This document shows positions 1 through 64,000 of a stretch of DNA of 64,000 nt, piece after piece. The notes below the pieces were generated by a model. That model worked only from the letters and a program-made list of their open reading frames with translations. It made no database searches and had not been told where the DNA came from. The translations under genes and the position numbers were made by a program. Origin of the DNA: an uncultured Pseudomonadota bacterium (lineage in GTDB: Bacteria; Myxococcota_A; UBA796; GCA-2862545); the NCBI GenBank assembly GCA_913061235.1, contig CAJXTB010000017.1, positions 1-64,000 of the forward strand, in the 5' to 3' direction. Each line of letters opens with the position of its first letter. Within the stretch, counting starts at the first letter, position 1.

Positions 1-306
1 ACCGCCACCACAGGCGGCGTCGCCGATGCAGTCGGAGTCGCCGCAGTCGATTGTGCGGTCACCGTCGTTGTCGATTCCGTCATCGCAGATCTCGGGACCA
101 CCGGCACAGGCAGCCGTGCCTGCGCAGTCCGTGTCGTCGCAGTCAATGTCGCCGTCGCCGTCGTTGTCGATTGTGTCGCCACAGCTCGTTTCAATGGGCG
201 TTGCGCTGTCAGCTGTATCCGACGTTCCGGGGTCCGAATCGACAGGGATAGTGCTGGGGCAACCAGTGAAAAGCAGGGCCAAAGAAATGAGAAGAGCGTG
301 GCGCAC
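1..306 (-). CDS. Lipoprotein with MopE-like Asp/Cys repeats, truncated by window edge
   Basis: A GTG start at 306-304 sits 4 nt after GGAGG. The product opens with a lipoprotein signal (VRHALLISLALLFTGC, lipobox FTGC), so it is probably an outer-membrane or surface lipoprotein. After a Ser/Asp/Thr linker come repeats of the type CGDxIDNDGDGDIDCDDTDC and ICDDGIDNDGD, which match the putative metal-binding (MopE-like, calcium-loop) repeats common in Myxococcota. Aspartates at regular spacing and paired Cys suggest Ca2+-bound, disulfide-pinned loops. The frame is still open at base 1, so the C-terminus lies outside the window. Its role is unknown. Confidence 0.8.
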   Translation of the reverse strand, partial: MRHALLISLALLFTGCPSTIPVDSDPGTSDTADSATPIETSCGDTIDNDGDGDIDCDDTDCAGTAACAGGPEICDDGIDNDGDRTIDCGDSDCIGDAACGGG

Positions 307-379
307 AGGACCTCCGAGGGCGCGAGAGTATCCGGCGGTTGTCGGCCCTGCTAGGACTTGCGGCGTGAAGGTCGTGTGT

Positions 380-454
380 GGTCACGCACTGCGGAAGGGT
401 GGAACCCGCATCGTCTCTGGGGAGAAGTAGCGACGATACGGGTTCCGTGTGACC
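380..454. promoter_or_regulatory. Long imperfect stem-loop upstream of the truncated lipoprotein gene
   Basis: Bases 401-415 pair with 432-446 over 15 positions with one mismatch (C409/A438). An outer stem pairs GGTCAC (380-385) with GTGACC (449-454). The loop is 16 nt. It lies about 75-150 nt upstream of the minus-strand GTG start at 306, so it could be a 5' leader structure or a terminator of older transcription. It has no poly-U tail on either strand. Function is inferred only from pairing. Confidence 0.5.
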
Positions 455-504
455 AATCGATCAACTGGTCCGACAGGTTGACCTTAGCCAAGTCGGGGTG
501 AAAC

Positions 505-521
505 TGACAATTGAATTGTCA
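505..521. promoter_or_regulatory. Palindrome in the 307-925 gene-free stretch
   Basis: TGACAAT-TGA-ATTGTCA is a perfect 7-bp inverted repeat with a 3-nt spacer, inside a locally AT-rich patch. This is the shape of a dimeric repressor operator. The rest of 307-925 holds no convincing gene. A short plus-strand frame at 660-929 has no supporting features. Confidence 0.35.
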
Positions 522-925
522 ATTCGGTATCGATTGGGCAACCATTTATCTGCGATGCAAGACAATAATGACTCATGAATGGTTGGATCCACCGCTGACT
601 CAGAACGCCGGAGGGCTGACGATCGTTTTTCACGAATGCGCCCATTAATGGGTGGCTGATTGGCAGGGTCAAGCCAGAGCGGCGACCCGTGTGCTTCGAT
701 TGGGAATTGTTTTGTCGCGGCTCAGTGTGGGCCGCCATGGGTACAATGCCCCGCGGAGACTTCTGCACCGAAGCCATTGTGGTCGGCAGGTGATTCGTGC
801 TCGACAGGTGGCTGGGGTTTCAGCGGATCGGGAGCGTGGGCGGAAGCCAATCTGTCCAAAGCGATGGAGAGGGGCACGGTGCCTACTGTACGCATGACGG
901 GTGGTTCGGATGAAGCGTTGTGGCG

Positions 926-1843
926 CTAGTCCTCTAAGGAACGCTCCAATAGCGTGTAGTTTCGCAAGAGCTCGCCTCCGAAGCGCGACCAAGACTGACT
1001 GGCTGACCCTTCCCACATCAGGGCATATACGGCGGACTTGTAGCCTTTTCGGTGGAACCGCCTGTGGGCCGTGGCATTTAGCCAGGTCCCAAGGCGCTGG
1101 CCTGCGGCGCTAGGACGGATAGCGCTTGTCTTAATAATGGCCCATCGTCGGCTGGAATCGGCCAGATCTGGAACGCCGAAGAGAAAGCCGGCGGGAGTGC
1201 CGCCGGGGTCGGTCGCGAATAGGATGAGGTCTGGGTCGAGTGCGAGTCGATACGGCGCATACAGGGCTTGAAGTGTCTCGCGTGGCAACGGAACAAAGCC
1301 AAAAGCGTCGGCAAATGCTTCATGTGCAATGTCGTGAATGGTGTCTACGGCACGGACAAAAGCCTCTTCGGGAACATGACCATCGTTGTCCTTCGGCAAT
1401 GACTCTATCGACCACCCTTCGCTCTCAAGCCGTGCGGCAATCGGGATGCTCGCCTTGAGGATGGCCTCGTGAGGCATCAGCGTTGAGGTGTACTGCGCGC
1501 AGGGAGCGTAGCCGGCGGCCTGCCACCGGTCGGGAGGCTCTGTGGGCTCGAGCAAGAACGGACCGTGTTCGTGGGGCCCGTTGTTCACTCGGTAGGAGAA
1601 CCATGAACACAGCAACATGGGGCCGCGGGCGACGGTGCAGCCCTTGGCCTTGAGCCACGCTTCGGCTTGTCGGAGAACGGCGGTATCCCCAACCCAATCG
1701 CCGATTGCGCCGACTGTTGGATTGCTGGGATGGATGCCCGCCACGCAGCGGCTGTCTCCGTCGCCGATGGCGTGAATCTCGCCAACGCTCTGGAGAAGGG
1801 CGAGCTGGGCTGCGTTTCCGCCGGCATCTGTGTAGGCACTCAT
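926..1843 (-). CDS. YghO-like GNAT-superfamily N-acyltransferase (candidate ceramide synthase)
   Basis: 305 aa. The N-terminal part carries GDWVGD...AWLKAKGCTVARGPM, and the C-terminal part has a GNAT-like core (LILFATDPGGTPAGFLFGVPD, then IKTSAIRPSAAGQRLGTWL). This matches the YghO-type acyl-CoA N-acyltransferase family, which includes the bacterial ceramide synthase described from Caulobacter. The ATG overlaps the stop of the upstream lipoprotein gene by 4 nt (ATGA), so translation is probably coupled. It lies in the same strand run as the acyl-AMP ligase/ACP/alpha-oxoamine synthase fusion, which makes N-acylation of a sphingoid base a reasonable role. The family assignment is moderately firm; the substrate is inferred. 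Confidence 0.7.
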   Translation of the reverse strand: MSAYTDAGGNAAQLALLQSVGEIHAIGDGDSRCVAGIHPSNPTVGAIGDWVGDTAVLRQAEAWLKAKGCTVARGPMLLCSWFSYRVNNGPHEHGPFLLEPTEPPDRWQAAGYAPCAQYTSTLMPHEAILKASIPIAARLESEGWSIESLPKDNDGHVPEEAFVRAVDTIHDIAHEAFADAFGFVPLPRETLQALYAPYRLALDPDLILFATDPGGTPAGFLFGVPDLADSSRRWAIIKTSAIRPSAAGQRLGTWLNATAHRRFHRKGYKSAVYALMWEGSASQSWSRFGGELLRNYTLLERSLED

Positions 1844-2868
1844 GGCATCACCGTCAGGACAAAGCGGGCGCGTTCGCCCTCGGTTGGAAAGGTCATCGCG
1901 GAGAGGGTTCGTGCGACGCAGCGCTCGCGGAAGTCCCGCCTTTGACCTGTGATGTCGCCAACAAACACCTTCAGGCCCAGGGGCTTGCCGTCTGGGCCAA
2001 TGTCGACTTGGGCCAGTGCGGCAGCTTGGGCGTTGTTCTGTGGTGGACGGGTGCGCGTGCGGGTGATGCGTAGGCAGGCGTCAATCTCGTCGTCCACAGG
2101 CGCGAAAGCGGCGGTGAGACTTGCAGTGTCAACAGCGCCCGGCTCAAATTGGAAGCGCTCTGATGAGTTGGACTGTGCCATTGCCGCTTCGAGTCGTCCG
2201 AGCGGCGGGCCGCAGACTGCTGAGTCACCGAGCACAATGGGGAGCACCGCGCCGGTTCCCCGTGTGGTGACCTGAAGGCCACCTGCTGGGGGCGACGTCC
2301 CTTCGTCAAGCGTCTCAACGTCTGCCCGTGTGCACGCAATGCCCTGACCCCGTGCCGCATCCACCACGCTGAGGGCGGCGCTCGTTGGGCGGTCGTTGCC
2401 TGAGAGAACCCGCATGCCGGTGGCATCGAGCAGGGTTCCGAGCATTCGGGCTTCTTGGCCGGTAATGAGCGCATCTGTGGTGTTCTTGCGCATGGCGTAG
2501 TCTTGGTCGAGCCACGTCACATCCACCTGCGAGCCGAGGGTCTGTGTCATGGCAGGCTCGGGTGTGGCGTCTGCCACAAGCATGTCCACCCGACCGGTGT
2601 GAGCTGCGAACACGGACAGGTAGGAGGCAGTGACTTCCCAGCGAACCGAGGGGTCGACCGCAAAGACTGGCACGCTGTCGGGCGGGTGCACAGCAAGCGA
2701 TGTTGCTAGGTCCGTGACCGTGACCGTCTCTCCCTTCCACGTCTGGAGGGTGGGGGTGAGCACGAGCAGTGCGGCCCCGGTCAGGTCGCGTGACTCGGCA
2801 TGAGTGGCCACAGGTACGGTGACGAGCGGAGCGGTCGAACAGGCAGCAAGCCAGGCAATCAGAATCAT
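1840..2868 (-). CDS. Lipoprotein with TonB/AgmX-like C-terminal domain
   Basis: 342 aa. The start MILIAWLAAC gives a very short signal peptide ending in a lipobox-like AAC. In-frame upstream codons add HRLAFG, which would make a better n-region, so the true start is uncertain. The middle (LHPPDSVPVFAVDP, then GRVDMLVADATPEP) recalls ExbD/TolR periplasmic repeats. The last ~80 residues (ACLRITRTR...AQVDIGPDGKPLGLKV, CVARTL..MTFPTEG) resemble the AgmX/TonB-like C-terminal module common in Myxococcota lipoproteins. It lies between the lipid synthase fusion and the YghO-like gene and is translationally coupled to the latter. Function is unknown. Confidence 0.7.
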   Translation of the reverse strand: MILIAWLAACSTAPLVTVPVATHAESRDLTGAALLVLTPTLQTWKGETVTVTDLATSLAVHPPDSVPVFAVDPSVRWEVTASYLSVFAAHTGRVDMLVADATPEPAMTQTLGSQVDVTWLDQDYAMRKNTTDALITGQEARMLGTLLDATGMRVLSGNDRPTSAALSVVDAARGQGIACTRADVETLDEGTSPPAGGLQVTTRGTGAVLPIVLGDSAVCGPPLGRLEAAMAQSNSSERFQFEPGAVDTASLTAAFAPVDDEIDACLRITRTRTRPPQNNAQAAALAQVDIGPDGKPLGLKVFVGDITGQRRDFRERCVARTLSAMTFPTEGERARFVLTVMP

Positions 2869-2929
2869 GCCGAAGGCTAACCGATGCAGGCCTCATGAGG
2901 ACGCATCTCCCAGTGGTCAGACGCTGTAT

Positions 2930-5900
2930 TTAGAGGATCATTCCTGCTTCTTGGCACGCTTCACGAATCGCGTTCACAACACCGCGTAGGTCGGCGTCGG
3001 ACTGCTTGTTGGTGATGGTCAGGCGCAGGCCGGCCCGCCCAGGAGCGACGGCGGGGAACGCGGCGAGGTTCAAGAACCAGCCTTGTTCCACGACCTTTTC
3101 GGCGACTTCCATGGCCGCGGCATCGCTGCCAATGTGGATGAACTGCACGGGTGAGCGCATGTCCGATGGACTGGTCAGCCCTACGGCGTCCAGTGTCTGA
3201 CGGAACAGCGCGATGCGGTGCGTGAGAGCGTCTTGCAGGGCGTAGATCTCATCCGACAGGTGGATGTCGGCACAGGCAACTCCGGCACCGAGGGTCGGGG
3301 GAGACAAGGGCCCAGAGAAAATCATGGTCGGACCGCACGTACGCAGCATGCGTCGCCACTCTTCATGCGGGAAAATGAGCGCACCACCGGTGCCCATGGC
3401 AAAGCCCTTGGACAGGGACACTGCAACGACCATCTTGTTGTGTAGGGTCTCCTGCGCGCCGAGAACAAGCCCACGACCGTGCTTTCCGTGGATCGACATG
3501 CCGTGTGCGTCGTCTGCATAGCAGAACAGGTTCGGGTACTCATCGAGCAGTGCGAGCACCTCATCGATTGGGCAGACATCACCGAACATGGAGTAGATGC
3601 CATCCATCGCGTACCACACGCGCCGGTCTGGGGCTGTGGCGTCGAGAAGTGACCGCAGAGCATCCATATCGTTGTGTGGAACGGTCTTGACTTCAGTGCC
3701 GTGCTGTAGGGTTGTACTGGCGGCCAGCTGGACCGAGTTGTGCACGCTCGCATCCAAGACAATGAGCTCACCCGCGTTGATGAATGTCTGCATGAACGAG
3801 AAGGTGCCGAGCGTGGTGGTCGGTGTGGAGACCGCGGGAGCGCCGAAGATGTGTGCCAGCTTGGTCTCAAACTCGTCGTACAGGGGATTAGACGCATAAG
3901 CCCTGGACATTGCGAAGCCCGCGCCGATCTGGGTCGTGGCGGCAATGGCACCCAGCTTCAGACGCGAGTCAACCTCAAGACCCAGATAGCTACACGAGGC
4001 GAAGTTGATGAAGGACTGGCCTCTGCACAGGAAGGAGCGACCGTCTAGGACCTGCCCAGCATCGACGTCGTTGTGGCAGAGCCCTGCCGCCTTGGCGAGC
4101 TGAACACCACTATCAATGACCTGTACACGCTTGGTCTGGAACACGGCACGAGGGTCTGACACTGGCTGCGCATGTTTGGCCTGTTCAGGCCGCAGACGGC
4201 TGCGCATTTTCCCGTATTGGAGCTTGCCGTTGTAGGTCCGCGGGATGGTTCCGCTGTCGACTACATGGACCTTGAACGGTCTCACGCCGAGCTGGTCTTG
4301 GACCTGTGTGCGCACGGCCCGTGCAATGCGCATGCGCTCGTCTTCAGGCTCGTTCTTGCGGCGTGTCTCTACAAACAGATGCACTTGCTCGCCAAGGTCG
4401 TCCCCGTCATCGAGGCCTAGGGCCATGGCTAGGATGACCTCGCCCACGCAATCGGCTGCTTCTTCAATCTCGCGTGGGGACAGCGTTCGCCCCGCCACAA
4501 TGATGACGTTCTTGGTCCGGTCGACAATGAACAGCTGACCAGCGTCGTCCAAGTACCCCAGGTCCCCCGTGCGAACGGCTCCGTCTGCTGTAAATAGGCT
4601 GCGCGTTGCTTCGGGATTCCGGTAGTAGCCGACTGTCTGTGACGGGCTCTTTAGGCAGACCTCGCCCACTCGGTTGGCACCCAGGATGGCCCCGCTTGCG
4701 TCGCGGATGGTCATGTCGATCTCTGCCATTGGCGAGCCCACGCAGACAACACCATTGGAGTCGACTTCGATGCCACCCTTGTTGAAGTCGTAGAAGCTCA
4801 CGCCTACGGTCAACTCAGCCAAGCCGTAGCCAGGGCGAAGAATGCCTGGAATACGGAATGCGGACTCAAACGCTTTGACCGTGGTCGCGCGAATTGGCTC
4901 AGCGGCAATCAACGCCATGCGCAAGCTGCGAAGGTTGTAGTTGCTGGGGTCACCGCAGGTGCGAAGGACGAATCGGTAGGCGAAGTCGGGGGCTGCTGTG
5001 ACCGTACCGCGTTCCGTTTGGATGGTTCGCAGCCAGGTGTCTGCGCTTAGGGCGACGGGCAGCAAGACCAGGCGGGCGCCAAGGTACAGCGGACACAGGG
5101 TCATGGTGATGAGGCCCATGTCGTGATAAACGGGGAGCCAACTCACAAAGACGTCGCTCGGATGCATGTGGCAGGTGGGGATGGTCTGCCGGACATTTGC
5201 CAAGAGGGCCGCGTGGGTCAGCATCACTCCCTTTGAGTCACCGGTGGTTCCAGAGGTGTACTGAAGCATTGCGATGTCAGTGGGGGCTGGAACAGGCAGC
5301 GACGCTGTGTCTGCGGCGGTGGTGGCCAACAGGGCAGGCACGTCTAAGAAGAGCACGTCCGTCTCTGCCAACTGCTCCATCAGCTTCTTGCGCATAGGCT
5401 TGGCAATCGGCTTGAGTGTGATGACGACCTTGGCGGAGCAGTGCTTGACGATTCGGGCGATGCGGTGTGGCTGAGGCACGTGGTAGACGGGAACCGATGT
5501 GGCTCTCAGGCGCTGGATACCGTAGAAACAGGCGAAGAAACCTGCACTGTTGGGCATGACCAGGACCACATGGTCCCCGTGAGCAACGCCGTGCGCTTGC
5601 AGGCCCGCGGCTACGCGCCGGGTGTCTTCTTCGAGTGCGGCGTAGGTCAGGCCTTCGCCTTGGAAGGACAGCGCCTCACCCTCGGGGTTGTGATGGGCTT
5701 GCAGCATGACCATGTCTGTCAGGGTGTTGGCGGTAGCGAGCGGGTCACATGGGTAGAACTTATCGATCGCCCGAATGTGGGCGTCGGCTGAGCCGCGGAT
5801 TGGCGGAACGTCGGTCCATGCTCTGGGCAAGATGGACGACAAGCGACGGGTGCTCAACGTGCCGATGAGCGCGTTGTACAGGCCTTCAACGGTGTGGGCC

Positions 5901-6079
5901 TGGCTCATGTCCACGCCTGCAATGCTCTGCCCAACGTCTTTCTCTACTCGACGGATGACCTGTAGGACATCCATGGACTGCATGCCGAGGGTACCGGCGA
6001 GGTCGGAGCTGGGTTCAATGCTGGATAGAGGAACAAGCGACTCTTCGGACAGAATCTTCAAAAAATCGTCGATCTTCAC
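2930..6079 (-). CDS. ACP - fatty-acyl-AMP ligase - alpha-oxoamine synthase fusion (serine palmitoyltransferase-like)
   Basis: About 1049 aa from a GTG at 6079 preceded by GAGG at 5-nt spacing; an ATG at 6181 adds 34 unconserved residues without a ribosome site. Domain 1 (1-80) is an acyl carrier protein with Ser35 in LGMQSMDVL. Domain 2 (~105-620) is an acyl-AMP ligase with P-loop YTSGTTGDSKG at 274-284 and SWLPVYHDMGL, typical of FAAL enzymes. Domain 3 (~650-1049) is a PLP-dependent alpha-oxoamine synthase with DDAHGMS and the PLP lysine in SLSKGFAMGTGG (about Lys891). A single chain could activate a fatty acid, load it on its ACP and condense it with an amino acid, as serine palmitoyltransferase does. 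CqsA- or BioF-type products are alternatives. Confidence 0.88.
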   Translation of the reverse strand: MKIDDFLKILSEESLVPLSSIEPSSDLAGTLGMQSMDVLQVIRRVEKDVGQSIAGVDMSQAHTVEGLYNALIGTLSTRRLSSILPRAWTDVPPIRGSADAHIRAIDKFYPCDPLATANTLTDMVMLQAHHNPEGEALSFQGEGLTYAALEEDTRRVAAGLQAHGVAHGDHVVLVMPNSAGFFACFYGIQRLRATSVPVYHVPQPHRIARIVKHCSAKVVITLKPIAKPMRKKLMEQLAETDVLFLDVPALLATTAADTASLPVPAPTDIAMLQYTSGTTGDSKGVMLTHAALLANVRQTIPTCHMHPSDVFVSWLPVYHDMGLITMTLCPLYLGARLVLLPVALSADTWLRTIQTERGTVTAAPDFAYRFVLRTCGDPSNYNLRSLRMALIAAEPIRATTVKAFESAFRIPGILRPGYGLAELTVGVSFYDFNKGGIEVDSNGVVCVGSPMAEIDMTIRDASGAILGANRVGEVCLKSPSQTVGYYRNPEATRSLFTADGAVRTGDLGYLDDAGQLFIVDRTKNVIIVAGRTLSPREIEEAADCVGEVILAMALGLDDGDDLGEQVHLFVETRRKNEPEDERMRIARAVRTQVQDQLGVRPFKVHVVDSGTIPRTYNGKLQYGKMRSRLRPEQAKHAQPVSDPRAVFQTKRVQVIDSGVQLAKAAGLCHNDVDAGQVLDGRSFLCRGQSFINFASCSYLGLEVDSRLKLGAIAATTQIGAGFAMSRAYASNPLYDEFETKLAHIFGAPAVSTPTTTLGTFSFMQTFINAGELIVLDASVHNSVQLAASTTLQHGTEVKTVPHNDMDALRSLLDATAPDRRVWYAMDGIYSMFGDVCPIDEVLALLDEYPNLFCYADDAHGMSIHGKHGRGLVLGAQETLHNKMVVAVSLSKGFAMGTGGALIFPHEEWRRMLRTCGPTMIFSGPLSPPTLGAGVACADIHLSDEIYALQDALTHRIALFRQTLDAVGLTSPSDMRSPVQFIHIGSDAAAMEVAEKVVEQGWFLNLAAFPAVAPGRAGLRLTITNKQSDADLRGVVNAIREACQEAGMIL

Positions 6080-6303
6080 AGCAACCTCAGGCTCCCCGTC
6101 AGCGCCGTGTCGAGGCTGCCTAGGGGGAATGAATGACTGGCGTTCTCTTTCGCATTGGAACGGGGAAAGGCTTGGATTCATCTCATGAAGTCACGGACAG
6201 GAAACTCCATGTGTTTACCCTAGCATGCCGGATTGGTAATCACGATAGGGATTTCACTTGGGGACATGCTGGTGGCGCAGAACGAACCGCTCGTGGCCTC
6301 GAA

Positions 6304-7536
6304 TCAGCCGGTAGCGGCTACGGTGATCCCCCAGACAACGATGGCTATGCCCAGGCTAATGGCCAGTCTACGCCCGATGGCTGTGGCGTTTCGGAACAGG
6401 AATAGTGCGCTATATGCGACGGTCGCACCTGCCAGTGGGGCGAAGAAGTGTGCCTCAGGTTGGATGGCCTTCGCAATTACGAGCGGTACGAGGGCACCGG
6501 CGATGCCAAGCAGGGTTCGTGGCCACTTGCGAACCGTGGCAATGAGCAGTCCTCCCATTGCACCGCTGGCGGCAACGGTTGTCAGGTACATGATGTACAA
6601 GTCTTGGCGGTCGGTGTGGGCGTAGGCGAGGACAACCAGCACAGTACTGGCGGTGGTTGGGAAGACGCGCTCGAGTGTTGTTGCATCGGGGGTACGAGCG
6701 ATGAGAAACCCGCCATACACAGCGAGTATGGGGAGGAACCATGCCCAACCACCGAGTGCGTAGGTCAGGGTGGCGACGACAAAGACCATGACCCCACCGG
6801 CAACGTCTAGTCGAGCGCGCGTCCACGTCAGCAGCAACAGAAGGACGCCGAAGACCATGCCTAGGGTCCAGTCTCCGAGTGCTTCGAGCCCCAGTCGTTC
6901 GGTGTGTTCGAGGGCCAGCCATGCCGCGTACGGAATGCCTACATTGTCGCTTCCGCGCACACTGACCGACTCGATAGCTGTCGTCAGAGCGGCAACCACT
7001 AGGGCAACCAATAGGGTGGCTGGCCACACCGGCTGACCAGCGACGGCGCTTGCGATCAGAACGATGGAAAAGGCGAGACCGAAGAAGGCCATGGAGCCCT
7101 CCACGCTCCGAGTGCCGTCCATCACCGTGTAGGTCGTTTCACCTGCTCGTTGGCCTACAATTGCCGCACCGGTGTCCGCGATTGCCATGATAGCGAGCGG
7201 CACGCAGAACAACAGCGGGTCTCCATGGGAAAGCAACCAGACACCTAGGACCGCAAGCGGGTAATAGTAGGCCCCGCTCGTGCGACGTTCAACGTTGTGA
7301 ATCGAGCTTAGGAGTCCCGTGATGCGACCCCCCAACAAGATGCCGCCAAAGGACATCGCCAAGATGGCAACGGTGAGCGTGTGCTCGAGCAGCCACGGGA
7401 AGGCGAAGACAATGAGCCCAGCACCCACGTGCGTGCCCTTGCGCGTGTACTCGACTGGCAGTGACCACGTCCGGAACACCACCTCCGCCACCACGAACAA
7501 TGTGGTGATGTACACCGCGACCACAATGGCGCCCAT
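6304..7536 (-). CDS. Dolichol/phytol-kinase-like CTP-dependent lipid kinase, polytopic membrane protein
   Basis: About 410 aa from ATG 7536 (MGAIVVAVYITTLF). An open frame continues upstream but is antisense to the next gene and low in hydrophobicity. The N-terminal VEYTRKGTHVGAGL matches the E/RKxxH signature of the dolichol kinase/phytol kinase/DGK1 group, and more than ten hydrophobic helices follow. A characteristic region contains ADTGAAIVGQRAGETTYTVMDGTRSVEGS, as in CTP-using polyprenol kinases. It lies 224 nt upstream of the lipid synthase fusion on the same strand, so it may phosphorylate a lipid alcohol or long-chain base from that pathway. The substrate is inferred. Confidence 0.75.
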   Translation of the reverse strand: MGAIVVAVYITTLFVVAEVVFRTWSLPVEYTRKGTHVGAGLIVFAFPWLLEHTLTVAILAMSFGGILLGGRITGLLSSIHNVERRTSGAYYYPLAVLGVWLLSHGDPLLFCVPLAIMAIADTGAAIVGQRAGETTYTVMDGTRSVEGSMAFFGLAFSIVLIASAVAGQPVWPATLLVALVVAALTTAIESVSVRGSDNVGIPYAAWLALEHTERLGLEALGDWTLGMVFGVLLLLLTWTRARLDVAGGVMVFVVATLTYALGGWAWFLPILAVYGGFLIARTPDATTLERVFPTTASTVLVVLAYAHTDRQDLYIMYLTTVAASGAMGGLLIATVRKWPRTLLGIAGALVPLVIAKAIQPEAHFFAPLAGATVAYSALFLFRNATAIGRRLAISLGIAIVVWGITVAATG

Positions 7537-7555
7537 GGCGTCGGCTTGCAGTTGG

Positions 7556-9334
7556 GTGAGGGCGGTAGCGAGCAGGGTCAAGCGAGCTCCGCTCGGTGGG
7601 GTTGGTGTCTTGCTGTTGGTGAGTGTCGCCGCCTGTACGCCGCAGAACAACCCAGATCCCGAAACTCCGGTCACTGAGGTCCCTCCATCACCGGTACTGC
7701 CCGTGTTGGTCATCACGGAACCGGCGCGTGCTGGGTGGTCCACGGGGCCGGTGACTGTTCGCGGTTCGACTGTTGCTGGAACCGGTGCTCTCGATTCGCT
7801 GATGGTGCACGATGTGTCGTTGTCGCTGGATGCGACCGGCGGTTTTGAGTCGATCATCGACCCACCGCCCGGGATTGTGTTGGTGTCGAGTCGCCTCAAC
7901 GACGCCCTCGGAGAGCGGGCCGTTGACGCTCGCGCGGTTCATGTCGGCCCCGTTCGTCCACCCGGAGACGCCATTGAGGGAGCCGTCTACCTAGAGCTTG
8001 GACGCGAGCTGTTAGATGACAACGACCCCGAGCCTGACGACGTCGCTGCGGTGCTTCAGCGGTTGATGACCGACTCTGCCTTCTCGGACAGTCTGGTTGG
8101 CCTGACGTTTGGCACGAGCCTGCCCATCACTCTGACCGGGCTCAATGTTGCGGCCGCCGATGTCGACATTGAGCCGGATGATGGCGAACTCGCTGTGTAC
8201 ATTGAGCTGTCGGACCTGCGTATGGACTTCACCGCAGTGGCCGGTGGAACACCGATTGTTGGCAATACCACCACGGAAGAAGCCGAGATTGCGGTGGTCT
8301 TCGGTATTGAGGCGGGTGCACAGGGGCTTGTTGTCGATCTGTCGACTGTCTCGGTCAACTTGCGTGGATTTGAGTGGGAGACGGATGTCCTGCCGACAAG
8401 CGTAGAGGGCATCTTTGCGGGTACCGTTCGCGCTGCACAAGAGCAGGCGTTCCTCACCGCACTTCAGACCCAAGTTCCAGAGGTCATCCGCACCTTGTTG
8501 GAAGGGTTCGCGTTTGAGTTCGCTGTTGGGGAGTCGCTGTCGCTTCAGATTGACCTGGACATTGGAGACCTGCAGGTCACGCCCAATAGCTTGGTCCTAC
8601 GGTTGGATGCGTCGGTTGAGACCCCATCCGGCATGCCCCTGCCTCCAGGTGCCGGCTCCCTTCAGACATCCGGAGCGCCGCCACCCTTTCCGTCAGGTGA
8701 TTGGCGACCCGTTCACCTGGCGATTGATGACGACTTCCTCAACCAACTGCTGTTCGCCACCTGGCACTCGGGAGTCATGTCCGACCTGACGCTGAGTGGA
8801 ACGGAACTCATCTTGTTGACTGGCGAAGACTTGCCGCCGCCGCTGGGTCCAGTCGAGCAGATCACGGTTAACTTGCAGCTTCCACCGGTGCTGTCCCCGT
8901 CGCTGAACCTGGATGGCGAGGGGCAGTTCTCCGCGGACCTGACGATTGGCGGATTGGTCTTGGACATTGAACGTCAGGACGGCGAGCGCGTTGAGACCAG
9001 CTTGGGCGTGCGTGCGGGTGTGGAGCTTGGCGTGGCGGGGGCGGGCATTGACCTGGCCCTCGACAACCGCCCGACTGCGATGGTCGTGCAGGCTGGAATG
9101 ATGACCTACCCAGAGGCGCTGGACCCTGGCGACCTAGCGAGCTTGTTCCGCTTGTCGGCACCGGGTCTGGTCGGTGGGGCGCTCGACTTCTTGCCAGCGC
9201 TGCCTACGCCTTCGGTGGACCTCGGGGCGTTGTCGACGGCGTCGTCTCTTCAAGGGGTGACCTGGACGATGACCGAGGCTGAGGTCGAGATGCAGCCGAG
9301 TGGCTGGCTGGTGCTGAGCGGCCGGATGGAGTGA
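7556..9334 (+). CDS. Large predicted lipoprotein of unknown function
   Basis: About 592 aa. The GTG at 7556 gives VRAVASRVKRAPLGGVGVLLLVSVAAC, a classical lipoprotein signal with basic n-region and lipobox VAAC. The mature part is acidic, rich in beta-strand-like LDLSTVSVNL / LQIDLDIGDLQV stretches, and resembles repeated lipid-binding-like modules, but no family was recognised. The start lies only 19 bp from the divergent lipid-kinase ATG. A terminator-like hairpin (9419-9436) follows. No catalytic motifs are visible. It is likely an outer-membrane or periplasmic structural protein. Confidence 0.78.
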   Translation: MRAVASRVKRAPLGGVGVLLLVSVAACTPQNNPDPETPVTEVPPSPVLPVLVITEPARAGWSTGPVTVRGSTVAGTGALDSLMVHDVSLSLDATGGFESIIDPPPGIVLVSSRLNDALGERAVDARAVHVGPVRPPGDAIEGAVYLELGRELLDDNDPEPDDVAAVLQRLMTDSAFSDSLVGLTFGTSLPITLTGLNVAAADVDIEPDDGELAVYIELSDLRMDFTAVAGGTPIVGNTTTEEAEIAVVFGIEAGAQGLVVDLSTVSVNLRGFEWETDVLPTSVEGIFAGTVRAAQEQAFLTALQTQVPEVIRTLLEGFAFEFAVGESLSLQIDLDIGDLQVTPNSLVLRLDASVETPSGMPLPPGAGSLQTSGAPPPFPSGDWRPVHLAIDDDFLNQLLFATWHSGVMSDLTLSGTELILLTGEDLPPPLGPVEQITVNLQLPPVLSPSLNLDGEGQFSADLTIGGLVLDIERQDGERVETSLGVRAGVELGVAGAGIDLALDNRPTAMVVQAGMMTYPEALDPGDLASLFRLSAPGLVGGALDFLPALPTPSVDLGALSTASSLQGVTWTMTEAEVEMQPSGWLVLSGRME

Positions 9335-9339
9335 GCTGT

Positions 9340-9660
9340 CAGCTGATGGCTTGTTTAGATTATAGGGCTTTGGATGGCAGCTATCAGAGGTCAGAGGTCA
9401 GAGGTCAGAGGTCAGAGCACCCGGCTTGCGCCGGGTTCGTTTTCAGAGAGTGCTGTGAGGCTGGAGTGCTGTCGCGGGACGCAGATGCTGTCTGCCATCC
9501 GCCAACCCGCACGAATCCGCTGGCCCGCAACTCGCGAACCTCCACAGTCCACCTCCGAAACGCTGGCCCCGAAGGGGGCCTGCTCTGACCTCTGAAATCT
9601 GTCCTCTGACCTCTCGAATCACCGAGATTCATTCGCGTCTCACCGCTCACCGCTCACCGC
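9340..9660. repeat. Inverted heptamer-repeat element between convergent genes
   Basis: 9384-9417 holds almost five copies of TCAGAGG. 9584-9614 holds the reverse complement type (CTCTGACCTCTG and again CCTCTGACCTCT). 9639-9659 holds three copies of CTCACCG that run into the end of the next gene. Partial inverted repeats AGCTGTCAGCTGATGGC and GATGGCAGCTATCAG flank the left array. Inside are hairpins at 9419-9436 and 9565-9580. It resembles the simple heptameric intergenic repeats seen in some Myxococcota and Planctomycetes rather than CRISPR or an IS. Confidence 0.65.
9419..9443 (+). terminator. Rho-independent-like terminator after the 7556-9334 lipoprotein
   Basis: CCCGGC-TTGC-GCCGGG forms a 6-bp GC stem with a 4-nt loop, extended by an A-T pair, followed by TTCGTTTT. 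It sits 85 nt after the stop codon, inside the heptamer-repeat region. Confidence 0.55.
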
Positions 9661-10484
9661 CCGCTTCTCTGCAGCGACAGCATGGAGAGCCTTGCCGTGA
9701 TGGCGGCGGCGTCTTCGGCGTCTGGAACCGTTGCCAGGTAGGTCGCTAGAGCATCCGTCGCTTCAGCAGTCTCGCCAAGATTGCTGAGGGCGAGTCCTAG
9801 GTCGCGGTACTGCTCGGGACCGTCGCTCAAAATCATCAGCATTCGGCTGGCGCGCGCCACACCAGCGGCATCTTGGCTCATGGCGTGACTGGCTTTGAGG
9901 TTGCGGCAGATGCGCGCGATGAAGGACGCGTTTGACACCGGTGCCAGCATGGCTTGCCACGCGCGTTCGGTGATGGTGGCGTCGGGGTAGGTCTTCTCGA
10001 ACAGTCCCCAAAGCTGGTCTTCTTGCAGCACCCGACCCTGGTGGAAGGGGTCGATAAACACCGGGGACTCGCTGTGCCGTGGACGCAGCACGAAGTGTCC
10101 GGGAAAGCCGACACCGTCTAGGTGGATGTCGAGACGCCGGGCGACCTCGGCGTACACCAGTGACAAGGTGATGGGCATGCCCCGTCGCCGGCCTAGGACA
10201 CGGTGAATCAGGCTGTTGTCGACGTGGTGGTAGTTGTCTTGATCGCCCTGAAACTCGAAGCGCCGAAACAAGACTTCATTGATGCGTCCCATTCCGCGAC
10301 CGGGAGCAACGCCGGGGCTGTGACCGGTGGCCTTGGCGAGTGTGTCGAGGTCATCAACGACGGCCGCCGGGTCGCATGCGGGGTCCTCGTTCATGGCAAC
10401 GGCAATCGCCCCTTGGTCGAGCGGAAGGTCGTCCCCGTGAGCTGCGACAAGGTCCGCGAGACGGGTGGAGATGGTGTGGGACAC
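9654..10484 (-). CDS. SirB1-family transglutaminase-like/TPR protein
   Basis: 276 aa, the usual length for the SirB1 family (transglutaminase-like superfamily 2 plus a TPR tail). Diagnostic segments are INEVLFRRFEFQGDQDNYHHVDNSLI, RRGMPITLSLVYAEVARRL and VGFPGHFVLR. The C-terminal third (GPEQYRDLGLALSNLGETAEATDALATYL) reads as TPR helices. The last codons run into the CTCACCG repeats, so the C-terminus (LQRSGR) may be repeat-derived. The cytosolic role is unknown. Confidence 0.85.
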   Translation of the reverse strand: MSHTISTRLADLVAAHGDDLPLDQGAIAVAMNEDPACDPAAVVDDLDTLAKATGHSPGVAPGRGMGRINEVLFRRFEFQGDQDNYHHVDNSLIHRVLGRRRGMPITLSLVYAEVARRLDIHLDGVGFPGHFVLRPRHSESPVFIDPFHQGRVLQEDQLWGLFEKTYPDATITERAWQAMLAPVSNASFIARICRNLKASHAMSQDAAGVARASRMLMILSDGPEQYRDLGLALSNLGETAEATDALATYLATVPDAEDAAAITARLSMLSLQRSGR

Positions 10485-10617
10485 GAGTGACTCCGCTGAG
10501 ACGTGGGCTCTTTACTCTGTTCGGGTGGGTGCGGTGGAAGCCGGGGCGGGTCGAATGTGTTTGTTGGGAGTGCTATGGGGCGCTCATCTGGGCGCTACCT
10601 GCCCTTTTGGAGCGTCC

Positions 10618-11169
10618 ATGTCCCGCCTACTCGCTGTCGCCAGCCTCCTCGCCCTCGGGTGTGGAACCAAGAAGACACCCGAACCCGATGCGACCCCCAC
10701 ACCGCCGCCCACACCCGAAGTGCCGGCGATGGTCGATGCGGACAGTGATGTCGATACCCAAGCTGCAGTAGTGCCTCTGGATGAGTCGCTTGAGCTTCTC
10801 AACACCCGCTGGGAGCTCCAGTCTTTCAATGGTGAGGCCATGGAGATGGAGCCGGGTTCACGCCAGCTCTTCTTCCGCGTTGACTACGGCACACCGCCGG
10901 ACCTAGGGGGCTTTGGCGGCTGCAATCGCTTCTACGGAACCGCATTTACGGCTACTGCCACCACGGTGGCCTTCGGCTCAGTGGGACTGACTCGCATGGC
11001 CTGCCCGAACTTGTCAGCCGAGCAGATGTTCATCTCAACGTTGTCCAAGGCGGACACCTGGACGGTCGAGGGTGACACCCTGACTCTGATGGCTGGCACT
11101 GAGTCGACGCTCGTGTTCGAGCGCGCGCCGGATGCTGATCCAATGGATGAGGCTCCCGCGCAGCCGTAG
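10618..11169 (+). CDS. META-domain (HslJ-like) lipoprotein
   Basis: 183 aa from ATG 10618, preceded by GGAG. MSRLLAVASLLALGCG is a lipoprotein signal (lipobox LALGC), followed by a Pro/Thr linker. The META domain follows (LLNTRWELQSFNGEAM, FGGCNRFYGTAFTATATTVAFG, LTRMACPNLSAEQMFISTL), with the family's GGCNxFxG core. META proteins such as HslJ are envelope proteins linked to stress and novobiocin resistance. It ends 3 bp from the convergent UdgX-type gene, so no terminator separates the two. Confidence 0.85.
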   Translation: MSRLLAVASLLALGCGTKKTPEPDATPTPPPTPEVPAMVDADSDVDTQAAVVPLDESLELLNTRWELQSFNGEAMEMEPGSRQLFFRVDYGTPPDLGGFGGCNRFYGTAFTATATTVAFGSVGLTRMACPNLSAEQMFISTLSKADTWTVEGDTLTLMAGTESTLVFERAPDADPMDEAPAQP

Positions 11170-11172
11170 CGG

Positions 11173-12567
11173 TCATGCGGTTGAGCGGGTCATTGCGGTT
11201 GCCTTGAGAAGCGCGTCGTGCAGTTGACGGCGCAGCTCAGAGGAGTCCGGGCGTCGCAAGATGGCGGCGGGATGCGGACCTACAATGAGCGTGTGCCCCC
11301 CACGAGCGGTCAGCCTTCGTCCGTAGACGGACTGCAGCTTCACGGCTCGGCCGAGCAGTGTCCGCGCGGCTGTCGTTCCCAACGCCACCACGACTGTGGG
11401 TTGGATGCGAGACAGCTCAGCGTGAAGAAACGGAGCGCAAAGCTCGGCATGAAGTGCTTCGGGGCGCTCGTGAAGGCGCTGCTTGTTTTGCTTTTTGTGG
11501 TGGAAGTGCTTTACGGCATTGGTCAGGTAGACCTGCTCCCGCTCAAGCCCCACCGCGTTCAGCGCGTCCATGAGTAGACGGCCTGCGGGGCCCACGAATG
11601 GCCGTCCTTCGGTGTCTTCGCAGTCACCCGGCTGTTCACCAACAATGACGATTCGCGCGGTCTGTGGGCCTTCTCCCGGTACTGCGTGAGTGGCCGGACC
11701 CGCGAGGGGACAGCCGCGACAGCGCCGAATGGCGTCGTGAACGGCAGATAGGGGAGCGGCGTCTGGAGGTAGGACCGCAGACGCGCCCTGTGGATTGCGT
11801 GCAGCGGACTCTGCCAGTCGCTTCGGAGCCTCCGCGAGCAGTCTTGCAATCAGCTTGGTCTCCGGCATCGTCCCCCAATGTTTCATTGGCATCTCCGAGC
11901 GCATGGCGTCGGTCAGAGTGCGCGCGGGGTTGTAGATACTGGCGTAGTAGGTGCACCACAGGGCATCCAGGTCGTCTTGTGTCGGGGAGATGTGGTGTGC
12001 CACTCCAGGTCCGTACACCACGCCGTCCTCTGGAGTGAAGACGGCAGACCCCTTGGGAGTGAGCAGGGCAAAGCGCATGTCACCGAAGCGTCGAACGAAG
12101 TGCGGTGTGGCTTGGCGAATGATGAAGTGGTCAGGGCGGTGCCAGCTCACCCAGCGCTCTCCGGCGTCGTCTATGGTTTTTGCGAACCGCACGAAGGCAT
12201 GCATCTTGTGGACGTCTCGATGGACGGTCTTGGCTCGGCGCTTGAGCTCGCGGACCTCGCGAATTCCGATGTCGTCGAGGACCTGTCCGCCGCGTTCGGC
12301 AACGAGGCGGGCGACGGCGTAGGGAAGGGAAAAGCGGTCGGGTGCGTCGAAGGCCAGTCCGCTTCTGGCCAGGGTAAAGAAGGCCCTAGGCATCGACGGT
12401 AGCGGCCTGTCTGTCACGGGTGCTGGTGGTGCGGCGAACAGCCCAGACTGCGTGCTGCCTACAGGACGCCACTCAATGTCCTGCGCCTCGGTCTTTAGGG
12501 CGAGCAGGGGACGAACGGCGTCTCGCCAGGCGTCAAAGTGGGGCTCAAATACGGCGCTGTAGCGCAT
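11173..12567 (-). CDS. DUF4130-UdgX fusion (uracil-DNA glycosylase superfamily)
   Basis: 464 aa. The N-terminal ~250 residues are the DUF4130 module (MRYSAVFEPHFDAWRDAVRPL, WRPD HFIIRQATPHFVRRF). The C-terminal ~200 residues are a UdgX glycosylase: motif I GEQPGDCEDTEGRPFVGPAG, TNAVKHF, and the UdgX-specific loop KQRLHE with His366 at the position that in mycobacterial UdgX forms a covalent bond with uracil-abasic DNA. Motif II reads GPHPAAILR. It lies 2 nt downstream of the radical-SAM partner on the same strand, the usual pairing. It probably locks onto or removes uracil in DNA. Confidence 0.9.
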   Translation of the reverse strand: MRYSAVFEPHFDAWRDAVRPLLALKTEAQDIEWRPVGSTQSGLFAAPPAPVTDRPLPSMPRAFFTLARSGLAFDAPDRFSLPYAVARLVAERGGQVLDDIGIREVRELKRRAKTVHRDVHKMHAFVRFAKTIDDAGERWVSWHRPDHFIIRQATPHFVRRFGDMRFALLTPKGSAVFTPEDGVVYGPGVAHHISPTQDDLDALWCTYYASIYNPARTLTDAMRSEMPMKHWGTMPETKLIARLLAEAPKRLAESAARNPQGASAVLPPDAAPLSAVHDAIRRCRGCPLAGPATHAVPGEGPQTARIVIVGEQPGDCEDTEGRPFVGPAGRLLMDALNAVGLEREQVYLTNAVKHFHHKKQNKQRLHERPEALHAELCAPFLHAELSRIQPTVVVALGTTAARTLLGRAVKLQSVYGRRLTARGGHTLIVGPHPAAILRRPDSSELRRQLHDALLKATAMTRSTA

Positions 12568-12569
12568 GC

Positions 12570-13790
12570 CTAGACCTGTCCTGTCAGGGCGCTCTGTCCC
12601 GTCGCGAACAGATTGAGCTGCCGCGGTTTCACCCGGTCTTCGAGGGACTGAATGTCGAGGTGTCGGACGGCAGAGCGGTCGCCGGGAATCTCCAAGAAGA
12701 CGAGCGTCTTCTTCAACGAAACCCGCATGTGGCGCAGGTCATCTACAGTGACAGTACGCTGCCGACGCAGGCTCAACACGCGCTGGACGTTGGTCGTGCC
12801 GAGCCCGGGAACACGAAGTAGCGCTTCCCTCGGAGCTCGGTTGAGGTCGACGGGGAAGAACGCTCGGTTCGACAGCGCCCACGCCAGCTTGGGGTCCTTG
12901 TCTAGGGCAAGGTTCTGGCCGGGCTGAACAATCTCGTCTACGCGGAATTGGTAGAACCGCAGCAGCCAGTCCGCTTGGTACAGACGGTGTTCGCGCAGCA
13001 ATCCTACGGGCTTGGTGGGCAGGGCGGCGTGTGGTTGTGAGCTCGGGCTGTAGGCGGTGTAGTAGACGCGTCGCAGCCGGTGGGATGTGTACAGGCGGTT
13101 GCTCGTATCGAGCACAGATGCGTCGCTTGCGGCCGTTGCGCCTACGACCATCTGCGTGCTCTGGCCGGCAGGCATCAGCTTCTTGGGGCCCTCTGTCTGA
13201 CTGATATTGTGTAGTTGGTCCATGGTGGTCTCGGTCTCCACAATGGTCTTTGCAGGCGCCAGCGTGTCCAGGTCCTTCTGGGTCGGCAGCTCAATATTGG
13301 CCGACAGACGGTCTGCGACTTGGGCCGCACGAGCCAGGATTTCTTTCGACGCCCCAGCCACCGCTTTTAGATGGATGTAGCCACCGAATCGCTCCTCCTC
13401 GCGCAGTCTCCGGGCGACCTCGATGAGCTGCTCCATCGTGTAGTCCGCCGACTTGATGATGCCGGACGACAGGAACAGGCCTTCGATGGTGTTCCGCCGG
13501 TAGAAGCCGACCGTCAGGCGAACGACCTCCGCCACCGTGAATGAGGCTCGGGGGGTATTGCTCGACAGCCGATTGACGCAGTACGCACAGTCGAAGATGC
13601 ATCGGTTGGTGAACAAGATCTTGAGCAGCGACACACAGCGGCCATCGGGCGTGTAGCTGTGGCAGATGCCCATGCCCGTGGTGTTGCCGAAACCGTCCGT
13701 TGGACGTGTGCGTTTCGCACCGCTGGATGAACACGAGGCATCGTATTTTGCGGCGTCTGCGAGGATGCTGAGCTTCTGAGCGAGTTCCAT
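12570..13790 (-). CDS. Putative DNA modification/repair radical SAM protein
   Basis: 406 aa. The radical-SAM cluster motif CIFDCAYC places Cys64, Cys68 and Cys71 in CxxxCxxC spacing. A C-terminal helix-hairpin-helix (LNRAPREALLRVPGLGTTNVQRVLSLRRQ) suggests DNA binding. This is the family always found next to DUF4130/UdgX proteins, as here (2-nt gap, same strand, radical SAM first). The two proteins presumably act together on damaged or modified DNA; the reaction is unproven. Confidence 0.9.
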   Translation of the reverse strand: MELAQKLSILADAAKYDASCSSSGAKRTRPTDGFGNTTGMGICHSYTPDGRCVSLLKILFTNRCIFDCAYCVNRLSSNTPRASFTVAEVVRLTVGFYRRNTIEGLFLSSGIIKSADYTMEQLIEVARRLREEERFGGYIHLKAVAGASKEILARAAQVADRLSANIELPTQKDLDTLAPAKTIVETETTMDQLHNISQTEGPKKLMPAGQSTQMVVGATAASDASVLDTSNRLYTSHRLRRVYYTAYSPSSQPHAALPTKPVGLLREHRLYQADWLLRFYQFRVDEIVQPGQNLALDKDPKLAWALSNRAFFPVDLNRAPREALLRVPGLGTTNVQRVLSLRRQRTVTVDDLRHMRVSLKKTLVFLEIPGDRSAVRHLDIQSLEDRVKPRQLNLFATGQSALTGQV

Positions 13791-13842
13791 GCCGCACTGT
13801 ACACACGTTCAGTATGCGACGGCAAGCATCGGGCCGTTGCAC

Positions 13843-14460
13843 CTAGCCCGGGAGGGGAAGGTCTCCGGGGCCCGGAGGCTGGACTTCGGGGGGAGGGGGG
13901 AGCTCGGCTGGCTCTGGTTCTGGCGGTGGTGTGCCCTCAGCAACCTCTTTCAGCCGGCTCAGTCCGTCTTCGTAGTCGGCCCCAATGAACGTATCCATCA
14001 TGGCTGAGATGGCCCCACCAAAGAACCCATCGTTCGTTCCGGAGAGGCCCCAGGTGACGCTGGTTGTGTCGGCGTCGACCACGGTCAGTGCTAGCCACGC
14101 TTCCGCCGTGCCCATGTCACCGAAGTCCAAGTGGGTATCGACCCGGTTCATGGGGTCCATCGCTGTAATCGCCTGGGACCCTTCACCAGTGACCTCACCG
14201 GTCCAAGACATGGTGTGTCCAACGCCTTCGGGGCCCGTGTAGGTGTTGACCGTGCTCGGGTCTTTCGCTTGCCAGGGGGACCATGCGGGATGGTTCTCGA
14301 GCACCGAGACGTGTTGCCACACCACCTCTGCCGGGGCGTCCATCTGCTGGGTGCGGGTGACCTCGAAATCCTTGGGCAACAAGACGGCTGTCACCAGCCC
14401 CGCGACAACAACTGTGCTTACTACTGCTGCGCCAATACCCAGTACCGTCTTCAAACCCAT
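13843..14460 (-). CDS. Membrane-anchored SRPBCC (polyketide cyclase-like) protein
   Basis: 205 aa. One N-terminal transmembrane helix (residues ~5-27) precedes an SRPBCC fold (EVTRTQQMDAPAEVVWQHVSVLENHPAWSPW, then VDADTTSVTWGLSG). A Pro-rich tail (PPPEPEPAELPPPP) follows. Such proteins bind hydrophobic ligands, but none can be named here. It starts 20 nt downstream of the speD-like gene and is probably co-transcribed with it. Confidence 0.82.
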   Translation of the reverse strand: MGLKTVLGIGAAVVSTVVVAGLVTAVLLPKDFEVTRTQQMDAPAEVVWQHVSVLENHPAWSPWQAKDPSTVNTYTGPEGVGHTMSWTGEVTGEGSQAITAMDPMNRVDTHLDFGDMGTAEAWLALTVVDADTTSVTWGLSGTNDGFFGGAISAMMDTFIGADYEDGLSRLKEVAEGTPPPEPEPAELPPPPEVQPPGPGDLPLPG

Positions 14461-14480
14461 GGTCTGCCTCCGAAGGACGG

Positions 14481-14882
14481 CTACACTACACCTTCGGATT
14501 CCTGAGAACTATTCGTAGGACGAAGGCTAGGAATGCTTTGTTCGCGACCTCGCTCGACAGTCAACCAATCTGTTCGCGTGGCGTGAAGCGCTCGTGCAAG
14601 GTCCTCAATGGCGTGTCGTGGTTCGGCGGCGCCGCAAGTGTAGAGGTCTATCGCCGCATATCCATGTTCTGGCCAGGTGTGCACGGACAGGTGGGACTCT
14701 GCGATTAGCAACAGCCCGGTGACGCCTTGGGGCTCAAACTGGTGAAACTGTGCATGCAAGATGACACATCCAGCGGCCTCAGCGGCGTGACGCATTGCCG
14801 CTTGTAGGCGTGTGGCATCGTTGAGAATGCGCGCATCGCACCCGTGAAGGTCGGCAAGCAGGTGAGTTCCAAGAGTCTTCAT
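14481..14882 (-). CDS. speD: S-adenosylmethionine decarboxylase proenzyme
   Basis: 133 aa from ATG 14882 (MKTLGTHLLADLHGC), the normal size for the short prokaryotic AdoMetDC. The autocleavage site is AESHLSVHTWPEHGY: Glu62-Ser63 generates the pyruvoyl group, with His68 and Cys83 at the canonical Thermotoga-enzyme positions. It makes decarboxylated AdoMet for spermidine synthesis in the cytosol. Upstream in-frame codons are antisense to the divergent cytochrome gene and are not used. The divergent starts are 48 bp apart. Confidence 0.93.
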   Translation of the reverse strand: MKTLGTHLLADLHGCDARILNDATRLQAAMRHAAEAAGCVILHAQFHQFEPQGVTGLLLIAESHLSVHTWPEHGYAAIDLYTCGAAEPRHAIEDLARALHATRTDWLTVERGREQSIPSLRPTNSSQESEGVV

Positions 14883-14930
14883 GCGGTCGCAGATACCACG
14901 TGGTCGCCTGGGGTGTTGTAGGCTCGTCGC

Positions 14931-16565
14931 ATGACTCTTCTCGTACTGTTTGCCCTGGCATGTTCTCGTGATGTTCCTGAGCCCGTGCCGGTGGCACCGG
15001 TTGAGCCCAAGGCGGCCAATGTGGAGCCGGCGCCCAAACCCACTGTGGTCGTCCCGGCGACTGCGGAAGAGGGGGAAGCAGCCTGGCAGTTGCACAACTG
15101 TTCCGCGTGTCACGGCCAACGTGGTCAAGGAGGCGTTGGGCCGCAGCTTGCCGGTCGGGTTCCAGAGCTGGTGGATGTGATGGCTCAGATCCGCGCAGGT
15201 GCCCCACCTATGCCCGCCTATACACAGTCGGACCTGTCTGATGCCCTCGTTGGCGGCATCCATACCTGGTTGCTCACTCAGCCCGAGCCGGGTCCACCGC
15301 AGCCCAACCCAGACACGCTGTTCACGGTCTCGGGTGTGGATGTGGAGCTGTGGGCAAGTGGCCTGGACCATCCCGTCGCGATTGTGTTCTGCGATGGCAG
15401 GCCCTTTGTCAGCACCAATGGCGGCGTCTATCCCCGAGCCGGACAGAAGACCGGAAAGCTCTGGTTGATGGGAGAAGATGGCGCTCGAACGGAGTACGCG
15501 ACAGGCTTGGAGCGGCCGGTGGGTCTAGCGTGCGCTGACCATGGTTTGTACGTGAGCGAGCGTGGGAAAATCACCTATCTGGAGGACCTTGACGGCGACA
15601 TGCGGGCCGACGGCAATGTTGTGTTCGTGGACAACCTGCCGGCGTCCGGGCTTCACCAGAACAATGGGCTGGCGTGGGGACCGGGGGGCGAGCTGTTTGT
15701 GGGCCAAGGCTCGGCCACGAATGCGGACATTGAGGACCCTCCGAACAACAGCATTCTGTCCATTGATACCGACGGCAACCTCAGCGTCTACGCCACTGGG
15801 TTTCGCAATCCCTTCGGTCTGGCGTGGATGGACGGCGCGCTCTACGCAACGGATAACGGCATTGACCCACCACTTGTTGAGGCTGCACCGGAAGAGTTGA
15901 ACCGTGTGGAGCCCGGCAAGTTCTACGGTCATCCGTACTGGGTGGCTGACGAGCGACTGCGCGATGGCGGTCCTGAGGCGACCGCGCCCGCGGTGATGTT
16001 CACACCCCATGCAAGCGCCAACGGGGTGACCGCCGCACAGTCCCAGATGTGGCCAGACCACAACGGCAAGCTGCTGGTCGCAGAGTTCGGCAGCTACATC
16101 TCACGCTTCTACACCGCAGGTCGCCGGGTGCTGTTGGTGGACCCTGCAACGGGGGAGACCACCATCTGGGCCTCTGGCTTTCAAGGACGTCCACTGGACC
16201 TGGCCGTTGGGCCCGATGGTGCGGTGTATGTGACGGACTTTGAGCAGGGTGCCGTGTGGCGCTTCTTTGCGTCTGACCGTGTACGAACCCGCTTTCAACC
16301 AAGCTTTGACTGCACCCGTGCCTCTACCGTTGTGGAGCATGCCATCTGCAATGACCCCCAGCTCGCCGCGCTCGATGGGCGCCTGAGTACCGCTTACTTA
16401 GCGGCTCGTGAAGGGATGACCGGCTCCCAGCGCACGGAGCTACGTGATGTCCAGCGGGCGTGGCTTGCCGAGCGCAACGCCTGTGAGAACGACACGTGGC
16501 CGGTAGTCTGTACGAAGGCGAGCATGCTTCAGCGCATTGCCGAGCTGGTGCCGGCAGAAGGCTAG
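14931..16565 (+). CDS. Lipoprotein: cytochrome c + PQQ sugar dehydrogenase-like propeller + LprI domain
   Basis: 544 aa. The signal MTLLVLFALAC has its lipobox Cys at residue 11. A class I cytochrome c domain (~45-120) carries heme motif CSACH (57-61) and PPMPAY. The middle (~130-450) is a glucose/sorbosone dehydrogenase-like beta-propeller (GLDHPVAIVF, ASGLHQNNGLAWGPGGELFVG, YATGFRNPFGLAW, YVTDFEQGAVWRF). The C-terminus (~460-540) is an LprI/DUF1311 lysozyme-inhibitor-like domain (FDCTRASTVVEHAICNDPQLAALD). This suggests periplasmic oxidation with electrons passed to the fused heme. The LprI addition is unusual. Its stop overlaps the convergent gene's stop in CTAG. Confidence 0.88.
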   Translation: MTLLVLFALACSRDVPEPVPVAPVEPKAANVEPAPKPTVVVPATAEEGEAAWQLHNCSACHGQRGQGGVGPQLAGRVPELVDVMAQIRAGAPPMPAYTQSDLSDALVGGIHTWLLTQPEPGPPQPNPDTLFTVSGVDVELWASGLDHPVAIVFCDGRPFVSTNGGVYPRAGQKTGKLWLMGEDGARTEYATGLERPVGLACADHGLYVSERGKITYLEDLDGDMRADGNVVFVDNLPASGLHQNNGLAWGPGGELFVGQGSATNADIEDPPNNSILSIDTDGNLSVYATGFRNPFGLAWMDGALYATDNGIDPPLVEAAPEELNRVEPGKFYGHPYWVADERLRDGGPEATAPAVMFTPHASANGVTAAQSQMWPDHNGKLLVAEFGSYISRFYTAGRRVLLVDPATGETTIWASGFQGRPLDLAVGPDGAVYVTDFEQGAVWRFFASDRVRTRFQPSFDCTRASTVVEHAICNDPQLAALDGRLSTAYLAAREGMTGSQRTELRDVQRAWLAERNACENDTWPVVCTKASMLQRIAELVPAEG

Positions 16566-18004
16566 TCTTTGTAGACCGACGGGTCGAAGCGGCGTGTCGC
16601 TCTTAGGTAGGACGTGCTGGAGCCTGGCCAGATCGTAAAGTTGGCGCCTGTCTTTGTCTGGTACCAAGAGCGGCATCCGCCCGACTGCCACACCAGTCGC
16701 TGGTGGAGGGAGTCCACGGTGGCAACGAACGCGTCATGCGCGTCTTGCCTGACGTCTAGGTCTACGTTTTTTGCACGGGCGTATACAATGGCTTGTGCCA
16801 AGTAACGGGCTTGTGCCTCGATCATCACCACAACGGAGCTGTGGCCAAGCGCGGTGTTGGGACCCAGCAGAGTGAAGGCGTTGGGCAAGTCGGGCACGGT
16901 GATGCCCAGGTAGGCGCTGGGGCGGTCTCCCCATTTGTCAGCGAGGGAGTCACCGTTTTTGTCCGTGATGACCAAGTCACCCAGCGGTTTGTCGACGGCG
17001 AACCCTGTGCACCAGATGACGACGTCGGCCTCGATGTGCTCGCCGTTTGCCAGGGTCAGTCCAGTCTCACTCATCGCCGCGGCTGGCTCGGTCAGCAGCG
17101 TCACATTGTGTCGCGCCAGGGCGGGGTACCAGTCGTCGCTGATGAGGACGCGCTTGCACCCCAGGTCGTAGTCGGGAACTACGCTGTCGAGCCCAGAGGC
17201 TCTGCGTGCGAAGCGAGAGAGTGACCAACGTGCGATGCGGTTCAGTGGGCGATTGGCACCAAAGATGGCTGCATAGCCTGCTTCTTGTGCAGCGAATGTG
17301 CGCAAGCGAGACAGCGCGAGCACGCCCGGCAGCTTGAATGCAGCGTGTTCAATGCGTGTGTAGGCGCGGTCGCCGCGTGGTTTGACCCAGGGCGGTGTGC
17401 GCTGGAGCACTGTGACGTGCTCTGCCATGGGCGCAATCTCGGGCAGAACCTGGATAGCGCTGGCCCCAGTTCCCACAATGGCGATTCGCTTGCCCTGTAG
17501 GGGAATGTCTGCGTCCCACTCTGCCGTATGCATGGTGGCACCTTTGTAGTTCTCCATGCCTTTCAGCGTGGGAATCACAGGGTCTCGCAGTGCGCCAATG
17601 CCGAGAATCAGGAAGCGCGCAGTGTGTGTGGTGCCGTCTGCAAATGACAACGTCCAGTGGTGCTCGGTCGTGTCCCATGCGGCGTGCGTCAGGTGCTTGC
17701 CGAATCGCAGGTGTGGGGTCAGGCCGTGTTCGTCGACCACACGCTCCATGTACTGGCGAATCTCCTCTTGCGGTGAGTACACACGCGACCAGCTCGGGTT
17801 TGGTGCCCACGACAAGCTGTACAGGTGGGAAGGCACGTCGCATGCACATCCTGGATACCGGTTGTCTCGCCAGGTTCCACCGAGCGTTTGTGACCGTTCG
17901 AAGACGATAAAGTCGGTAATCCCAGTCTTGCGTAGCTCGTGAGCGGCGGCGATTCCGCTGAATCCCGAACCAATGATTGCAACTTCTGAGCGCGTGTCAT
18001 CCAT
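16562..18004 (-). CDS. Flavin-dependent monooxygenase, Baeyer-Villiger type
   Basis: 480 aa. The FAD dinucleotide motif GSGFSGIAAAHEL is at ~13-25, and the NADPH motif GTGASAIQVLPEIA lies further on. Between them YKGATMHTAEWD matches the FxGxxxHxxxWP/D fingerprint of class B flavoprotein monooxygenases. RYPGCACDVPSHLYSLSW is characteristic of the group. It probably inserts oxygen into ketones or hydroxylates lipophilic substrates. It starts opposite hflX, with 23 bp between the start codons. Confidence 0.9.
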   Translation of the reverse strand: MDDTRSEVAIIGSGFSGIAAAHELRKTGITDFIVFERSQTLGGTWRDNRYPGCACDVPSHLYSLSWAPNPSWSRVYSPQEEIRQYMERVVDEHGLTPHLRFGKHLTHAAWDTTEHHWTLSFADGTTHTARFLILGIGALRDPVIPTLKGMENYKGATMHTAEWDADIPLQGKRIAIVGTGASAIQVLPEIAPMAEHVTVLQRTPPWVKPRGDRAYTRIEHAAFKLPGVLALSRLRTFAAQEAGYAAIFGANRPLNRIARWSLSRFARRASGLDSVVPDYDLGCKRVLISDDWYPALARHNVTLLTEPAAAMSETGLTLANGEHIEADVVIWCTGFAVDKPLGDLVITDKNGDSLADKWGDRPSAYLGITVPDLPNAFTLLGPNTALGHSSVVVMIEAQARYLAQAIVYARAKNVDLDVRQDAHDAFVATVDSLHQRLVWQSGGCRSWYQTKTGANFTIWPGSSTSYLRATRRFDPSVYKD

Positions 18005-18027
18005 TTGGTGGGCTAACGCTGTGCGCT

Positions 18028-19311
18028 ATGGGAAGACCGCAAGACATTGTTGTTCTGGTTGGCAGCTACGCTCAAGACACTGAGCTGCCGCCAGATACCT
18101 GCTTAGACGAGCTGGAGAGCTTGGTGCTTGCTGCGCGTGGGCGAGTGGTCGCGCGCATCATTCAGCGTCGTGGCAACGGGACCTCTGGCATCTCGGCGGC
18201 AACCTTCATTGGTAGCGGCAAAGTACAGACCGTCGCTGAGACCGTTGAAGAGCATGAGGCCGGCTTGGTCGTGTTCGACAACGCGCTGTCTCCAGCACAG
18301 ATTCGCGAGCTTGAGAAACGCGTGGGCTGCCGTGTCATCGACCGCAGTGAGCTGATCTTGGATATCTTCGCTCGTCGTGCCCAGACGCGGGTCTCCAAGC
18401 TTCAAGTAGAGCTCGCCCAGCTTGAGTACACCGCGCCTCGGCTGCGCGGAATGTGGTCTCACTTGGCCCGCCAGGCGGGTGGCGGCGTGGCTACTCGTGG
18501 TCCTGGTGAAAAGCAGCTCGAGATTGACCGCCGCCTGGTTGACCAGCGCATCACCCGTCTGAAGGTTGAGCTGTCTAAGATTAGTGACCGCCGCGAGCGC
18601 CAAGTCACCGGTCGCAATGTGTGGAGTGTAGGCCTGGTTGGCTACACCAATGCCGGAAAGAGCACGCTATTGAACGCGCTTACGGGTGCCGAGACCTACG
18701 CAGCAGACGCCCTGTTCGCCACGCTCGATACCGTCTCCCGCCGCTGGGCTGTGCGTCCAGGCGTGGACATTCCGTTGTCTGACACCGTTGGCTTTGTGCG
18801 CGACCTGCCTCATCACCTTGTGGCCAGCTTCAAGTCCACGTTGGCCGAGGCGCTGCACGCCGACCTGTTGCTTCATGTCGTGGACGCCTCTCATCCCGAA
18901 GCCGAGCAGCAGATCGACGCTGTTCATGAGGTTCTCGGCAGCCTAGACGTGCCCAAGAGCCGCATTCTTGGCGTGTTGAACAAGGTCGACGTCTCACACC
19001 GCGACCGCCTGGACATGGCACTGCTGAAGGGCCGCTTCGACGAAGTGGTCACCATCAGCGCTCACACGGGTGTGGGGTTGGATGAGCTGGCCAATCGTGT
19101 GGTGGCTCGCCGTGCTGCCGCGTGGGCCGAGTTCGACGTGGACGTCCCCCACGATGATGAAGGCCGGCTCTCCGCTTTGGTGAACGAGCACGGTGAAGTG
19201 TTGAGCGAAGCCTGGGACGATGACGGCTGGCACGCACGAATCAGTGTGCCCAAGTCCGTGGTGTGGCAGCTCAAGCCGTTCAAGAGACGTCGGGTCCGCA
19301 CGCCTCGTTAG
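18028..19311 (+). CDS. hflX: GTPase HflX
   Basis: 427 aa from ATG 18028 (MGRPQDIVVLVG). It has the N-terminal HflX domain with glycine-rich linker (ARQAGGGVATRGPGEKQLEIDRR), then a GTPase domain with G1 GYTNAGKST, G3 DTVGF, G4 NKVD and G5 SAHTG. HflX splits stalled or hibernating 70S ribosomes, particularly under heat stress. An upstream in-frame start at 17977 is antisense to the neighbouring monooxygenase and is not favoured. Confidence 0.95.
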   Translation: MGRPQDIVVLVGSYAQDTELPPDTCLDELESLVLAARGRVVARIIQRRGNGTSGISAATFIGSGKVQTVAETVEEHEAGLVVFDNALSPAQIRELEKRVGCRVIDRSELILDIFARRAQTRVSKLQVELAQLEYTAPRLRGMWSHLARQAGGGVATRGPGEKQLEIDRRLVDQRITRLKVELSKISDRRERQVTGRNVWSVGLVGYTNAGKSTLLNALTGAETYAADALFATLDTVSRRWAVRPGVDIPLSDTVGFVRDLPHHLVASFKSTLAEALHADLLLHVVDASHPEAEQQIDAVHEVLGSLDVPKSRILGVLNKVDVSHRDRLDMALLKGRFDEVVTISAHTGVGLDELANRVVARRAAAWAEFDVDVPHDDEGRLSALVNEHGEVLSEAWDDDGWHARISVPKSVVWQLKPFKRRRVRTPR

Positions 19312-19392
19312 ACCGCCGAGTGGCGTGCTTGCACGTGTTGTTCGGCCGCAGGTTGAGAAGTAGCGGCCTTACTCGTTCAGGTTTGGTGGACT

Positions 19393-21246
19393 ATGACGGC
19401 CAGCATGAACGGGGCTCCCGGTGTGAATACGACGGCCACAGCACTGCGTTGGCGTCTGCCAATGGTGGTGTTTGCGTTGACGGCGACAACCGCCGCAATG
19501 CCTGGGGAACCCTCCGTAGTCGTGGGACTCATTGTTGTTCTGCTGGGTGCTCTCACGGCATGTGGGGACATTGCTGGAGTCCGTAGACACGTGCTTGGAC
19601 GAGCCGGGGTCTCGGTTGCCGTTGCTGCATTGACGGCCAACGCGATGTGGCTGCGGCTGATGGAGCCGACGTTTGGGTTGTTTGCCTTGATCTCAGCCAC
19701 GCTGTCGATTGGGTGGATGTGGGGCCTGTTCTCGCCCGTCACCCGAACCGACCGGACGGAGCGAACGGCGGTGGCCGCCATGTTGCCGGCGTCGGGTCTG
19801 GCTCTGACTACGCTCTTGGCCGCCAAGGAGATGGCGATTCCGTCGGTGCTGCCGGGTGGCATCATTGCGGTTCTGCTTGCATTGAGCCTGATTCGGGCTC
19901 GCCGAGACAACCCGCGCTCGGTTCCCAATCTGTTGGACGCCTTGCTGACGAAGCCCGCCACGCTGCTCGTGGTGAGCTTTGCGGTCCTTGGAGCCCTGGG
20001 GGCGGCGGCACTGTTGCTGCCTATTTCGACTCGATCTCCGGACGGTATCTCCGGTATAGACGCCGTTTTCACGTCGATCAGTGCGGTGTGCGTGACCGGG
20101 CTCAGCACGCTTGACACACCGGTGGTGTTTAGCGGATTTGGCCAGTTTGTGCTGTTGGTACTCATTCAGATCGGCGGCCTGGGCATCATGACCTTTGCCA
20201 CGGCAGCAGCGGTCTACTTTGGCCAGCGCTTGGGGGTAAAGCAGGAGAAGATGGCGGCCGAGCTGATAGGCAGCTCGCAAGCGCGGCAGGACCTCAAGGG
20301 CGCGCTGTCTACGGTACTCGGCGTGACCTTTCTGACCGAGCTTGTAGGTGCGCTGTGCCTGTGGCCGCTCTTCGTTCAGTCCGGCGACGGCGTTGGCCAG
20401 GGCTTGTGGCGAGCGGTGTTCACGTCCATCTCGGCCTTCTGCAATGCGGGCTTTGCACTGCAGTCGGACAGTCTGGTCTCCTACCAGGAACAGCCGCTGG
20501 TCTTGCTCGTCATCAGCGCGGTCATTGTGATTGGAAGCCTTGGGCCAATGGTCGTTGTGGGGCTTCCGTGGCTGCGTCGGCAGGGGCGCTTGCATGCTCG
20601 TTTGGTGGTTGTGGTGACGGCGGTTCTTTTGGTCGTTCCAGCGTTTCTGTGGATGGCCATCGAAGGTGATGCCTCGCTGGACGGACTGGGCACCGTGGAT
20701 GCCATCACGAACAGCTGGTTTCAGTCAGTGACCTTGAGAACGGCCGGGTTCAACTCGGTTGACCTGGCCCAGACACACCCGTCAACCTGGACCATGATGG
20801 TGGTGGTGATGTTTGTGGGAGGCAGCCCGGGCTCTACAGCGGGTGGCGTCAAGACCACCACCATAGGCGTGCTGTTGCTCGCGGTGTTGGCCACGATTCG
20901 CGGCCGGTCGGAGGCAGAGGCGTTCGGTCGTCGCATTCCCCACCGCACTATCTATGAGGCCACCGCCATCACCACAGTGGCGGTATTGTCGGCGTGTGTG
21001 GCGCTGTGGGCGCTGCAGTTGACGCAGACGATTGGTCTGCGCAGCGCGTTGTTCGAGGTTGTCTCGGCACTGGCTACGGTGGGCTTGACCATCGGGGCGA
21101 CGGGCGAGCTGGATGGCGTGGGTAAGGTCATCATCATGGCGTGTATGTTTGCCGGCCGTATTGGCCCGCTGACGTTGTTTTTGTTCTTGGTGAGCCGCAT
21201 TCGTGAGGGCTGCCGCTATCCACTCGAAGCCATCCAGGTGGGGTGA
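19393..21246 (+). CDS. ktrB: KtrB/TrkH-type potassium transporter membrane subunit
   Basis: 617 aa. Four K+-filter pore loops are visible: SAVCVTGLSTLD, SAFCNAGFAL, SVTLRTAGFNSVD and SALATVGLTIG, each with the conserved Gly. About 160 extra N-terminal residues contain additional hydrophobic helices (VVVGLIVVLLGALTACGDIAG), longer than typical KtrB. It lies directly upstream of the KtrA-like gene (2-nt gap), forming a K+ uptake operon. Confidence 0.93.
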   Translation: MTASMNGAPGVNTTATALRWRLPMVVFALTATTAAMPGEPSVVVGLIVVLLGALTACGDIAGVRRHVLGRAGVSVAVAALTANAMWLRLMEPTFGLFALISATLSIGWMWGLFSPVTRTDRTERTAVAAMLPASGLALTTLLAAKEMAIPSVLPGGIIAVLLALSLIRARRDNPRSVPNLLDALLTKPATLLVVSFAVLGALGAAALLLPISTRSPDGISGIDAVFTSISAVCVTGLSTLDTPVVFSGFGQFVLLVLIQIGGLGIMTFATAAAVYFGQRLGVKQEKMAAELIGSSQARQDLKGALSTVLGVTFLTELVGALCLWPLFVQSGDGVGQGLWRAVFTSISAFCNAGFALQSDSLVSYQEQPLVLLVISAVIVIGSLGPMVVVGLPWLRRQGRLHARLVVVVTAVLLVVPAFLWMAIEGDASLDGLGTVDAITNSWFQSVTLRTAGFNSVDLAQTHPSTWTMMVVVMFVGGSPGSTAGGVKTTTIGVLLLAVLATIRGRSEAEAFGRRIPHRTIYEATAITTVAVLSACVALWALQLTQTIGLRSALFEVVSALATVGLTIGATGELDGVGKVIIMACMFAGRIGPLTLFLFLVSRIREGCRYPLEAIQVG

Positions 21247-21248
21247 GT

Positions 21249-21917
21249 ATGTCTGGTCAGCAAGTTCTTATTATCGGTATGGGTCAGTTCGGAATGGCGC
21301 TTGGACGAGCGCTATCGGAGCACGGAGACGACGTCATTGCCGTGGATATCAGCGAGGACCGCACGCAGATGGCCGGCACCTTTGCGGTCGAGGCTGTCAC
21401 CCTAGACGCGACGGAAGAGGCGGACTTAGCGCTGCTTCGGCCTGGAGACCGCGACCTGTGTGTGTGCTCCATTGGCGATGACAGTCGCGAAGCGAGCATC
21501 TTGGTCACCGCCATGCTGCGCCAGTTCGGTGCCAAGCGAATCGTCGCCCGGTCGACGGACGACCTTCACGAGCGCATTCTGTTGTTGGTCGGGGCTCACG
21601 AGGTCATCAACCCGGAGCGTCTACTCGGTGAGCGCTTAGCCGCACGCTACGCCTCTGCGCGCATTGTAGACATCCTGCCCTTGGGCGATGACATGAGCAT
21701 CACCGAGCTCCTGGTTCCGACCTCCATGGTGGGACGAACCCTCGCCGAGCTTGGCCTACCCAAGCGCTTCAAGGTGGTTGTGGCCGCCGTGAGACGTGAG
21801 GTGGATGGCCAAGGCTCGGTCATGATGCCCGAGGGCAACACACGGCTTGAGGCGGACGACGTCTTGGTGACCATTGGCCGTGGGAACGCCGCGGTGGCCC
21901 TTGCTGAGGAGCGCTAG
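21249..21917 (+). CDS. ktrA: KtrA/TrkA-type potassium uptake regulatory subunit
   Basis: 222 aa. RCK N-domain with Rossmann motif IIGMGQFGMALGRAL at residues ~8-22, followed by the TrkA-C domain (LLVPTSMVGRTLAELGLPKRFKVVVAAVRR, ADDVLVTIG). It binds nucleotide and gates KtrB from the cytoplasmic face. The ATG at 21249 has a GGGGTG ribosome site inside the end of ktrB. Confidence 0.93.
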   Translation: MSGQQVLIIGMGQFGMALGRALSEHGDDVIAVDISEDRTQMAGTFAVEAVTLDATEEADLALLRPGDRDLCVCSIGDDSREASILVTAMLRQFGAKRIVARSTDDLHERILLLVGAHEVINPERLLGERLAARYASARIVDILPLGDDMSITELLVPTSMVGRTLAELGLPKRFKVVVAAVRREVDGQGSVMMPEGNTRLEADDVLVTIGRGNAAVALAEER

Positions 21918-22811
21918 ATGCATCCTGGAAACGAAGCCCGTCTGGGAATTGGGGCCATGCTCGCAGCCCAGCTACTGACGGCACTTGCGGGGGTGTCGCT
22001 CCTCATCCGAATGGGCCCCGCTATGGACCTGATTCTCCAGGAGAATGTGTACTCGACGGCAGCGGTCGAAGACATGCTGGGTGCGGTGGTCACGCGTGAC
22101 GAAGCGGCCTTTAGCGAGGCTCTGGAGCGGGCGACGGGCAACGTCACCGAACCCGAAGAAGTGCCGCTGCTCGAGACAATTGAGGCCCTCGTAGACCCGG
22201 TCATGGCCGGTGATGAAGACGCTCGGCAGCGAGCGGTGGTGGCGTTGGTCGCACTGGGTGACGTCAACCGCGGCTCCATGCAGGTGGCTAATGGTGAGGC
22301 TCATTTCATGGGTATTGCCGGTGCTTGGGCCATGGCTATGCTCGGATTCGTCAGCTTCCTGGTGACGTTGGTGGTGTACTCGCGCATTGGAAGCCGCATG
22401 ATTTCACCGGTGCAGGAGGTGGACGCGGTGCTCGCCGCAGCACGTTCGGGAGATACACACCGACGCTGTCAGTCTGCCGGATTGAGCTACGATATCGGTC
22501 GTGTTTCCACAAATCTGAACTGGCTGCTGGACCACCGCCAGCGCGCGTCGAATTTTGTGTCCTCACCGGCGGGAGTCGACCGTGATGCGGTCTTGGCCCT
22601 TGTTGACCACCTGGCTCACCCGGTCATTCTGGGCGACGCCAGCGGGCAAGTCCTCGTCGCCAACAGCGCAGCCCTGGGCCTACAAGCCGGTGAGAGCTCT
22701 GCGGTGGCGGATGCTGTCCTTCGGGAAGAACCAATGCCTGGCTGGACGGTGCACCGTCGCGCGACTGGCGGGTGGATGGCGGAGAAGAGTGCGGCGGTCG
22801 CGGACGGGTGA
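21918..22811 (+). CDS. Two-TM sensor-like protein with HAMP/PAS-like region, third gene of the ktr operon
   Basis: 297 aa; ATG begins directly after the ktrA stop. TM1 is at ~8-30 and TM2 at ~133-155, with an acidic extracytoplasmic helical domain between. A HAMP-like segment follows (YSRIGSRMISPVQEVDAVLAAARSGD), and then a PAS-like piece (VLALVDHLAHPVILGDASGQVLVANSAALGLQ). There is no histidine-kinase, cyclase or methyl-accepting output domain, so it is either a stand-alone sensor or a remnant. Coupling to ktrBA suggests a signal input for K+ uptake. Confidence 0.75.
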   Translation: MHPGNEARLGIGAMLAAQLLTALAGVSLLIRMGPAMDLILQENVYSTAAVEDMLGAVVTRDEAAFSEALERATGNVTEPEEVPLLETIEALVDPVMAGDEDARQRAVVALVALGDVNRGSMQVANGEAHFMGIAGAWAMAMLGFVSFLVTLVVYSRIGSRMISPVQEVDAVLAAARSGDTHRRCQSAGLSYDIGRVSTNLNWLLDHRQRASNFVSSPAGVDRDAVLALVDHLAHPVILGDASGQVLVANSAALGLQAGESSAVADAVLREEPMPGWTVHRRATGGWMAEKSAAVADG

Positions 22812-22849
22812 TGGCGCTGAGAGCAGGATAGTATGCACGTTCTTGTGGG

Positions 22850-24397
22850 CTAGCCGGTCTCTTTGGCCGTTCGTCGAGAGCCAGTCGCATCGGTCTGGCG
22901 TGGCGCTTCCATGGGCAGTTTGTCCGGCTCTTGCTGCGGGGCCGACGTGTCCGGGAGTAGCGGAACGAACTCGTTCGAGATGGCCTGGAGTAGCTTTGTG
23001 TTTCGTTCGATGGCGTACTGGACCGATACAAACCACAAGGCGCGCACCACCAGCATCACGAACGCAACGACCGCTGCTGACGTCATGAATCCGGCCAGTT
23101 CCTTCTCCAGTCCACTGTTTGATAGTACTGGAACACCTATGAATATCAGGGCTGCAGGTAGCCCCATAATGAGCAAGGCTAACAGATAGAAGGAGGCTCT
23201 CATGAATGGGCTGCCGGCGGTGGTCTCTAGGACTGTTGCGGGTCCCTGAGGCGTCGCGCTGAGCTCGGCCATCTCCGACCCCCATCCGTGGGTCCACTGC
23301 CATGTGTACCAACTGCGTTCATCTGTGGCGTCCATAGTTCCACCGTTCCTCAGTGTGACTGTGGAGGCGAAGCTGCGCGCAGAGATGCCCATCTCCCGGA
23401 TGTCTTCCACATCTTGGCGGTTGAGATGACCTTGGATACGCAATTGGTGGCGTACGTGAGTGCGGCCGACAAGCAGTTGACCGGCGGACCAGCGGTGTCG
23501 ACGGTGGTGTATGGCCAATTGAGCCGGGACCGCCTCTGCGGGTGGGGGCATGGGTGTAGGCGGGTTGTGTAGGGCACCGAGCAGGGCGTGGGCCGTGGGA
23601 ACGCGCTCGCTCACGTGGTGTCGTGTGAGTCCGTCGAGCAGCGTGACGGTGGAACTCTCTACGTTTGTCAGGCGCGACCAGTCCACGTTTCCTGAGCGGT
23701 CGGTCACGGCGGCGGGGGTCTGCCGCGTCAACAGCTGGAGAGCTGTCATGCCTAAGGCGTACAGGTCCGACTGTTGCGTGGCGTCGCCAACGAGCTGCTC
23801 GGGGGCCATGTAGCCGAAGGTTCCGGCAACCGTGCTGCCGCCGCCAACCGTGTCTCGCATGACATCGCGGACGGCGCCAAAGTCGATGAGATGGACCCTT
23901 CCTTCATCGTCGATAATGAGGTTGCTGGGCTTGATGTCGCGGTGAATGACCGGTGGATGCAAGGTGTGTAGGTACGCGAGAATCTCCGCGACCTGCGTCA
24001 CGACGTTGAGGACTTCAGCCTCAGAGTAGCGGTGGCTATTCAGACGTTCTTCGAGGTTCTGGCCAGGAATGAACTGTTGAACCAAGTACAGCGAACGGGC
24101 CACGCCAATGCCGTCTACGAAGTGGTGGTACAGGTCTGGAATGCTGTCGTGGTCGAGCTGTGCGAGAACAGCGGCTTCGCGGTGGAACAGCTCTGTCGTT
24201 TTTCCGCCGGCGGAGCGGCCGAGCTGAAGTTCTTTGATGGCACAGACGCCGTGTGGTCCTGCTGCCAGGAAGGTTGTGCCTTGTGCACCGCGCCCGAGGA
24301 TGCGCTCGAGACGGTACGTTCCCGCTAACAGCGGGTCATTGCCGCACTCTGCGCATGGGGTCACTTGTGTTTGGGTCTCGCAGACAGCGCAGATCAT
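22850..24397 (-). CDS. Zinc-ribbon Ser/Thr kinase, paralog A (separate from the six-gene array)
   Basis: 515 aa. Cys3/6/15/18 form a CxxC...CxxC zinc ribbon. The Hanks kinase domain follows: G-loop GRGAQGTTF (35-43), Lys55, Glu74, HRDIKPSN with Asp154, DFG 172-174, and MAPEQ. After the kinase comes a ~90-residue segment (QLRIQGHLNRQDVEDIREMGI), then two transmembrane helices (FYLLALLIMGLPAALIFIGV; SAAVVAFVMLVVRALWFVS) and a polar tail containing LPMEAP. It is convergent with the ktr operon and ~2.3 kb from the other paralogs, separated by a lipoprotein and a beta-lactamase-fold protein. Confidence 0.93.
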   Translation of the reverse strand: MICAVCETQTQVTPCAECGNDPLLAGTYRLERILGRGAQGTTFLAAGPHGVCAIKELQLGRSAGGKTTELFHREAAVLAQLDHDSIPDLYHHFVDGIGVARSLYLVQQFIPGQNLEERLNSHRYSEAEVLNVVTQVAEILAYLHTLHPPVIHRDIKPSNLIIDDEGRVHLIDFGAVRDVMRDTVGGGSTVAGTFGYMAPEQLVGDATQQSDLYALGMTALQLLTRQTPAAVTDRSGNVDWSRLTNVESSTVTLLDGLTRHHVSERVPTAHALLGALHNPPTPMPPPAEAVPAQLAIHHRRHRWSAGQLLVGRTHVRHQLRIQGHLNRQDVEDIREMGISARSFASTVTLRNGGTMDATDERSWYTWQWTHGWGSEMAELSATPQGPATVLETTAGSPFMRASFYLLALLIMGLPAALIFIGVPVLSNSGLEKELAGFMTSAAVVAFVMLVVRALWFVSVQYAIERNTKLLQAISNEFVPLLPDTSAPQQEPDKLPMEAPRQTDATGSRRTAKETG

Positions 24398-24483
24398 GCT
24401 TCAGACTTCCGTCCTGGAGTTGGCGGCTCGACCGGTGAGGTGGGGGACTTACGACCATTCTCGGTAGGTACGCCGCAGACCGC

Positions 24484-24918
24484 CTACTGGCGTTGGAGGG
24501 CCATGGAGTGAAAGTAGCTGTCGTTGTCCAAGCCCACCCAGTCGGTCTCTTCGTTGTCGAAGCAGTCGATAAGGTCGCCCGCTAGCCTGCAGTCCATGTC
24601 CATTCCGTTGTACCCCGGGGCCCGAATCTTGAAGGTATCCTCGGACAGCAGCTCGACCGATGTCCCAACCACAATGTTCTCATCTCGGGAGGCGAAGTCC
24701 AGAGTGCCGGCGAGCGTAGGGCGAATGGTGAAGGTGGCGCTTTGGTACTCGTTGGGCAAGGTCGACGTTGTGTAGCCGGACAGTCCCAAAGACGTGACGT
24801 CCCAAACACCGACAAGCTCGTCCTGGAGGGAGTCTGCGTCATCTGCGGTGCCCGCACACCCGGTGGTCAGGCTCATGCCGATAGATGTGAGCGTGGGGAT
24901 CAGAAAACGAGGCTGCAT
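24484..24918 (-). CDS. Small lipoprotein of unknown function
   Basis: 144 aa. The signal MQPRFLIPTLTSIGMSLTTGC ends in lipobox TTGC. The mature ~120 residues (LVGVWDVTSLGLSGY, ESATFTIRP-like beta strands, FKIRAPGYNGMDMDCRLAGDLIDC) resemble lipocalin-like small beta-barrel lipoproteins. The LVGVW opening is common in such families, but no specific one is recognised. It lies just upstream of kinase A on the same strand. Confidence 0.72.
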   Translation of the reverse strand: MQPRFLIPTLTSIGMSLTTGCAGTADDADSLQDELVGVWDVTSLGLSGYTTSTLPNEYQSATFTIRPTLAGTLDFASRDENIVVGTSVELLSEDTFKIRAPGYNGMDMDCRLAGDLIDCFDNEETDWVGLDNDSYFHSMALQRQ

Positions 24919-25009
24919 GTGCGCTCCAGTGCGGGGTCGTCAGCACGGGCAGTGGTGCTGGCACCAACGTGGGTATCGGCACCTCTATCACTCCCGTCGT
25001 CTGGTCAGC

Positions 25010-26611
25010 CTAACGTGCGGAGGCGGGACCCATCAGCGGTGTAGACGGGCGGCTGTGGTCGCGTTGTAGGTCTACAGGGAGGGACAGACCCGCCTGTGCA
25101 GCGGAGGGTGTGTCTGAGCGCTCCGCGACCCAGAAGCGGTTGCGAATGAACCCGGACGGGGACCCTGGCTCACCAATGAAGGTGATTTCGTAGTCGGTGT
25201 CATTGAGCGAGCCGATGAACTGCGTAGACGACACGGTCTGTAGGTTGCGCTCATAGACCACACCGGCGGCCTCGTAGGCGGGAAGGGTCCACACCAAGCC
25301 ACCGTCTTCCTCGGCCACGATGATACCGCGGATGTTCGACGGACCCATGTAGCTACCGACGTGGTCCGCAAAGCGCGTGGGGTCCACGGTGTACTCGGGG
25401 TCGTCCATGACGTCGGGTAGGTCGGTAGCCAAGGCGAGGGCCGCCTGTAGGGTGCTTCCGAAGTCTGTGTCACGGCCGCTCGACAGGATGGCGACGGCGT
25501 AGTCGTGGTCGGGCAAGACGTAGAAGATGCTGGTGTACTGAAGGTTGAAGGAGCCTTGCTCCCAGGCCGTGGCTGGACGGTAGCCGTCGTTGAATGGGAG
25601 ACCCGGGCGAATGTTCAGGCCGTAGCCGTACTGTGCGTCGTCTGCGGTGCTCAAGAGCGGCACTTGCGGCGAGGTGATCTCGGCACGAAGCGCGTCGGAG
25701 AGGACGGCGGGGTCACCGTGGAGAAGAAAGTCGGCGAGCTGAGTCAGCTCGGTCGGTGTGCTCCAGGTGCTCGTTCCGGCGGACAGGCTGAAGGCGGGGT
25801 GTGGGACGTCTGCCAGGTCACGTACGTCCAACGCCCGTGCTGAGCCATCTTCTTCGATGACGAAGCCGGTTCCGAAGGCAAAGTCGCCATCTGCTGCGAC
25901 GTCTTCCCGGCGTGTGGTTGTTCGGGCCATACCGAGCGGACGAAACACATCCTCCTCAAGGACATCATCAATGTCCCTCTCCTCCAGCGCCTCGCGCACG
26001 AAGCCCGCATAGGAGAAGTTGGCGTAGCTGAAGTTGAAGAACTGACCCGGTGGATTGTCGAATGGACCGTACCCAGGGTACTCGGCTAGAGATACGTTCG
26101 TTCGTGTGTTTTCTGGGGCCTCGCTCCACTTGATGAAGTCGAACATGCCCGTCTGTTGGGTCATCAAGTCGTGCAGCGTAGTCTGCTCCCACAGCGGCAC
26201 ATCGTTGGGGCGAGGTTCGAGGTCCGGCAGCAGGGTGTACAGGTCGTCGCCCACCCCGTACATCTCCTGCTCAACGCCCTGAAGAAGCGCAATGCTGGTG
26301 AAGATGTTGGTGGTGAGGGTGATCTGAAACAAGGTGCTCGGCGTGACCGGTACATTGCCGTCGACCTCGGTCATTCCGTAGGCCTCAGCAAACACCACCT
26401 CGCCACCCTCGTAGATGGCGATGGACATGGCAGGAGCGTCACTCTCTTCCAGCTCTGCCTGAGCGATGTCCCGCAGGTCTTCCCAGCGTGCGTCAGGATT
26501 GTCGGTGTCCGCTTCGGTGGCGACCTCGGTGTCCGTGTCGCTGTCGGTGTCCGGGTCGGTGTCCGTCATGCCGTCATTGCAGGCGGTGAGTAGTAGCCAC
26601 AGGGTAATCAT
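25010..26611 (-). CDS. Beta-lactamase class C/DD-peptidase-fold lipoprotein lacking the catalytic Ser-x-x-Lys
   Basis: 533 aa from ATG 26611 (MITLWLLLTAC; GGAG 5 nt upstream). A Thr/Asp-rich linker follows the lipobox. The fold is clear (APAMSIAIYEGGEVVFAEAYGM, FNFSYANFSYAGFVREAL, DVFRPLGM, SIFYVLPDHDYAVAILSS). At the active-site SxxK position (normally IGSVTKTFTA) the sequence reads ITLTTNIFTS: Ser is replaced by Leu99 and Lys by Asn102. The YxN motif (YAN) survives, while the third HxG motif reads EQG. It is probably a binding pseudoenzyme rather than a hydrolase. Its N-terminal ATG could also be at 26659, without a ribosome site. Confidence 0.85.
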   Translation of the reverse strand: MITLWLLLTACNDGMTDTDPDTDSDTDTEVATEADTDNPDARWEDLRDIAQAELEESDAPAMSIAIYEGGEVVFAEAYGMTEVDGNVPVTPSTLFQITLTTNIFTSIALLQGVEQEMYGVGDDLYTLLPDLEPRPNDVPLWEQTTLHDLMTQQTGMFDFIKWSEAPENTRTNVSLAEYPGYGPFDNPPGQFFNFSYANFSYAGFVREALEERDIDDVLEEDVFRPLGMARTTTRREDVAADGDFAFGTGFVIEEDGSARALDVRDLADVPHPAFSLSAGTSTWSTPTELTQLADFLLHGDPAVLSDALRAEITSPQVPLLSTADDAQYGYGLNIRPGLPFNDGYRPATAWEQGSFNLQYTSIFYVLPDHDYAVAILSSGRDTDFGSTLQAALALATDLPDVMDDPEYTVDPTRFADHVGSYMGPSNIRGIIVAEEDGGLVWTLPAYEAAGVVYERNLQTVSSTQFIGSLNDTDYEITFIGEPGSPSGFIRNRFWVAERSDTPSAAQAGLSLPVDLQRDHSRPSTPLMGPASAR

Positions 26612-26730
26612 GGGGGCTCCGACGGGCAGGTCGTGTGTGTCGTGGGCGACGGTGCGCACGATAGCTCACGAGACCGTCGAGAGGTTTGATGGACGGCCTT
26701 GCCGGTGGGGTACGGCCGGGGTCTGGCTGG

Positions 26731-28329
26731 CTATTCGTCGCGCGTTGAGAGTGGCTGGACGCGGCTGACATGGGAGTTGGGGGAGCCTGCGCCCTCTCTT
26801 GGAAGACGCGCCGAATTGTTGGCAGTCAAGCGGTCGTCGATGGCTCTTGCCAGGGTGTGCAGTCGGCTGATGGCAGCCTGTACGTCCGCGGCGGTGGTTG
26901 GGTCGGGGAGTTTGTCGGGCTGGACTTCCCAACCAACCATCAACAGCCCGCCCGTTAGGGCCAAGAGGACTCCCGGTATGAACAACACGACCATCGACAG
27001 CTTGCTGGGATCGTAGTTGAGGTAGATCACGATACCTGCAACAGCTAGGAAGATAGCGGTGTATCCGACGACCCCGCCTGCGTAGACGCTCGTGACGAGG
27101 CGTTTGGGCGTTGCGAGCAGCCGTGATTGGATGTGGTGTTGCTGGAACAGCTGAATGCGCGTGGTCTCGCCTTCCGAATCAATACGCATGCGCGCTTTGC
27201 AGCGGTCGCGGGTTGTTGGAGTCTCGGGCATTGGGTCCCCGATCAGCCAGCCGTGTTGGTCTAGAGACGGTCCATAGTGAGCATGGAGCGTGGGTAGTGT
27301 GGGAAAAACACCGTGATACGCCGCTAATAGTGCGGCATCTTCCGCGTCTCTCAGCGTTGCAGAACGAGGGATTTCCGTCTCGATGTGGGTGCGTCGGATG
27401 CCGATGACCCGTTCCCACAGCGTCACGGAATCCGATGCATTCGCCCAGCGCACCTCGGCGAAGTGGGCGGCTCTCGACGCGGCCTTTGGGCTTGGGTGCG
27501 ACAAGGTGTTGGCCTGATCCGACCGTCCATATCGCCGCTGGATGGGGTCCGAGTGAACCAGTCCGTTGATGAGGTAGGCCGTTTCGTCAGAGACCGTACT
27601 TCTGCTTCGCCAGTCGACTTGGCCTAGGCGATTGGTCAGGCCGGTCGGATGCTCTCGAGTCAGAAGGCGAATGGCGGTCATGCCGAGTGCGTACAGGTCT
27701 GACTGCGGTGTCGCGTCGCCAACGAGCTGCTCGGGCGCCATGTAGCCGAAGGTGCCAGCCACCGTGCTGCCGCCGCCCACACTGTCTCGCATGACGTCAC
27801 GAACGGCTCCAAAGTCAATCAGATGGATGCTGCCGTCGTCACTGATAATGAGGTTGCTCGGCTTGATGTCACGGTGGATGACTGGCGGGCTGAGCGCGTG
27901 TAGATAGTGCAGAATACCGGTCACTTGGGCCACGATGTCGTTGACCTCACCCTCGGAAAAGCGGTGGGTCTTCAGCCGCTCTTCGAGGTTTTGCCCAGGG
28001 ATGTACTGTTGGACGACGTACAGCGAGCGAGCAATGCCGACGCCGCTGACAAAGTGGTCGTACAGCGTAGGGATTTGCTCGTGTTGGAGCTGTGCGAGGA
28101 CCTCCGCCTCGCGGTGAAACAGCTCGGTGGCCTTTCCTGCCGTCTGTCGTCCTAGGTGCAGTTCCTTGATGGCGCAGGAGCCATTGGGGCCTTGGGCGAG
28201 GAAGGTCAGGCCGTGGGCGCCCCGGCCGAGCACTGTCTGAAGCTCGTACTTCCCGGCCAAGAGTGGGTCGTTGCCGCAAGTGGCGCAAGGGCTGACGGAG
28301 CCATTGGTTTCACAGGTGGCGCAGATCAT
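26731..28329 (-). CDS. Zinc-ribbon Ser/Thr kinase, paralog B (last gene of the array)
   Basis: 532 aa. The zinc ribbon is CxTC...CxTC; the G-loop has a His variant (GRGAHGLTF). Lys55, HRDIKPSN, DFG and MAPEQ are intact, so activity is expected. The middle segment contains an Arg-rich stretch (VIGIRRTHIETEIPRSATLRDAEDAAL). Two TM helices (YAGGVVGYTAIFLAVAGIVIYL; MVVLFIPGVLLALTGGLLMVG) and a tail with NNSARLPREG follow. Its ATG overlaps the stop of paralog C by 4 nt. It is the array member most diverged in the G-loop. Confidence 0.93.
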   Translation of the reverse strand: MICATCETNGSVSPCATCGNDPLLAGKYELQTVLGRGAHGLTFLAQGPNGSCAIKELHLGRQTAGKATELFHREAEVLAQLQHEQIPTLYDHFVSGVGIARSLYVVQQYIPGQNLEERLKTHRFSEGEVNDIVAQVTGILHYLHALSPPVIHRDIKPSNLIISDDGSIHLIDFGAVRDVMRDSVGGGSTVAGTFGYMAPEQLVGDATPQSDLYALGMTAIRLLTREHPTGLTNRLGQVDWRSRSTVSDETAYLINGLVHSDPIQRRYGRSDQANTLSHPSPKAASRAAHFAEVRWANASDSVTLWERVIGIRRTHIETEIPRSATLRDAEDAALLAAYHGVFPTLPTLHAHYGPSLDQHGWLIGDPMPETPTTRDRCKARMRIDSEGETTRIQLFQQHHIQSRLLATPKRLVTSVYAGGVVGYTAIFLAVAGIVIYLNYDPSKLSMVVLFIPGVLLALTGGLLMVGWEVQPDKLPDPTTAADVQAAISRLHTLARAIDDRLTANNSARLPREGAGSPNSHVSRVQPLSTRDE

Positions 28330-29900
28330 CCCTCATCAACTGTCTGAGAGGGCTTCTGGGTGGCCTCGCGCTGCTCATTGTCTGGGCGAGTGCCTTCGCG
28401 TGGAAGGGAAGCGTTGAGCGGGTCGCTGGCCCACTGTTTGACGATGTCTCGCTTGAGCGTTTCAATGCCGGTCCGCCGCGTGGCCCGCGGTCGCATGCTG
28501 GCAATGAAAGCGACGGCTGCGGCGACAAGCGCGCCGATGATGCCGACAACGAACCACATCATCGAGGCTTCGGGTTTGCCCAATCCTAGGCCGGTAACGG
28601 GTCCGTAGTAGACGACCGCAGCGAAGGCAATGACGGCTGCAAACCAGGTAGAGACAGCCTTGGATGCTGGGGAGAGCGGCTGCAATAGGAGGGTCGTTTC
28701 GTCGTTGTGGGTCTGAACAACCATCCACGGACCGTTGCCGATTGGAAGGCCATCGGGCCGAGTAGAGAGGTGGAACAGTCCCCCCGAATTGCCGACGGGC
28801 CGAACGTGAGCGTCTTTGGGGAGGAGGCCTTGGGCCGCCGCCATTCGTGCGACACGCTGAACATCCGCTAGGTTGAACGCTTGCGGAACCTTGAACTGAA
28901 TGACGTCGGTGCCGGACTGCACAACCTTCCGTCTGACGCGTTGGGGTTCAGGCGCTGTGGGCGCCAAGGAGGCGTCTCTTGCGGTGCTTGTGCTCGGAGC
29001 GGGGAACCTCTCGGCGGCGATGGGTGGGGGTGGAGCCTGCGGCACGTCGTCGCTTGGTGCTTGCGGGGGGCCCTCAGGACCATGGGCGACGGTCTCGGCG
29101 GTACTGCGTCGCAGTGGGTCGCGGTGCACCATGGCGTCGACCCAATGGGCCATGGCACTGCTGGTCTTCGCATGTTGTCGCCAGGTGAGTCGTCCGGTTC
29201 GGTCGGTCAATGTGGCAGGTTCTTGGCGGGTTAGCAGGCGTACAGCGGTCATGCCTAGCGCGTAGATGTCGGACTGGGGTGTGGCGTCACCAACCAGCTG
29301 TTCGGGGGGCATGTAGCCGAAGGTCCCCGCCACCGTGCTGCCGCCGCCAACCGTGTCACGCATGACGTCGCGGACCGAGCCAAAGTCGATGAGATGAACC
29401 CGCCCGTCGTCGTCGATCATGAGGTTGCTGGGCTTGATGTCACGGTGGATGACCGGCGGGGACAGACCGTGCAGAGCCGTGAGAATCGTGCCCACCTCTT
29501 GCACAATATCGGTGACCTCTTCGTCGGTGAAGTGATGGGTCTTCAGCCGTTCTTCTAGGTTTTGGCCCTGAACGTGGTCTTGCACCAAGTACAGCGAGCG
29601 GGCCACGCCGATGCCCTGCACAAAGTGCTCGTGCAACGACGGGATGTTGGGGTGCTCGATCTGTTCAAGAACCGCGGCTTCCCGGTGAATGAGCTCTGCG
29701 CGCTTGCCAACACCGGCGCGTCCGAGGTGAAGCTCTTTGATGGCGCAGATGCCGCTGGGGCCAGTCGCCAGAAAGGTTGTGCCTTGTGCGCCACGCCCTA
29801 GGATTGTCTCAAGGCGGTATTTTCCTGCAAGTAGGGAGTCTTTGCCGCATTCAGTGCACGGTGTGGTGGTGGTCTCGGCCACACAGTTGGCGCAGATCAT
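28326..29900 (-). CDS. Zinc-ribbon Ser/Thr kinase, paralog C
   Basis: 524 aa. Kinase motifs are intact, but the APE motif reads MPPEQ. A Pro/Ala-rich linker (~280-330) leads to the compact domain VIQFKVPQAFNLADVQRVARMA...VRPVGNSGGLFHLSTRPDGLPIGNGPWMVVQ, shared with paralog D and shaped like a small alpha/beta sensor. Two TM helices and a tail with LNASLPREG follow. It overlaps both neighbours by 4 nt (ATGA), a sign of translational coupling. Confidence 0.93.
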   Translation of the reverse strand: MICANCVAETTTTPCTECGKDSLLAGKYRLETILGRGAQGTTFLATGPSGICAIKELHLGRAGVGKRAELIHREAAVLEQIEHPNIPSLHEHFVQGIGVARSLYLVQDHVQGQNLEERLKTHHFTDEEVTDIVQEVGTILTALHGLSPPVIHRDIKPSNLMIDDDGRVHLIDFGSVRDVMRDTVGGGSTVAGTFGYMPPEQLVGDATPQSDIYALGMTAVRLLTRQEPATLTDRTGRLTWRQHAKTSSAMAHWVDAMVHRDPLRRSTAETVAHGPEGPPQAPSDDVPQAPPPPIAAERFPAPSTSTARDASLAPTAPEPQRVRRKVVQSGTDVIQFKVPQAFNLADVQRVARMAAAQGLLPKDAHVRPVGNSGGLFHLSTRPDGLPIGNGPWMVVQTHNDETTLLLQPLSPASKAVSTWFAAVIAFAAVVYYGPVTGLGLGKPEASMMWFVVGIIGALVAAAVAFIASMRPRATRRTGIETLKRDIVKQWASDPLNASLPREGTRPDNEQREATQKPSQTVDEG

Positions 29901-31531
29901 GGCTGTTCACGCCCGCGAGAGTGCGCCTTCGTTTGCGTGGTAGGCCCCTTGGAGGAGTACAGTTCTTCGTTCGGAAGACGTTCTTCGACCGAAGGAATGG
30001 CGGCATTGGTAGTCGAACCCCACTCATCACGGAGGTCCTGGGTGAGATGTGCAATGCGGCGCTTGCGCGTGGCCCCAACAAACAGTGCGGCGCCGAAGAG
30101 TGCTGCTCCAACAAGCAGTAAGGCCGAAGCGAGGGTTACTGCCAGCCAGGCGATGGGGTCAGAGGGTCTGACAAGGTCTAGGGTGATGAACGGGAGTGCG
30201 AGTACCGGAATGGTCGCCAGTGACATCACCATCATCACTAGGATGACCAGGAGAGTCTGCGCCTTGGGTTGCAGAAGAACAGTGGTTTTGTCCTGTAGGA
30301 CCTGGACAATCATCCAAGGTTTGTTGCCGATGGGAAGACCGTCGGCTCTTGCGGACAGGTGAAACAGCCCGCCAGAATGGCCAACGGGGCGGACCCGTAG
30401 ATTGCGTGGCAGCAGTCCGCGATGTGCCGCCATCTGGGCGAGTTTTTCGGTATCCCGCTGGGAAAACGCGGTCGGCACAGTGAACTGAACGACGTGCGTG
30501 CCGCTCTGGGTAATGGGGGCGGCCACTGTCCGGCTGGCCTGTCGGGCTGTGTCCGTTGGGGGGCGACTCGCGACGGCGGGCGGTGGAGCGGCCTGTGGAA
30601 CGTCAACGTGGGCTGATTGGGGCGGTAGAGCGGCCTGTGGAACGTCAACATGGGCTGATTGGGGTGGTAGCGCAGCCGGTGCAGCGTCATTCGGTTCCGG
30701 TGTGTTGGGCCCCAGCGCGACCGTTTGCGCGGTGCTTCGCTCTACAGGGTCTTGGTGCACCATTGCGTCGACCCACTCGGCGACTGCACCGCTTGCGTTC
30801 GCATGGGTTCGCCAGGTGAGCTGCCCGGTGCGGTCGGTCAACGCGGCCGGTTCTTGGCGGGTCAGCAGGCGCACAGCGGTCATGCCCAAGGCGTAGACAT
30901 CCGACTGTGGGGTGGCGTCGCCGACAAGCTGTTCGGGGGGCATGTAGCCAAAGGTTCCTGCAACCGTGCTGCCGCCGCCAACCGTGTCACGCATGACGTC
31001 GCGGACCGAGCCAAAGTCGATGAGGTGAACCTGTCCGTGGTCGTCGATCATCAGGTTGCTGGGCTTGATGTCGCGGTGGATGACCGGTGGGGACAGCGCG
31101 TGCAGTGCGGCGAGGATGTGGCCTGTTTGTTGGACGATATCCGTGACTTCGACGTGGGTGAAGCGATGGGTCTTCAGGCGTTCTTCCAGGTTTTCGCCTT
31201 GAACGTGGTCTTGCACCAAGTACAGCGAGCGTGCCATGCCGACGCCGTCGACGAAGTGCTCGTGTAATGACGGGATGTTGGGGTGGTCGATCTGTTCGAG
31301 GACCGCCGCTTCTCGGTGAATCAGCTCAGCACGCTTTCCCATGCCGGCGCGTCCTAGGTGAAGCTCCTTGATGGCGCACAGACCGTCCGGACCCGTCGCC
31401 AGGAAGGTGGTGCCTTGTGCGCCTCGACCTAAGGTGCGCTCAAGTCGGTATTTGCCGACAAGAAGCGGCTCGTTGCCGCATTCTGTGCACGGTGTAGCGG
31501 TGGTCTCGGTCTCGCAGACAGCACAGATCAT
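29897..31531 (-). CDS. Zinc-ribbon Ser/Thr kinase, paralog D with tandem-duplicated linker
   Basis: 544 aa, the longest array member. The kinase domain has MPPEQ in place of APE. The linker contains a tandem duplicated 14-residue unit (ALPPQSAHVDVPQA twice). The following sensor-like domain (VVQFTVPTAFSQRDTEKLAQMA, HSGGLFHLSARADGLPIGNKPW) is closest to that of paralog C. The tail motif is altered (IPSVEERLPNEE). ATGA overlaps join it to C and E. Confidence 0.93.
   Translation of the reverse strand: MICAVCETETTATPCTECGNEPLLVGKYRLERTLGRGAQGTTFLATGPDGLCAIKELHLGRAGMGKRAELIHREAAVLEQIDHPNIPSLHEHFVDGVGMARSLYLVQDHVQGENLEERLKTHRFTHVEVTDIVQQTGHILAALHALSPPVIHRDIKPSNLMIDDHGQVHLIDFGSVRDVMRDTVGGGSTVAGTFGYMPPEQLVGDATPQSDVYALGMTAVRLLTRQEPAALTDRTGQLTWRTHANASGAVAEWVDAMVHQDPVERSTAQTVALGPNTPEPNDAAPAALPPQSAHVDVPQAALPPQSAHVDVPQAAPPPAVASRPPTDTARQASRTVAAPITQSGTHVVQFTVPTAFSQRDTEKLAQMAAHRGLLPRNLRVRPVGHSGGLFHLSARADGLPIGNKPWMIVQVLQDKTTVLLQPKAQTLLVILVMMVMSLATIPVLALPFITLDLVRPSDPIAWLAVTLASALLLVGAALFGAALFVGATRKRRIAHLTQDLRDEWGSTTNAAIPSVEERLPNEELYSSKGPTTQTKAHSRGREQP
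30587..30670. repeat. Two 42-bp tandem repeats inside kinase D
   Basis: Units 30587-30628 and 30629-30670 differ at two positions. They keep frame and encode the duplicated Pro/Gln/His linker peptide. Slipped-strand change in copy number would lengthen or shorten the linker in 14-residue steps without disrupting the kinase. Confidence 0.85.
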
Positions 31532-33012
31532 GGCTCAATATACGTGTCTGTGCGGTTGCTAGTGGGACTCGTCGGCGGGTTGTCGTCATTGGGCTGCTCC
31601 CGCGGCAGCCGCTGCTGACTGTCCTGGGCGGGCACTCCCCAGCGTTGATGGGCTTGCTCTCGGAACGCGCGGATGGACGTGAGACGGCTCTTGGTGAGCG
31701 TGTTGTCCACGAAGCTCATGCCGAGGAGATGGGCGATTCCCGCCACGGTGAGTACAGCTGTTACGATCAGCAGCTGGTAGGTGATGGTTGCATGCCCAGT
31801 GGCCCACAGTGGCAGTCCGATTCCAAGCGGTAGCGTCAACAGAATGGCCAGAAAGGCGAAGCCGTAGCCTGCTTGGATGTGGGGGTGAACCTCGACCCGA
31901 CTCTGGTTGGCGTGCAGACGGACACGCATCCAGCTCTCTTGTCCTTCGAGGACGACCGCATTTGCGTCGAAGACCTCGTACGTTGGGGGCGCGGTCTGTG
32001 TCTGCCGAACGCGGTATTTCCGTTGTAGTAAGTTGTGTTTGCAGGCTAGGTCAGCCAGCTGCTCCACGTCGTAGTGGCTGAGCGCACCCGGCAGAGTCAG
32101 CACAATGTCCGACCCAGAGGCCACCTCGTTGCTCTGGGATGTTTCGGAGGGCTCGCGGTCTTGTGGCTGCGCCGGGGACGTTGACGCTGGGCCGATCTGA
32201 ACGTCTGTGGCCGTTCCCCGTTTTGTGGGGTCCCGGCTGACCATCCGGTCGAGCCAAGCTGCCGTGGCATCGCTCACATTGGCATGGCTACGCCAGTCTA
32301 GGCGTCCGCTGTGGTCCGTCAGGGTGATGGGGGATTGGCGCGTCAGTAGGCGCACCGCGGTCATGCCCAGGGCGTAGATGTCGGACGGTGGGGTGGCGTC
32401 GCCAACAAGCTGCTCGGGGGGCATGAAACCGAAGGTGCCAGCCACGGTGCTTCCGCCGCCAACACTGTCTTGCATGACGTCTCGTACCGAGCCGAAGTCG
32501 ATGAGGTGGACCTGGCCGTCGTCGTCTACGATGAGGTTGCTAGGCTTGATGTCGCGGTGAATGACTGCGGGCGACAGACCGTGCAGCGCTGTGAGGATGC
32601 GCCCGACCTGCTGGACAATGTCGGTGACCTCGGCTTGGGTGAAGCGGTGGGTCTTCAGCCGCTCCTCGAGGGTCTCGCCCTGAACGTAGTCTTGCACCAG
32701 GTACAGCGAACGAGCCACGCCTACGCCCTCAACGAAGTGCTCGTGCAGGGTTGGAATGTTGGGGTGTTTGACTTGTGCCAGGACCGCTGCTTCGCGGTGG
32801 ATGAGCTCTGCTCGCTTGCCGGCGCCGGCTCGTCCCAGATGAAGCTCTTTGATGGCGCAGGTACCGTCTGGACCCGTGGCCAAGAAGGTGGTTCCTTGGG
32901 CGCCACGTCCGAGGATGCGTTCTAGGCGGTACTTGCCGACCAGTAGTGCGTCGTTGCCGCAGTCTGTGCAGGGTGTAGCTACGGTCTCGGACTCGCAGGT
33001 GGCGCAGATCAT
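31528..33012 (-). CDS. Zinc-ribbon Ser/Thr kinase, paralog E
   Basis: 494 aa, the shortest array member. Motifs are intact with FMPPEQ. The sensor-like segment (DIVLTLPGALSHYDVEQLADLACKHNLL) keeps the same alpha-helix pattern as C and D but diverges in its second half. TM helices FAFLAILLTLPLGIGLPLWA and LIVTAVLTVAGIAHLLGM follow, then a tail with QQRLPREQ. Its start is 3 nt after the stop of paralog F, and it overlaps D by 4 nt. Confidence 0.93.
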   Translation of the reverse strand: MICATCESETVATPCTDCGNDALLVGKYRLERILGRGAQGTTFLATGPDGTCAIKELHLGRAGAGKRAELIHREAAVLAQVKHPNIPTLHEHFVEGVGVARSLYLVQDYVQGETLEERLKTHRFTQAEVTDIVQQVGRILTALHGLSPAVIHRDIKPSNLIVDDDGQVHLIDFGSVRDVMQDSVGGGSTVAGTFGFMPPEQLVGDATPPSDIYALGMTAVRLLTRQSPITLTDHSGRLDWRSHANVSDATAAWLDRMVSRDPTKRGTATDVQIGPASTSPAQPQDREPSETSQSNEVASGSDIVLTLPGALSHYDVEQLADLACKHNLLQRKYRVRQTQTAPPTYEVFDANAVVLEGQESWMRVRLHANQSRVEVHPHIQAGYGFAFLAILLTLPLGIGLPLWATGHATITYQLLIVTAVLTVAGIAHLLGMSFVDNTLTKSRLTSIRAFREQAHQRWGVPAQDSQQRLPREQPNDDNPPTSPTSNRTDTYIEP

Positions 33013-33015
33013 AGG

Positions 33016-34617
33016 TCAGTTCCGCGTCTTTGGGCGAGGCTCAGACATGTCGAAAGCGACCGGCTCGGGATGGTGTTCCTCCATGGGCAGTGTGGTCTCG
33101 AAGTCTCGGGACTCTGCAATAGTGCTCGGCTTGTTGTTGAACTGCCCGACAATGGCCTCGACGAATTGTGCGGTTCTTGATTTGTATTGGGCAGCGACCC
33201 AGTTGCAAAACACCCAGCCAATGGCCGCAGTGATGGGGATGGTTGTGGCAACTCCAACAGTGAATATGGACACGAGAGCTATGTTCTGCTGGTGGTTCAT
33301 TTCGTCGACACCAAGGCCGATACTCAAGGCCATGATCCAGAGAAAGACAGGTATGATGATGCCCAGGGCCGCTGGTATCCATCCGTCCGCATGCAGTTGC
33401 CGCATGTGGATGCGAGACATTCCTCCTTTGGTCTTGACCTGAACATCGAGGCTAGCCCCGAAGAAGCCAAGTGGAGTTATGCCCTGTTTGACTGCAGTGA
33501 GGTGGAACTGTTGTTCTTCGGGGTCAGGCGAGACCGACTTCGCGAAGTGCATGGGTTCGCGTAACTGAAGCTTCCGCCCTACTATCGTGGCAATGGCTTG
33601 TCTGTCTCGAGAGTCCATTCGGCGGCCCACATCGATGCTGCTATTGGTGCGCCGAAAGCCCAATGCCCACTCAGTTAGGTTCAGCCGACGACGATTCTCT
33701 GAGCGGACTACCGCTCGCCGCAGGGGCGGGTCTTGCTGGTTAGGCGTGGCGTCCGCGTTGAGACGTTCCCGAGAGAGAACATTCCTTATTGAGGTGATCT
33801 GTGGAATCTGACCGTGCGTCGGGCGTGCCGTAGGGTCCACTTGAATCAATGAATCAATCCATGCGGCGAAGGGCTCCGACACGTTGGCCTGACTACGCCA
33901 CTCCATGTTCCCCATTCGGTCGGCAAGCGCCGTTGGATGTTGCCGTGTGAGCAGTCGAATGGCGGTCATGCCCAGTGCGTATAGGTCCGACTGTGGTGTT
34001 GCGTCGCCAACAAGCTGCTCAGGTGCCATGTAGCCGAAGGTGCCAGCGACCGTGCTGCCGCCCCCTACGCTGTCTCGCATCACATCTCGGACGGCGCCGA
34101 AGTCGATGAGGTGGAGCTGGCCGGCGTCGTCTAGGATGAGGTTGCTAGGCTTGATGTCGCGGTGAATGACCGGCGGACTCAGGGAATGTAGGTACTCAAG
34201 AATCTCCGCCAGTTGCCCTAGAATACCGCGCACTTCCTCTTCGGTGAATCGGTGTGTTTCCAGGCGTTCTTCGAGGTTTTTGCCGGAGATGTATTGCTGC
34301 ACAACGTACAGCGAGCGTGCGACTCCGACACCGTCCACGAAGTGGTCGTACAGGTCCGGGATGTTGTCGTGGTTCAGCTGTGCCAAGACTGCGGCTTCTC
34401 GGTGGAACAGCTCGGTTGCTTTTCCACCTGCGGCGCGTCCCAGCTGCACCTCCTTCACAGCACAGATACCGTCGGGACCGGTTGCCAAGAAGGTCGTTCC
34501 TTGCGCGCCACGTCCGAGGATGCGCTCGAGGCGGTATTTGCCGACCAGTAGTGAGTCGACGCCACACCCAACACAGGGGGTTTGGTCGGTCTCGGTCTCA
34601 CAACTCGCACAGATCAT
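33016..34617 (-). CDS. Zinc-ribbon Ser/Thr kinase, paralog F
   Basis: 533 aa. The zinc ribbon reads MICASCETETDQTPCVGCG; kinase motifs are complete (MAPEQ). The middle segment (LTEWALGFRRTNSSIDVGRRMDSRDRQ) is unlike C-E. TM helices PAALGIIIPVFLWIMALSIG and IALVSIFTVGVATTIPITAA follow, with a tail containing FETTLPMEE. Bases 33854-34353, within the kinase domain, are identical to part of paralog G. It starts 3 nt after the stop of G. Confidence 0.93.
   Translation of the reverse strand: MICASCETETDQTPCVGCGVDSLLVGKYRLERILGRGAQGTTFLATGPDGICAVKEVQLGRAAGGKATELFHREAAVLAQLNHDNIPDLYDHFVDGVGVARSLYVVQQYISGKNLEERLETHRFTEEEVRGILGQLAEILEYLHSLSPPVIHRDIKPSNLILDDAGQLHLIDFGAVRDVMRDSVGGGSTVAGTFGYMAPEQLVGDATPQSDLYALGMTAIRLLTRQHPTALADRMGNMEWRSQANVSEPFAAWIDSLIQVDPTARPTHGQIPQITSIRNVLSRERLNADATPNQQDPPLRRAVVRSENRRRLNLTEWALGFRRTNSSIDVGRRMDSRDRQAIATIVGRKLQLREPMHFAKSVSPDPEEQQFHLTAVKQGITPLGFFGASLDVQVKTKGGMSRIHMRQLHADGWIPAALGIIIPVFLWIMALSIGLGVDEMNHQQNIALVSIFTVGVATTIPITAAIGWVFCNWVAAQYKSRTAQFVEAIVGQFNNKPSTIAESRDFETTLPMEEHHPEPVAFDMSEPRPKTRN
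33854..34353. repeat. 500-bp tract identical to 35417-35916 (kinases F and G)
   Basis: Read side by side, every base of 33854-34353 matches 35417-35916, while both flanks diverge at once (G/A or other mismatches on each edge). The tract covers the kinase core from the C-lobe back to the region after helix C. The offset is 1563 bp. Confidence 0.9.
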
Positions 34618-34620
34618 GCG

Positions 34621-36180
34621 TCAGGTCCGCGTCTTTGGGCGATGCTTGGACAGGTCCCTTTCGACGGGTGTGGGATGCTGTTGTTCCCGCGGAAGGGAGG
34701 CTTCTGCGTCTGTATTGGGGGGCGGGGTGAACGAAGCCTCTATCGACTGAACGACTCGCATGGCCGACTGGCTGGAGTCGTCTAGATTGGCCCGTCTTCG
34801 TCCCAAGTGGACCAGGGCCGTTGGTGCCAAGATCAGGGAAAATATGGCCACCATGAGCATTCCAATGGAGTCGCCGAATGTGATGAGGATTCCATAGGCG
34901 CCCACGAACCACGCCATCAGGAGTAGTGCCGCTGTTCCCGCTGTACCTATGCGGTGACGCTGGTAGACGTGAATGTGCGACTCGTCCTCTGCCGTGACAC
35001 AGTCCACCGCTAGGCTCGACCCATCGCTGCGCGCAATGTGTGGGATGTGGATCACCTGGGGTGAGTTCAGCTCCTTTGATTGAGGCTTCGTCGGTTGTTT
35101 TTTCGTGAATGAGACGCGACCCGCTGACGGGAAACGGCTGCGGATTTGGGTTGTGATGGTGGCAAGGTCGGCAGGGACCAGCTGCCGGTCCACCACCAGG
35201 GTGGCGACCTTGGCTTGCCGGCCGAGCATCCTGTCGAAGAACTCTCCAACAGGCCGTGACTCAACCACCAGCCTTGTCTGTGCAGGCAGTTGCTGTGGTG
35301 CCGTCTGACCGGTGGTGTTCGGCACAGATGGACCTGTGGCAGTCGTCCCATTGATGAGACTGTGCGGTGGGCGGGCGGTCTGCGGACGCTCGTTGGCATC
35401 GAGTTGAACCAGCGAGTCAATCCATGCGGCGAAGGGCTCCGACACGTTGGCCTGACTACGCCACTCCATGTTCCCCATTCGGTCGGCAAGCGCCGTTGGA
35501 TGTTGCCGTGTGAGCAGTCGAATGGCGGTCATGCCCAGTGCGTATAGGTCCGACTGTGGTGTTGCGTCGCCAACAAGCTGCTCAGGTGCCATGTAGCCGA
35601 AGGTGCCAGCGACCGTGCTGCCGCCCCCTACGCTGTCTCGCATCACATCTCGGACGGCGCCGAAGTCGATGAGGTGGAGCTGGCCGGCGTCGTCTAGGAT
35701 GAGGTTGCTAGGCTTGATGTCGCGGTGAATGACCGGCGGACTCAGGGAATGTAGGTACTCAAGAATCTCCGCCAGTTGCCCTAGAATACCGCGCACTTCC
35801 TCTTCGGTGAATCGGTGTGTTTCCAGGCGTTCTTCGAGGTTTTTGCCGGAGATGTATTGCTGCACAACGTACAGCGAGCGTGCGACTCCGACACCGTCCA
35901 CGAAGTGGTCGTACAGCTCCGGGATGTTGTCGTGGGAGAGCTGGTCCAGGACCGCGGCTTCTCGGTGGAACAGCTCGGTTGCTTTGCCGCCTGTGGCGCG
36001 TCCCAGCTGCAGTTCCTTCACAGCGCAGATGCCGTCGGGTCCGGTTGCCAAGAAGGTCGTGCCTTGGGCGCCACGTCCTAGGATGCGCTCTAGCTGGTAT
36101 TTGCCGGCGAGAAGCGAGTCGTCTCCGCACCCAACACAGGGCGTTTGGGCAGTCTCAGTCTCACAGTTCGCACAGATCAT
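34621..36180 (-). CDS. Zinc-ribbon Ser/Thr kinase, paralog G (first gene of the array)
   Basis: 519 aa from ATG 36180 (MICANCETETAQ), the start that matches all paralogs; an ATG at 36396 would add 72 unrelated residues. Kinase motifs are complete. The middle segment (GEFFDRMLGRQAKVATLVVDRQLVPADLATI) is unique within the set. TM helices AALLLMAWFVGAYGILITFG and LMVAIFSLILAPTALVHLG follow, and the tail has AEASLPREQ. As the promoter-proximal gene, its upstream region (36181-36557) should carry the array promoter. Confidence 0.92.
   Translation of the reverse strand: MICANCETETAQTPCVGCGDDSLLAGKYQLERILGRGAQGTTFLATGPDGICAVKELQLGRATGGKATELFHREAAVLDQLSHDNIPELYDHFVDGVGVARSLYVVQQYISGKNLEERLETHRFTEEEVRGILGQLAEILEYLHSLSPPVIHRDIKPSNLILDDAGQLHLIDFGAVRDVMRDSVGGGSTVAGTFGYMAPEQLVGDATPQSDLYALGMTAIRLLTRQHPTALADRMGNMEWRSQANVSEPFAAWIDSLVQLDANERPQTARPPHSLINGTTATGPSVPNTTGQTAPQQLPAQTRLVVESRPVGEFFDRMLGRQAKVATLVVDRQLVPADLATITTQIRSRFPSAGRVSFTKKQPTKPQSKELNSPQVIHIPHIARSDGSSLAVDCVTAEDESHIHVYQRHRIGTAGTAALLLMAWFVGAYGILITFGDSIGMLMVAIFSLILAPTALVHLGRRRANLDDSSQSAMRVVQSIEASFTPPPNTDAEASLPREQQHPTPVERDLSKHRPKTRT
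35417..35916. repeat. Second copy of the 500-bp identical tract
   Basis: Partner of 33854-34353. A perfect tract flanked by diverged sequence in tandem paralogs is the usual trace of recent gene conversion or unequal crossing-over. Confidence 0.9.
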
Positions 36181-36193
36181 GGTCCAGCGTATA

Positions 36194-36225
36194 CCAACGC
36201 CGCATCTGCGTCGACGGGGCGTTGG
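36194..36225. promoter_or_regulatory. Inverted repeat just upstream of the kinase array
   Basis: CCAACGCC (36194-36201) and GGCGTTGG (36218-36225) are perfect 8-bp arms 16 nt apart, starting 14 bp before the kinase G ATG. It may be an operator or a leader hairpin. The remainder of 36226-36557 shows no gene; a G7 run occurs near 36450. Confidence 0.4.
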
Positions 36226-36557
36226 CGCTATGGACATCGGTCGCGTAGTTGGATTCGAGCGTTGTTCGTTGCAGATTGGAGAGTGCTTCAAATCCAGCCA
36301 GGATGCGGAGTTCCAGACCAAGTTTGGTCCTCGGAGCCGGGTCATAGGCAAGCCTACAGCGGACAGCGAGTTCAGTTCGATGCTCGGACAGATCATCGAA
36401 GGCGCAGACCGCGTGGATTGTCAGTAAGAGCGCCACCCCAGGTACCTTCTGGGGGGGCCTACACAACGGGCATGTGATGCCAATGGTCGCGGGAATCTTT
36501 GGTTCGCCAGTTTCACATTGTCACTGCCCACACCATCCGCTGTTGTGGGACCACCGA

Positions 36558-38045
36558 CTATGCATTGACGAGCATCTTCCGTTCAAACAACGTCTGGCCG
36601 GTGTCCGAAGTCATCTCCTCTGGCGTCATTCCAAGGATTTCGAGAAGGGTCACAGCGTCTTGGTACTGCAACGCCTTTTCAGACAGCTCGAGCGGCTTGG
36701 GTAAACCGCGCATCTTGCACAGCTTTTGGTTGGCGTGGGACCACTGCTGGCACTCGCGCCAGTAGATGGGAGCGAAGTCCTTGAGTGCGGTCTGCAGCTC
36801 TCCGCCGAGGGCCGCCATCTTACTCACCATGCGCTGAACGGCATCGGCCTCTGCCTTGAGCTCTTTGCGACGTTTCTTGGTGAGCTTTCCGTTGTCCTTC
36901 TTCTCTGTGGGCTTGTACAGGTGTTCGAAACCTGTCTTCTTCTTGTTCTTGTGTTTAAACTTGGTGTTCTTGTTCTTGCCAAGCTCGTCGCTCTCGTGAC
37001 GGAGTAGGTCTTGTGGGTTGAACGTGTCATCGTCTTTAATGAGGGTGCCGTCGTCTTCGATTCGACGTTTGTGGCCTTCCTTCGTTCGAAGGTCCTTGGT
37101 CATCAATCGGGACATGCTCGATAGACCCGGTGATTCTGTCTCAAACGCGCGGTCGAGCATGCGGTTTGTCTTGGTCAGCTCTACGGTCTTGTACTTGTCG
37201 TTCATGGTCTTGCCGAGCTTGTGCAGCGCAATGCCAGCGCCTCCAAGGGCCGAGACAATTCCGATGAGCCAGCCGACCGGATTGCTCAGCAGCGCCACCG
37301 TGGTTCCAACAATGCCAAGGCCGGCGAGAGCAATCTTGAGCTTGCTCATGCGCGCCTGTGCTTCGGTCCGACCGCTGATTCTGGACTTCCACTTCTTTCC
37401 GCGTGATGTCGCCATGTCTTCCTTCCCGAGACCCTTCTGGCGCTTCACGAGCTTGACGAGTTGCCGTGTCGCGATGCCTCCGGACAAGACGTTGGAGATG
37501 ACCGATAGTCCTGGAATGAACTTGCTTGCCGTGCTCCCCAAGTCGCTCACTGTCTTGACCGTGCTCAGGGTGGTGTTGGTAAGGCCGATTCCCTCCTTGA
37601 GCGTTTGGCCGGAGTTCTGCTTGATCTCCTTGGTACCAATCTTTTCCAACGCCTTGTCGTTGTTTTCCCGTCCCTCCTTCTTCTTGTCGAAGCCGCTCTT
37701 GATACCATTGACCGACTTACCGAACTTGGCAAGTCCGATGAACCCAGTGCCCAGGCCGTCGCCGATGCCGTTCGTTGAGGTTGTGTCCATGGATGTTGTC
37801 TGGTTGAGAGTGGTCTCGGTACCCTTTTCCAAGAGCGTGCTTCCGAGAGCGACCCCTGCCTGCTTGCCACCGGAGTTGAGGTCTCGCTTGTCCATGTTGC
37901 GCTGACCCATCCCGCTCATCGTTGTCTCGGACAGTGGGTCTTGCTTGATGGGATCGCTGAGTGGGTCCGTCAGCGGGTCTCGCCACTTCGGCGATTTGAC
38001 CTTAGAGTTGGTCTTTTCCGGGTTGTGTTGGGTCAGCTGTGGCAC
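36558..38045 (-). CDS. Lys-rich protein with colicin-like hydrophobic hairpin, unknown function
   Basis: 495 aa with composition unlike its neighbours: very rich in Lys, Asp, Thr and Asn at both ends. There is no signal peptide. An N-terminal PLTDPLSDPIKQDPLSE repeat is followed by glycine-rich amphipathic stretches (GFIGLAKFGKSVNGIKSGF; GSTASKFIPGLSVISNVLSGG). A hydrophobic hairpin at ~245-285 (ALAGLGIVGTTVALL-SNPV-GWLIGIVSALGGAGIAL) resembles the helix pair of pore-forming colicins. A basic C-terminal third follows. It lies 377 bp upstream of the kinase array on the same strand. A contractile-injection or contact-delivered effector is possible, but no family was recognised. Confidence 0.75.
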   Translation of the reverse strand: MPQLTQHNPEKTNSKVKSPKWRDPLTDPLSDPIKQDPLSETTMSGMGQRNMDKRDLNSGGKQAGVALGSTLLEKGTETTLNQTTSMDTTSTNGIGDGLGTGFIGLAKFGKSVNGIKSGFDKKKEGRENNDKALEKIGTKEIKQNSGQTLKEGIGLTNTTLSTVKTVSDLGSTASKFIPGLSVISNVLSGGIATRQLVKLVKRQKGLGKEDMATSRGKKWKSRISGRTEAQARMSKLKIALAGLGIVGTTVALLSNPVGWLIGIVSALGGAGIALHKLGKTMNDKYKTVELTKTNRMLDRAFETESPGLSSMSRLMTKDLRTKEGHKRRIEDDGTLIKDDDTFNPQDLLRHESDELGKNKNTKFKHKNKKKTGFEHLYKPTEKKDNGKLTKKRRKELKAEADAVQRMVSKMAALGGELQTALKDFAPIYWRECQQWSHANQKLCKMRGLPKPLELSEKALQYQDAVTLLEILGMTPEEMTSDTGQTLFERKMLVNA

Positions 38046-38201
38046 GGAGCGCTCCTAGAGGGGGACGCTTTCAAAGCTAGGGTGCCCGGTGGGCGTCGTA
38101 CAGATGCCCATTGCTGAATCGGTAGCCCGTGACAGCACCGTGCTGTGCGTGTGTGGCAGGAGCGTGGTTTTCGCCTGACCACCAAGACTGTCCGGCACAC
38201 T

Positions 38202-39899
38202 CTACAGCCGTTTTACGGTCAGCGGCTCGCCATCCAGAGCGGTGATGTGGACGGCGACCACTGCGGTGACATCCGGTGCCTGACCAGACGGGACAGTGGC
38301 ACGACGTGTCTGAAGCACTCCGCCCGACAACGCACGAAGGGCGTCGGTCACATTGGTCTGGTCGAACGACACTGTCACGGCGCGACCCGTGGCGGTCTGT
38401 GCGCCGTAGCCCTTGGCACAGGTCTGCAGTAGCCAAGTAGTCATACGCTCGTAGCTGCGTCGATTCTTGCCATGTTGGACGGCCACGTGTTCACAAACCC
38501 GCCAACCCGACGGTGTGTTGGTGATTAGACCCGCCAGCTCGTGCGTGGCCAACATTGCGTCCACCTCCGGTCTGTCTCGCTGCATCATCTGCCCGAGTTG
38601 ATCCAGGTCCGACGCCGCCGTTCCGACCCAGGCGGCATGCTGTAGTGCGAGCATTAGGCGTCCTGAGTCCGGGTACTCTTCAGCGAGCGACCGTCGTGCC
38701 GTCCGTCTGTCCACCAGGACACTCACCGACGGTAGCGTATCGAGCGTCAGTAGCGCCTCAAGCAGGTCGAGTACCTGACCGGTTGCTGCGTGTGCGAGGG
38801 CCAGCAGGTCAGGCAGGCGGATACGTTGTTTCCCGCGTCGAACACGCCCGACTGAATGTCGGTCGAGGTCTGTGTCGCTGATCAATCGGTTTGTCTGAAC
38901 GGCATGTGCGAGTTGGTCGACAACGCTCACCAGACATGCCCCGATGTCGTCGGGAAGGTCGACCAGACTGGGCTGCCAGGTGCGAAAGACCTCTACTACG
39001 GAGGTGCCTGTCAGCTCGACGAAGCGCAGGACGTCGACAGCGGCGGGGATGGAACGACCCGTTTCCCATCGATACACAACGTTTGAACGGAATCCCAATC
39101 GCATGGACACGGCCCGCTGTGAGCGGTGCGCCCGTAGTCCACGGACCAATTCGCGCGAGACCTGGTTGAAGTCCATGTCGTCGGGCCGGCACAAGTGTGC
39201 TTGCGTGGCTGGAAGAGAGGGGGCATGGAGAGCTCGTCCGTCGATACGCGCCATGTGTACGCCTACGGTGGCACGTCTCCGACCTGCAGCCCGGATGGGA
39301 AGTGCGGACACGGCGTTGTCCAGTGCGGCGTTCAGGGCATCCATAATCTGGGGCACACTGGCCGTCAGTGTGCCCATTGTCGTTCCGAGAACGAGCGATT
39401 GACCGTTAGCTATGCCAATAATAGCGTGATTCGAAGCGATTTTTGCGCTGTCGTCGACGAGTGCGGCGGGAGAGCCTGGCTGGTGCAACAATATGTCGAG
39501 GATAGGCCGATGGACCGCCTCCAGTACCGCGACAAAATGGGTAAACGAAATGGCGCCGTCACCCGCCAAGATACGCTGAATCACGAACCGGGACAGTCCA
39601 GTACGGCCCGCGATGTCATGCTGGGAACGACCGCCAACAGCCGCTCGGCAGGCCTGGCGAGCGAGCGTCTTCAGGGTCACATTGGCGCTTGGGTCGAGTA
39701 CCTGCGCCAGTGAACCGACCGGGTCACGCCCTGTGAGGATGAGCCAACGGAAGACGTCTCGACTCTTTGGGCCGCGCTGTCCGTCCATCCAGCGACGAAC
39801 GGTGTCGGACCTGTAGCCCAATCGCTTGGACCACTCCGACGACGGAGTGTCTCCCGCTATCGCCTGTAGGAAATTCCAGATTCGTTCTTCGTCCAGCAT
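38202..39899 (-). CDS. Internally duplicated XRE-like HTH regulator
   Basis: 565 aa from ATG 39899 (MLDEERIWNFLQAIAG). Two related halves are visible. Half 1 has an HTH (SSEWSKRLGYRSDTVRRWMDGQRGPKSRDVFRWL), a second HTH (SQHDIAGRTGLSRFVIQRILAG), and ends in RRRATVGVHMARIDGRAL. Half 2 has HTHs (SQRAVSMRLGFRSNVVYRWETG; RHSVGRVRRGKQRIRLPDLLAL) and ends in TRRATVPSGQAP...VVAVHITALDGEPL. A winged-HTH-like part near 470-520 (LGQMMQRDRPEVDAMLATHELAGLITNTPSGWRV) follows in half 2. It looks like a head-to-tail duplication of a TIGR02147/DUF4423-like regulator; that assignment is tentative. Confidence 0.78.
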   Translation of the reverse strand: MLDEERIWNFLQAIAGDTPSSEWSKRLGYRSDTVRRWMDGQRGPKSRDVFRWLILTGRDPVGSLAQVLDPSANVTLKTLARQACRAAVGGRSQHDIAGRTGLSRFVIQRILAGDGAISFTHFVAVLEAVHRPILDILLHQPGSPAALVDDSAKIASNHAIIGIANGQSLVLGTTMGTLTASVPQIMDALNAALDNAVSALPIRAAGRRRATVGVHMARIDGRALHAPSLPATQAHLCRPDDMDFNQVSRELVRGLRAHRSQRAVSMRLGFRSNVVYRWETGRSIPAAVDVLRFVELTGTSVVEVFRTWQPSLVDLPDDIGACLVSVVDQLAHAVQTNRLISDTDLDRHSVGRVRRGKQRIRLPDLLALAHAATGQVLDLLEALLTLDTLPSVSVLVDRRTARRSLAEEYPDSGRLMLALQHAAWVGTAASDLDQLGQMMQRDRPEVDAMLATHELAGLITNTPSGWRVCEHVAVQHGKNRRSYERMTTWLLQTCAKGYGAQTATGRAVTVSFDQTNVTDALRALSGGVLQTRRATVPSGQAPDVTAVVAVHITALDGEPLTVKRL

Positions 39900-40031
39900 C
39901 AGACTCCGGTATCGCTGCCACGAGTCGATGGCGATGCGATTGTGTGCACCTGATTCGCACATGTGGGTGCGTATCTGACAGCGATGAGTGGCTGGCCTGT
40001 CGAGTCGGGTACGTCAAGGAGGCGGTCGCGT

Positions 40032-40919
40032 CTACTCAGTGGGTTTTGAGGCGCCGTAGTAGGGCAATCCGTCGATCGGGTAGAGAATGGCAAGCTCTTG
40101 CGCGTCGAATGTGTAGTCGCGCATGGAGTAGCTGTAGACGTAGCTATCGAGGCCGCCGGGCGCTCCGAGCTGAATGGTTACCTGGTGTGGAAGGTGAGCC
40201 CCAATGACGGTCTCTGACCGTTCGAACCGTACTGTCGCGTAGCGCATGGCGGGCGGCATGGGCAGGAAGAAGTCGTTGATGGTGACCTCTGCCATGTCCA
40301 AGAAGTGCGTGTCTGCGTTGTACCAGAGCATCATGCGGTCGTACTGCTTGTTTGGCTCCAGACTGCCCCACGTCACGTAGACCAACTCGTAGGCCTGTCC
40401 GTTGAGAACCTCTGTGCCTGCGAACGCCACAAACTCGGCGGATGGGGCCAAGAGCGGCATGTCATTGAGGTAGTGGTAGGTGGCGAGTGCCCAGTCGTGC
40501 TTGGCACTATTCGTTGGTTCAACGACCGCAGTGGTGGACTCTTGCTTGTAGCCCTGCCACGACTGAAGACCGCGTACGTCTCCCTGTCGTGCCCCCTCCA
40601 GAAACTCGACCTGCGAATCAAACGTCCCCGTCGCAAAGCGGAAGCGAATGTCGTTGTGGTGATTGCCACGCAGGCCATTCATGGGCATGAAACGCCACGG
40701 CTGCTTCCAGTCGAAGTTCGCGGTGGCGCTATACAGTTCCGTCTCCGCAAGAGCCGCCATGCCCATGGCGTCATTCCCCGTGTCAATGACCGCTCGGCCC
40801 CGTTCTTCCGCATCCGGTGCCTCTTCTAGCACCAGTCCGTTGCGCAAGTCTTTGTGAGAACAGCCGACTAAGGCCAGAAAACCGACCGCTACACTCAATC
40901 CTTTCAATCCGTTTCGCAT
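40032..40919 (-). CDS. Lipoprotein of unknown function
   Basis: 295 aa; GGAGGG lies 8 nt before ATG 40919. The signal MRNGLKGLSVAVGFLALVGC has lipobox LVGC. The mature protein is beta-rich with aromatic patches (WKQPWRFMPMNGLRGNHHNDIRFRF, YELVYVTWGSLEPNKQYDRMMLWYNADTHFLD, VIGAHLPHQVTIQLGAPGG). The last pattern resembles DUF6503-like outer-membrane lipoproteins that handle hydrophobic ligands, but this is only a resemblance. It follows the LysR gene on the same strand. Confidence 0.75.
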   Translation of the reverse strand: MRNGLKGLSVAVGFLALVGCSHKDLRNGLVLEEAPDAEERGRAVIDTGNDAMGMAALAETELYSATANFDWKQPWRFMPMNGLRGNHHNDIRFRFATGTFDSQVEFLEGARQGDVRGLQSWQGYKQESTTAVVEPTNSAKHDWALATYHYLNDMPLLAPSAEFVAFAGTEVLNGQAYELVYVTWGSLEPNKQYDRMMLWYNADTHFLDMAEVTINDFFLPMPPAMRYATVRFERSETVIGAHLPHQVTIQLGAPGGLDSYVYSYSMRDYTFDAQELAILYPIDGLPYYGASKPTE

Positions 40920-40986
40920 GACAAGACCCTCCAGTCTCTCTCGTCATGACCGGCTATTCCCTGCAAAACCTTCTCTATTTGACTGC

Positions 40987-41009
40987 TTCTCTTTCTCACA
41001 AAAAGAGAA
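40987..41009. terminator. Hairpin directly after the LysR stop codon
   Basis: TTCTCTTT (40987-40994) and AAAGAGAA (41002-41009) form perfect 8-bp arms around a 7-nt loop, starting 2 bp past the LysR TAG. The stem is A/T-rich and has no clear U-tract, so it could be a weak terminator or a binding site. Confidence 0.35.
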
Positions 41010-41010
41010 A

Positions 41011-41907
41011 CTAGTCGATAAGTTGGCACGCAGCCCGCTCCAGAAACCGTCGAACCTCGACAACTCTGGGAATCGTGCCGAGTGTTCGCGGTGAGAGCAG
41101 GTACAGCGGCATGCTCAGGCACGTCCAGCCTGGAAGAACCTCCACCAACTCACCGCGCGCCGTCGCTAGGCTCAACTCCAGCGATGGGCGAATCCCAATA
41201 CCAATGCCCGCGCGAACCGCATCGTTCAGTAGCCGCGTATCGTCGGCCTCGACAACCCCGTGGACCGGCACCCGGACCGACTCGCCATCCCGCTGAAGGA
41301 GCCATTCCTCTTGAGGACGGTCCCCTGCGAAGAGCAGACAATCATGGCTGGTGAGGTCCTGTGGATGTTCAGGTCGGCCGCGCCGTTCGAGGTACTCGGC
41401 GGTGGCGCACATCTTCCATCTCAGCAGGCCAAGGCGCTTGGCCACCAGCTCGCTCTCAGGCGGCGGTCCGGCGTACACCACAATGTCCCGGACGGAGCTT
41501 GGGGTGCGGTCATCCGTCAAGAACAACTTCACGGAAAGACCGGGCCGACTCTCTAAGAACGCCCCCAACATGCGCGTGAACTCGGGATTCGCCATTCCCG
41601 GCGGTAGGCTCACCGAGACCGAGCCCGTGGCCTCACCTTGTACAGGGACAAGCTCAGCCTCCAGCGTGGACAACTCTTCGAGAATGCGCAGCGCACTTGC
41701 GTAGACACTCAGCCCTTCACGGGTCGGTGCCAGTGAGCGCGTTGTTCGTACGCACAGTGGGTGTTCCAGCTCGTTCTCGAGCCTCATCAGACTGCGACTC
41801 ACGGCGTTGGGAGACAGGCGCAGGACACGAGCTGCGCCGGACAAACTGCCCTCTCGAATGATGTGGACGAACGTTCGTAGGTCGTCTGTGCGGCTGGGCT
41901 GGGGCAT
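41011..41907 (-). CDS. LysR-family transcriptional regulator
   Basis: 298 aa, the standard LTTR length. N-terminal winged HTH (DLRTFVHIIREGSLSGAARVLRLSPNAVSRSLMRLENEL), then the LysR substrate-binding domain (SVSVSLPPGMANPEFTRMLGAFLESRPGLSVKLFL, AGIGIGIRPSLELS). It is divergent from the flavin oxidase-like gene at 41998 across a 90-bp region with a palindrome, so it probably controls that gene and itself. Confidence 0.93.
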   Translation of the reverse strand: MPQPSRTDDLRTFVHIIREGSLSGAARVLRLSPNAVSRSLMRLENELEHPLCVRTTRSLAPTREGLSVYASALRILEELSTLEAELVPVQGEATGSVSVSLPPGMANPEFTRMLGAFLESRPGLSVKLFLTDDRTPSSVRDIVVYAGPPPESELVAKRLGLLRWKMCATAEYLERRGRPEHPQDLTSHDCLLFAGDRPQEEWLLQRDGESVRVPVHGVVEADDTRLLNDAVRAGIGIGIRPSLELSLATARGELVEVLPGWTCLSMPLYLLSPRTLGTIPRVVEVRRFLERAACQLID

Positions 41908-41933
41908 CGATTCTCCACAAAACAGAGAAAGTT

Positions 41934-41952
41934 ATGGGTACAGTCTACCCAT
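41934..41952. promoter_or_regulatory. Palindromic operator candidate between lysR and the PNPOx-like gene
   Basis: ATGGGTA-CAGTC-TACCCAT is a perfect 7-bp inverted repeat with a 5-nt spacer, 27 bp from the LysR start and 46 bp from the divergent ATG. LysR regulators typically bind an interrupted dyad in exactly this divergent arrangement. Confidence 0.6.
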
Positions 41953-41997
41953 TTTTGCTGCACTGACGGACGTTAGCCTGTGTTGGTTGGAGGATGT

Positions 41998-42543
41998 ATG
42001 TCCGATTTATATGAAGCGCTGTCACCGGAACTGACGGCATTTATTGCGCAGCAGCGGATGTTTTTCGTGGCGACTGCCGCGGCGGACGGGCGGGTGAATC
42101 TGTCCCCGAAGGGGCACGACAGCCTGAAGGTGACGGGACCGAACACGCTTGTCTGGCAGAATCTCACGGGTAGCGGCAACGAGACAGCGGCACACCTGCG
42201 GGACACCAACCGCATGACGCTGATGTGGTGTTCGTTCGAGGGCAGCCCGCAGATTCTCCGCGTGTACGGAACCGCCGAGACCATTCACGCCCACCATCCA
42301 CTGTGGGACGAGTGCGCTGCGGTCATTCCAGCGACCGTGGGCACCCGCCAGTTCTTCCGTGTGAGGTTCGATCTCGTACAGACGTCGTGTGGATACGCGG
42401 TGCCGCTGATGGACTACCAAGGTGACCGCGAGATCCTTCGGAAGTGGGCCGTGAAGCGAGGCGCCAGTGGCATTCGCGAGTATTGGGAAGAGAAGAACCA
42501 GGTCGGTCTGGACGGTCAGCCGACGGGAATCTTTGGTGAGTAA
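41998..42543 (+). CDS. Pyridoxamine 5'-phosphate oxidase-family flavoprotein
   Basis: 181 aa from ATG 41998, with GGAGG 4 nt upstream. The split-barrel FMN fold is shown by QQRMFFVATAAADGRVNLSPKGHDSLKV, VWQNLTGSGNETAAHLRDTNRMTLMWCSF and ILRVYGTAETI. This subgroup (the 'pyridoxamine 5'-phosphate oxidase family protein' type with NLSPKG) is of unknown substrate, and some members are F420 or FMN reductases. It is divergent from the LysR gene. Confidence 0.9.
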   Translation: MSDLYEALSPELTAFIAQQRMFFVATAAADGRVNLSPKGHDSLKVTGPNTLVWQNLTGSGNETAAHLRDTNRMTLMWCSFEGSPQILRVYGTAETIHAHHPLWDECAAVIPATVGTRQFFRVRFDLVQTSCGYAVPLMDYQGDREILRKWAVKRGASGIREYWEEKNQVGLDGQPTGIFGE

Positions 42544-42604
42544 CGAACGTCCTTACGGCGAAATGCAATCAATCGGTTAGTCGGTCGCATTCGAGGGGTA
42601 CCCG

Positions 42605-44206
42605 ATGAAGCTTCCGGTCATGGCTCTAGTCCCAATCATGTCGTTCTATGCGTGCGAGAGCTGCAACAACGGCGGTGGAATCGGCACCATCATCACACCG
42701 CCAGGTGGTGGCACGTCGCAGTACTACAGCGAGCTGTACCCACCGGACTGGACCCCGGACCGCGCCGCACTGGGTGGCCGCTTCCTCCATGACTTCTCCT
42801 ACGCCGGGTACCACAACGGTGAAGCTGAGCTTCCTAGCGTGACGGGCCCAGTGTTCGACGTGACCGACTTCGGGGCTGCCAACAACGATACCGGTGACCA
42901 GACCTCCGCTTTCCAGACCGCCATTGATGCCGCTGAAGTCGCCGGCGGTGTGGTCTTGGTGCCAGCAGGAACCTACCGAATCGACGGCATGCTGCGCGTT
43001 GAAGCCAGCAACGTCATCATTCGGGGAGAGGGCACCGCGTCTCGCTTGAACTTCACCAAGGTTGACGGTGTGGGCGACCAGGCGCATCTGCGCTTTGTGG
43101 GCCGTCGTACGGTCGGTGCTGCGGTTGCGTTGACGTCGGACATCACCTCACGCGACCACACACTAGAGGTCCCTTCCGGACACGGCTTGTCCGTTGGCGA
43201 CCACGTCGAGATTGGCTGGACGATTACCCCCGACTTCGTTGCTGACCACGACATGACCGGCACTTGGGGGGCGTTTAACGACACCTGGCAGTCCTTCTTT
43301 CAGCGCACCATTGTGGACATCACCGAGACCGCCTCTGGGGCTGTCATCACGGTCGATGTACCGCACCGCTACGACGGTCTGGTCCGCGACGGCGTGGCCA
43401 TCAAACTACGCTCTGGCTACCTGTCTGAGTGCGGTCTGGAACGCATTGGCTTGACCAACGCGCACGACAAAGGCGACGCCAAGGACAACGACCGAAACCA
43501 CCTTGTACGCATGGACAACGTTCGTGACTGTTGGGTGGACCAAGTGCAGACCGTGCACGTGCATGGAGATGACGACGGCCACGTGCAGAGCGGCGGCATC
43601 AAGCTCTTCCAGAGCAAGAGCGTCACCGTACGCGACTCTGGCTTTCACAATGCGCAGAACCGGCTCGAGCGCGGCAATGGCTACCTTGTGGAAGTCAGCC
43701 AGGTCAGCGATGTCCTCATTGACAATGTGGAAGCCACGAACGGCCGCCACAACTTCATTCAGAACTGGGGCTTTGGCGCTACCGGTGTTGTGTTCAAGGA
43801 CTGCTACAGTGAAGGCAGCCGGCACTTCTCCGGCCCATTGTCGTGGCCTGGATTGCCTGCATTCAGCGAGTTTCACCACTCGCTAGCGACCGCCAACTTG
43901 ATCGACGGTGGCGAATGGGAAGATGGCTGGAAGGCTGAGAACCGCGGTGAGTGGTCGTCGGGCGCTGGGTTTAGCGCTACCGAGAATGTGTTCTGGAACG
44001 TAGGTGGGAACGGCAAAATCACCAGCGACCAGTACGGTTGGGGCTACATCATCGGTGCGGACGAGGACATGAATATTCAGATCAGCCCAGGCCTAGGCGC
44101 TGTCGATGGCGCCCCCGAAGATTGGGTGGAAGAGGTTCCGGACAATGCCGTGCTGACCCCGCAGTCGCTGTACGACAGTCAGCTCGAAAAGCGATTGGCG
44201 CCGTAG
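42605..44206 (+). CDS. Right-handed beta-helix (pectate-lyase-superfamily) lipoprotein
   Basis: 533 aa. The signal MKLPVMALVPIMSFYAC is followed by a Gly-rich linker. The start of the helix shows the typical pectin-lyase N-terminal pattern VFDVTDFGAANNDTGDQTSAFQTAIDAA with VLVPAGTYRIDGMLRV. Later coils contain CGLERIGL, VTVRDSGFHNA and VLIDNVEATNG. Such proteins bind or cleave polysaccharide or act as adhesins; catalytic residues cannot be assigned from the sequence alone. Confidence 0.87.
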   Translation: MKLPVMALVPIMSFYACESCNNGGGIGTIITPPGGGTSQYYSELYPPDWTPDRAALGGRFLHDFSYAGYHNGEAELPSVTGPVFDVTDFGAANNDTGDQTSAFQTAIDAAEVAGGVVLVPAGTYRIDGMLRVEASNVIIRGEGTASRLNFTKVDGVGDQAHLRFVGRRTVGAAVALTSDITSRDHTLEVPSGHGLSVGDHVEIGWTITPDFVADHDMTGTWGAFNDTWQSFFQRTIVDITETASGAVITVDVPHRYDGLVRDGVAIKLRSGYLSECGLERIGLTNAHDKGDAKDNDRNHLVRMDNVRDCWVDQVQTVHVHGDDDGHVQSGGIKLFQSKSVTVRDSGFHNAQNRLERGNGYLVEVSQVSDVLIDNVEATNGRHNFIQNWGFGATGVVFKDCYSEGSRHFSGPLSWPGLPAFSEFHHSLATANLIDGGEWEDGWKAENRGEWSSGAGFSATENVFWNVGGNGKITSDQYGWGYIIGADEDMNIQISPGLGAVDGAPEDWVEEVPDNAVLTPQSLYDSQLEKRLAP

Positions 44207-44356
44207 AACTATTGCTTTCGTGGTGTAAGCGACGCGCTTTCAGGTGCGAATGGGTGTGCTGCGCGGGGTGAAGTGAAAATCGACCTCCACCGCCCATGTG
44301 AGCCTGTGGTTGCGGTTGACGCTGTGGTGGGCTGTAATGCCTCAAACGGAGGCAGC

Positions 44357-45550
44357 ATGATGGTTCGCGTAGGTGTGGTTGGTTTGGCGCTTGGCGCTCT
44401 AGTCCTGACGGCTTGTGGTCGAGCACTCACCCCACCCGTGGATACCAGTGTTGACGACGACACCAGCGTTGACGGCGACTCCGACACGTTTCCAGAACGC
44501 GACACTGATGACCGTGGAACGGAAGGTACGGACGACCCCGGCACGGACGACCCTGGTACGGACGACCCGGGCACCGACGACCCTGGTACGGACGCCTGCA
44601 TCCCGGATTGCTCGGGCCTTGTCTGTGGAGATGACAGCTGTGGCGGCGAGTGCGGCACATGCGGAACCGGGTCGGAGTGTAGTGATGCTGGAGACGAGTG
44701 TGTGACGTCATCGTCGACCTGTCGCACCGTTCAGATCGCGGACGACTTCGAAGCCTTCGCGCTGAACGCGTTCTTTACAACGGACGTTGCCGGTACCGCT
44801 GAGCTGCAAGCGCAGTTCTTCAGCACGGATACCGGGGCCTTCTCATTGAACACTGGACTCAACGCCAACTTCTCGACTTGTGAACAGTGCCTGTTGTACT
44901 TCGAAGATGAGGGAACGACCGTGTTCTTCCAGAGCGCAGGCGCGATGAACGTTGCGGACAATCCACAAGACGGCGACCTCACCATGACCTTGGCCGGCGT
45001 GCAGCTCGTCGAGTCGACCATCAACGACCAGACCTTTGTCTCTACACCAGTACCGGGCGGCGAGTGCGTTGAGTTCGTCAGCCCGTTGACTCTGGAGACC
45101 CCGCCGGCTGTCGTCGACACCTGTGACACGGTTGCGTTGAGCACCCTGTGGGGCCCAACAGACTACGACGGCTGGTTTGTTGCCGGCATTGATCCTTCTG
45201 CATTCGTTGATGAGACTGTGGCGCAGATCTCGTTGGAGTTCTTCAGCGATGACACAGGAACCATCGATCTCGCCACCGGCTTGAACGCCAACTACGAGAC
45301 ATGTATGCAGTGCGTCACGGTCTTTGTTCTCGACGAAGCGACGGATGTTGGACGTTCGTTCTATGCAACGGGCGGAACCATCACCATCACAAGCCCAACG
45401 CCAACGGGCCCGGCTCTTACCGCGACGATCAACGACCTGACCCTCGAAGAGGTCACCATCAACGCGGACACCTTCGAGTCGACCCCTGTCCCTGATGGAC
45501 AGTGTCTGACCGCCCCAGCGAGCATTTCGGTGCAGGTCACGGCTCCCTAG
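44357..45550 (+). CDS. Lipoprotein with Cys-rich segment and two repeated beta domains
   Basis: 397 aa from ATG 44357 (GGAGG upstream; a second Met follows). The signal MMVRVGVVGLALGALVLTAC is followed by an Asp/Thr linker with GTDDP units. A Cys-rich knot is next (CIPDCSGLVCGDDSCGGECGTC), then two tandem ~130-residue domains that align with one another (FFSTDTGAFSLNTGLNANFSTCEQC against FFSDDTGTIDLATGLNANYETCMQC; STPVPGGEC against STPVPDGQC). It is a secreted or surface protein without a recognised function. Confidence 0.83.
   Translation: MMVRVGVVGLALGALVLTACGRALTPPVDTSVDDDTSVDGDSDTFPERDTDDRGTEGTDDPGTDDPGTDDPGTDDPGTDACIPDCSGLVCGDDSCGGECGTCGTGSECSDAGDECVTSSSTCRTVQIADDFEAFALNAFFTTDVAGTAELQAQFFSTDTGAFSLNTGLNANFSTCEQCLLYFEDEGTTVFFQSAGAMNVADNPQDGDLTMTLAGVQLVESTINDQTFVSTPVPGGECVEFVSPLTLETPPAVVDTCDTVALSTLWGPTDYDGWFVAGIDPSAFVDETVAQISLEFFSDDTGTIDLATGLNANYETCMQCVTVFVLDEATDVGRSFYATGGTITITSPTPTGPALTATINDLTLEEVTINADTFESTPVPDGQCLTAPASISVQVTAP
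44525..44593. repeat. 15-bp tandem repeats encoding GTDDP units
   Basis: Four or more 15-bp units of the type GGTACGGACGACCCC lie in the lipoprotein's linker. The frame is kept, so copy-number change only alters linker length. Confidence 0.75.
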
Positions 45551-45570
45551 AGCCACGCTCTAGTCGGGAG
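45543..45570. terminator. Bidirectional hairpin covering both convergent stop codons
   Basis: CTAGAGC-CAC-GCTCTAG (45547-45563) is a perfect 7-bp stem that contains the TAG stops of both flanking genes. An outer CTCC/GGAG pairing with a small bulge extends it. There is no long T-run, so termination is plausible rather than certain. Confidence 0.5.
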
Positions 45571-46666
45571 TGGTCAACTCGAACCGGCCACTCCCCACAA
45601 CTACGCCATTCACAACCACATCCACGCGATGCTCACCCGGGTAGTACACCCGCGTGGTGACCTTCTTGATGGCCAGCTTCTTCTTCAGCTGAACGCTGTC
45701 GCCGGCGGTCGCGGACTTGCTGACGCCCTTGAACACCTTGGTCGACATTCCGGACTTGGTCGGTCGAATGAGCGCCATGTCCATCATCAGTCCTTGGGTC
45801 GCTCCGGCTGTCAGCGTGACCGAGACCGTGACAGCGCCGCCTAGGTGAATGACTGCTGGAGAGACGTCTACGAGGACGTCGGACACCACCGGCTTGGTGA
45901 ACCCAATGACGGCGAGTGCCCGCGCATCACCGGCCTTGATGAGCCCGCGAAGCGCGTGCTTGATGAGGCGCTTGAGGTTCGGTTTGGCGTCTACCGACCA
46001 GCGCTCTGCGATGTCCAGCACCACCTCGGGATGGTCTTTGCTGATGTCGTTGAGGTGGTTGGCGACGCTGCGCCGGACGTACTCTTCGTCATCATCTTTC
46101 AGCGTCTCTAGGAACGGCAGCGTGGGCGACGGGTCCACAACCAATGCCTGGAGTCGAATGCCCCACGGCAAGCGCGGACGGGACCCTTCGCTGACTAGAC
46201 GACGGACGTGAACGTTGGCGTCGGTCACCCACTGGGCCAGGACGGGAAAGGCGATGTGTGGATACTGAACGATAAACCGGCGAATCGCGAACTCACCGCT
46301 GAAGGTCTGGGTCAGGGTGTGCAGGGTTGTGAGCGACTGCTCGGGCTCGTCTACGCCGTAGTCTTCGACCACTTGCACGAAGGGCCACCACGCAAAGGTA
46401 GACGCGACCTTCTCTGCTGTAGGCAGCGCCGGTGGCATGGCAGCGATCAAGATTTGCGTGGTCTGTGTCCAGTCGTCTGGCAGGTGCGCTCGTAGTGCTG
46501 AGGCCACGTGTTTGACGCGGTCCTTGAGCTCTAGCGTGTGGAGGTCGGCGGTGGCCTGTGCGGTGAATCCGGCGGCGTCGAACGCAGGATGCACGCGAAC
46601 CACAGCGGCTGCTTGTTCAGCGACGGTGGCGGGATTGATACTGTCTTTGAACAATGCGTCTGCCAT
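45560..46666 (-). CDS. AlkD-like DNA alkylation repair/HEAT-repeat protein
   Basis: 368 aa from ATG 46666 (MADALFKDSINPATV). The N-terminal ~250 residues have HEAT-type helices matching the 3-methyladenine glycosylase AlkD family (EFAIRRFIVQYPHIAFPVLAQWVTDANVHVRRLVSEGSRPRLPWG, DDDEEYVRRSVANHLNDISKDHPEVVLD). A C-terminal ~100-residue beta domain (VSPAVIHLGGAVTVSVTLTAG) is fused. It likely acts on alkylated DNA in the cytosol. Confidence 0.88.
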   Translation of the reverse strand: MADALFKDSINPATVAEQAAAVVRVHPAFDAAGFTAQATADLHTLELKDRVKHVASALRAHLPDDWTQTTQILIAAMPPALPTAEKVASTFAWWPFVQVVEDYGVDEPEQSLTTLHTLTQTFSGEFAIRRFIVQYPHIAFPVLAQWVTDANVHVRRLVSEGSRPRLPWGIRLQALVVDPSPTLPFLETLKDDDEEYVRRSVANHLNDISKDHPEVVLDIAERWSVDAKPNLKRLIKHALRGLIKAGDARALAVIGFTKPVVSDVLVDVSPAVIHLGGAVTVSVTLTAGATQGLMMDMALIRPTKSGMSTKVFKGVSKSATAGDSVQLKKKLAIKKVTTRVYYPGEHRVDVVVNGVVVGSGRFELTTPD

Positions 46667-46755
46667 GCGTTGGACTCCTGGCCCACGCTGTATCAGGGCG
46701 TTGTGAGTGGGCTCGCAATACACGTACCGGAGCCTTATGAGCTTGGGTGGACGCA

Positions 46756-47283
46756 ATGACAACGCGGCAGTTTCGTGTACAGACACCGGTGGGCTCTGGC
46801 CCCAAAGAAGAGGTCCAGTGGGCCATGTCAGAGCTACAGGTGCTTGTCTCTGCTGGAGCGGCGCTCGATGATGTGGTCACGCCTGGAATGGTCATCGCTG
46901 GCGCAAAGGGAACGGCCAATGGGGCTCTTCACATTCGTCGGGGATGGCAGGACGGCCTGAGTGTTGCCGTCATGGCTCGACACGGGTCAAGTGGGTCTGT
47001 TCTGGTCACCGTGATTCCCACGTCTAGGCTCCAGAGCGCAGTGTTGGTTCTGGTGTTTGCGACCTGGGCGTGTGCAGGGGTCATCGGTGGCTACACACTG
47101 GCGGTGACGGGGGGGCTGGCAGGCGCCGGCGTTGGCCTATTTGTCGGGGCATTCGTGGGGATCTTGGCGGTGGCGTTCGTTCAACGACTGGGAATTGGCG
47201 TCACGCGAGATGCCTCTGCAGCAGCAGACAAGCTGGCGGCGGACATTGGACGATGGGTGGAGCAGCGCAACCGGGTGGAGTGA
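46756..47283 (+). CDS. Small membrane protein of unknown function
   Basis: About 175 aa (ATG 46756; GTG 46747 adds three residues). A soluble N-terminal part (GSGPKEEVQWAMSELQVLVSAGAALDDV) is followed by two transmembrane helices (SAVLVLVFATWACAGVIGGYT; GAGVGLFVGAFVGILAVAFV) and a polar C-terminal helix. The layout recalls the C-terminal halves of the kinase paralogs, but no sequence motif is shared. No family was recognised. Confidence 0.65.
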   Translation: MTTRQFRVQTPVGSGPKEEVQWAMSELQVLVSAGAALDDVVTPGMVIAGAKGTANGALHIRRGWQDGLSVAVMARHGSSGSVLVTVIPTSRLQSAVLVLVFATWACAGVIGGYTLAVTGGLAGAGVGLFVGAFVGILAVAFVQRLGIGVTRDASAAADKLAADIGRWVEQRNRVE

Positions 47284-47326
47284 ACCCGGGGGACGCTGTA
47301 ACTTCGACGCCTCCTAGATAGAACCC

Positions 47327-48817
47327 TCAGCGCTGCAATCGGCGACGTCGGCCCACTAATAGCAGTGCACCGAGCAGGGACAGCCCAGGAAGAGCACTCC
47401 CGCCTACCGCACTACAGGTGTCGGTTCCCTCTGGTTCGCAGGCATCTCCAACACCGTCGTTGTCATCGTCAGCTTGGTCCGGGTTTGACGTATCTGGGCA
47501 GTTGTCCGTTGCATCTTCTACGCCGTCGTCGTCACTATCGATGACGGGGACCACGATCGAACATGCATCTCCAACGCCGTCGTTGTTGCCGTCAGCTTGG
47601 TCCGGGTTTGACGTATCTGGGCAGTTGTCGAGCTCGTCATCGATACCGTCTTCGTCAGAGTCGGTCGTAGGCAACTCGTCATCGCAGGCATCTCCGACAT
47701 CGTCGTTGTCGGCATCGTCTTGATCAGGGTTTGACGTGTCTGGGCAGTTGTCTTCGTCATTGACCACCTCGTCGCCGTCTCGGTCGTCATCGCAGGCATC
47801 TCCGACATCGTCGCTGTCTGCGTCGTCTTGGACCGGGTTTGGCGTGTCTGGGCAGTTGTCTTCGTCATTGACCACGTCGTCGCCGTCACGGTCGTCATCG
47901 CAGGGGTCGCCGGTACCGTCACCATTGCTGTCGAGCTGGTCTGGATTAGCGACGGTCGGGCAGTTGTCGAGCCCATCGTTGACGTCATCGGCGTCTGAGT
48001 CGGCGCGCTGAAAGTCTGTACCGAGTGCGGCTTCGTCGTCGTCTAGCAGGCCATCGTCGTCGTAGTCGCCGTTGCAGGCGGTCGCGGCGTCGAAACCAAT
48101 GGAGTAGTACAGAGCATTGGCGAAGAGGCGGGGATAGTCGGCGTCTGCAGGGTAGCCTGCCCCCAGGCGACCTGGATGGGAGTCCGTGCTGGAGTGAAAT
48201 ACGTTGAGCGCGACCACGTGGTCTTTGGAGACGACGAAGGGTCGGCCGTCTACGAAGCTGGCGTGGAGCTGGGAGCCTGGGAGTATTGAGGTTTCGGCGC
48301 AGGAAGATCGGGTCCGTCGTGTCATGGTCAGGGTATCGATGCCGGCGAATAATGGGTCTTCGCCTGGAAAATCGAGGGTGAGTGCATCGCGGAGGCCATA
48401 GGAACAATCACTGTCAGAGGACAATGGCAGATAGTCGGCACGAAAGTCTCCGCCAGGGCCGGTGTGCTCTGAAATGGCAATCTGGCTAACCACCACGCCA
48501 CCACCCGCTGCGGTGTATTCAGCAATGGCATTGCCCAGTCCGACCCTGATCGGCTGACCGACACCGTCCGGATCGGTGGTGAACGCGAGGAACATAGCAT
48601 CATATGGAGCATTAGAGTAGCTGGTGTATGAGTTTAGTGCGCCGACCAATTCCACTGAGTTGAAGAGTCCTGTTCCCGGAATCTTGTGCATCAATTCTTG
48701 GTTTTCCTCTAGGGTAGCCGTTGACACGATTGCGATGTCCAGACATGGACCGGACCTAGCAACGCTCGGAAGAACGACAAGAAATAGTAAGCCAAACTGA
48801 AGGCGATGATGTGTCAT
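47327..48817 (-). CDS. Thrombospondin-3-repeat surface protein with MYXO-CTERM-like tail
   Basis: 496 aa from ATG 48817. A signal peptide (HHRLQFGLLFLVVLPSVARS) precedes a ~220-residue domain (ELVGALNSYTSYSNAPYDAMFLAFT). Then come about six calcium-binding thrombospondin type-3 repeats (DNCPDTSNPDQADxDNDGVGDAC). The C-terminus CSAVGGSALPGLSLLGALLLVGRRRR is a MYXO-CTERM-like sorting signal: a Cys, a hydrophobic helix and a basic end. It is therefore probably cell-surface anchored. The start overlaps the upstream small gene by 4 nt. Confidence 0.9.
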   Translation of the reverse strand: MTHHRLQFGLLFLVVLPSVARSGPCLDIAIVSTATLEENQELMHKIPGTGLFNSVELVGALNSYTSYSNAPYDAMFLAFTTDPDGVGQPIRVGLGNAIAEYTAAGGGVVVSQIAISEHTGPGGDFRADYLPLSSDSDCSYGLRDALTLDFPGEDPLFAGIDTLTMTRRTRSSCAETSILPGSQLHASFVDGRPFVVSKDHVVALNVFHSSTDSHPGRLGAGYPADADYPRLFANALYYSIGFDAATACNGDYDDDGLLDDDEAALGTDFQRADSDADDVNDGLDNCPTVANPDQLDSNGDGTGDPCDDDRDGDDVVNDEDNCPDTPNPVQDDADSDDVGDACDDDRDGDEVVNDEDNCPDTSNPDQDDADNDDVGDACDDELPTTDSDEDGIDDELDNCPDTSNPDQADGNNDGVGDACSIVVPVIDSDDDGVEDATDNCPDTSNPDQADDDNDGVGDACEPEGTDTCSAVGGSALPGLSLLGALLLVGRRRRLQR

Positions 48818-49194
48818 TCTGACTCCCAAGCGTTCAGGTCTAAGGCGTCATCCACGGCGCTATTCGTTCCAACGTGCGATGATTCTTCTGGCGCACTGCA
48901 TGGGTCTCCAGCCTCTTGGGTTTGGTCGCGTAGCATGATGCGGTCGCGCCACATGAGCACCCGAGCTTGCATGCCGTCTTCGGGGAAAATGTCTGCGATG
49001 CCAACGCCTGGTATTGGGTCGAAGTCTACGCTGACAACAATGTCTTCACTCGTGTCGTTGTTCAGCCAATAGGCCACGGTGAACTGCTCTCCGCGCGCTG
49101 CACTGCGACTCATCTGGGACACGAGAGGTGGTGCGGGAGAAGGAAGCTCGGTCACGTTGAAGCGCATTTCGTAGCGGTTGTCTGCTTCCCTCAC
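48814..49194 (-). CDS. Small beta-rich protein, possibly the 3' part of a broken gene
   Basis: 126 aa from a weak GTG start. The text (YEMRFNVTELPSPAPPLVSQMSRSAARGEQFTVAYWLNNDTSEDIVVSVDFDP) reads as an extracellular beta-sandwich. Its stop overlaps the ATG of the thrombospondin-repeat gene in ATGA, so coupling is likely. A G7 run at 49212-49218 separates an out-of-frame ATG from this frame; one more G would restore ATG-GGG-GGG-GCA. Sequencing error, phase-variable tract or true truncation are all possible. Confidence 0.5.
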   Translation of the reverse strand: MREADNRYEMRFNVTELPSPAPPLVSQMSRSAARGEQFTVAYWLNNDTSEDIVVSVDFDPIPGVGIADIFPEDGMQARVLMWRDRIMLRDQTQEAGDPCSAPEESSHVGTNSAVDDALDLNAWESE

Positions 49195-50387
49195 TTCGAA
49201 CGCGTGGGCTGCCCCCCCATCCAGCTAAAACAATGTTTGTAGTTACAATATACCTAAAACCAGAGTTGGCCGCCCCACTGCTGTTGGTCATGGGCCGCTG
49301 TGTCACGTGGTTTGGTCGCATCTGTCGTGCGGTTGTTGACTCCATGTTCACCTCAACTCGTTGTTCGGATCTTGATATACAAGAAACAATCCCAGTTGGT
49401 CAAGTCGACTTTGACGGGGTGGCGTCGCGCAGCCCTTCTCACATGCTCTCAATCCGGTGTGGGGCCGAATTCAGGCCGAAAATTTGGCTTACTAAGTTGT
49501 GATCGTCATGCCGGTGGTCGGGGTAGGCAAGACCGTACTCCTTCTGCAGTCGACGAATCAGATTCCTCTGGCCGTCGACTCCAAGGCGTTTCGGACCCTG
49601 GACCGATATCTAGATGACACACAATCACATTCAGGTTGGTCATGCGCTGTCTCTGCCCCCGCCCACCTTGTCCACTACGCTGGTGTGCTGCTCCAGGTCG
49701 ACCCGGGCCGCGCCACGGACCGACGCCGCGTCACCCATCTCTTGGGCCCAACAACGTCATGCGTCGGTCCGCAGACGCGACCGCCTCTCTCAGCTGCGGC
49801 ATCGCCTGGTGCCCCCCTCGGTGCACCAGCTCTGTAGGACCCTGCCCTCGTCTCTCCACTGTGACCATGGTGCAGCGCAATGCACGAACTAGGCCGACCG
49901 AGTCGCCCTAGTCAGCTGCGCGGAGGAGACCGGACCGCCAGCGGTGGCAAAGCGCCGTGGACCGGACATCGTCGACGCTCCCCGGCCCATGTGGGTGAGT
50001 GCCTAGAGACCCCAGGGGTTGATGAAGAGACGGATAGGCAATTCCAACGACTCTAAACCACGGTCGGCCGACTTGCGTGGCGAGAGCCAGTCGGCTGTCG
50101 ACTGCTCGGCGTCGACAGCTAGTTTAGGGTACTTCAATGTCTGTCGCATTCCATGTCCGAGGTGACGTCCCTCAACGCCATGAGGTCATGACCCGCACCC
50201 AGTGTCCGACCCTGCGTCGAGTTCCTGTAGGTATCGTGAATGGTCCAAGTCGCATGCGTAGGTGAGCGGTTGAAGTCGTTGGTGAACGAGAGCACTAACG
50301 ACGTTCCGGACGGGCCCGTCAAACCCTACCTTGACCATGACGGTGCCTTCGAGGTAGTCCTCTGCCATCAAAGATTGGGGAGAATAC
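49195..50387. other. 1.2-kb region without an intact gene (decayed DNA)
   Basis: No long frame with a sound start exists. On the minus strand 49443-49596 reads as protein-like (GPKRLGVDGQRNLIRRLQKEYGLAYPD, stop just upstream), and ~50000-50110 ends in ELPIRLFINPWGL followed by a stop. Near 49230-49260 an AT-rich patch may hold a promoter for the 48814-49194 gene. Base composition and broken frames suggest old accessory DNA. Confidence 0.5.
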
Positions 50388-50392
50388 ACGGT
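50186..50392 (-). pseudogene. Possible TonB C-terminal domain remnant
   Basis: From 50392 the minus strand reads VYSPQSLMAEDYLEGTVMVKVGFDGPVRNVVSALVHQ. This resembles the YPxxLxxxxxEGTVxVxVxxDxxGxV pattern of TonB-like C-terminal domains, but the rest of a TonB protein is missing and upstream lies the antisense strand of the next gene. Confidence 0.35.
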
Positions 50393-52034
50393 CCGGCGTA
50401 GTCTTTTGGTGTGGATTTTGGCAGGTTCTACGGCGTTTGCAGCCGATTCGAATGAAGACGGATGCCAAGACGAGTTCGCCGCAAACGGTGCGTGCGTGGA
50501 CGTTGAGGCGACCGTGGATGTCACGAGCACGGTGGGCGCAAGTGCGTCTGTTCGTGAAGCGGCCACCGTCGGTCCTGAAGTTGCTGTGGGCACGGGTGTT
50601 GTCGTTGGCGCACGCGCAACGCTCGCCGGACGGGTTTCTCACTCCAGCAACCCACTGCCGATCGGAGCCAACACCGTCATTGGTCGCGTCACACAGCTCG
50701 GCGAAGACCACCATCTAGGAACCGACGTCTCCATCGGTCGGTCGGTGGTTGCAGGTGCGCGCCTAACCGTCGCTGCAGGCGGTAGTGTTGGGTATGGAGC
50801 CCAGCTCGGAGACGACGTCTACATTGGGGCGGGTGCTGTAGTCGGCAGCCTCGTCACCCTCGGAGACTTCGCCACGTTGGGTGACAACGCGGTCGTCGCC
50901 CGCAGCGTGACCCTCGCGGATGGTATCAACGCCGGCAATGGTGTCTCGGTAAGCGGAATTGTCGGACCAGACGTTTCGATTGGATCCGGCTCGCGGATTG
51001 AACTGGGTGCGCGTGTGCGAAAGCAGTCCGACATTGGGGCGGATGCTGCTATTGAGGCGAGTGGCCGCGTGGGTCGTGGTGCCGTGATTGAGGACGGAGC
51101 AACGGTCTACGGGCGCGTGGCTGCCAACGCAACGGTCGGTGCTGGCGCAACGGTGGAGAGTGGTGCTACCGTCGCACGCGGCGGCAAAGTGTGCGCGGGA
51201 AACACGCTCCCAACCGGCTCCCAGGTGTTGGGAGATGGAACGTGGCCTGTTGAAGGCTGCATAATGGCCTCGGGCGGCACAGTGACGGACATCGCCGGCT
51301 ACCGGGTGCACACGTTCACCTCGAGCGGCGACTTCACGGTCACGGGGGATGGCATGGAAGTTGAGGTGCTCGTTGTTGCTGGCGGCGGCCGCTCCGGTGG
51401 CGCTGGCGGGCTTCTGTACAACGGTGCTTACACCCTGACCGGGTCGCAAGTCGTGTCTGTGTTGGTTGGCGCTGGCGGAGCAGGGGGCTCGGGGGCCGGC
51501 GGTGTTGGCGTCAACGGGGCGAACTCAGTGTTTGACGGGCTAGTCGCCGTTGGCGGCGGAGGCGGTGGCTCTGACTCATCGGGCTCTGTCGGTCAGGTCG
51601 GTGGATCTGGCGGAGGCGGGCAATACAACGCGGCGGGCGGAGCGGGAACCGCCGGTCAAGGGTTCGCTGGAGGCACCGGTATCCGTAACCCCACCTTCGC
51701 AAGCGGAGGCGGAGGCGGCGCCGGGGGCCTTGGTATCGAAGGTTCCAGCTACGATATGGGTGACGGAGATGTGGGGCTGTCCTACGATATCTCTGGCACG
51801 CCTACGTACTACGCGGGCGGCGGTGGCGGCGGCGGTCACAACACCTGCGGGGGACTTGGTGTTGGCGGCCAGGGCGGAGGAGGAAACGGAGGGACTTGCC
51901 CCGGCCCGGCTCTCGGCAACAACGCAACCGCGAACACAGGCGGCGGTGGCGGTGCGGGGACCACGGCGTTCTCGTCTGGAGGCGCCGGCGGAAGTGGCGG
52001 CTCGGGCATCGTCATCGTGCGGTACGCGAACTAG
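50388..52034 (+). CDS. Left-handed beta-helix (hexapeptide) surface protein with glycine-rich tip
   Basis: About 548 aa. Aligned with the paralog at 62650-63990 the start should be at 50388, but the codon there is ACG, not ATG. GGGGAGA lies 4 nt upstream, and a TTG at 50406 and GTG at 50409 are the first standard starts. A signal peptide (RRSLLVWILAGSTAFAAD) is followed by ~280 residues of hexapeptide repeats (VGPEVAVGTGVVVGARATL type), a left-handed beta-helix. The C-terminal ~230 residues are a glycine-rich tip (GAGGAGGSGAGG, ending GGSGGSGIVIVRYAN) as in tail-fibre and adhesin tips. It is likely a secreted fibre or adhesin. Confidence 0.8.
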   Translation, partial: TVRRSLLVWILAGSTAFAADSNEDGCQDEFAANGACVDVEATVDVTSTVGASASVREAATVGPEVAVGTGVVVGARATLAGRVSHSSNPLPIGANTVIGRVTQLGEDHHLGTDVSIGRSVVAGARLTVAAGGSVGYGAQLGDDVYIGAGAVVGSLVTLGDFATLGDNAVVARSVTLADGINAGNGVSVSGIVGPDVSIGSGSRIELGARVRKQSDIGADAAIEASGRVGRGAVIEDGATVYGRVAANATVGAGATVESGATVARGGKVCAGNTLPTGSQVLGDGTWPVEGCIMASGGTVTDIAGYRVHTFTSSGDFTVTGDGMEVEVLVVAGGGRSGGAGGLLYNGAYTLTGSQVVSVLVGAGGAGGSGAGGVGVNGANSVFDGLVAVGGGGGGSDSSGSVGQVGGSGGGGQYNAAGGAGTAGQGFAGGTGIRNPTFASGGGGGAGGLGIEGSSYDMGDGDVGLSYDISGTPTYYAGGGGGGGHNTCGGLGVGGQGGGGNGGTCPGPALGNNATANTGGGGGAGTTAFSSGGAGGSGGSGIVIVRYAN

Positions 52035-52180
52035 ACCTAGGGTTGGTAGTGGGAATGCGGGCGGTGCTTTGCGCTGCGAACCGCCCTACAGGCTACCGAA
52101 GACTGGGCGAAAGTGTTGCTGCGCGCGGTTCCGTGCGCGATCTGCCCAAATCCCAGTGTTGCTTACCCATACAGGGGTGA
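52035..52180. other. Gap with GC hairpin after the beta-helix gene
   Basis: GGGCGGT and ACCGCCC (about 52059-52087) can pair around a 14-nt loop ~25 nt after the stop codon and may aid termination. Nothing else is visible. Confidence 0.3.
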
Positions 52181-52390
52181 TTCGGAGGCGACATTGGTCA
52201 CACCGTTGTCATCGGCCAAGACGTCACTGCGGGTCGCGACTCAGACCTCGCGAATGACGTGGTCGTCGGCTACGGACCGGTACTCGGCAAATACGTGAAC
52301 CTCGGTACGGGCGCCCGCGTCGGCAACCTTGACGGATCGGCAAATCCAACACCCTTCACTGGGTACACCATGGGCGGCGGACTTGCGTAG
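52181..52390 (+). pseudogene. Decayed hexapeptide beta-helix fragment
   Basis: An open stretch of 70 codons after a TGA, without a start codon, encodes GDIGHTVVIGQDVTAGRDSDLANDVVVGYG and NLGTGARVGNLDGSANP before a stop. The [LIV]-G-x4 spacing and the NPxPFTG segment match the intact beta-helix genes at 50388 and 62650 (SSNPLPIG; VGPFQIG). It is a remnant of a further copy. Confidence 0.7.
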
Positions 52391-52455
52391 CGAGAGCCGC
52401 GAATAGGTCCTCGGCGTCGATTCTACCCGGCGTGGGCAGCCCTGTGGCGCCCTAC
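52376..52455. repeat. Dispersed ~80-bp repeat, copy 1
   Basis: Shares an interrupted match with 54424-54510 (CGAATxGGTCxxCGGCG, GATTCTxCCCGGCGTGGG, CTGTGGCGCCC). A weaker partial copy lies at 50067-50126. On the minus strand both main copies read in the same frame (LPTPGRIxAxDxFAAL), so the repeat is probably a fragment of an old coding element. Confidence 0.6.
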
Positions 52456-52556
52456 AACCTTCGAATCGGGCACCGGCTCAGGCCGAGTCGCACATGACCG
52501 GACCAACAGAGTTGTGCTGCGGCTTGAGCGGAACCGGTAAGACTGTCAGGCGGAGC

Positions 52557-52658
52557 TCAGGCGGCCGCGGCGTCGAGGATACGCAACCATAGAACTGCGC
52601 GCAGTGTCATCCGACCGCCGCAGTGCGGACAGCGCCAACCGTCTACCGCGAACACCTG
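52557..52658 (-). pseudogene. C-terminal fragment of an IS91-type (Y2) transposase
   Basis: Reads QVFAVDGWRCPHCGGRMTLRAVL and ends RILDAAAA followed by TGA. The FAVDxLxCPxCGGRM pattern is typical of the zinc-binding C-terminus of IS91-family transposases. A stop lies directly upstream. Confidence 0.55.
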
Positions 52659-52748
52659 TCACAACAGCCAGGACAGATACCTCGCAACGCATGGTGTTGA
52701 GTTGTTCGATAGGGGTGACCGGTGCCACGCCTGAATCACGGAGAAAAC

Positions 52749-53513
52749 ATGAGCCTTCCCCTTGCCGACCAAGTCGTCGTCGTTACCGGAGCCGGTCGCG
52801 GCCTCGGCACAGCCATCGCCCGGGCCTTTGCCCGGGAAGGCGCGGCCGTCGCCATCAACTACCGAAACAGCCGAGAAGGTGCCGAAGCCCTGTCAGCCGA
52901 GTTGGGCTCGCGGGCTGCAGCGTTCCAGGCCGACGTCCGAGACCCCGATGCGGTCGCAGCGATGTTCCAGGCCATCACCGAATCGCTTGGCGCGCCCACA
53001 ACGGTCGTCCACAACGCCCTGGCCGACTTTGTGTTCAACGGCGACGCACGCAAGCGCCTGGTCGACATGGATTGGGACGACATCGACTCCCACTTGGTGA
53101 CCGGACTCAAGGGTGCGCTCAACCTCATCAAGGCGGGCAAGCCGGCCATGGCAGGCGCCTCGTTCGGTCGGTTCATCCACATCGGCACCAACCTGTTCCA
53201 GAACCCGGTGGTCCCGTACCACGACTACACGGCCGCCAAGGGCTCGTTGCTCGCTTTGACGCGCACCGCCGCGGCCGAGTTGGGCCCCGAGGGCATCACG
53301 GTCAACATGGTCTCGGGCGGACTGTTGCGCGTGACCGATGCCAGCGCTGCCACACCCGAGCCGGTGTTCGAGTTCATCGCCCAGAACACGCCGCTGCGCT
53401 CGGTGACCACCCCGGAAGAGTTGGCCGATGCCGTGCTGTTCTTCGCCAGCCCATGGGGTCGTGCCGTGACAGGCCAGAACCTAATTGTCGACGGCGGACT
53501 AGTGTTTAACTAA
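52749..53513 (+). CDS. SDR-family oxidoreductase (3-oxoacyl-ACP reductase-like)
   Basis: 254 aa from ATG 52749 with GGAG upstream. Rossmann motif VVTGAGRGLGTAIARAFAREG, catalytic YTAAK (in YHDYTAAKGSLLALTRTAAAELGPEGITVN), and C-terminal GQNLIVDGGLVFN. The usual NNAG motif reads HNAL. NAD(P)H-dependent ketone reductase of unknown substrate. Codon choice is more GC-rich (strong use of GCC, GTC and CTC) than in the flanking genes, and it lies between two transposase fragments, so it was probably acquired. Confidence 0.9.
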   Translation: MSLPLADQVVVVTGAGRGLGTAIARAFAREGAAVAINYRNSREGAEALSAELGSRAAAFQADVRDPDAVAAMFQAITESLGAPTTVVHNALADFVFNGDARKRLVDMDWDDIDSHLVTGLKGALNLIKAGKPAMAGASFGRFIHIGTNLFQNPVVPYHDYTAAKGSLLALTRTAAAELGPEGITVNMVSGGLLRVTDASAATPEPVFEFIAQNTPLRSVTTPEELADAVLFFASPWGRAVTGQNLIVDGGLVFN

Positions 53514-53572
53514 GGGACTGGCCCTCAATCGCTTGCCCGTCTCGATGCCATCGCCAGTAGGAGAAACCCCTC

Positions 53573-54157
53573 ATGGAAGCCATGGTCATCGTCACTATCC
53601 TCGGTGGCCTAGCCCTCGTGGGGTTGGGGGGCGTCGCCGAGGCGCACAGCGGGAGGCGGCGAGCGGCCGAGGGCAGACCTGGCGTCGTCCAGATCAGAAG
53701 CATGCACCGCACCCTGTTCGTTCTATTGGCTACCTTCATCGTCATCCCCGCGTGCATCGCAGGCGCCATGTGGATCGGTCTGGGCGGGTGGGCGTTCGTC
53801 GCATGCATCGCACTGGCTCCCATGGGCGTACTCGCCTCCATCGCCGGCCCGCATCTCAACACAGGTGCCCTAACCCTGACCGACACACACCTGCGGCACT
53901 ACGAGCCCGGCATTGACGTCTCAATTCCGCTTGGACCCGACACGCAGGTTCACCTGGCCCGTCTGCGGGAATTCCAAGGCAACGCCGCGCAAGGCATCGT
54001 CACCGTCCGGGATTCCACGGCTCAAATTCAATGGATGGTACCGCTGAAACCGGACCAAACTGTGCCCTGGTACGACGGTGAGGACCACCAGTTGCCCGTG
54101 ACCTCGTGGGGCGGGTGGGAGTTGTATCATCGCATCGCGACGGATTTACCGGGGTGA
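53573..54157 (+). CDS. Small membrane protein of unknown function
   Basis: 194 aa. Helix 1 (MEAMVIVTILGGLALVGLGG) and a pair of helices (TLFVLLATFIVIPACIAGAMWIGL; WAFVACIALAPMGVLASIAG) are followed by a soluble ~85-residue C-terminal domain (LTDTHLRHYEPGIDVSIPLGPDTQVHLARLREF), which resembles a PH-like membrane-associated fold. It follows the SDR gene by 59 bp and shares its GC-rich codon style. No family was recognised. Confidence 0.65.
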   Translation: MEAMVIVTILGGLALVGLGGVAEAHSGRRRAAEGRPGVVQIRSMHRTLFVLLATFIVIPACIAGAMWIGLGGWAFVACIALAPMGVLASIAGPHLNTGALTLTDTHLRHYEPGIDVSIPLGPDTQVHLARLREFQGNAAQGIVTVRDSTAQIQWMVPLKPDQTVPWYDGEDHQLPVTSWGGWELYHRIATDLPG

Positions 54158-54188
54158 GCCGTGCGCTACCCCGTTGCCTCCTGCCGAA

Positions 54189-54340
54189 CGTGCCGTCCGC
54201 CCACGGCCGCTTGAAGGTCACTCGGATGAGCCTGGCGGGAGTCTCCTCTAGGCGGGTGCGAGCGAGGGCGGGACGGGCCATAGGCGCTCGCGGCCTCCAG
54301 CGTGGCGCACAGCGGAGGCAGCGCGTATGTGCGAGCCCGA
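54189..54340 (-). pseudogene. Internal fragment of an IS91-type (Y2) transposase
   Basis: Two frames on the minus strand give TYALPPLCATLEAA and then, ~30 codons later, ARLIRVTFKRPWADGT. These match the RYALRPPL...RVxxxLRRPWxDGT order of IS91-type transposases. The frame change and lack of a start show decay. Its direction and order fit the C-terminal fragment at 52557-52658. Confidence 0.5.
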
Positions 54341-54423
54341 TGCACCTAAAGTGAAGTTCCCTTGCAACGAACGATGGTTCCCGTCACAGATGGGTGATTC
54401 CAACGCCCTTCGCTGCTTCCTCG

Positions 54424-54510
54424 GGGCGGGTGACTCGCGTAGGAAGAGCCGCGAATCGGTCGCCGGCGCCGATTCTGCCCGGCGTGGGTAGCGCTGTGGC
54501 GCCCATTGCC
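54424..54510. repeat. Dispersed ~80-bp repeat, copy 2
   Basis: Partner of 52376-52455, as described there. On the minus strand it runs to a stop after RPEEAAKGVGITHL. The 412-bp stretch 54158-54569 otherwise holds only the transposase fragment and no gene. Confidence 0.6.
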
Positions 54511-54569
54511 CCTCGCGTAGATTGACGCGTGCTGTCGCGTAGCCCAGAGCCTACCGTCCGCGTGCATGT

Positions 54570-55718
54570 ATGGTGCGCCCTATGACACCGTCCTCCTCCA
54601 ACGCTTCGTGGTTCGCTGTTCGTCACGTCCGCAAGCGGCAGTTCCGCTGGATGTCGCTCGTCGAGCTGTCCATTCGAGCAACGCTCGCGATTATTGGCAT
54701 GTGCGCTCTTGCGATTGTGGTGGTGATTACCGCCATCATGACCGGCGGCCTGACTCTGGTTTTGGCGATCTTGATCATCTTGATGCCGCTACACACCACG
54801 TCCGACCTGACGCACCTCAAGTTCTTTGGCGTCTGGCTGCTCGACTACTGGCAGGAGCTGTACATTGAAGAACGGGACGGCGACGGTCTGCTAATCAGCC
54901 AAGAGGTGCTGACCCCCAACTCGGCGGACGAGCGTGACCAGGCCATTGCCCAGGTCTTGGACCGGGCGGCCGCTCAAAACAAGATGGTTCGCGAGGTCAT
55001 GGGCGGATTCGCCCGTGGTGGGGCCAAGCTCTGGTACGGCGCCATGCCGTTTTTCACCGCACCACAAGAAGAGCCAACGGACCGCCTTATCGACCGTGTG
55101 CGGGCAGAGGAGGTGTCGGTGGAGCGGACGGAGGAGGGTGTCGTACTCGGCTTCGAGGGCGACGACTTCGGCCGATTTGCAGGGGTGCTTCGGTTCTTGC
55201 TCATGCCCATGGTGGCCCTGCTTCCGATGATTGGCATATTGGGACCTCCTCATTTTCCCACCTGGGAGTTCCTAATCGCTGAACCCTGGGACATGCTTCT
55301 TGGGCGTGGACCCGAGATTCGAACCGTGACCATACGCGGGGGTTCAAGCGCATCGGTACGGGTCCAAGAAACAGTCGGCAAGCGCGTCAAGCGCGACATC
55401 ACGGTTCCTGGGCGCGACCTGATGGGCGTGACAGATGGTCCGACACTCGCGTTCGAGAGAGGCGCCATGGTCACCGACGGACACCCCTGCCTCCTCACCC
55501 GACGAACACGCGTGCCGCTGCCCTTGCTCGGGCCCTACGAGCTTCAGAGCAGCATTGCAGCGCTGGTCAGCACGCTCATTGCCGAGGAGATGGCCGGTGC
55601 TCTCTCCCTCACCGAGCGTCCATTGTCCTGTCCATTCTGCGCTACGTCCTACCGCATGCAAGACCACGAGCGGTGCCCATCGTGTGGCCACGGAGCGGTG
55701 CCTGCGCAGGCTATCTAG
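54570..55718 (+). CDS. Membrane protein with C-terminal zinc ribbon
   Basis: 382 aa (a second Met at codon 5). A basic N-terminus is followed by hydrophobic helices (LAIIGMCALAIVVVITAIM; LTLVLAILIILMPL), a soluble middle part, another helix pair (FLLMPMVALLPMIGILGP), and the C-terminal ribbon CPFCATSYRMQDHERCPSCG with two CxxC pairs. No family was recognised. The ribbon plus membrane anchor recalls the kinase paralogs' ribbons but at the opposite end. Confidence 0.75.
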   Translation: MVRPMTPSSSNASWFAVRHVRKRQFRWMSLVELSIRATLAIIGMCALAIVVVITAIMTGGLTLVLAILIILMPLHTTSDLTHLKFFGVWLLDYWQELYIEERDGDGLLISQEVLTPNSADERDQAIAQVLDRAAAQNKMVREVMGGFARGGAKLWYGAMPFFTAPQEEPTDRLIDRVRAEEVSVERTEEGVVLGFEGDDFGRFAGVLRFLLMPMVALLPMIGILGPPHFPTWEFLIAEPWDMLLGRGPEIRTVTIRGGSSASVRVQETVGKRVKRDITVPGRDLMGVTDGPTLAFERGAMVTDGHPCLLTRRTRVPLPLLGPYELQSSIAALVSTLIAEEMAGALSLTERPLSCPFCATSYRMQDHERCPSCGHGAVPAQAI

Positions 55719-55904
55719 ATGCCACCACGCCGAGAGAACATCTACTCATCGCCCTGTAGGGTTCAGCGCTGCACAAGGATGCCGCTCCGGGTTGACCCGA
55801 GCTGTGCCGCCTAGCGACGCCGCGCACAGCGTCTCATGGGTCCGAACGTCATGCGGCAGCCGCAACCGTGCGACGCCGCGACACATCCGCGCTAGCCCCG
55901 GTGC
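55719..55904. other. Short intergenic stretch before the helicase
   Basis: A small stem CGGGT-TG-ACCCG is present near 55787-55799. No RNA gene or clear promoter can be claimed. Confidence 0.25.
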
Positions 55905-58427
55905 ATGTCCACACTGACCGAGCGCCTCGCCGCCACCGATAGCCCCCTCGACCTGTTCCTTACCTGGGTAAGCGAACGCGGCATTGAGCTGTATGACGAC
56001 CAAGAAGAGGCGATTCTGGAGCTGTTTGAGGGCAACCATGTCTTGCTCAAGACGCCTACGGGCTCGGGCAAGTCGCTGGTCGCTATTGCCCTTCATCTGT
56101 ACTCGATGAGTCGTGGCGAGAGGTCGGTGTACACCGCCCCCATCAAGGCGCTCGTGTCCGAGAAGTTCCGTTCACTGGCGGACATCTTTGGTGCCGAGAA
56201 CGTGGGCCTGATGACCGGCGATGGCTCGGTCAACCGAGACGCACCCATCTTGTGCTGTACCGCTGAGATTCTGGCGAAAATCGCCCTTCGCCATGGTGAA
56301 GAGACCCCGTACACCGCCGTGATTGCGGACGAGTTTCACTTCTATGGTGACCGGGACCGGGGCATGGCCTGGCAGATTCCGCTGTTGACCATGCCGCATG
56401 CTCAGTTCCTGCTGTTGTCGGCAACCCTTGGGGATACCTCGCGTATTGAGGCGGACCTGACGGACCGCACGGACCGCGGCGTGGCCTATGTGGACCAAGC
56501 CGAGCGCCCCGTCCCCCTGACCTTCGAGTACAGCGAGGTCCACGTTGACGAGATGCTGGGTAGGCTGGTCTACGGCGGAAAAGCGCCGGTGTATACGGTG
56601 CACTTTTCGCAGCGTGAAGCCACCGAGCTTGCCCAAGCGTTGATGAGCCGGACCTTTACCGGCGCCGATAAGAAGGCTGAGATTACCGCCGCTATCAAGG
56701 GCTTTCGCTTTGACTCGCCCTTCGGTCCCACTCTTCGCCGGTATGTGCGGCATGGCGTGGGCTTGCATCATGCTGGGCTGCTGCCAAAGTACCGCATCTT
56801 GGTGGAGAAACTCGCCCAGCAAGGGCTGTTTACCGTCATCTGCGGCACGGACACCTTGGGTGTGGGCATCAACGTCCCAATCCGCAGCGTGCTGTTCACC
56901 AAGCTGTGCAAGTTCGACGGCGTCAACGTGGACATCCTCCAGGTACGCGACTTTCTCCAGGTGGCCGGTCGTGCCGGTCGAAAGGGGTATGACGACGAAG
57001 GTACGGTCGTTGTCCAAGCACCGGACTGGGTAATTGAGAACAACAAGCTGCAAGAGCTGGTCGACTCGGGCCAGAAGAAGCGTGGCAAGGTCAAGAAGAA
57101 GAACGCGCCCACCAAGGGCTACCGGCACTGGGACGAAAACGTCTTCAACAACTTGGTGAAGGGGCGCCCAGAAGCGTTGGAAGGCACCTTCGTTGTAGAC
57201 CATGGGCTCGTCCTCCAGCTGCTCCAGAAGGCTGAGGAGACCCTGGGTGACGCCATGGCAGAGCTCAACGAGCTCATTGAACGGTCGCACACGGGTCAGC
57301 GAAAGACGGCGATCTTGCTCGAAGAAGCAGAGGCTCGTCTCGGAGAACTCATCTCGGCCGGGGTTGTGGTCGACCACGGATCCGACAGTGTGCCGCAGTA
57401 CACGGTGCAGGCAGACCTTCAGCAAGACTTCAGTCTGTACCACAGCCTGAGCCTGTTTCTGCTGCACTGCTTGGACCTGCTGGACAAAGACAGTCCCGAC
57501 TACGCGCTGGACCTGTTGTCGCTCGTCGAGGCCATTCTGGAGCACCCGAAGACCATCCTGTTTGCCCAGGTTCGACGGGCTAAGGGAGAGGCGGTCGCCC
57601 GTATGAAAGCCGAGGGCATTCCGTACGATGAACGTATGGAAGCGCTGGAAGAGGTCACCTATCCCAAGCCTCGTGGCGAGTGGATCTACGGCGTCTACAA
57701 CGCGTTTGCCGAGACCAATCCGTGGTTGGCCACCGAGCCCATCCGGCCCAAGAGCATCGCGCGAGAGCTTGCCGAGACCCAGGGCACTTTTTCCGCTATG
57801 ATCAAGGAACTGGGCCTAGAACGCAGTGAAGGAGTGGTCTTGCGCTACCTGTCGCAGGTCTACACCACACTGGCCCACAACGTGCCCGAAGCCGCTCGCA
57901 CCCCCGCCGTAGATGACGTCATCGCCTACCTGCGCGCCCTCATCGCCCGCGTGGACGACAGTCTCATCAAGACGTGGGAAGGCATGCTTGCATCAGACGA
58001 CCCAAGTACCGAAGACGCCGGTCCTATCGACATCTCAGCGGACATGAAGTCCTTCCGCGCCCGTATTCGCCAAGAGCTGTACAGCGTTGTTCGCGCCCTG
58101 CACCATCAGGAATGGGAAGAGGCGGTGGCTTCACTTCATGCCGGCGAGGAGTCCTGGTCGAAAGACGACATGCGAAACGCCATCCGGCCCTACATGGATC
58201 AGCGCGGACCGGTTCCGTTCGACGGTCGTATCAAGCAGGGGTGGACCACCATCATCCAAGCGACGACACCGCATCGATGGACGGTCTCGCAGGTCATTGT
58301 GGACGACGAAACCGGTAATGAGGATGATGACGCTGGTGAGCAGTGGAGCATTGATGGGTTCGTCGACTTGTCTGAAGACACGAACCCTGATGGACCCCTG
58401 GTTCGTCTGTTGAAAGTGGGGACCTGA
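55905..58427 (+). CDS. DUF3516-containing Ski2-like DEAD/DEAH-box helicase
   Basis: 840 aa. Motif I TPTGSGKS (~50), DEFH box in ADEFHFYGD, motif III LLSATLGDTS, and QVAGRAGRKGYDDEG in the second RecA domain. The C-terminal ~400 residues (ILLEEAEARLGELI, YPKPRGEWIYGVYNAFAETNPWL) match the DUF3516 region of bacterial Ski2-like helicases. It probably unwinds RNA or structured nucleic acid in the cytosol. A long open frame on the opposite strand is a codon-bias shadow. Confidence 0.93.
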   Translation: MSTLTERLAATDSPLDLFLTWVSERGIELYDDQEEAILELFEGNHVLLKTPTGSGKSLVAIALHLYSMSRGERSVYTAPIKALVSEKFRSLADIFGAENVGLMTGDGSVNRDAPILCCTAEILAKIALRHGEETPYTAVIADEFHFYGDRDRGMAWQIPLLTMPHAQFLLLSATLGDTSRIEADLTDRTDRGVAYVDQAERPVPLTFEYSEVHVDEMLGRLVYGGKAPVYTVHFSQREATELAQALMSRTFTGADKKAEITAAIKGFRFDSPFGPTLRRYVRHGVGLHHAGLLPKYRILVEKLAQQGLFTVICGTDTLGVGINVPIRSVLFTKLCKFDGVNVDILQVRDFLQVAGRAGRKGYDDEGTVVVQAPDWVIENNKLQELVDSGQKKRGKVKKKNAPTKGYRHWDENVFNNLVKGRPEALEGTFVVDHGLVLQLLQKAEETLGDAMAELNELIERSHTGQRKTAILLEEAEARLGELISAGVVVDHGSDSVPQYTVQADLQQDFSLYHSLSLFLLHCLDLLDKDSPDYALDLLSLVEAILEHPKTILFAQVRRAKGEAVARMKAEGIPYDERMEALEEVTYPKPRGEWIYGVYNAFAETNPWLATEPIRPKSIARELAETQGTFSAMIKELGLERSEGVVLRYLSQVYTTLAHNVPEAARTPAVDDVIAYLRALIARVDDSLIKTWEGMLASDDPSTEDAGPIDISADMKSFRARIRQELYSVVRALHHQEWEEAVASLHAGEESWSKDDMRNAIRPYMDQRGPVPFDGRIKQGWTTIIQATTPHRWTVSQVIVDDETGNEDDDAGEQWSIDGFVDLSEDTNPDGPLVRLLKVGT

Positions 58428-58759
58428 TGCTAGCCATGATGCGATTTTGGATACTGTGCACGGTCATGGGCGGTTGCGCGATTTCTAGTGAACGCGCAGA
58501 AGAACGCTGGGATGAGTCGGTAGACGCAAACAATAGCTGCGAGACTGCCGACGACTGCGTGGTGGTGTACCCGGGCTGTCCTCTGGGGTGCTTCACGGCG
58601 GTATCCGCCGACGCGGAACAGCAGGCGACGGCCGAGGCCCAGAGCATTGTTGACGCCTACGAACGTGGCGGCCGCTCTTGCGAGTATGACTGTCTTGGCA
58701 GCTTGCCGCCAACCTGCGATGCGGGGGTCTGTAATGCGGCCCCGGATGACAAGTTCTGA
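58427..58759 (+). CDS. Small Cys-rich lipoprotein
   Basis: 110 aa; ATG overlaps the helicase stop by one base (TGATG), so it is translationally coupled. The signal MLAMMRFWILCTVMGGC has lipobox MGGC (start may be the Met at 58436). The mature part NNSCETADDCVVVYPGCPLGCFTAVSADAEQQ... CEYDCLGSLPPTCDAGVC is a disulfide-rich pattern found in many small Myxococcota lipoproteins. Function is unknown. Confidence 0.8.
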   Translation: MLAMMRFWILCTVMGGCAISSERAEERWDESVDANNSCETADDCVVVYPGCPLGCFTAVSADAEQQATAEAQSIVDAYERGGRSCEYDCLGSLPPTCDAGVCNAAPDDKF

Positions 58760-58785
58760 ACCGATTTTCTTCGGTCTAGGGCCTC

Positions 58786-59664
58786 TTATGGCTCGAAGTT
58801 CATGGGCAGTCCTGGTCCGCCGGGCTCCAGCTCAATGCCGTCTACCCAGCCCATCCACTCGGCCCAGATTCCGCCGCTCTTCTGACCGCCAACGAACACC
58901 ACGCCGGGCGCGTTGAGGTCGGGATCAGAGCAGTCGCCGGCGTCCGGAAAGGGGGCCTCGCCGCAGGGGGCGGGAAGGATGACCGCGTCTGGACTGTGTT
59001 GGACGAGCTCGCTCCACTTCAGGCGGTTCGACCCGGCACAGGTTCCGTCTCCGAGCGGGCTGCGACCGAACACGCAGCGCCAGTAGTCGTCTGACAGTGC
59101 GTCCCACTGCTGCCAGGTGCCGCCCACAGCGGCTGAGGTAGAGAAGGCCGGGTCGAATGCCCAGATTTCATCTACACTCGGGGAGAATACGCCGTCGCCG
59201 TCTACGTCGATGAACACGTTGATGTACGGCAGGAGGCTCTCGTCTGCGTCAACGTAGGTGCTGAAGCTCATGGCTTCGACGTCTGTGGCATTGGTGCCGT
59301 TCAAGCGGTTGGTTCCAAGGAACGCCTTGCCTCCGGCACCCGACCATACGGGCCAGTCGCCCCCTAGGTTTGCGTCGCCGTCACCGGTCGAGAACGCGAA
59401 CGCGGCGAGTCCGGCGTCTGGCCATGAGATCTCAGTCTCGATGTCCGCGCTCGCGGTGTTGACGCCGAGCCACTGCCAGTCGCGAGGGAAGGCAGCTGTG
59501 ACGACGTCGTCCGGTGGAGCATCGGCCAGGGTGTCTGCGTCTGTGTCTGCGCTGGTGTCTGTGTCTTCGTCCATGACCTCGGTATCTAGGCCATCATCGG
59601 TGGTGTCGAGGTCATCGCCCTTGCACGCGGTGAAGAGCACGAGAAAGGGTAGCAGCACGCGCAT
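58786..59664 (-). CDS. Lipoprotein with Asp/Thr linker, unknown function
   Basis: 292 aa from ATG 59664 (MRVLLPFLVLFTAC, GGAG upstream). A long DT-rich linker leads to a beta-rich domain with possible calcium loops (NVFIDVDGDGVFSPSVDEIWAFDPAF) and Cys pairs (YWRCVFGRSPLGDGTC; CGEAPFPDAGDC). It is likely a surface-exposed outer-membrane lipoprotein. Confidence 0.8.
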   Translation of the reverse strand: MRVLLPFLVLFTACKGDDLDTTDDGLDTEVMDEDTDTSADTDADTLADAPPDDVVTAAFPRDWQWLGVNTASADIETEISWPDAGLAAFAFSTGDGDANLGGDWPVWSGAGGKAFLGTNRLNGTNATDVEAMSFSTYVDADESLLPYINVFIDVDGDGVFSPSVDEIWAFDPAFSTSAAVGGTWQQWDALSDDYWRCVFGRSPLGDGTCAGSNRLKWSELVQHSPDAVILPAPCGEAPFPDAGDCSDPDLNAPGVVFVGGQKSGGIWAEWMGWVDGIELEPGGPGLPMNFEP

Positions 59665-59814
59665 GAAGACTCCAGCGACCGGGTAGGTCAAACGACTGAT
59701 TGGGCAGGCGGGCACTGTACCTCACGACGGCCGATAAGGCGTAGTCGATGGATAGAACGGTCTTGTCCAGTGCCTTGCCACGCTCGTGATGGGTGTGTTC
59801 GCGCGGCTTTCGCC

Positions 59815-61287
59815 TCAGCTGCTCATGACGTCGGGGTCTTCGCCCGAGCGGGTCTGGTTGACCTGTTCTTGCAGGTCATTGTCTGGGCGTATGTCCACTG
59901 CGACCGTATCTGCGTGACTGCGCTTGATGGGCGGCTTCTTGGTCGGTGGGTCTTCTTGATGTAGGCGCACTCGGTAGATGGGCTCGGGCATGTCGAAGCC
60001 GACTTCGTCGAACGCTTCTTTGAGTCGGCGCACCGATTCTGACCGGACCGAGAGGAAGTCGTGTGTCTCTTGTCCGACCCACCCGTAGGCGCGAACCAGT
60101 ACGGTGGAGTCTCCGAGGGCCTCGGTACGGATGCGCGGCTCTGGGTCATTGAGGACGCCTTGAGTGTTGCGCAGGGTCTGCTCACCAACACGGATGACCT
60201 CGAGCAAGTCTTCTTCGTTTCCTACGCCAAGTTCTAGGGTGAACCGTCGCTTTGGATTGCGCGTGTAGTTGACCACGGTGCCCTTGAACACGGTCGCATT
60301 GGGTAGGTAGGTGTGGTTGCCATCTAGGGTGAGCAGCAGGGTATTTCGCATGGACAAGCGGACCACAACGCCGGTGACTGCTGCGACTTCAATGAGGTCA
60401 TCTTGGGAGAAGGGCTGTTGAACGGACAACAAGATGCCCGCCAAGTAGTTCTCCACAATGTCCTGAAACGCAAAGCCAAACGCTAGGCCGGCGACGCCCG
60501 CCGCACCTGCGATAGCGCCGACCACGGATGACGCGCCCAGAATCTCGAACGCGAAGACCAGCCCTACGACCATCACACCCATTCTGAGCAGTCGCCCGAC
60601 CATGGCTCGCATGAGCGGCTTGTTTCGCATTCTGCCGAACAAGGCGTCCCAGTTGGCCAGCCAGCGGCCGACCACGTAGGCGAAGCCAACGACGAGTCCG
60701 GCGATGCCCAACAGCGGGAGCATGGACACCCAGTTCTGAAGCCGTGTGATGGCTTTGTCGATGGCCGGCGCCACACGTTCGTTTACGCCGGTAGATTCTT
60801 CGATGTTGTTGGTCACAAAGACCGTCTCATCGAACCCTTGGGCCAGTGCGACTGCGCTGTCGGACGCGCCTTCGTCGACCACTGAGCCGCTGAGCTGAAC
60901 CACGCCAGAGGTCACTCGGACCGTGACGTTGTCGAGGTTGTCGATCTGCGAGTAGATGCCCTGTAGGGAGGAACGCAGGCGAGCATCTACGGTGTCCGAG
61001 TCGTCTCCACCGTCCGTTTCCGTCACCACAAGCTGATTGTCGACGAACAGCACGCCGTCCATGGAGGCGCTGACCTGAGCGGCTTCTTCACGGGCTCCTG
61101 GGCTGTTGACATCACCAGTGAGGTGGACCACGCCCGATGAGATGCTGACGTTTACGCCCTGAAAGCGCTCGACCTCCGAGAAGACGCCAGCGAGCATGGC
61201 TTGTGACGTTGGCGGGTCGGGAGCCGGCGGGTCAACATCAGGGGATGGGTCTTGGGCCAGAGCGAGACAGGCGAGTAGGACGAGCAT
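59815..61287 (-). CDS. Mechanosensitive (MscS-type) channel with two BON domains
   Basis: 490 aa from ATG 61287 (MLVLLACLALAQ; AGGAA upstream). Signal peptide, then two BON domains in the periplasm (FQGVNVSISSGVVHLTGDVNSPGAREEAAQVSASMDGV; NLDNVTVRVTSGVVQLSGSVVDEG). TM helices follow (LPLLGIAGLVVGFAYVVGRW; MGVMVVGLVFAFEILGA), and the MscS pore helix AGAAGVAGLAFGFAFQDIVENYLAGILL. The beta domain (FSQDDLIEVAAVTGVVVRLSMRNTLL, YLPNATVFKGTVVNY) completes the channel. It releases osmolytes on hypo-osmotic shock; BON domains probably bind envelope lipids. Confidence 0.92.
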   Translation of the reverse strand: MLVLLACLALAQDPSPDVDPPAPDPPTSQAMLAGVFSEVERFQGVNVSISSGVVHLTGDVNSPGAREEAAQVSASMDGVLFVDNQLVVTETDGGDDSDTVDARLRSSLQGIYSQIDNLDNVTVRVTSGVVQLSGSVVDEGASDSAVALAQGFDETVFVTNNIEESTGVNERVAPAIDKAITRLQNWVSMLPLLGIAGLVVGFAYVVGRWLANWDALFGRMRNKPLMRAMVGRLLRMGVMVVGLVFAFEILGASSVVGAIAGAAGVAGLAFGFAFQDIVENYLAGILLSVQQPFSQDDLIEVAAVTGVVVRLSMRNTLLLTLDGNHTYLPNATVFKGTVVNYTRNPKRRFTLELGVGNEEDLLEVIRVGEQTLRNTQGVLNDPEPRIRTEALGDSTVLVRAYGWVGQETHDFLSVRSESVRRLKEAFDEVGFDMPEPIYRVRLHQEDPPTKKPPIKRSHADTVAVDIRPDNDLQEQVNQTRSGEDPDVMSS

Positions 61288-61411
61288 CAGGTTCCTGCTT
61301 TGCAGGGGTTGTCGGTGCTGTAACCAAGTGAACAACGTTGTTGCGGCACCACGTCTGTGACGCAGGAACGGACTAAGGCAGGGGGGGCCTTAGACCCATA
61401 GGAGGCGAGTC

Positions 61412-62653
61412 CTGCGTGCGATTGTCCTGGTTGTGTTGACTGCTGGCTGTTCGGGCAGAACCGAGAGCGTACCGGCGCCCGAGGCGGACTCTGAAGTCTC
61501 CACTGAGGGTCTAGGAGCGGTGCGTGTGGAGAGCCAAGGTGCTGCGGCCGACCTGCAGCGCGCCCAAGCGTTCTTTGACTCACGGCCGCTGTACGAACGG
61601 CCCCTGGGTGTGGGCCATACTGTGCCTGTTGGATTGGGCTCGATGAGTGCTGCGAGCTGCGGAGCCTGTCACACTGAGATCTACGAAGAATGGAAGGTCA
61701 GCACCCACGCGTTGGCATGGGAAGACCGCCAGTATCAGGTGGAAATTGCCAAGTCGGACAACCGGTGGCTGTGCCTGAACTGCCATACGCCGTTGCTCGC
61801 GCAGCAGGATGTGTGGCCGGTCGGACTGATAGACGACGACGTTGAGCGGCCGCAGCTCGTCGACAACTCGTCGTTTGACGCAGACCTTCGCGGCGAGGGC
61901 ATCACCTGTGCATCTTGCCATGTGCGCGAGGGCGTCATTCACGGCCCCGGACTCGGCGGCGAGCCACCACATCCGGTCCAGGTAGACACCGATTTTCAGT
62001 CCGAAGCGCTGTGTCTTCGCTGTCATCAGGCCACCGCGACCTACCCCGGAAAGACCTTCACCTGCGTGTTCAACACGGGTCAGGAGTGGGCGAATGGGCC
62101 CTATCCAGCGGAGGGAAAGAACTGTGTGAGCTGTCACATGCCGGAGGCTCAGCGCCCGGCGGCGATTGGTGGACCGGTTCGTACTGTCCGTCAGCACTGG
62201 TGGCGTGGCGCGGGCATTCCTAAGGTCGCAGGTGTTCATCCACCTCCCCAAGCCAATCCGCCAGGCCTAGGTCTTACCGCTGCGTGGCAAGCCGATGGCG
62301 TGCACATTGACGCGGTCAACGCGAACGCCGGTCACTACTTGCCGTCTGGAGACCCGGAGCGCTGGGTACAGGTGGTGGTGACCTTCCACAACGGTGCTGG
62401 GCAGGCTGTAGGCGAGCCGTGGATGCAGCGCTATGGCCAGGAGTGGACGTGGTGGCCGGAGCCCGAGAAGCACGGCGATACGCGATTAGCGCCGCGTGAA
62501 TCCCGGTCGTATGTGGTGCCGCTACCCAGTGGTGCGTCGACTGCGACTGTTGTTGCGTCGTCGCACAGGATGTCTGAAGAGACGGCCGGCTACCACGAGC
62601 TGGAAGGGTACCCACTGTCTGTGGAGACCCACCGGCTGACCGTTCGACCCTAG
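61412..62653 (+). CDS. Pentaheme cytochrome c lipoprotein with probable CTG start
   Basis: 413 aa. Reading from CTG 61412 (GGAGG 61401-61405, 6-nt spacing) gives the lipoprotein signal MRAIVLVVLTAGC. The first standard start, GTG 61433, would leave only six residues before the lipid Cys, too few. Five CxxCH heme motifs are present (CGACH, CLNCH, CASCH, CLRCH, CVSCH), the last three in the ~180-260 range, followed by a beta-rich domain (VHIDAVNANAGHYLPSGDPERWVQVVVTF). It is an outer-membrane or periplasmic electron carrier, similar to cytochrome c554-type proteins. Its stop overlaps the next gene's stop in CTAG. Confidence 0.86.
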   Translation: MRAIVLVVLTAGCSGRTESVPAPEADSEVSTEGLGAVRVESQGAAADLQRAQAFFDSRPLYERPLGVGHTVPVGLGSMSAASCGACHTEIYEEWKVSTHALAWEDRQYQVEIAKSDNRWLCLNCHTPLLAQQDVWPVGLIDDDVERPQLVDNSSFDADLRGEGITCASCHVREGVIHGPGLGGEPPHPVQVDTDFQSEALCLRCHQATATYPGKTFTCVFNTGQEWANGPYPAEGKNCVSCHMPEAQRPAAIGGPVRTVRQHWWRGAGIPKVAGVHPPPQANPPGLGLTAAWQADGVHIDAVNANAGHYLPSGDPERWVQVVVTFHNGAGQAVGEPWMQRYGQEWTWWPEPEKHGDTRLAPRESRSYVVPLPSGASTATVVASSHRMSEETAGYHELEGYPLSVETHRLTVRP

Positions 62654-63990
62654 TTGTACACGGCGATTGTGTAGCCAAGGTAGCCGGACCCAGAGCAGTT
62701 GCGACCGAGCTCTTTCGTGTGGTCGCTGTGACCCGGAGCGATTCCAGCCACGTTGCCGTTGCCAGTAGAGATGTGGACTGGTGAGCCGCCTACAGCCTGT
62801 CCGCAAGCATCAGCGTTGTTCGTCGAAATGTAGAACGAGGCGGTGGACCAGAGCGTTGTGATGAGGTTGGTGCGGCCGACATTTCCTCCGCCTAGGTACG
62901 CTCGTCCTGGCCACGAGGTGATGTTTCCGAGGTTGGCCATGTAGCTGTCGTCGATGAGCGTCCCACTTGCGTTCCACATGCGGACGCGAAACTGGCTCAT
63001 GGGCAGGCACCCGTCAATCACGTCGCCGGCCACGTCATTTCCGCTGGTATTTGTGAAGCCCATGCACTGCGTCCAGCCTGCCGGTGGGCTGGGGTCGATG
63101 AAGGCAGATGACGCTATCAAGGTGCTTCCAGGTGGATTGATGTCAGCGGGTGCGATGACTTCGCCTGCACCGATCCATGTACCGTCTGCGACGGTAACGC
63201 CGCCAGCTATCTCGGCTCCAACGCCGATTGTGACGTCTTGTCCGATGACAGCGCCGGCTCGGATGATGGCGCCGGCCGCGATTCGGGTGTTCAGGCCGAT
63301 GGTCACGTTGGCCTCAATGGTCACGTCGCGTGCGATTCTGACGTTCTGGCCCAGGTCTACGTTGTTGCCGATGGTCGAGCGCTTGCGGATGCGCGTGTTC
63401 GTCGCAACGGTCACATTGCTGCCAAGCGACACTGAGGGGCCAACGATTCCCGCGATAGTGGTGCTGTCGCCGCTGCTGGCGGCGTCGGCGATCTGTACGC
63501 CTCGGGCTAGGACTGCGCCGGTCAGTAGGTCGGTGTGGTCACCGATCTGGGCCAGCGCTCCAACAACAACGTTGTTCGCGATGGTGACGTCGTCACCAAT
63601 ATCGGCGGCATAGCCAACACCGACGTTGTTGCCGGTCTGAACTCGCGTACCGGTCTGAGAGGCGCGACCGAAGCTGGTGTCATCTCCGATCTGATTGTCT
63701 GTGCCAATGGTGGCGGCGCGGCCAATGACGCTGTTCACACCAATCTGAAAAGGACCGACTGCTGAATCCAAGCCGCCAATCGAGGCCCGGTCTGCAATGG
63801 TCACGCCGGAGCCAACCGAGACCTCGGGGCCGATGTTGACGAGTCTGCCAATTTCAGCTCCCGCACCCACCGTTGCGGTGGCTGAGACGCAGGCGGCGTT
63901 TGCGTCGAAGTAGCTGTCTTCGCAGCCGTCCGAGTTGAGGTCCGCGGCGAAAGCGGTGGTCGATAGCAGCGCAAGTACGGTCGTAAGCAT
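62650..63990 (-). CDS. Left-handed beta-helix surface protein with distinct C-terminal tip
   Basis: 446 aa; GGGAGA lies 4 nt before ATG 63990. Signal MLTTVLALLSTTAFAAD is followed by a short Cys-bearing region (NSDGCEDSYFDANAACV) and ~280 residues of hexapeptide repeats (AEIGRLVNIGPEVSVGSGVTIADRASIGG). This part aligns with the gene at 50388. The C-terminal ~160 residues differ (WTQCMGFTNTSGNDVAGDVIDGC, ASFYISTNNADACGQAVGGS), resembling a fungal-type or phage-tip lectin domain in length but unassigned. Same stem, different tip. Confidence 0.85.
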   Translation of the reverse strand: MLTTVLALLSTTAFAADLNSDGCEDSYFDANAACVSATATVGAGAEIGRLVNIGPEVSVGSGVTIADRASIGGLDSAVGPFQIGVNSVIGRAATIGTDNQIGDDTSFGRASQTGTRVQTGNNVGVGYAADIGDDVTIANNVVVGALAQIGDHTDLLTGAVLARGVQIADAASSGDSTTIAGIVGPSVSLGSNVTVATNTRIRKRSTIGNNVDLGQNVRIARDVTIEANVTIGLNTRIAAGAIIRAGAVIGQDVTIGVGAEIAGGVTVADGTWIGAGEVIAPADINPPGSTLIASSAFIDPSPPAGWTQCMGFTNTSGNDVAGDVIDGCLPMSQFRVRMWNASGTLIDDSYMANLGNITSWPGRAYLGGGNVGRTNLITTLWSTASFYISTNNADACGQAVGGSPVHISTGNGNVAGIAPGHSDHTKELGRNCSGSGYLGYTIAVYN

Positions 63991-64000
63991 TGTGTCTCCC

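Follow-up and report, generated by a model that had tools for sequence, protein, structure and literature searches.

The stretch of 64,000 nucleotides that was analysed (the window) encodes, in a single chain, an acyl carrier protein (ACP), an AMP-forming acyl ligase and an alpha-oxoamine synthase (AONS), and we give about an even chance (roughly 50%) to the reading that this fusion is a self-loading alpha-oxoamine synthase whose aminoketone product is then N-acylated and phosphorylated. Judged from the domains, the ligase would activate a fatty acid with ATP and load it onto the phosphopantetheine arm of the ACP in the same chain. The PLP-dependent AONS domain, the chemistry of which is well supported by its conserved catalytic residues, would condense this acyl-ACP with an amino acid to give a long-chain alpha-aminoketone and CO2. 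With moderate confidence the amine would next be acylated by the YghO-related GNAT encoded nearby, and more weakly it is suggested that the product, or a related lipid, is phosphorylated by a membrane kinase. Such a route may follow a ceramide-like logic, resembling bacterial sphingolipid synthesis in its first half. A ceramide-like aminoketone lipid is likelier than a true sphingolipid because the AONS falls in the PRK07505/Alb29 clade and not among the serine palmitoyltransferases (SPT); serine is possible as the substrate, not indicated. The features are listed in Table 1.

Table 1. Features of the gene string, in window coordinates
Feature	Position	Strand	Evidence
ACP - AMP-forming acyl ligase - alpha-oxoamine synthase fusion	2930..6079	(-)	stop-free frame, PF00550, PF00501, PRK07505
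Acyl carrier domain	5870..6061	(-)	PF00550 25.8 bits; alignment
AMP-forming acyl ligase domain, FAAL-like	4172..5767	(-)	PF00501 (AMP-binding) 266 bits; alignment and residue check
AONS domain, PRK07505/Alb29 clade	2933..4129	(-)	family models, tree, residue check
Lipoprotein-like protein, 342 aa	1840..2868	(-)	no known family
GNAT N-acyltransferase, 305 aa	926..1843	(-)	hhalign to YghO family, AlphaFold, orthologues
Integral-membrane CTP-type lipid-kinase-like protein, about 410 aa from ATG 7536	6304..7536	(-)	orthologues, alignment

The fusion frame is open from 2930 to 6181 and holds the PP-binding, AMP-binding and AONS domains. The GTG at 6079, which has a good ribosome site, gives a protein of 1049 aa, and the alternative ATG at 6181 one of 1083 aa. 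The PP-binding match lies above its cut-off of 20.8 bits, and the 4'-phosphopantetheine serine is present in the motif GMQSMD (Ser69 in the numbering of the 1083-aa frame). The three-part fusion in one protein of ~1049 aa proposed in the earlier note is thus borne out by the open frame, the domain models and the GTG start, and from this architecture the natural inference is that acyl transfer would take place inside one polypeptide.

That the ligase is a FAAL, as had also been claimed, is doubtful. The W, M and F residues that block the CoA pocket in EcFAAL are kept together with the pocket proline, in SWLPVYHDMGL and APDFAY (EcFAAL positions were converted with a PDB numbering offset of 13), but two hallmarks are missing. 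The alignment did not reveal the FAAL-specific helix (TQDFAMR in EcFAAL 3PBK), the segment in its place being three residues shorter and unrelated, and a stretch of about 22 residues found in both FAAL references (E. coli AasR, 3PBK, and the C4 FAAL of the same genome), which we take to be the FAAL-specific insertion (FSI), is absent. The lack of these hallmarks makes the loading of CoA rather than ACP possible. The domain is 48-49% identical to ACP-ligase proteins of two other genomes (G098 and G042).

The kinase-like protein is encoded upstream of the fusion, and a lipoprotein followed by the YghO-related GNAT downstream, all on the same strand and with short gaps, so that the presence of an N-acyltransferase of this kind and a lipid kinase in one gene string had been correctly read. 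The lipoprotein gene had been missed; it starts 61 bp past the fusion and shares 4 bp with the start of the GNAT gene, and its product has no Pfam or NCBIfam match and no homologue among the 57 nearest genomes. GC and GC3 are uniform along the string and this composition gives no sign of a recent foreign or horizontal insertion. Window position 1 is also position 1 of the contig, the end of which is reached 925 bp beyond the GNAT, after a gap of 480 bp and the start of a further lipoprotein.

Comparison of the GNAT with the YghO family by hhalign (99.8%, E 2e-28, 249 columns), together with an AlphaFold model of a tandem GNAT fold (pLDDT 94), places it among the remote members of the YghO/bacterial ceramide synthase superfamily, with only 22% identity to E. 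coli YghO. The YghO-like N-acyltransferase of the earlier note therefore stands as a homologue by profile comparison, but it is not the closest one of its genome. Two full-length proteins encoded elsewhere, at C5:8589-9671 (36%) and C26:16346-17425 (28%), are nearer to E. coli YghO, in a search with a limit of E 1e-12 that the window GNAT does not reach, and they rule out that it is the main ceramide synthase of this genome. As to the kinase, the claim of a CTP-type lipid kinase is supported in so far as the protein is an integral-membrane protein with conserved blocks (EYTRKxxHVGAG, GAYYYPxAV, ADTGAAxVG and YxVMDGxRSxEGS) that we read as motifs of the dolichol/phytol kinase (CTP) family. It matches no Pfam family, however, and gave no confident fold match to solved structures, the nearest relevant fold for its AlphaFold model (pLDDT 89) being, weakly, the CDP-DAG synthetase CdsA (probability 0.80, E 0.65). 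Orthologues 37-57% identical occur in 12 related genomes.

The distribution of these neighbours bears directly on whether they work with the fusion. In 11 related genomes that have no AONS at the locus the kinase gene lies directly upstream of the GNAT gene on the same strand (L194, L197, L198, L199, L202-L205, L211, L225 and L226); in seven of these an AMP ligase gene follows. Orthologues of the GNAT (28-43% identity) are found in some genomes without the fusion. The kinase-GNAT pair is thus an older unit, between the two genes of which the fusion and the lipoprotein gene sit in the window. Consequently the neighbourhood of kinase and GNAT alone does not prove one pathway, and the partners assigned to the last two steps may serve another. 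It is conceivable, although we consider it somewhat unlikely, that the fusion and the lipoprotein gene came by chance to lie inside an older kinase-GNAT-ligase operon and that the two units work separately. The usual AMP ligase is missing after the GNAT while the fusion brings a ligase domain of its own, which looks like a replacement, and the common strand, short gaps and uniform composition also speak against a chance landing. Across the related genomes no clear pattern was seen between the kinase-GNAT unit and the presence of SPT.

All catalytic residues that were checked (His, Ser, Asp, His, Lys and Arg) are retained in the AONS domain, with His133, Asp204, His207, Lys236 and Arg361 in BioF numbering all found. 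Its best-scoring family model is PRK07505 (NF005697; 262-264 bits, under the cut-off of 342); the BioF model gives 167 bits. None of the NCBIfam SPT models reached its cut-off on the domain (NF047599, 125 against 500 bits; NF047600, 114 against 640; NF047603, 90 against 670), whereas E. coli Spt, used as a control, scored 599 bits against the cut-off of 500. In the AONS tree a split with support of 100/100 separates SPT, BioF and Kbl from the clade of the fusion, and all SPTs lie on the opposite side. Family models and tree together rule out SPT, BioF and Kbl, and place the domain in the separate PRK07505/Alb29 group. The earlier note had named CqsA- and BioF-type enzymes as the grouping that would count against it; BioF and Kbl are across the split, and the CqsA and ALAS types, compared by family model only, are unsupported (83 and 89 bits).

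The name of sphingolipid synthase depends on the AONS being an SPT, which phylogeny and family models exclude, and it is therefore unsupported. We consider it quite unlikely that the fusion is a one-chain true SPT with 3-ketosphinganine as its product, in which case the GNAT would act as ceramide synthase and the kinase would produce ceramide-1-phosphate. The set of activities is the same as in the Caulobacter/E. coli pathway (PMC9386255), the GNAT is of the YghO superfamily, and the domain carries Ser at the position of Kbl Val79, as SPT and BioF do (PMC11906848). Nevertheless the position of BioF Asn47 is a Cys (often Ser, Cys or Ala across the clade), and the genuine SPT-YghO and CerR-YghO clusters that exist in the phylum look different from the window locus. 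Moreover, the same genome has, besides the closer YghO homologues, another AONS of SPT/BioF type on a PKS. No orthologue of the ceramide reductase CerR, which the earlier note did not see either, was found in the genome, where the best matches are generic SDRs of 58 bits or less; this too speaks against a true SPT pathway, but it would not be fatal for a keto-ceramide, as in the current model of bacterial ceramide synthesis acylation precedes reduction (PMC11087976).

An equally improbable explanation is that the product of the fusion is a secondary metabolite unrelated to membrane ceramide-like lipids: an aminoketone that either is released or undergoes cyclisation, giving for example a pyrrole, pyrazine or oxazole. 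Alb29, the best match among solved structures (157 bits) and the one clade member in this analysis that has been characterised, is an L-glutamate-using AONS of a natural-product pathway (PMC11906848), and the fusion is sporadic, being present in one of 63 genomes of the order. However, no PKS/NRPS, transporter or tailoring genes were noted adjoining it, and the gene string around it codes for a kinase of lipid type and an acyltransferase of YghO type.

Besides Alb29, the clade includes a large and apparently uncharacterised family of AONS proteins, most of which have a GNAT of another kind as fusion partner; a C-terminal GNAT is present in 27 of the 33 Myxococcota loci and in 53 of the 80 named loci, and Flavobacterium johnsoniae has such an AONS-GNAT gene (L155). 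This habitual pairing of AONS and acyltransferase favours the self-loading reading with subsequent N-acylation. That the window GNAT is of the same family as these fused GNATs is unsupported (hhalign probability about 2). Directly after the AONS-GNAT gene, three Myxococcota loci encode an ACP-ligase or ligase-ACP didomain protein and so bring together these four activities in another arrangement, and the ligase of one of them (L074) is a near relative of the window ligase (49%). The architecture itself was found only once: ligase and ACP are fused to AONS in none of the 113 loci examined, and no second fusion appeared among the 80 best loci from an AONS alignment search of genome contigs, across the order (63 genomes) or in the ACP-ligase hits from 284 genomes of the phylum. 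A literature search returned nothing on AONS-GNAT or ACP-ligase-AONS fusions and no characterised member of the AONS-GNAT family.

If the self-loading fusion works as proposed, one protein would perform the first step that commits a fatty acid to a ceramide-like lipid pathway, acyl activation included; it could be a convenient biocatalyst and could serve to test cleanly if lipids are products of the PRK07505/Alb29 branch of AONS enzymes. More speculatively, and on balance unlikely, the single chain may activate and carry a fatty acid, condense it with some amino acid that is not serine, and feed the YghO-type acyltransferase and CTP-type kinase towards an undescribed class of ceramide-1-phosphate-like membrane lipids, the wider AONS-GNAT family of Bacteroidota and Myxococcota making related N-acyl aminoketone lipids. 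That large family poses a more general question than the fusion itself. The locus is also a warning that an AONS beside a YghO-like GNAT is insufficient to predict sphingolipids.

Among known systems, the rhodobacterial AasR-AcpR-Spt-CerR-bCerS(YghO) pathway of Caulobacter and E. coli BL21, for which AasR, AcpR, Spt and aca/YghO are described (PMC9386255), shares with the window a ligase, a dedicated ACP, an AONS that takes acyl-ACP as its substrate there, and an acyltransferase of the YghO superfamily, acting in series. The window differs in that its AONS is outside the SPT clade, the first three parts are fused, CerR was not found and the ligase lacks FAAL hallmarks. Alb29 of albogrisin biosynthesis (8XHA, 8I7U) is on the same side of the tree split as the fusion, but it is free-standing, accepts acyl-CoA and has no ACP or ligase domain; its substrate is not transferable to the fusion because the branch lengths are long. 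The AONS-GNAT didomain proteins (about 800-870 aa, in Bacteroidota, Myxococcota and Actinomycetota; nearest NCBIfam PRK07505, below cut-off) are in the same clade with 35-45% identity and also couple an AONS to an N-acyltransferase, although their GNAT is fused and of Acetyltransf_6/FemAB type, not YghO. PfSgaAB of Pseudomonas fluorescens MYb115, a PKS with an SPT-like AONS, likewise delivers the acyl chain to the AONS by a carrier-protein system, whereas its chain is PKS-made and its AONS has proven SPT activity. Finally, BioWF of Corynebacterium amycolatum, in which an acyl-activating ligase and an AONS are naturally fused and which is known to work (PMC9544090), makes acyl-CoA for biotin synthesis with a BioF-type AONS and no carrier protein, and is like the window fusion in joining both activities in one chain.

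Four consecutive minus-strand genes, of even base composition (GC3 0.68-0.72), lie within the window's first 7.5 kb. Contig and window share position 1, and only 925 bp are visible past the last gene, which encodes a YghO-superfamily acyltransferase (GNAT); the start of a lipoprotein with repeats of a DNDGDGDIDCDD-like motif is truncated there at the contig end. A GTG at 6079 with a good ribosome-binding sequence 5' to it gives the multidomain fusion the 1049 aa previously claimed. The claim that one chain carries ACP, ligase and alpha-oxoamine synthase (AONS) also holds, since a single frame holds matches to PF00550 (carrier domain; 25.8 bits, cut-off 20.8), to PF00501 (AMP-binding domain; 266 bits) and to AONS profiles.

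Genes of the window and related loci
Feature	Position	Strand	Remark
Membrane protein, kinase-like	6304-7536	-	
Multidomain fusion	2930-6079 (to 6181 if upstream ATG used)	-	no internal stop in frame
Lipoprotein-like protein	1840-2868	-	
GNAT	926-1843	-	
Truncated lipoprotein	1-306	-	contig end
Own-genome YghO homologue, contig C5	L273 8547-9704	-	
Own-genome YghO homologue, contig C26	L274 9308-10441	+	
Own-genome FAAL, ACP and 2119-aa polyketide synthase, contig C4	L071 (C4 45001-60000) 4020-12513		
ACP-ligase protein, genome G042	L060 6462-8357	+	carrier motif GVHPID
Kinase - YghO-like GNAT - AMP ligase operon, Myxococcota	L194, L197, L198, L199, L202-L205, L211, L225, L226		

The earlier note took the AONS domain for a serine palmitoyltransferase (SPT), which is ruled out by family scores and phylogeny. 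The domain scores 262 bits with PRK07505, 167 with BioF and 125, 114 and 90 with three NCBIfam SPT models (cut-offs 500, 640 and 670), while the control E. coli BL21 Spt gave 599 bits on its own model and 127 on PRK07505. A tree built from 62 sequences (IQ-TREE, LG+C20) is divided by a 100/100 branch: one side holds the SPTs of E. coli, Sphingomonas and Myxococcota together with BioF, Kbl and the polyketide synthase-borne AONS of the same genome, whereas the window domain and its relatives group with Alb29 and two rhizobial proteins; CqsA and ALAS were compared by family model only. The closest solved structures are those of Alb29 (8XHA), whose substrate is L-glutamate (PMC11906848). As the window branch is long (1.23), its nearest neighbour within the clade is uncertain. 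All the catalytic positions checked are retained (BioF His133, Ser179, Asp204, His207, Lys236, Arg361), and Asn47 of BioF is replaced by Cys; since these positions are kept and the clade lies outside SPT, the domain should be an active enzyme of another AONS branch.

The ligase had been called a FAAL. It was compared with E. coli AasR (the solved EcFAAL 3PBK) and the FAAL of contig C4, using published hallmark features (PMC8460268). The bulky pocket residues are retained, but the FAAL-specific helix is missing, as is a stretch of about 22 residues present in both references that we take for the FAAL-specific insertion, and the label is therefore not justified. As ligase and ACP are fused, transfer of the acyl group to the built-in ACP, which has its carrier serine (GMQSMD), is the natural guess. 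The nearest ACP-ligase protein within genome G042, 44% identical to that of the window, has proline at this position, so its ACP is probably dead.

The GNAT is only 22% identical to E. coli YghO, yet profile comparison aligns the two families along 249 columns (99.8%, E 2e-28) and the AlphaFold model is a confident tandem GNAT fold. The proposed YghO-like acyltransferase thus stands as a homologue, although the full-length proteins on C5 (36%) and C26 (28%) are nearer to YghO; no SPT was seen beside either. No CerR (ceramide reductase) orthologue was found genome-wide, extending the earlier observation. Other Myxococcota have SPT-YghO (L276) and CerR-YghO (L277) adjacent, or an AONS close to both YghO and CerR (L278), combinations typical of ceramide loci.

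True sphingolipid synthesis by the window locus is unlikely. It could still occur because the Caulobacter-type pathway acylates before reduction (PMC11087976) and a non-SPT AONS might accept serine, but no result of the analysis indicates serine. The polyketide synthase locus on C4 (KS-AT-ACP-KR-DH-AONS), whose AONS groups with SPT and BioF in the tree, is a likelier sphingoid-base maker of the organism. Many genomes of the order likewise have AONS matches inside long frames (about 2000-2190 aa).

Some motifs of the membrane protein look dolichol/phytol-kinase-like to us, but Pfam and fold searches gave no strong confirmation of the CTP-type lipid kinase previously claimed. In 11 related genomes the kinase gene immediately precedes that of the GNAT, no AONS intervening, and in seven of these the pair is followed by an AMP ligase, PRK09274/OleC-like in the cases scanned. 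The window thus contains this older unit with fusion and lipoprotein genes set between its two members and no separate ligase behind the GNAT. Such an order can mean that a more capable fusion took the place of the ligase, or it can be coincidental.

Relatives of the AONS occur in 41 of 379 phylum genomes (E < 1e-45, 35-44% identity), and scanning named genomes turned up 80 loci, spread over Bacteroidota, Myxococcota, Actinomycetota, Methylobacter and other groups. A C-terminal Acetyltransf_6/FemAB-type GNAT is attached in 27 of 33 Myxococcota and 53 of the 80 named loci, two slightly overlapping sets in which no AONS is fused to ligase or ACP. This AONS-GNAT didomain protein of about 800-870 aa is widespread in Bacteroidota (including Flavobacterium johnsoniae, L155), Myxococcota and Actinomycetota (L080-L159, L042-L077), and no characterised function was found for it. 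In three Myxococcota loci (L052, L067, L074) the gene after the AONS encodes an ACP-ligase or ligase-ACP didomain protein, that of L074 being 49% identical to the window ligase domain. The same four activities thus recur, divided differently among proteins. No second copy of the fusion, as an architecture, was found in 63 genomes of the order, the ACP-ligase matches of 284 phylum genomes or the 80 named loci.

Domains, intact catalytic residues, clade, gene order and ancestral kinase-GNAT pairing are established. In the pathway we propose, the ligase domain would activate a fatty acid, the acyl group would be loaded on the fusion's own ACP, the AONS would form an alpha-aminoketone by decarboxylative condensation, the GNAT would N-acylate the amine and the kinase might phosphorylate the product, with confidence declining in that order.

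No description of an ACP-ligase-AONS chain of the PRK07505/Alb29 clade with a YghO-type GNAT was found in the literature searched. Its parts have precedents: the YghO gene is known to encode a ceramide synthase (PMC9386255), ligase is likewise joined to AONS in BioWF (PMC9544090), and AONS enzymes fed by a carrier protein are known from AcpR-Spt (PMC9386255) and PfSgaAB (PMC12134224).
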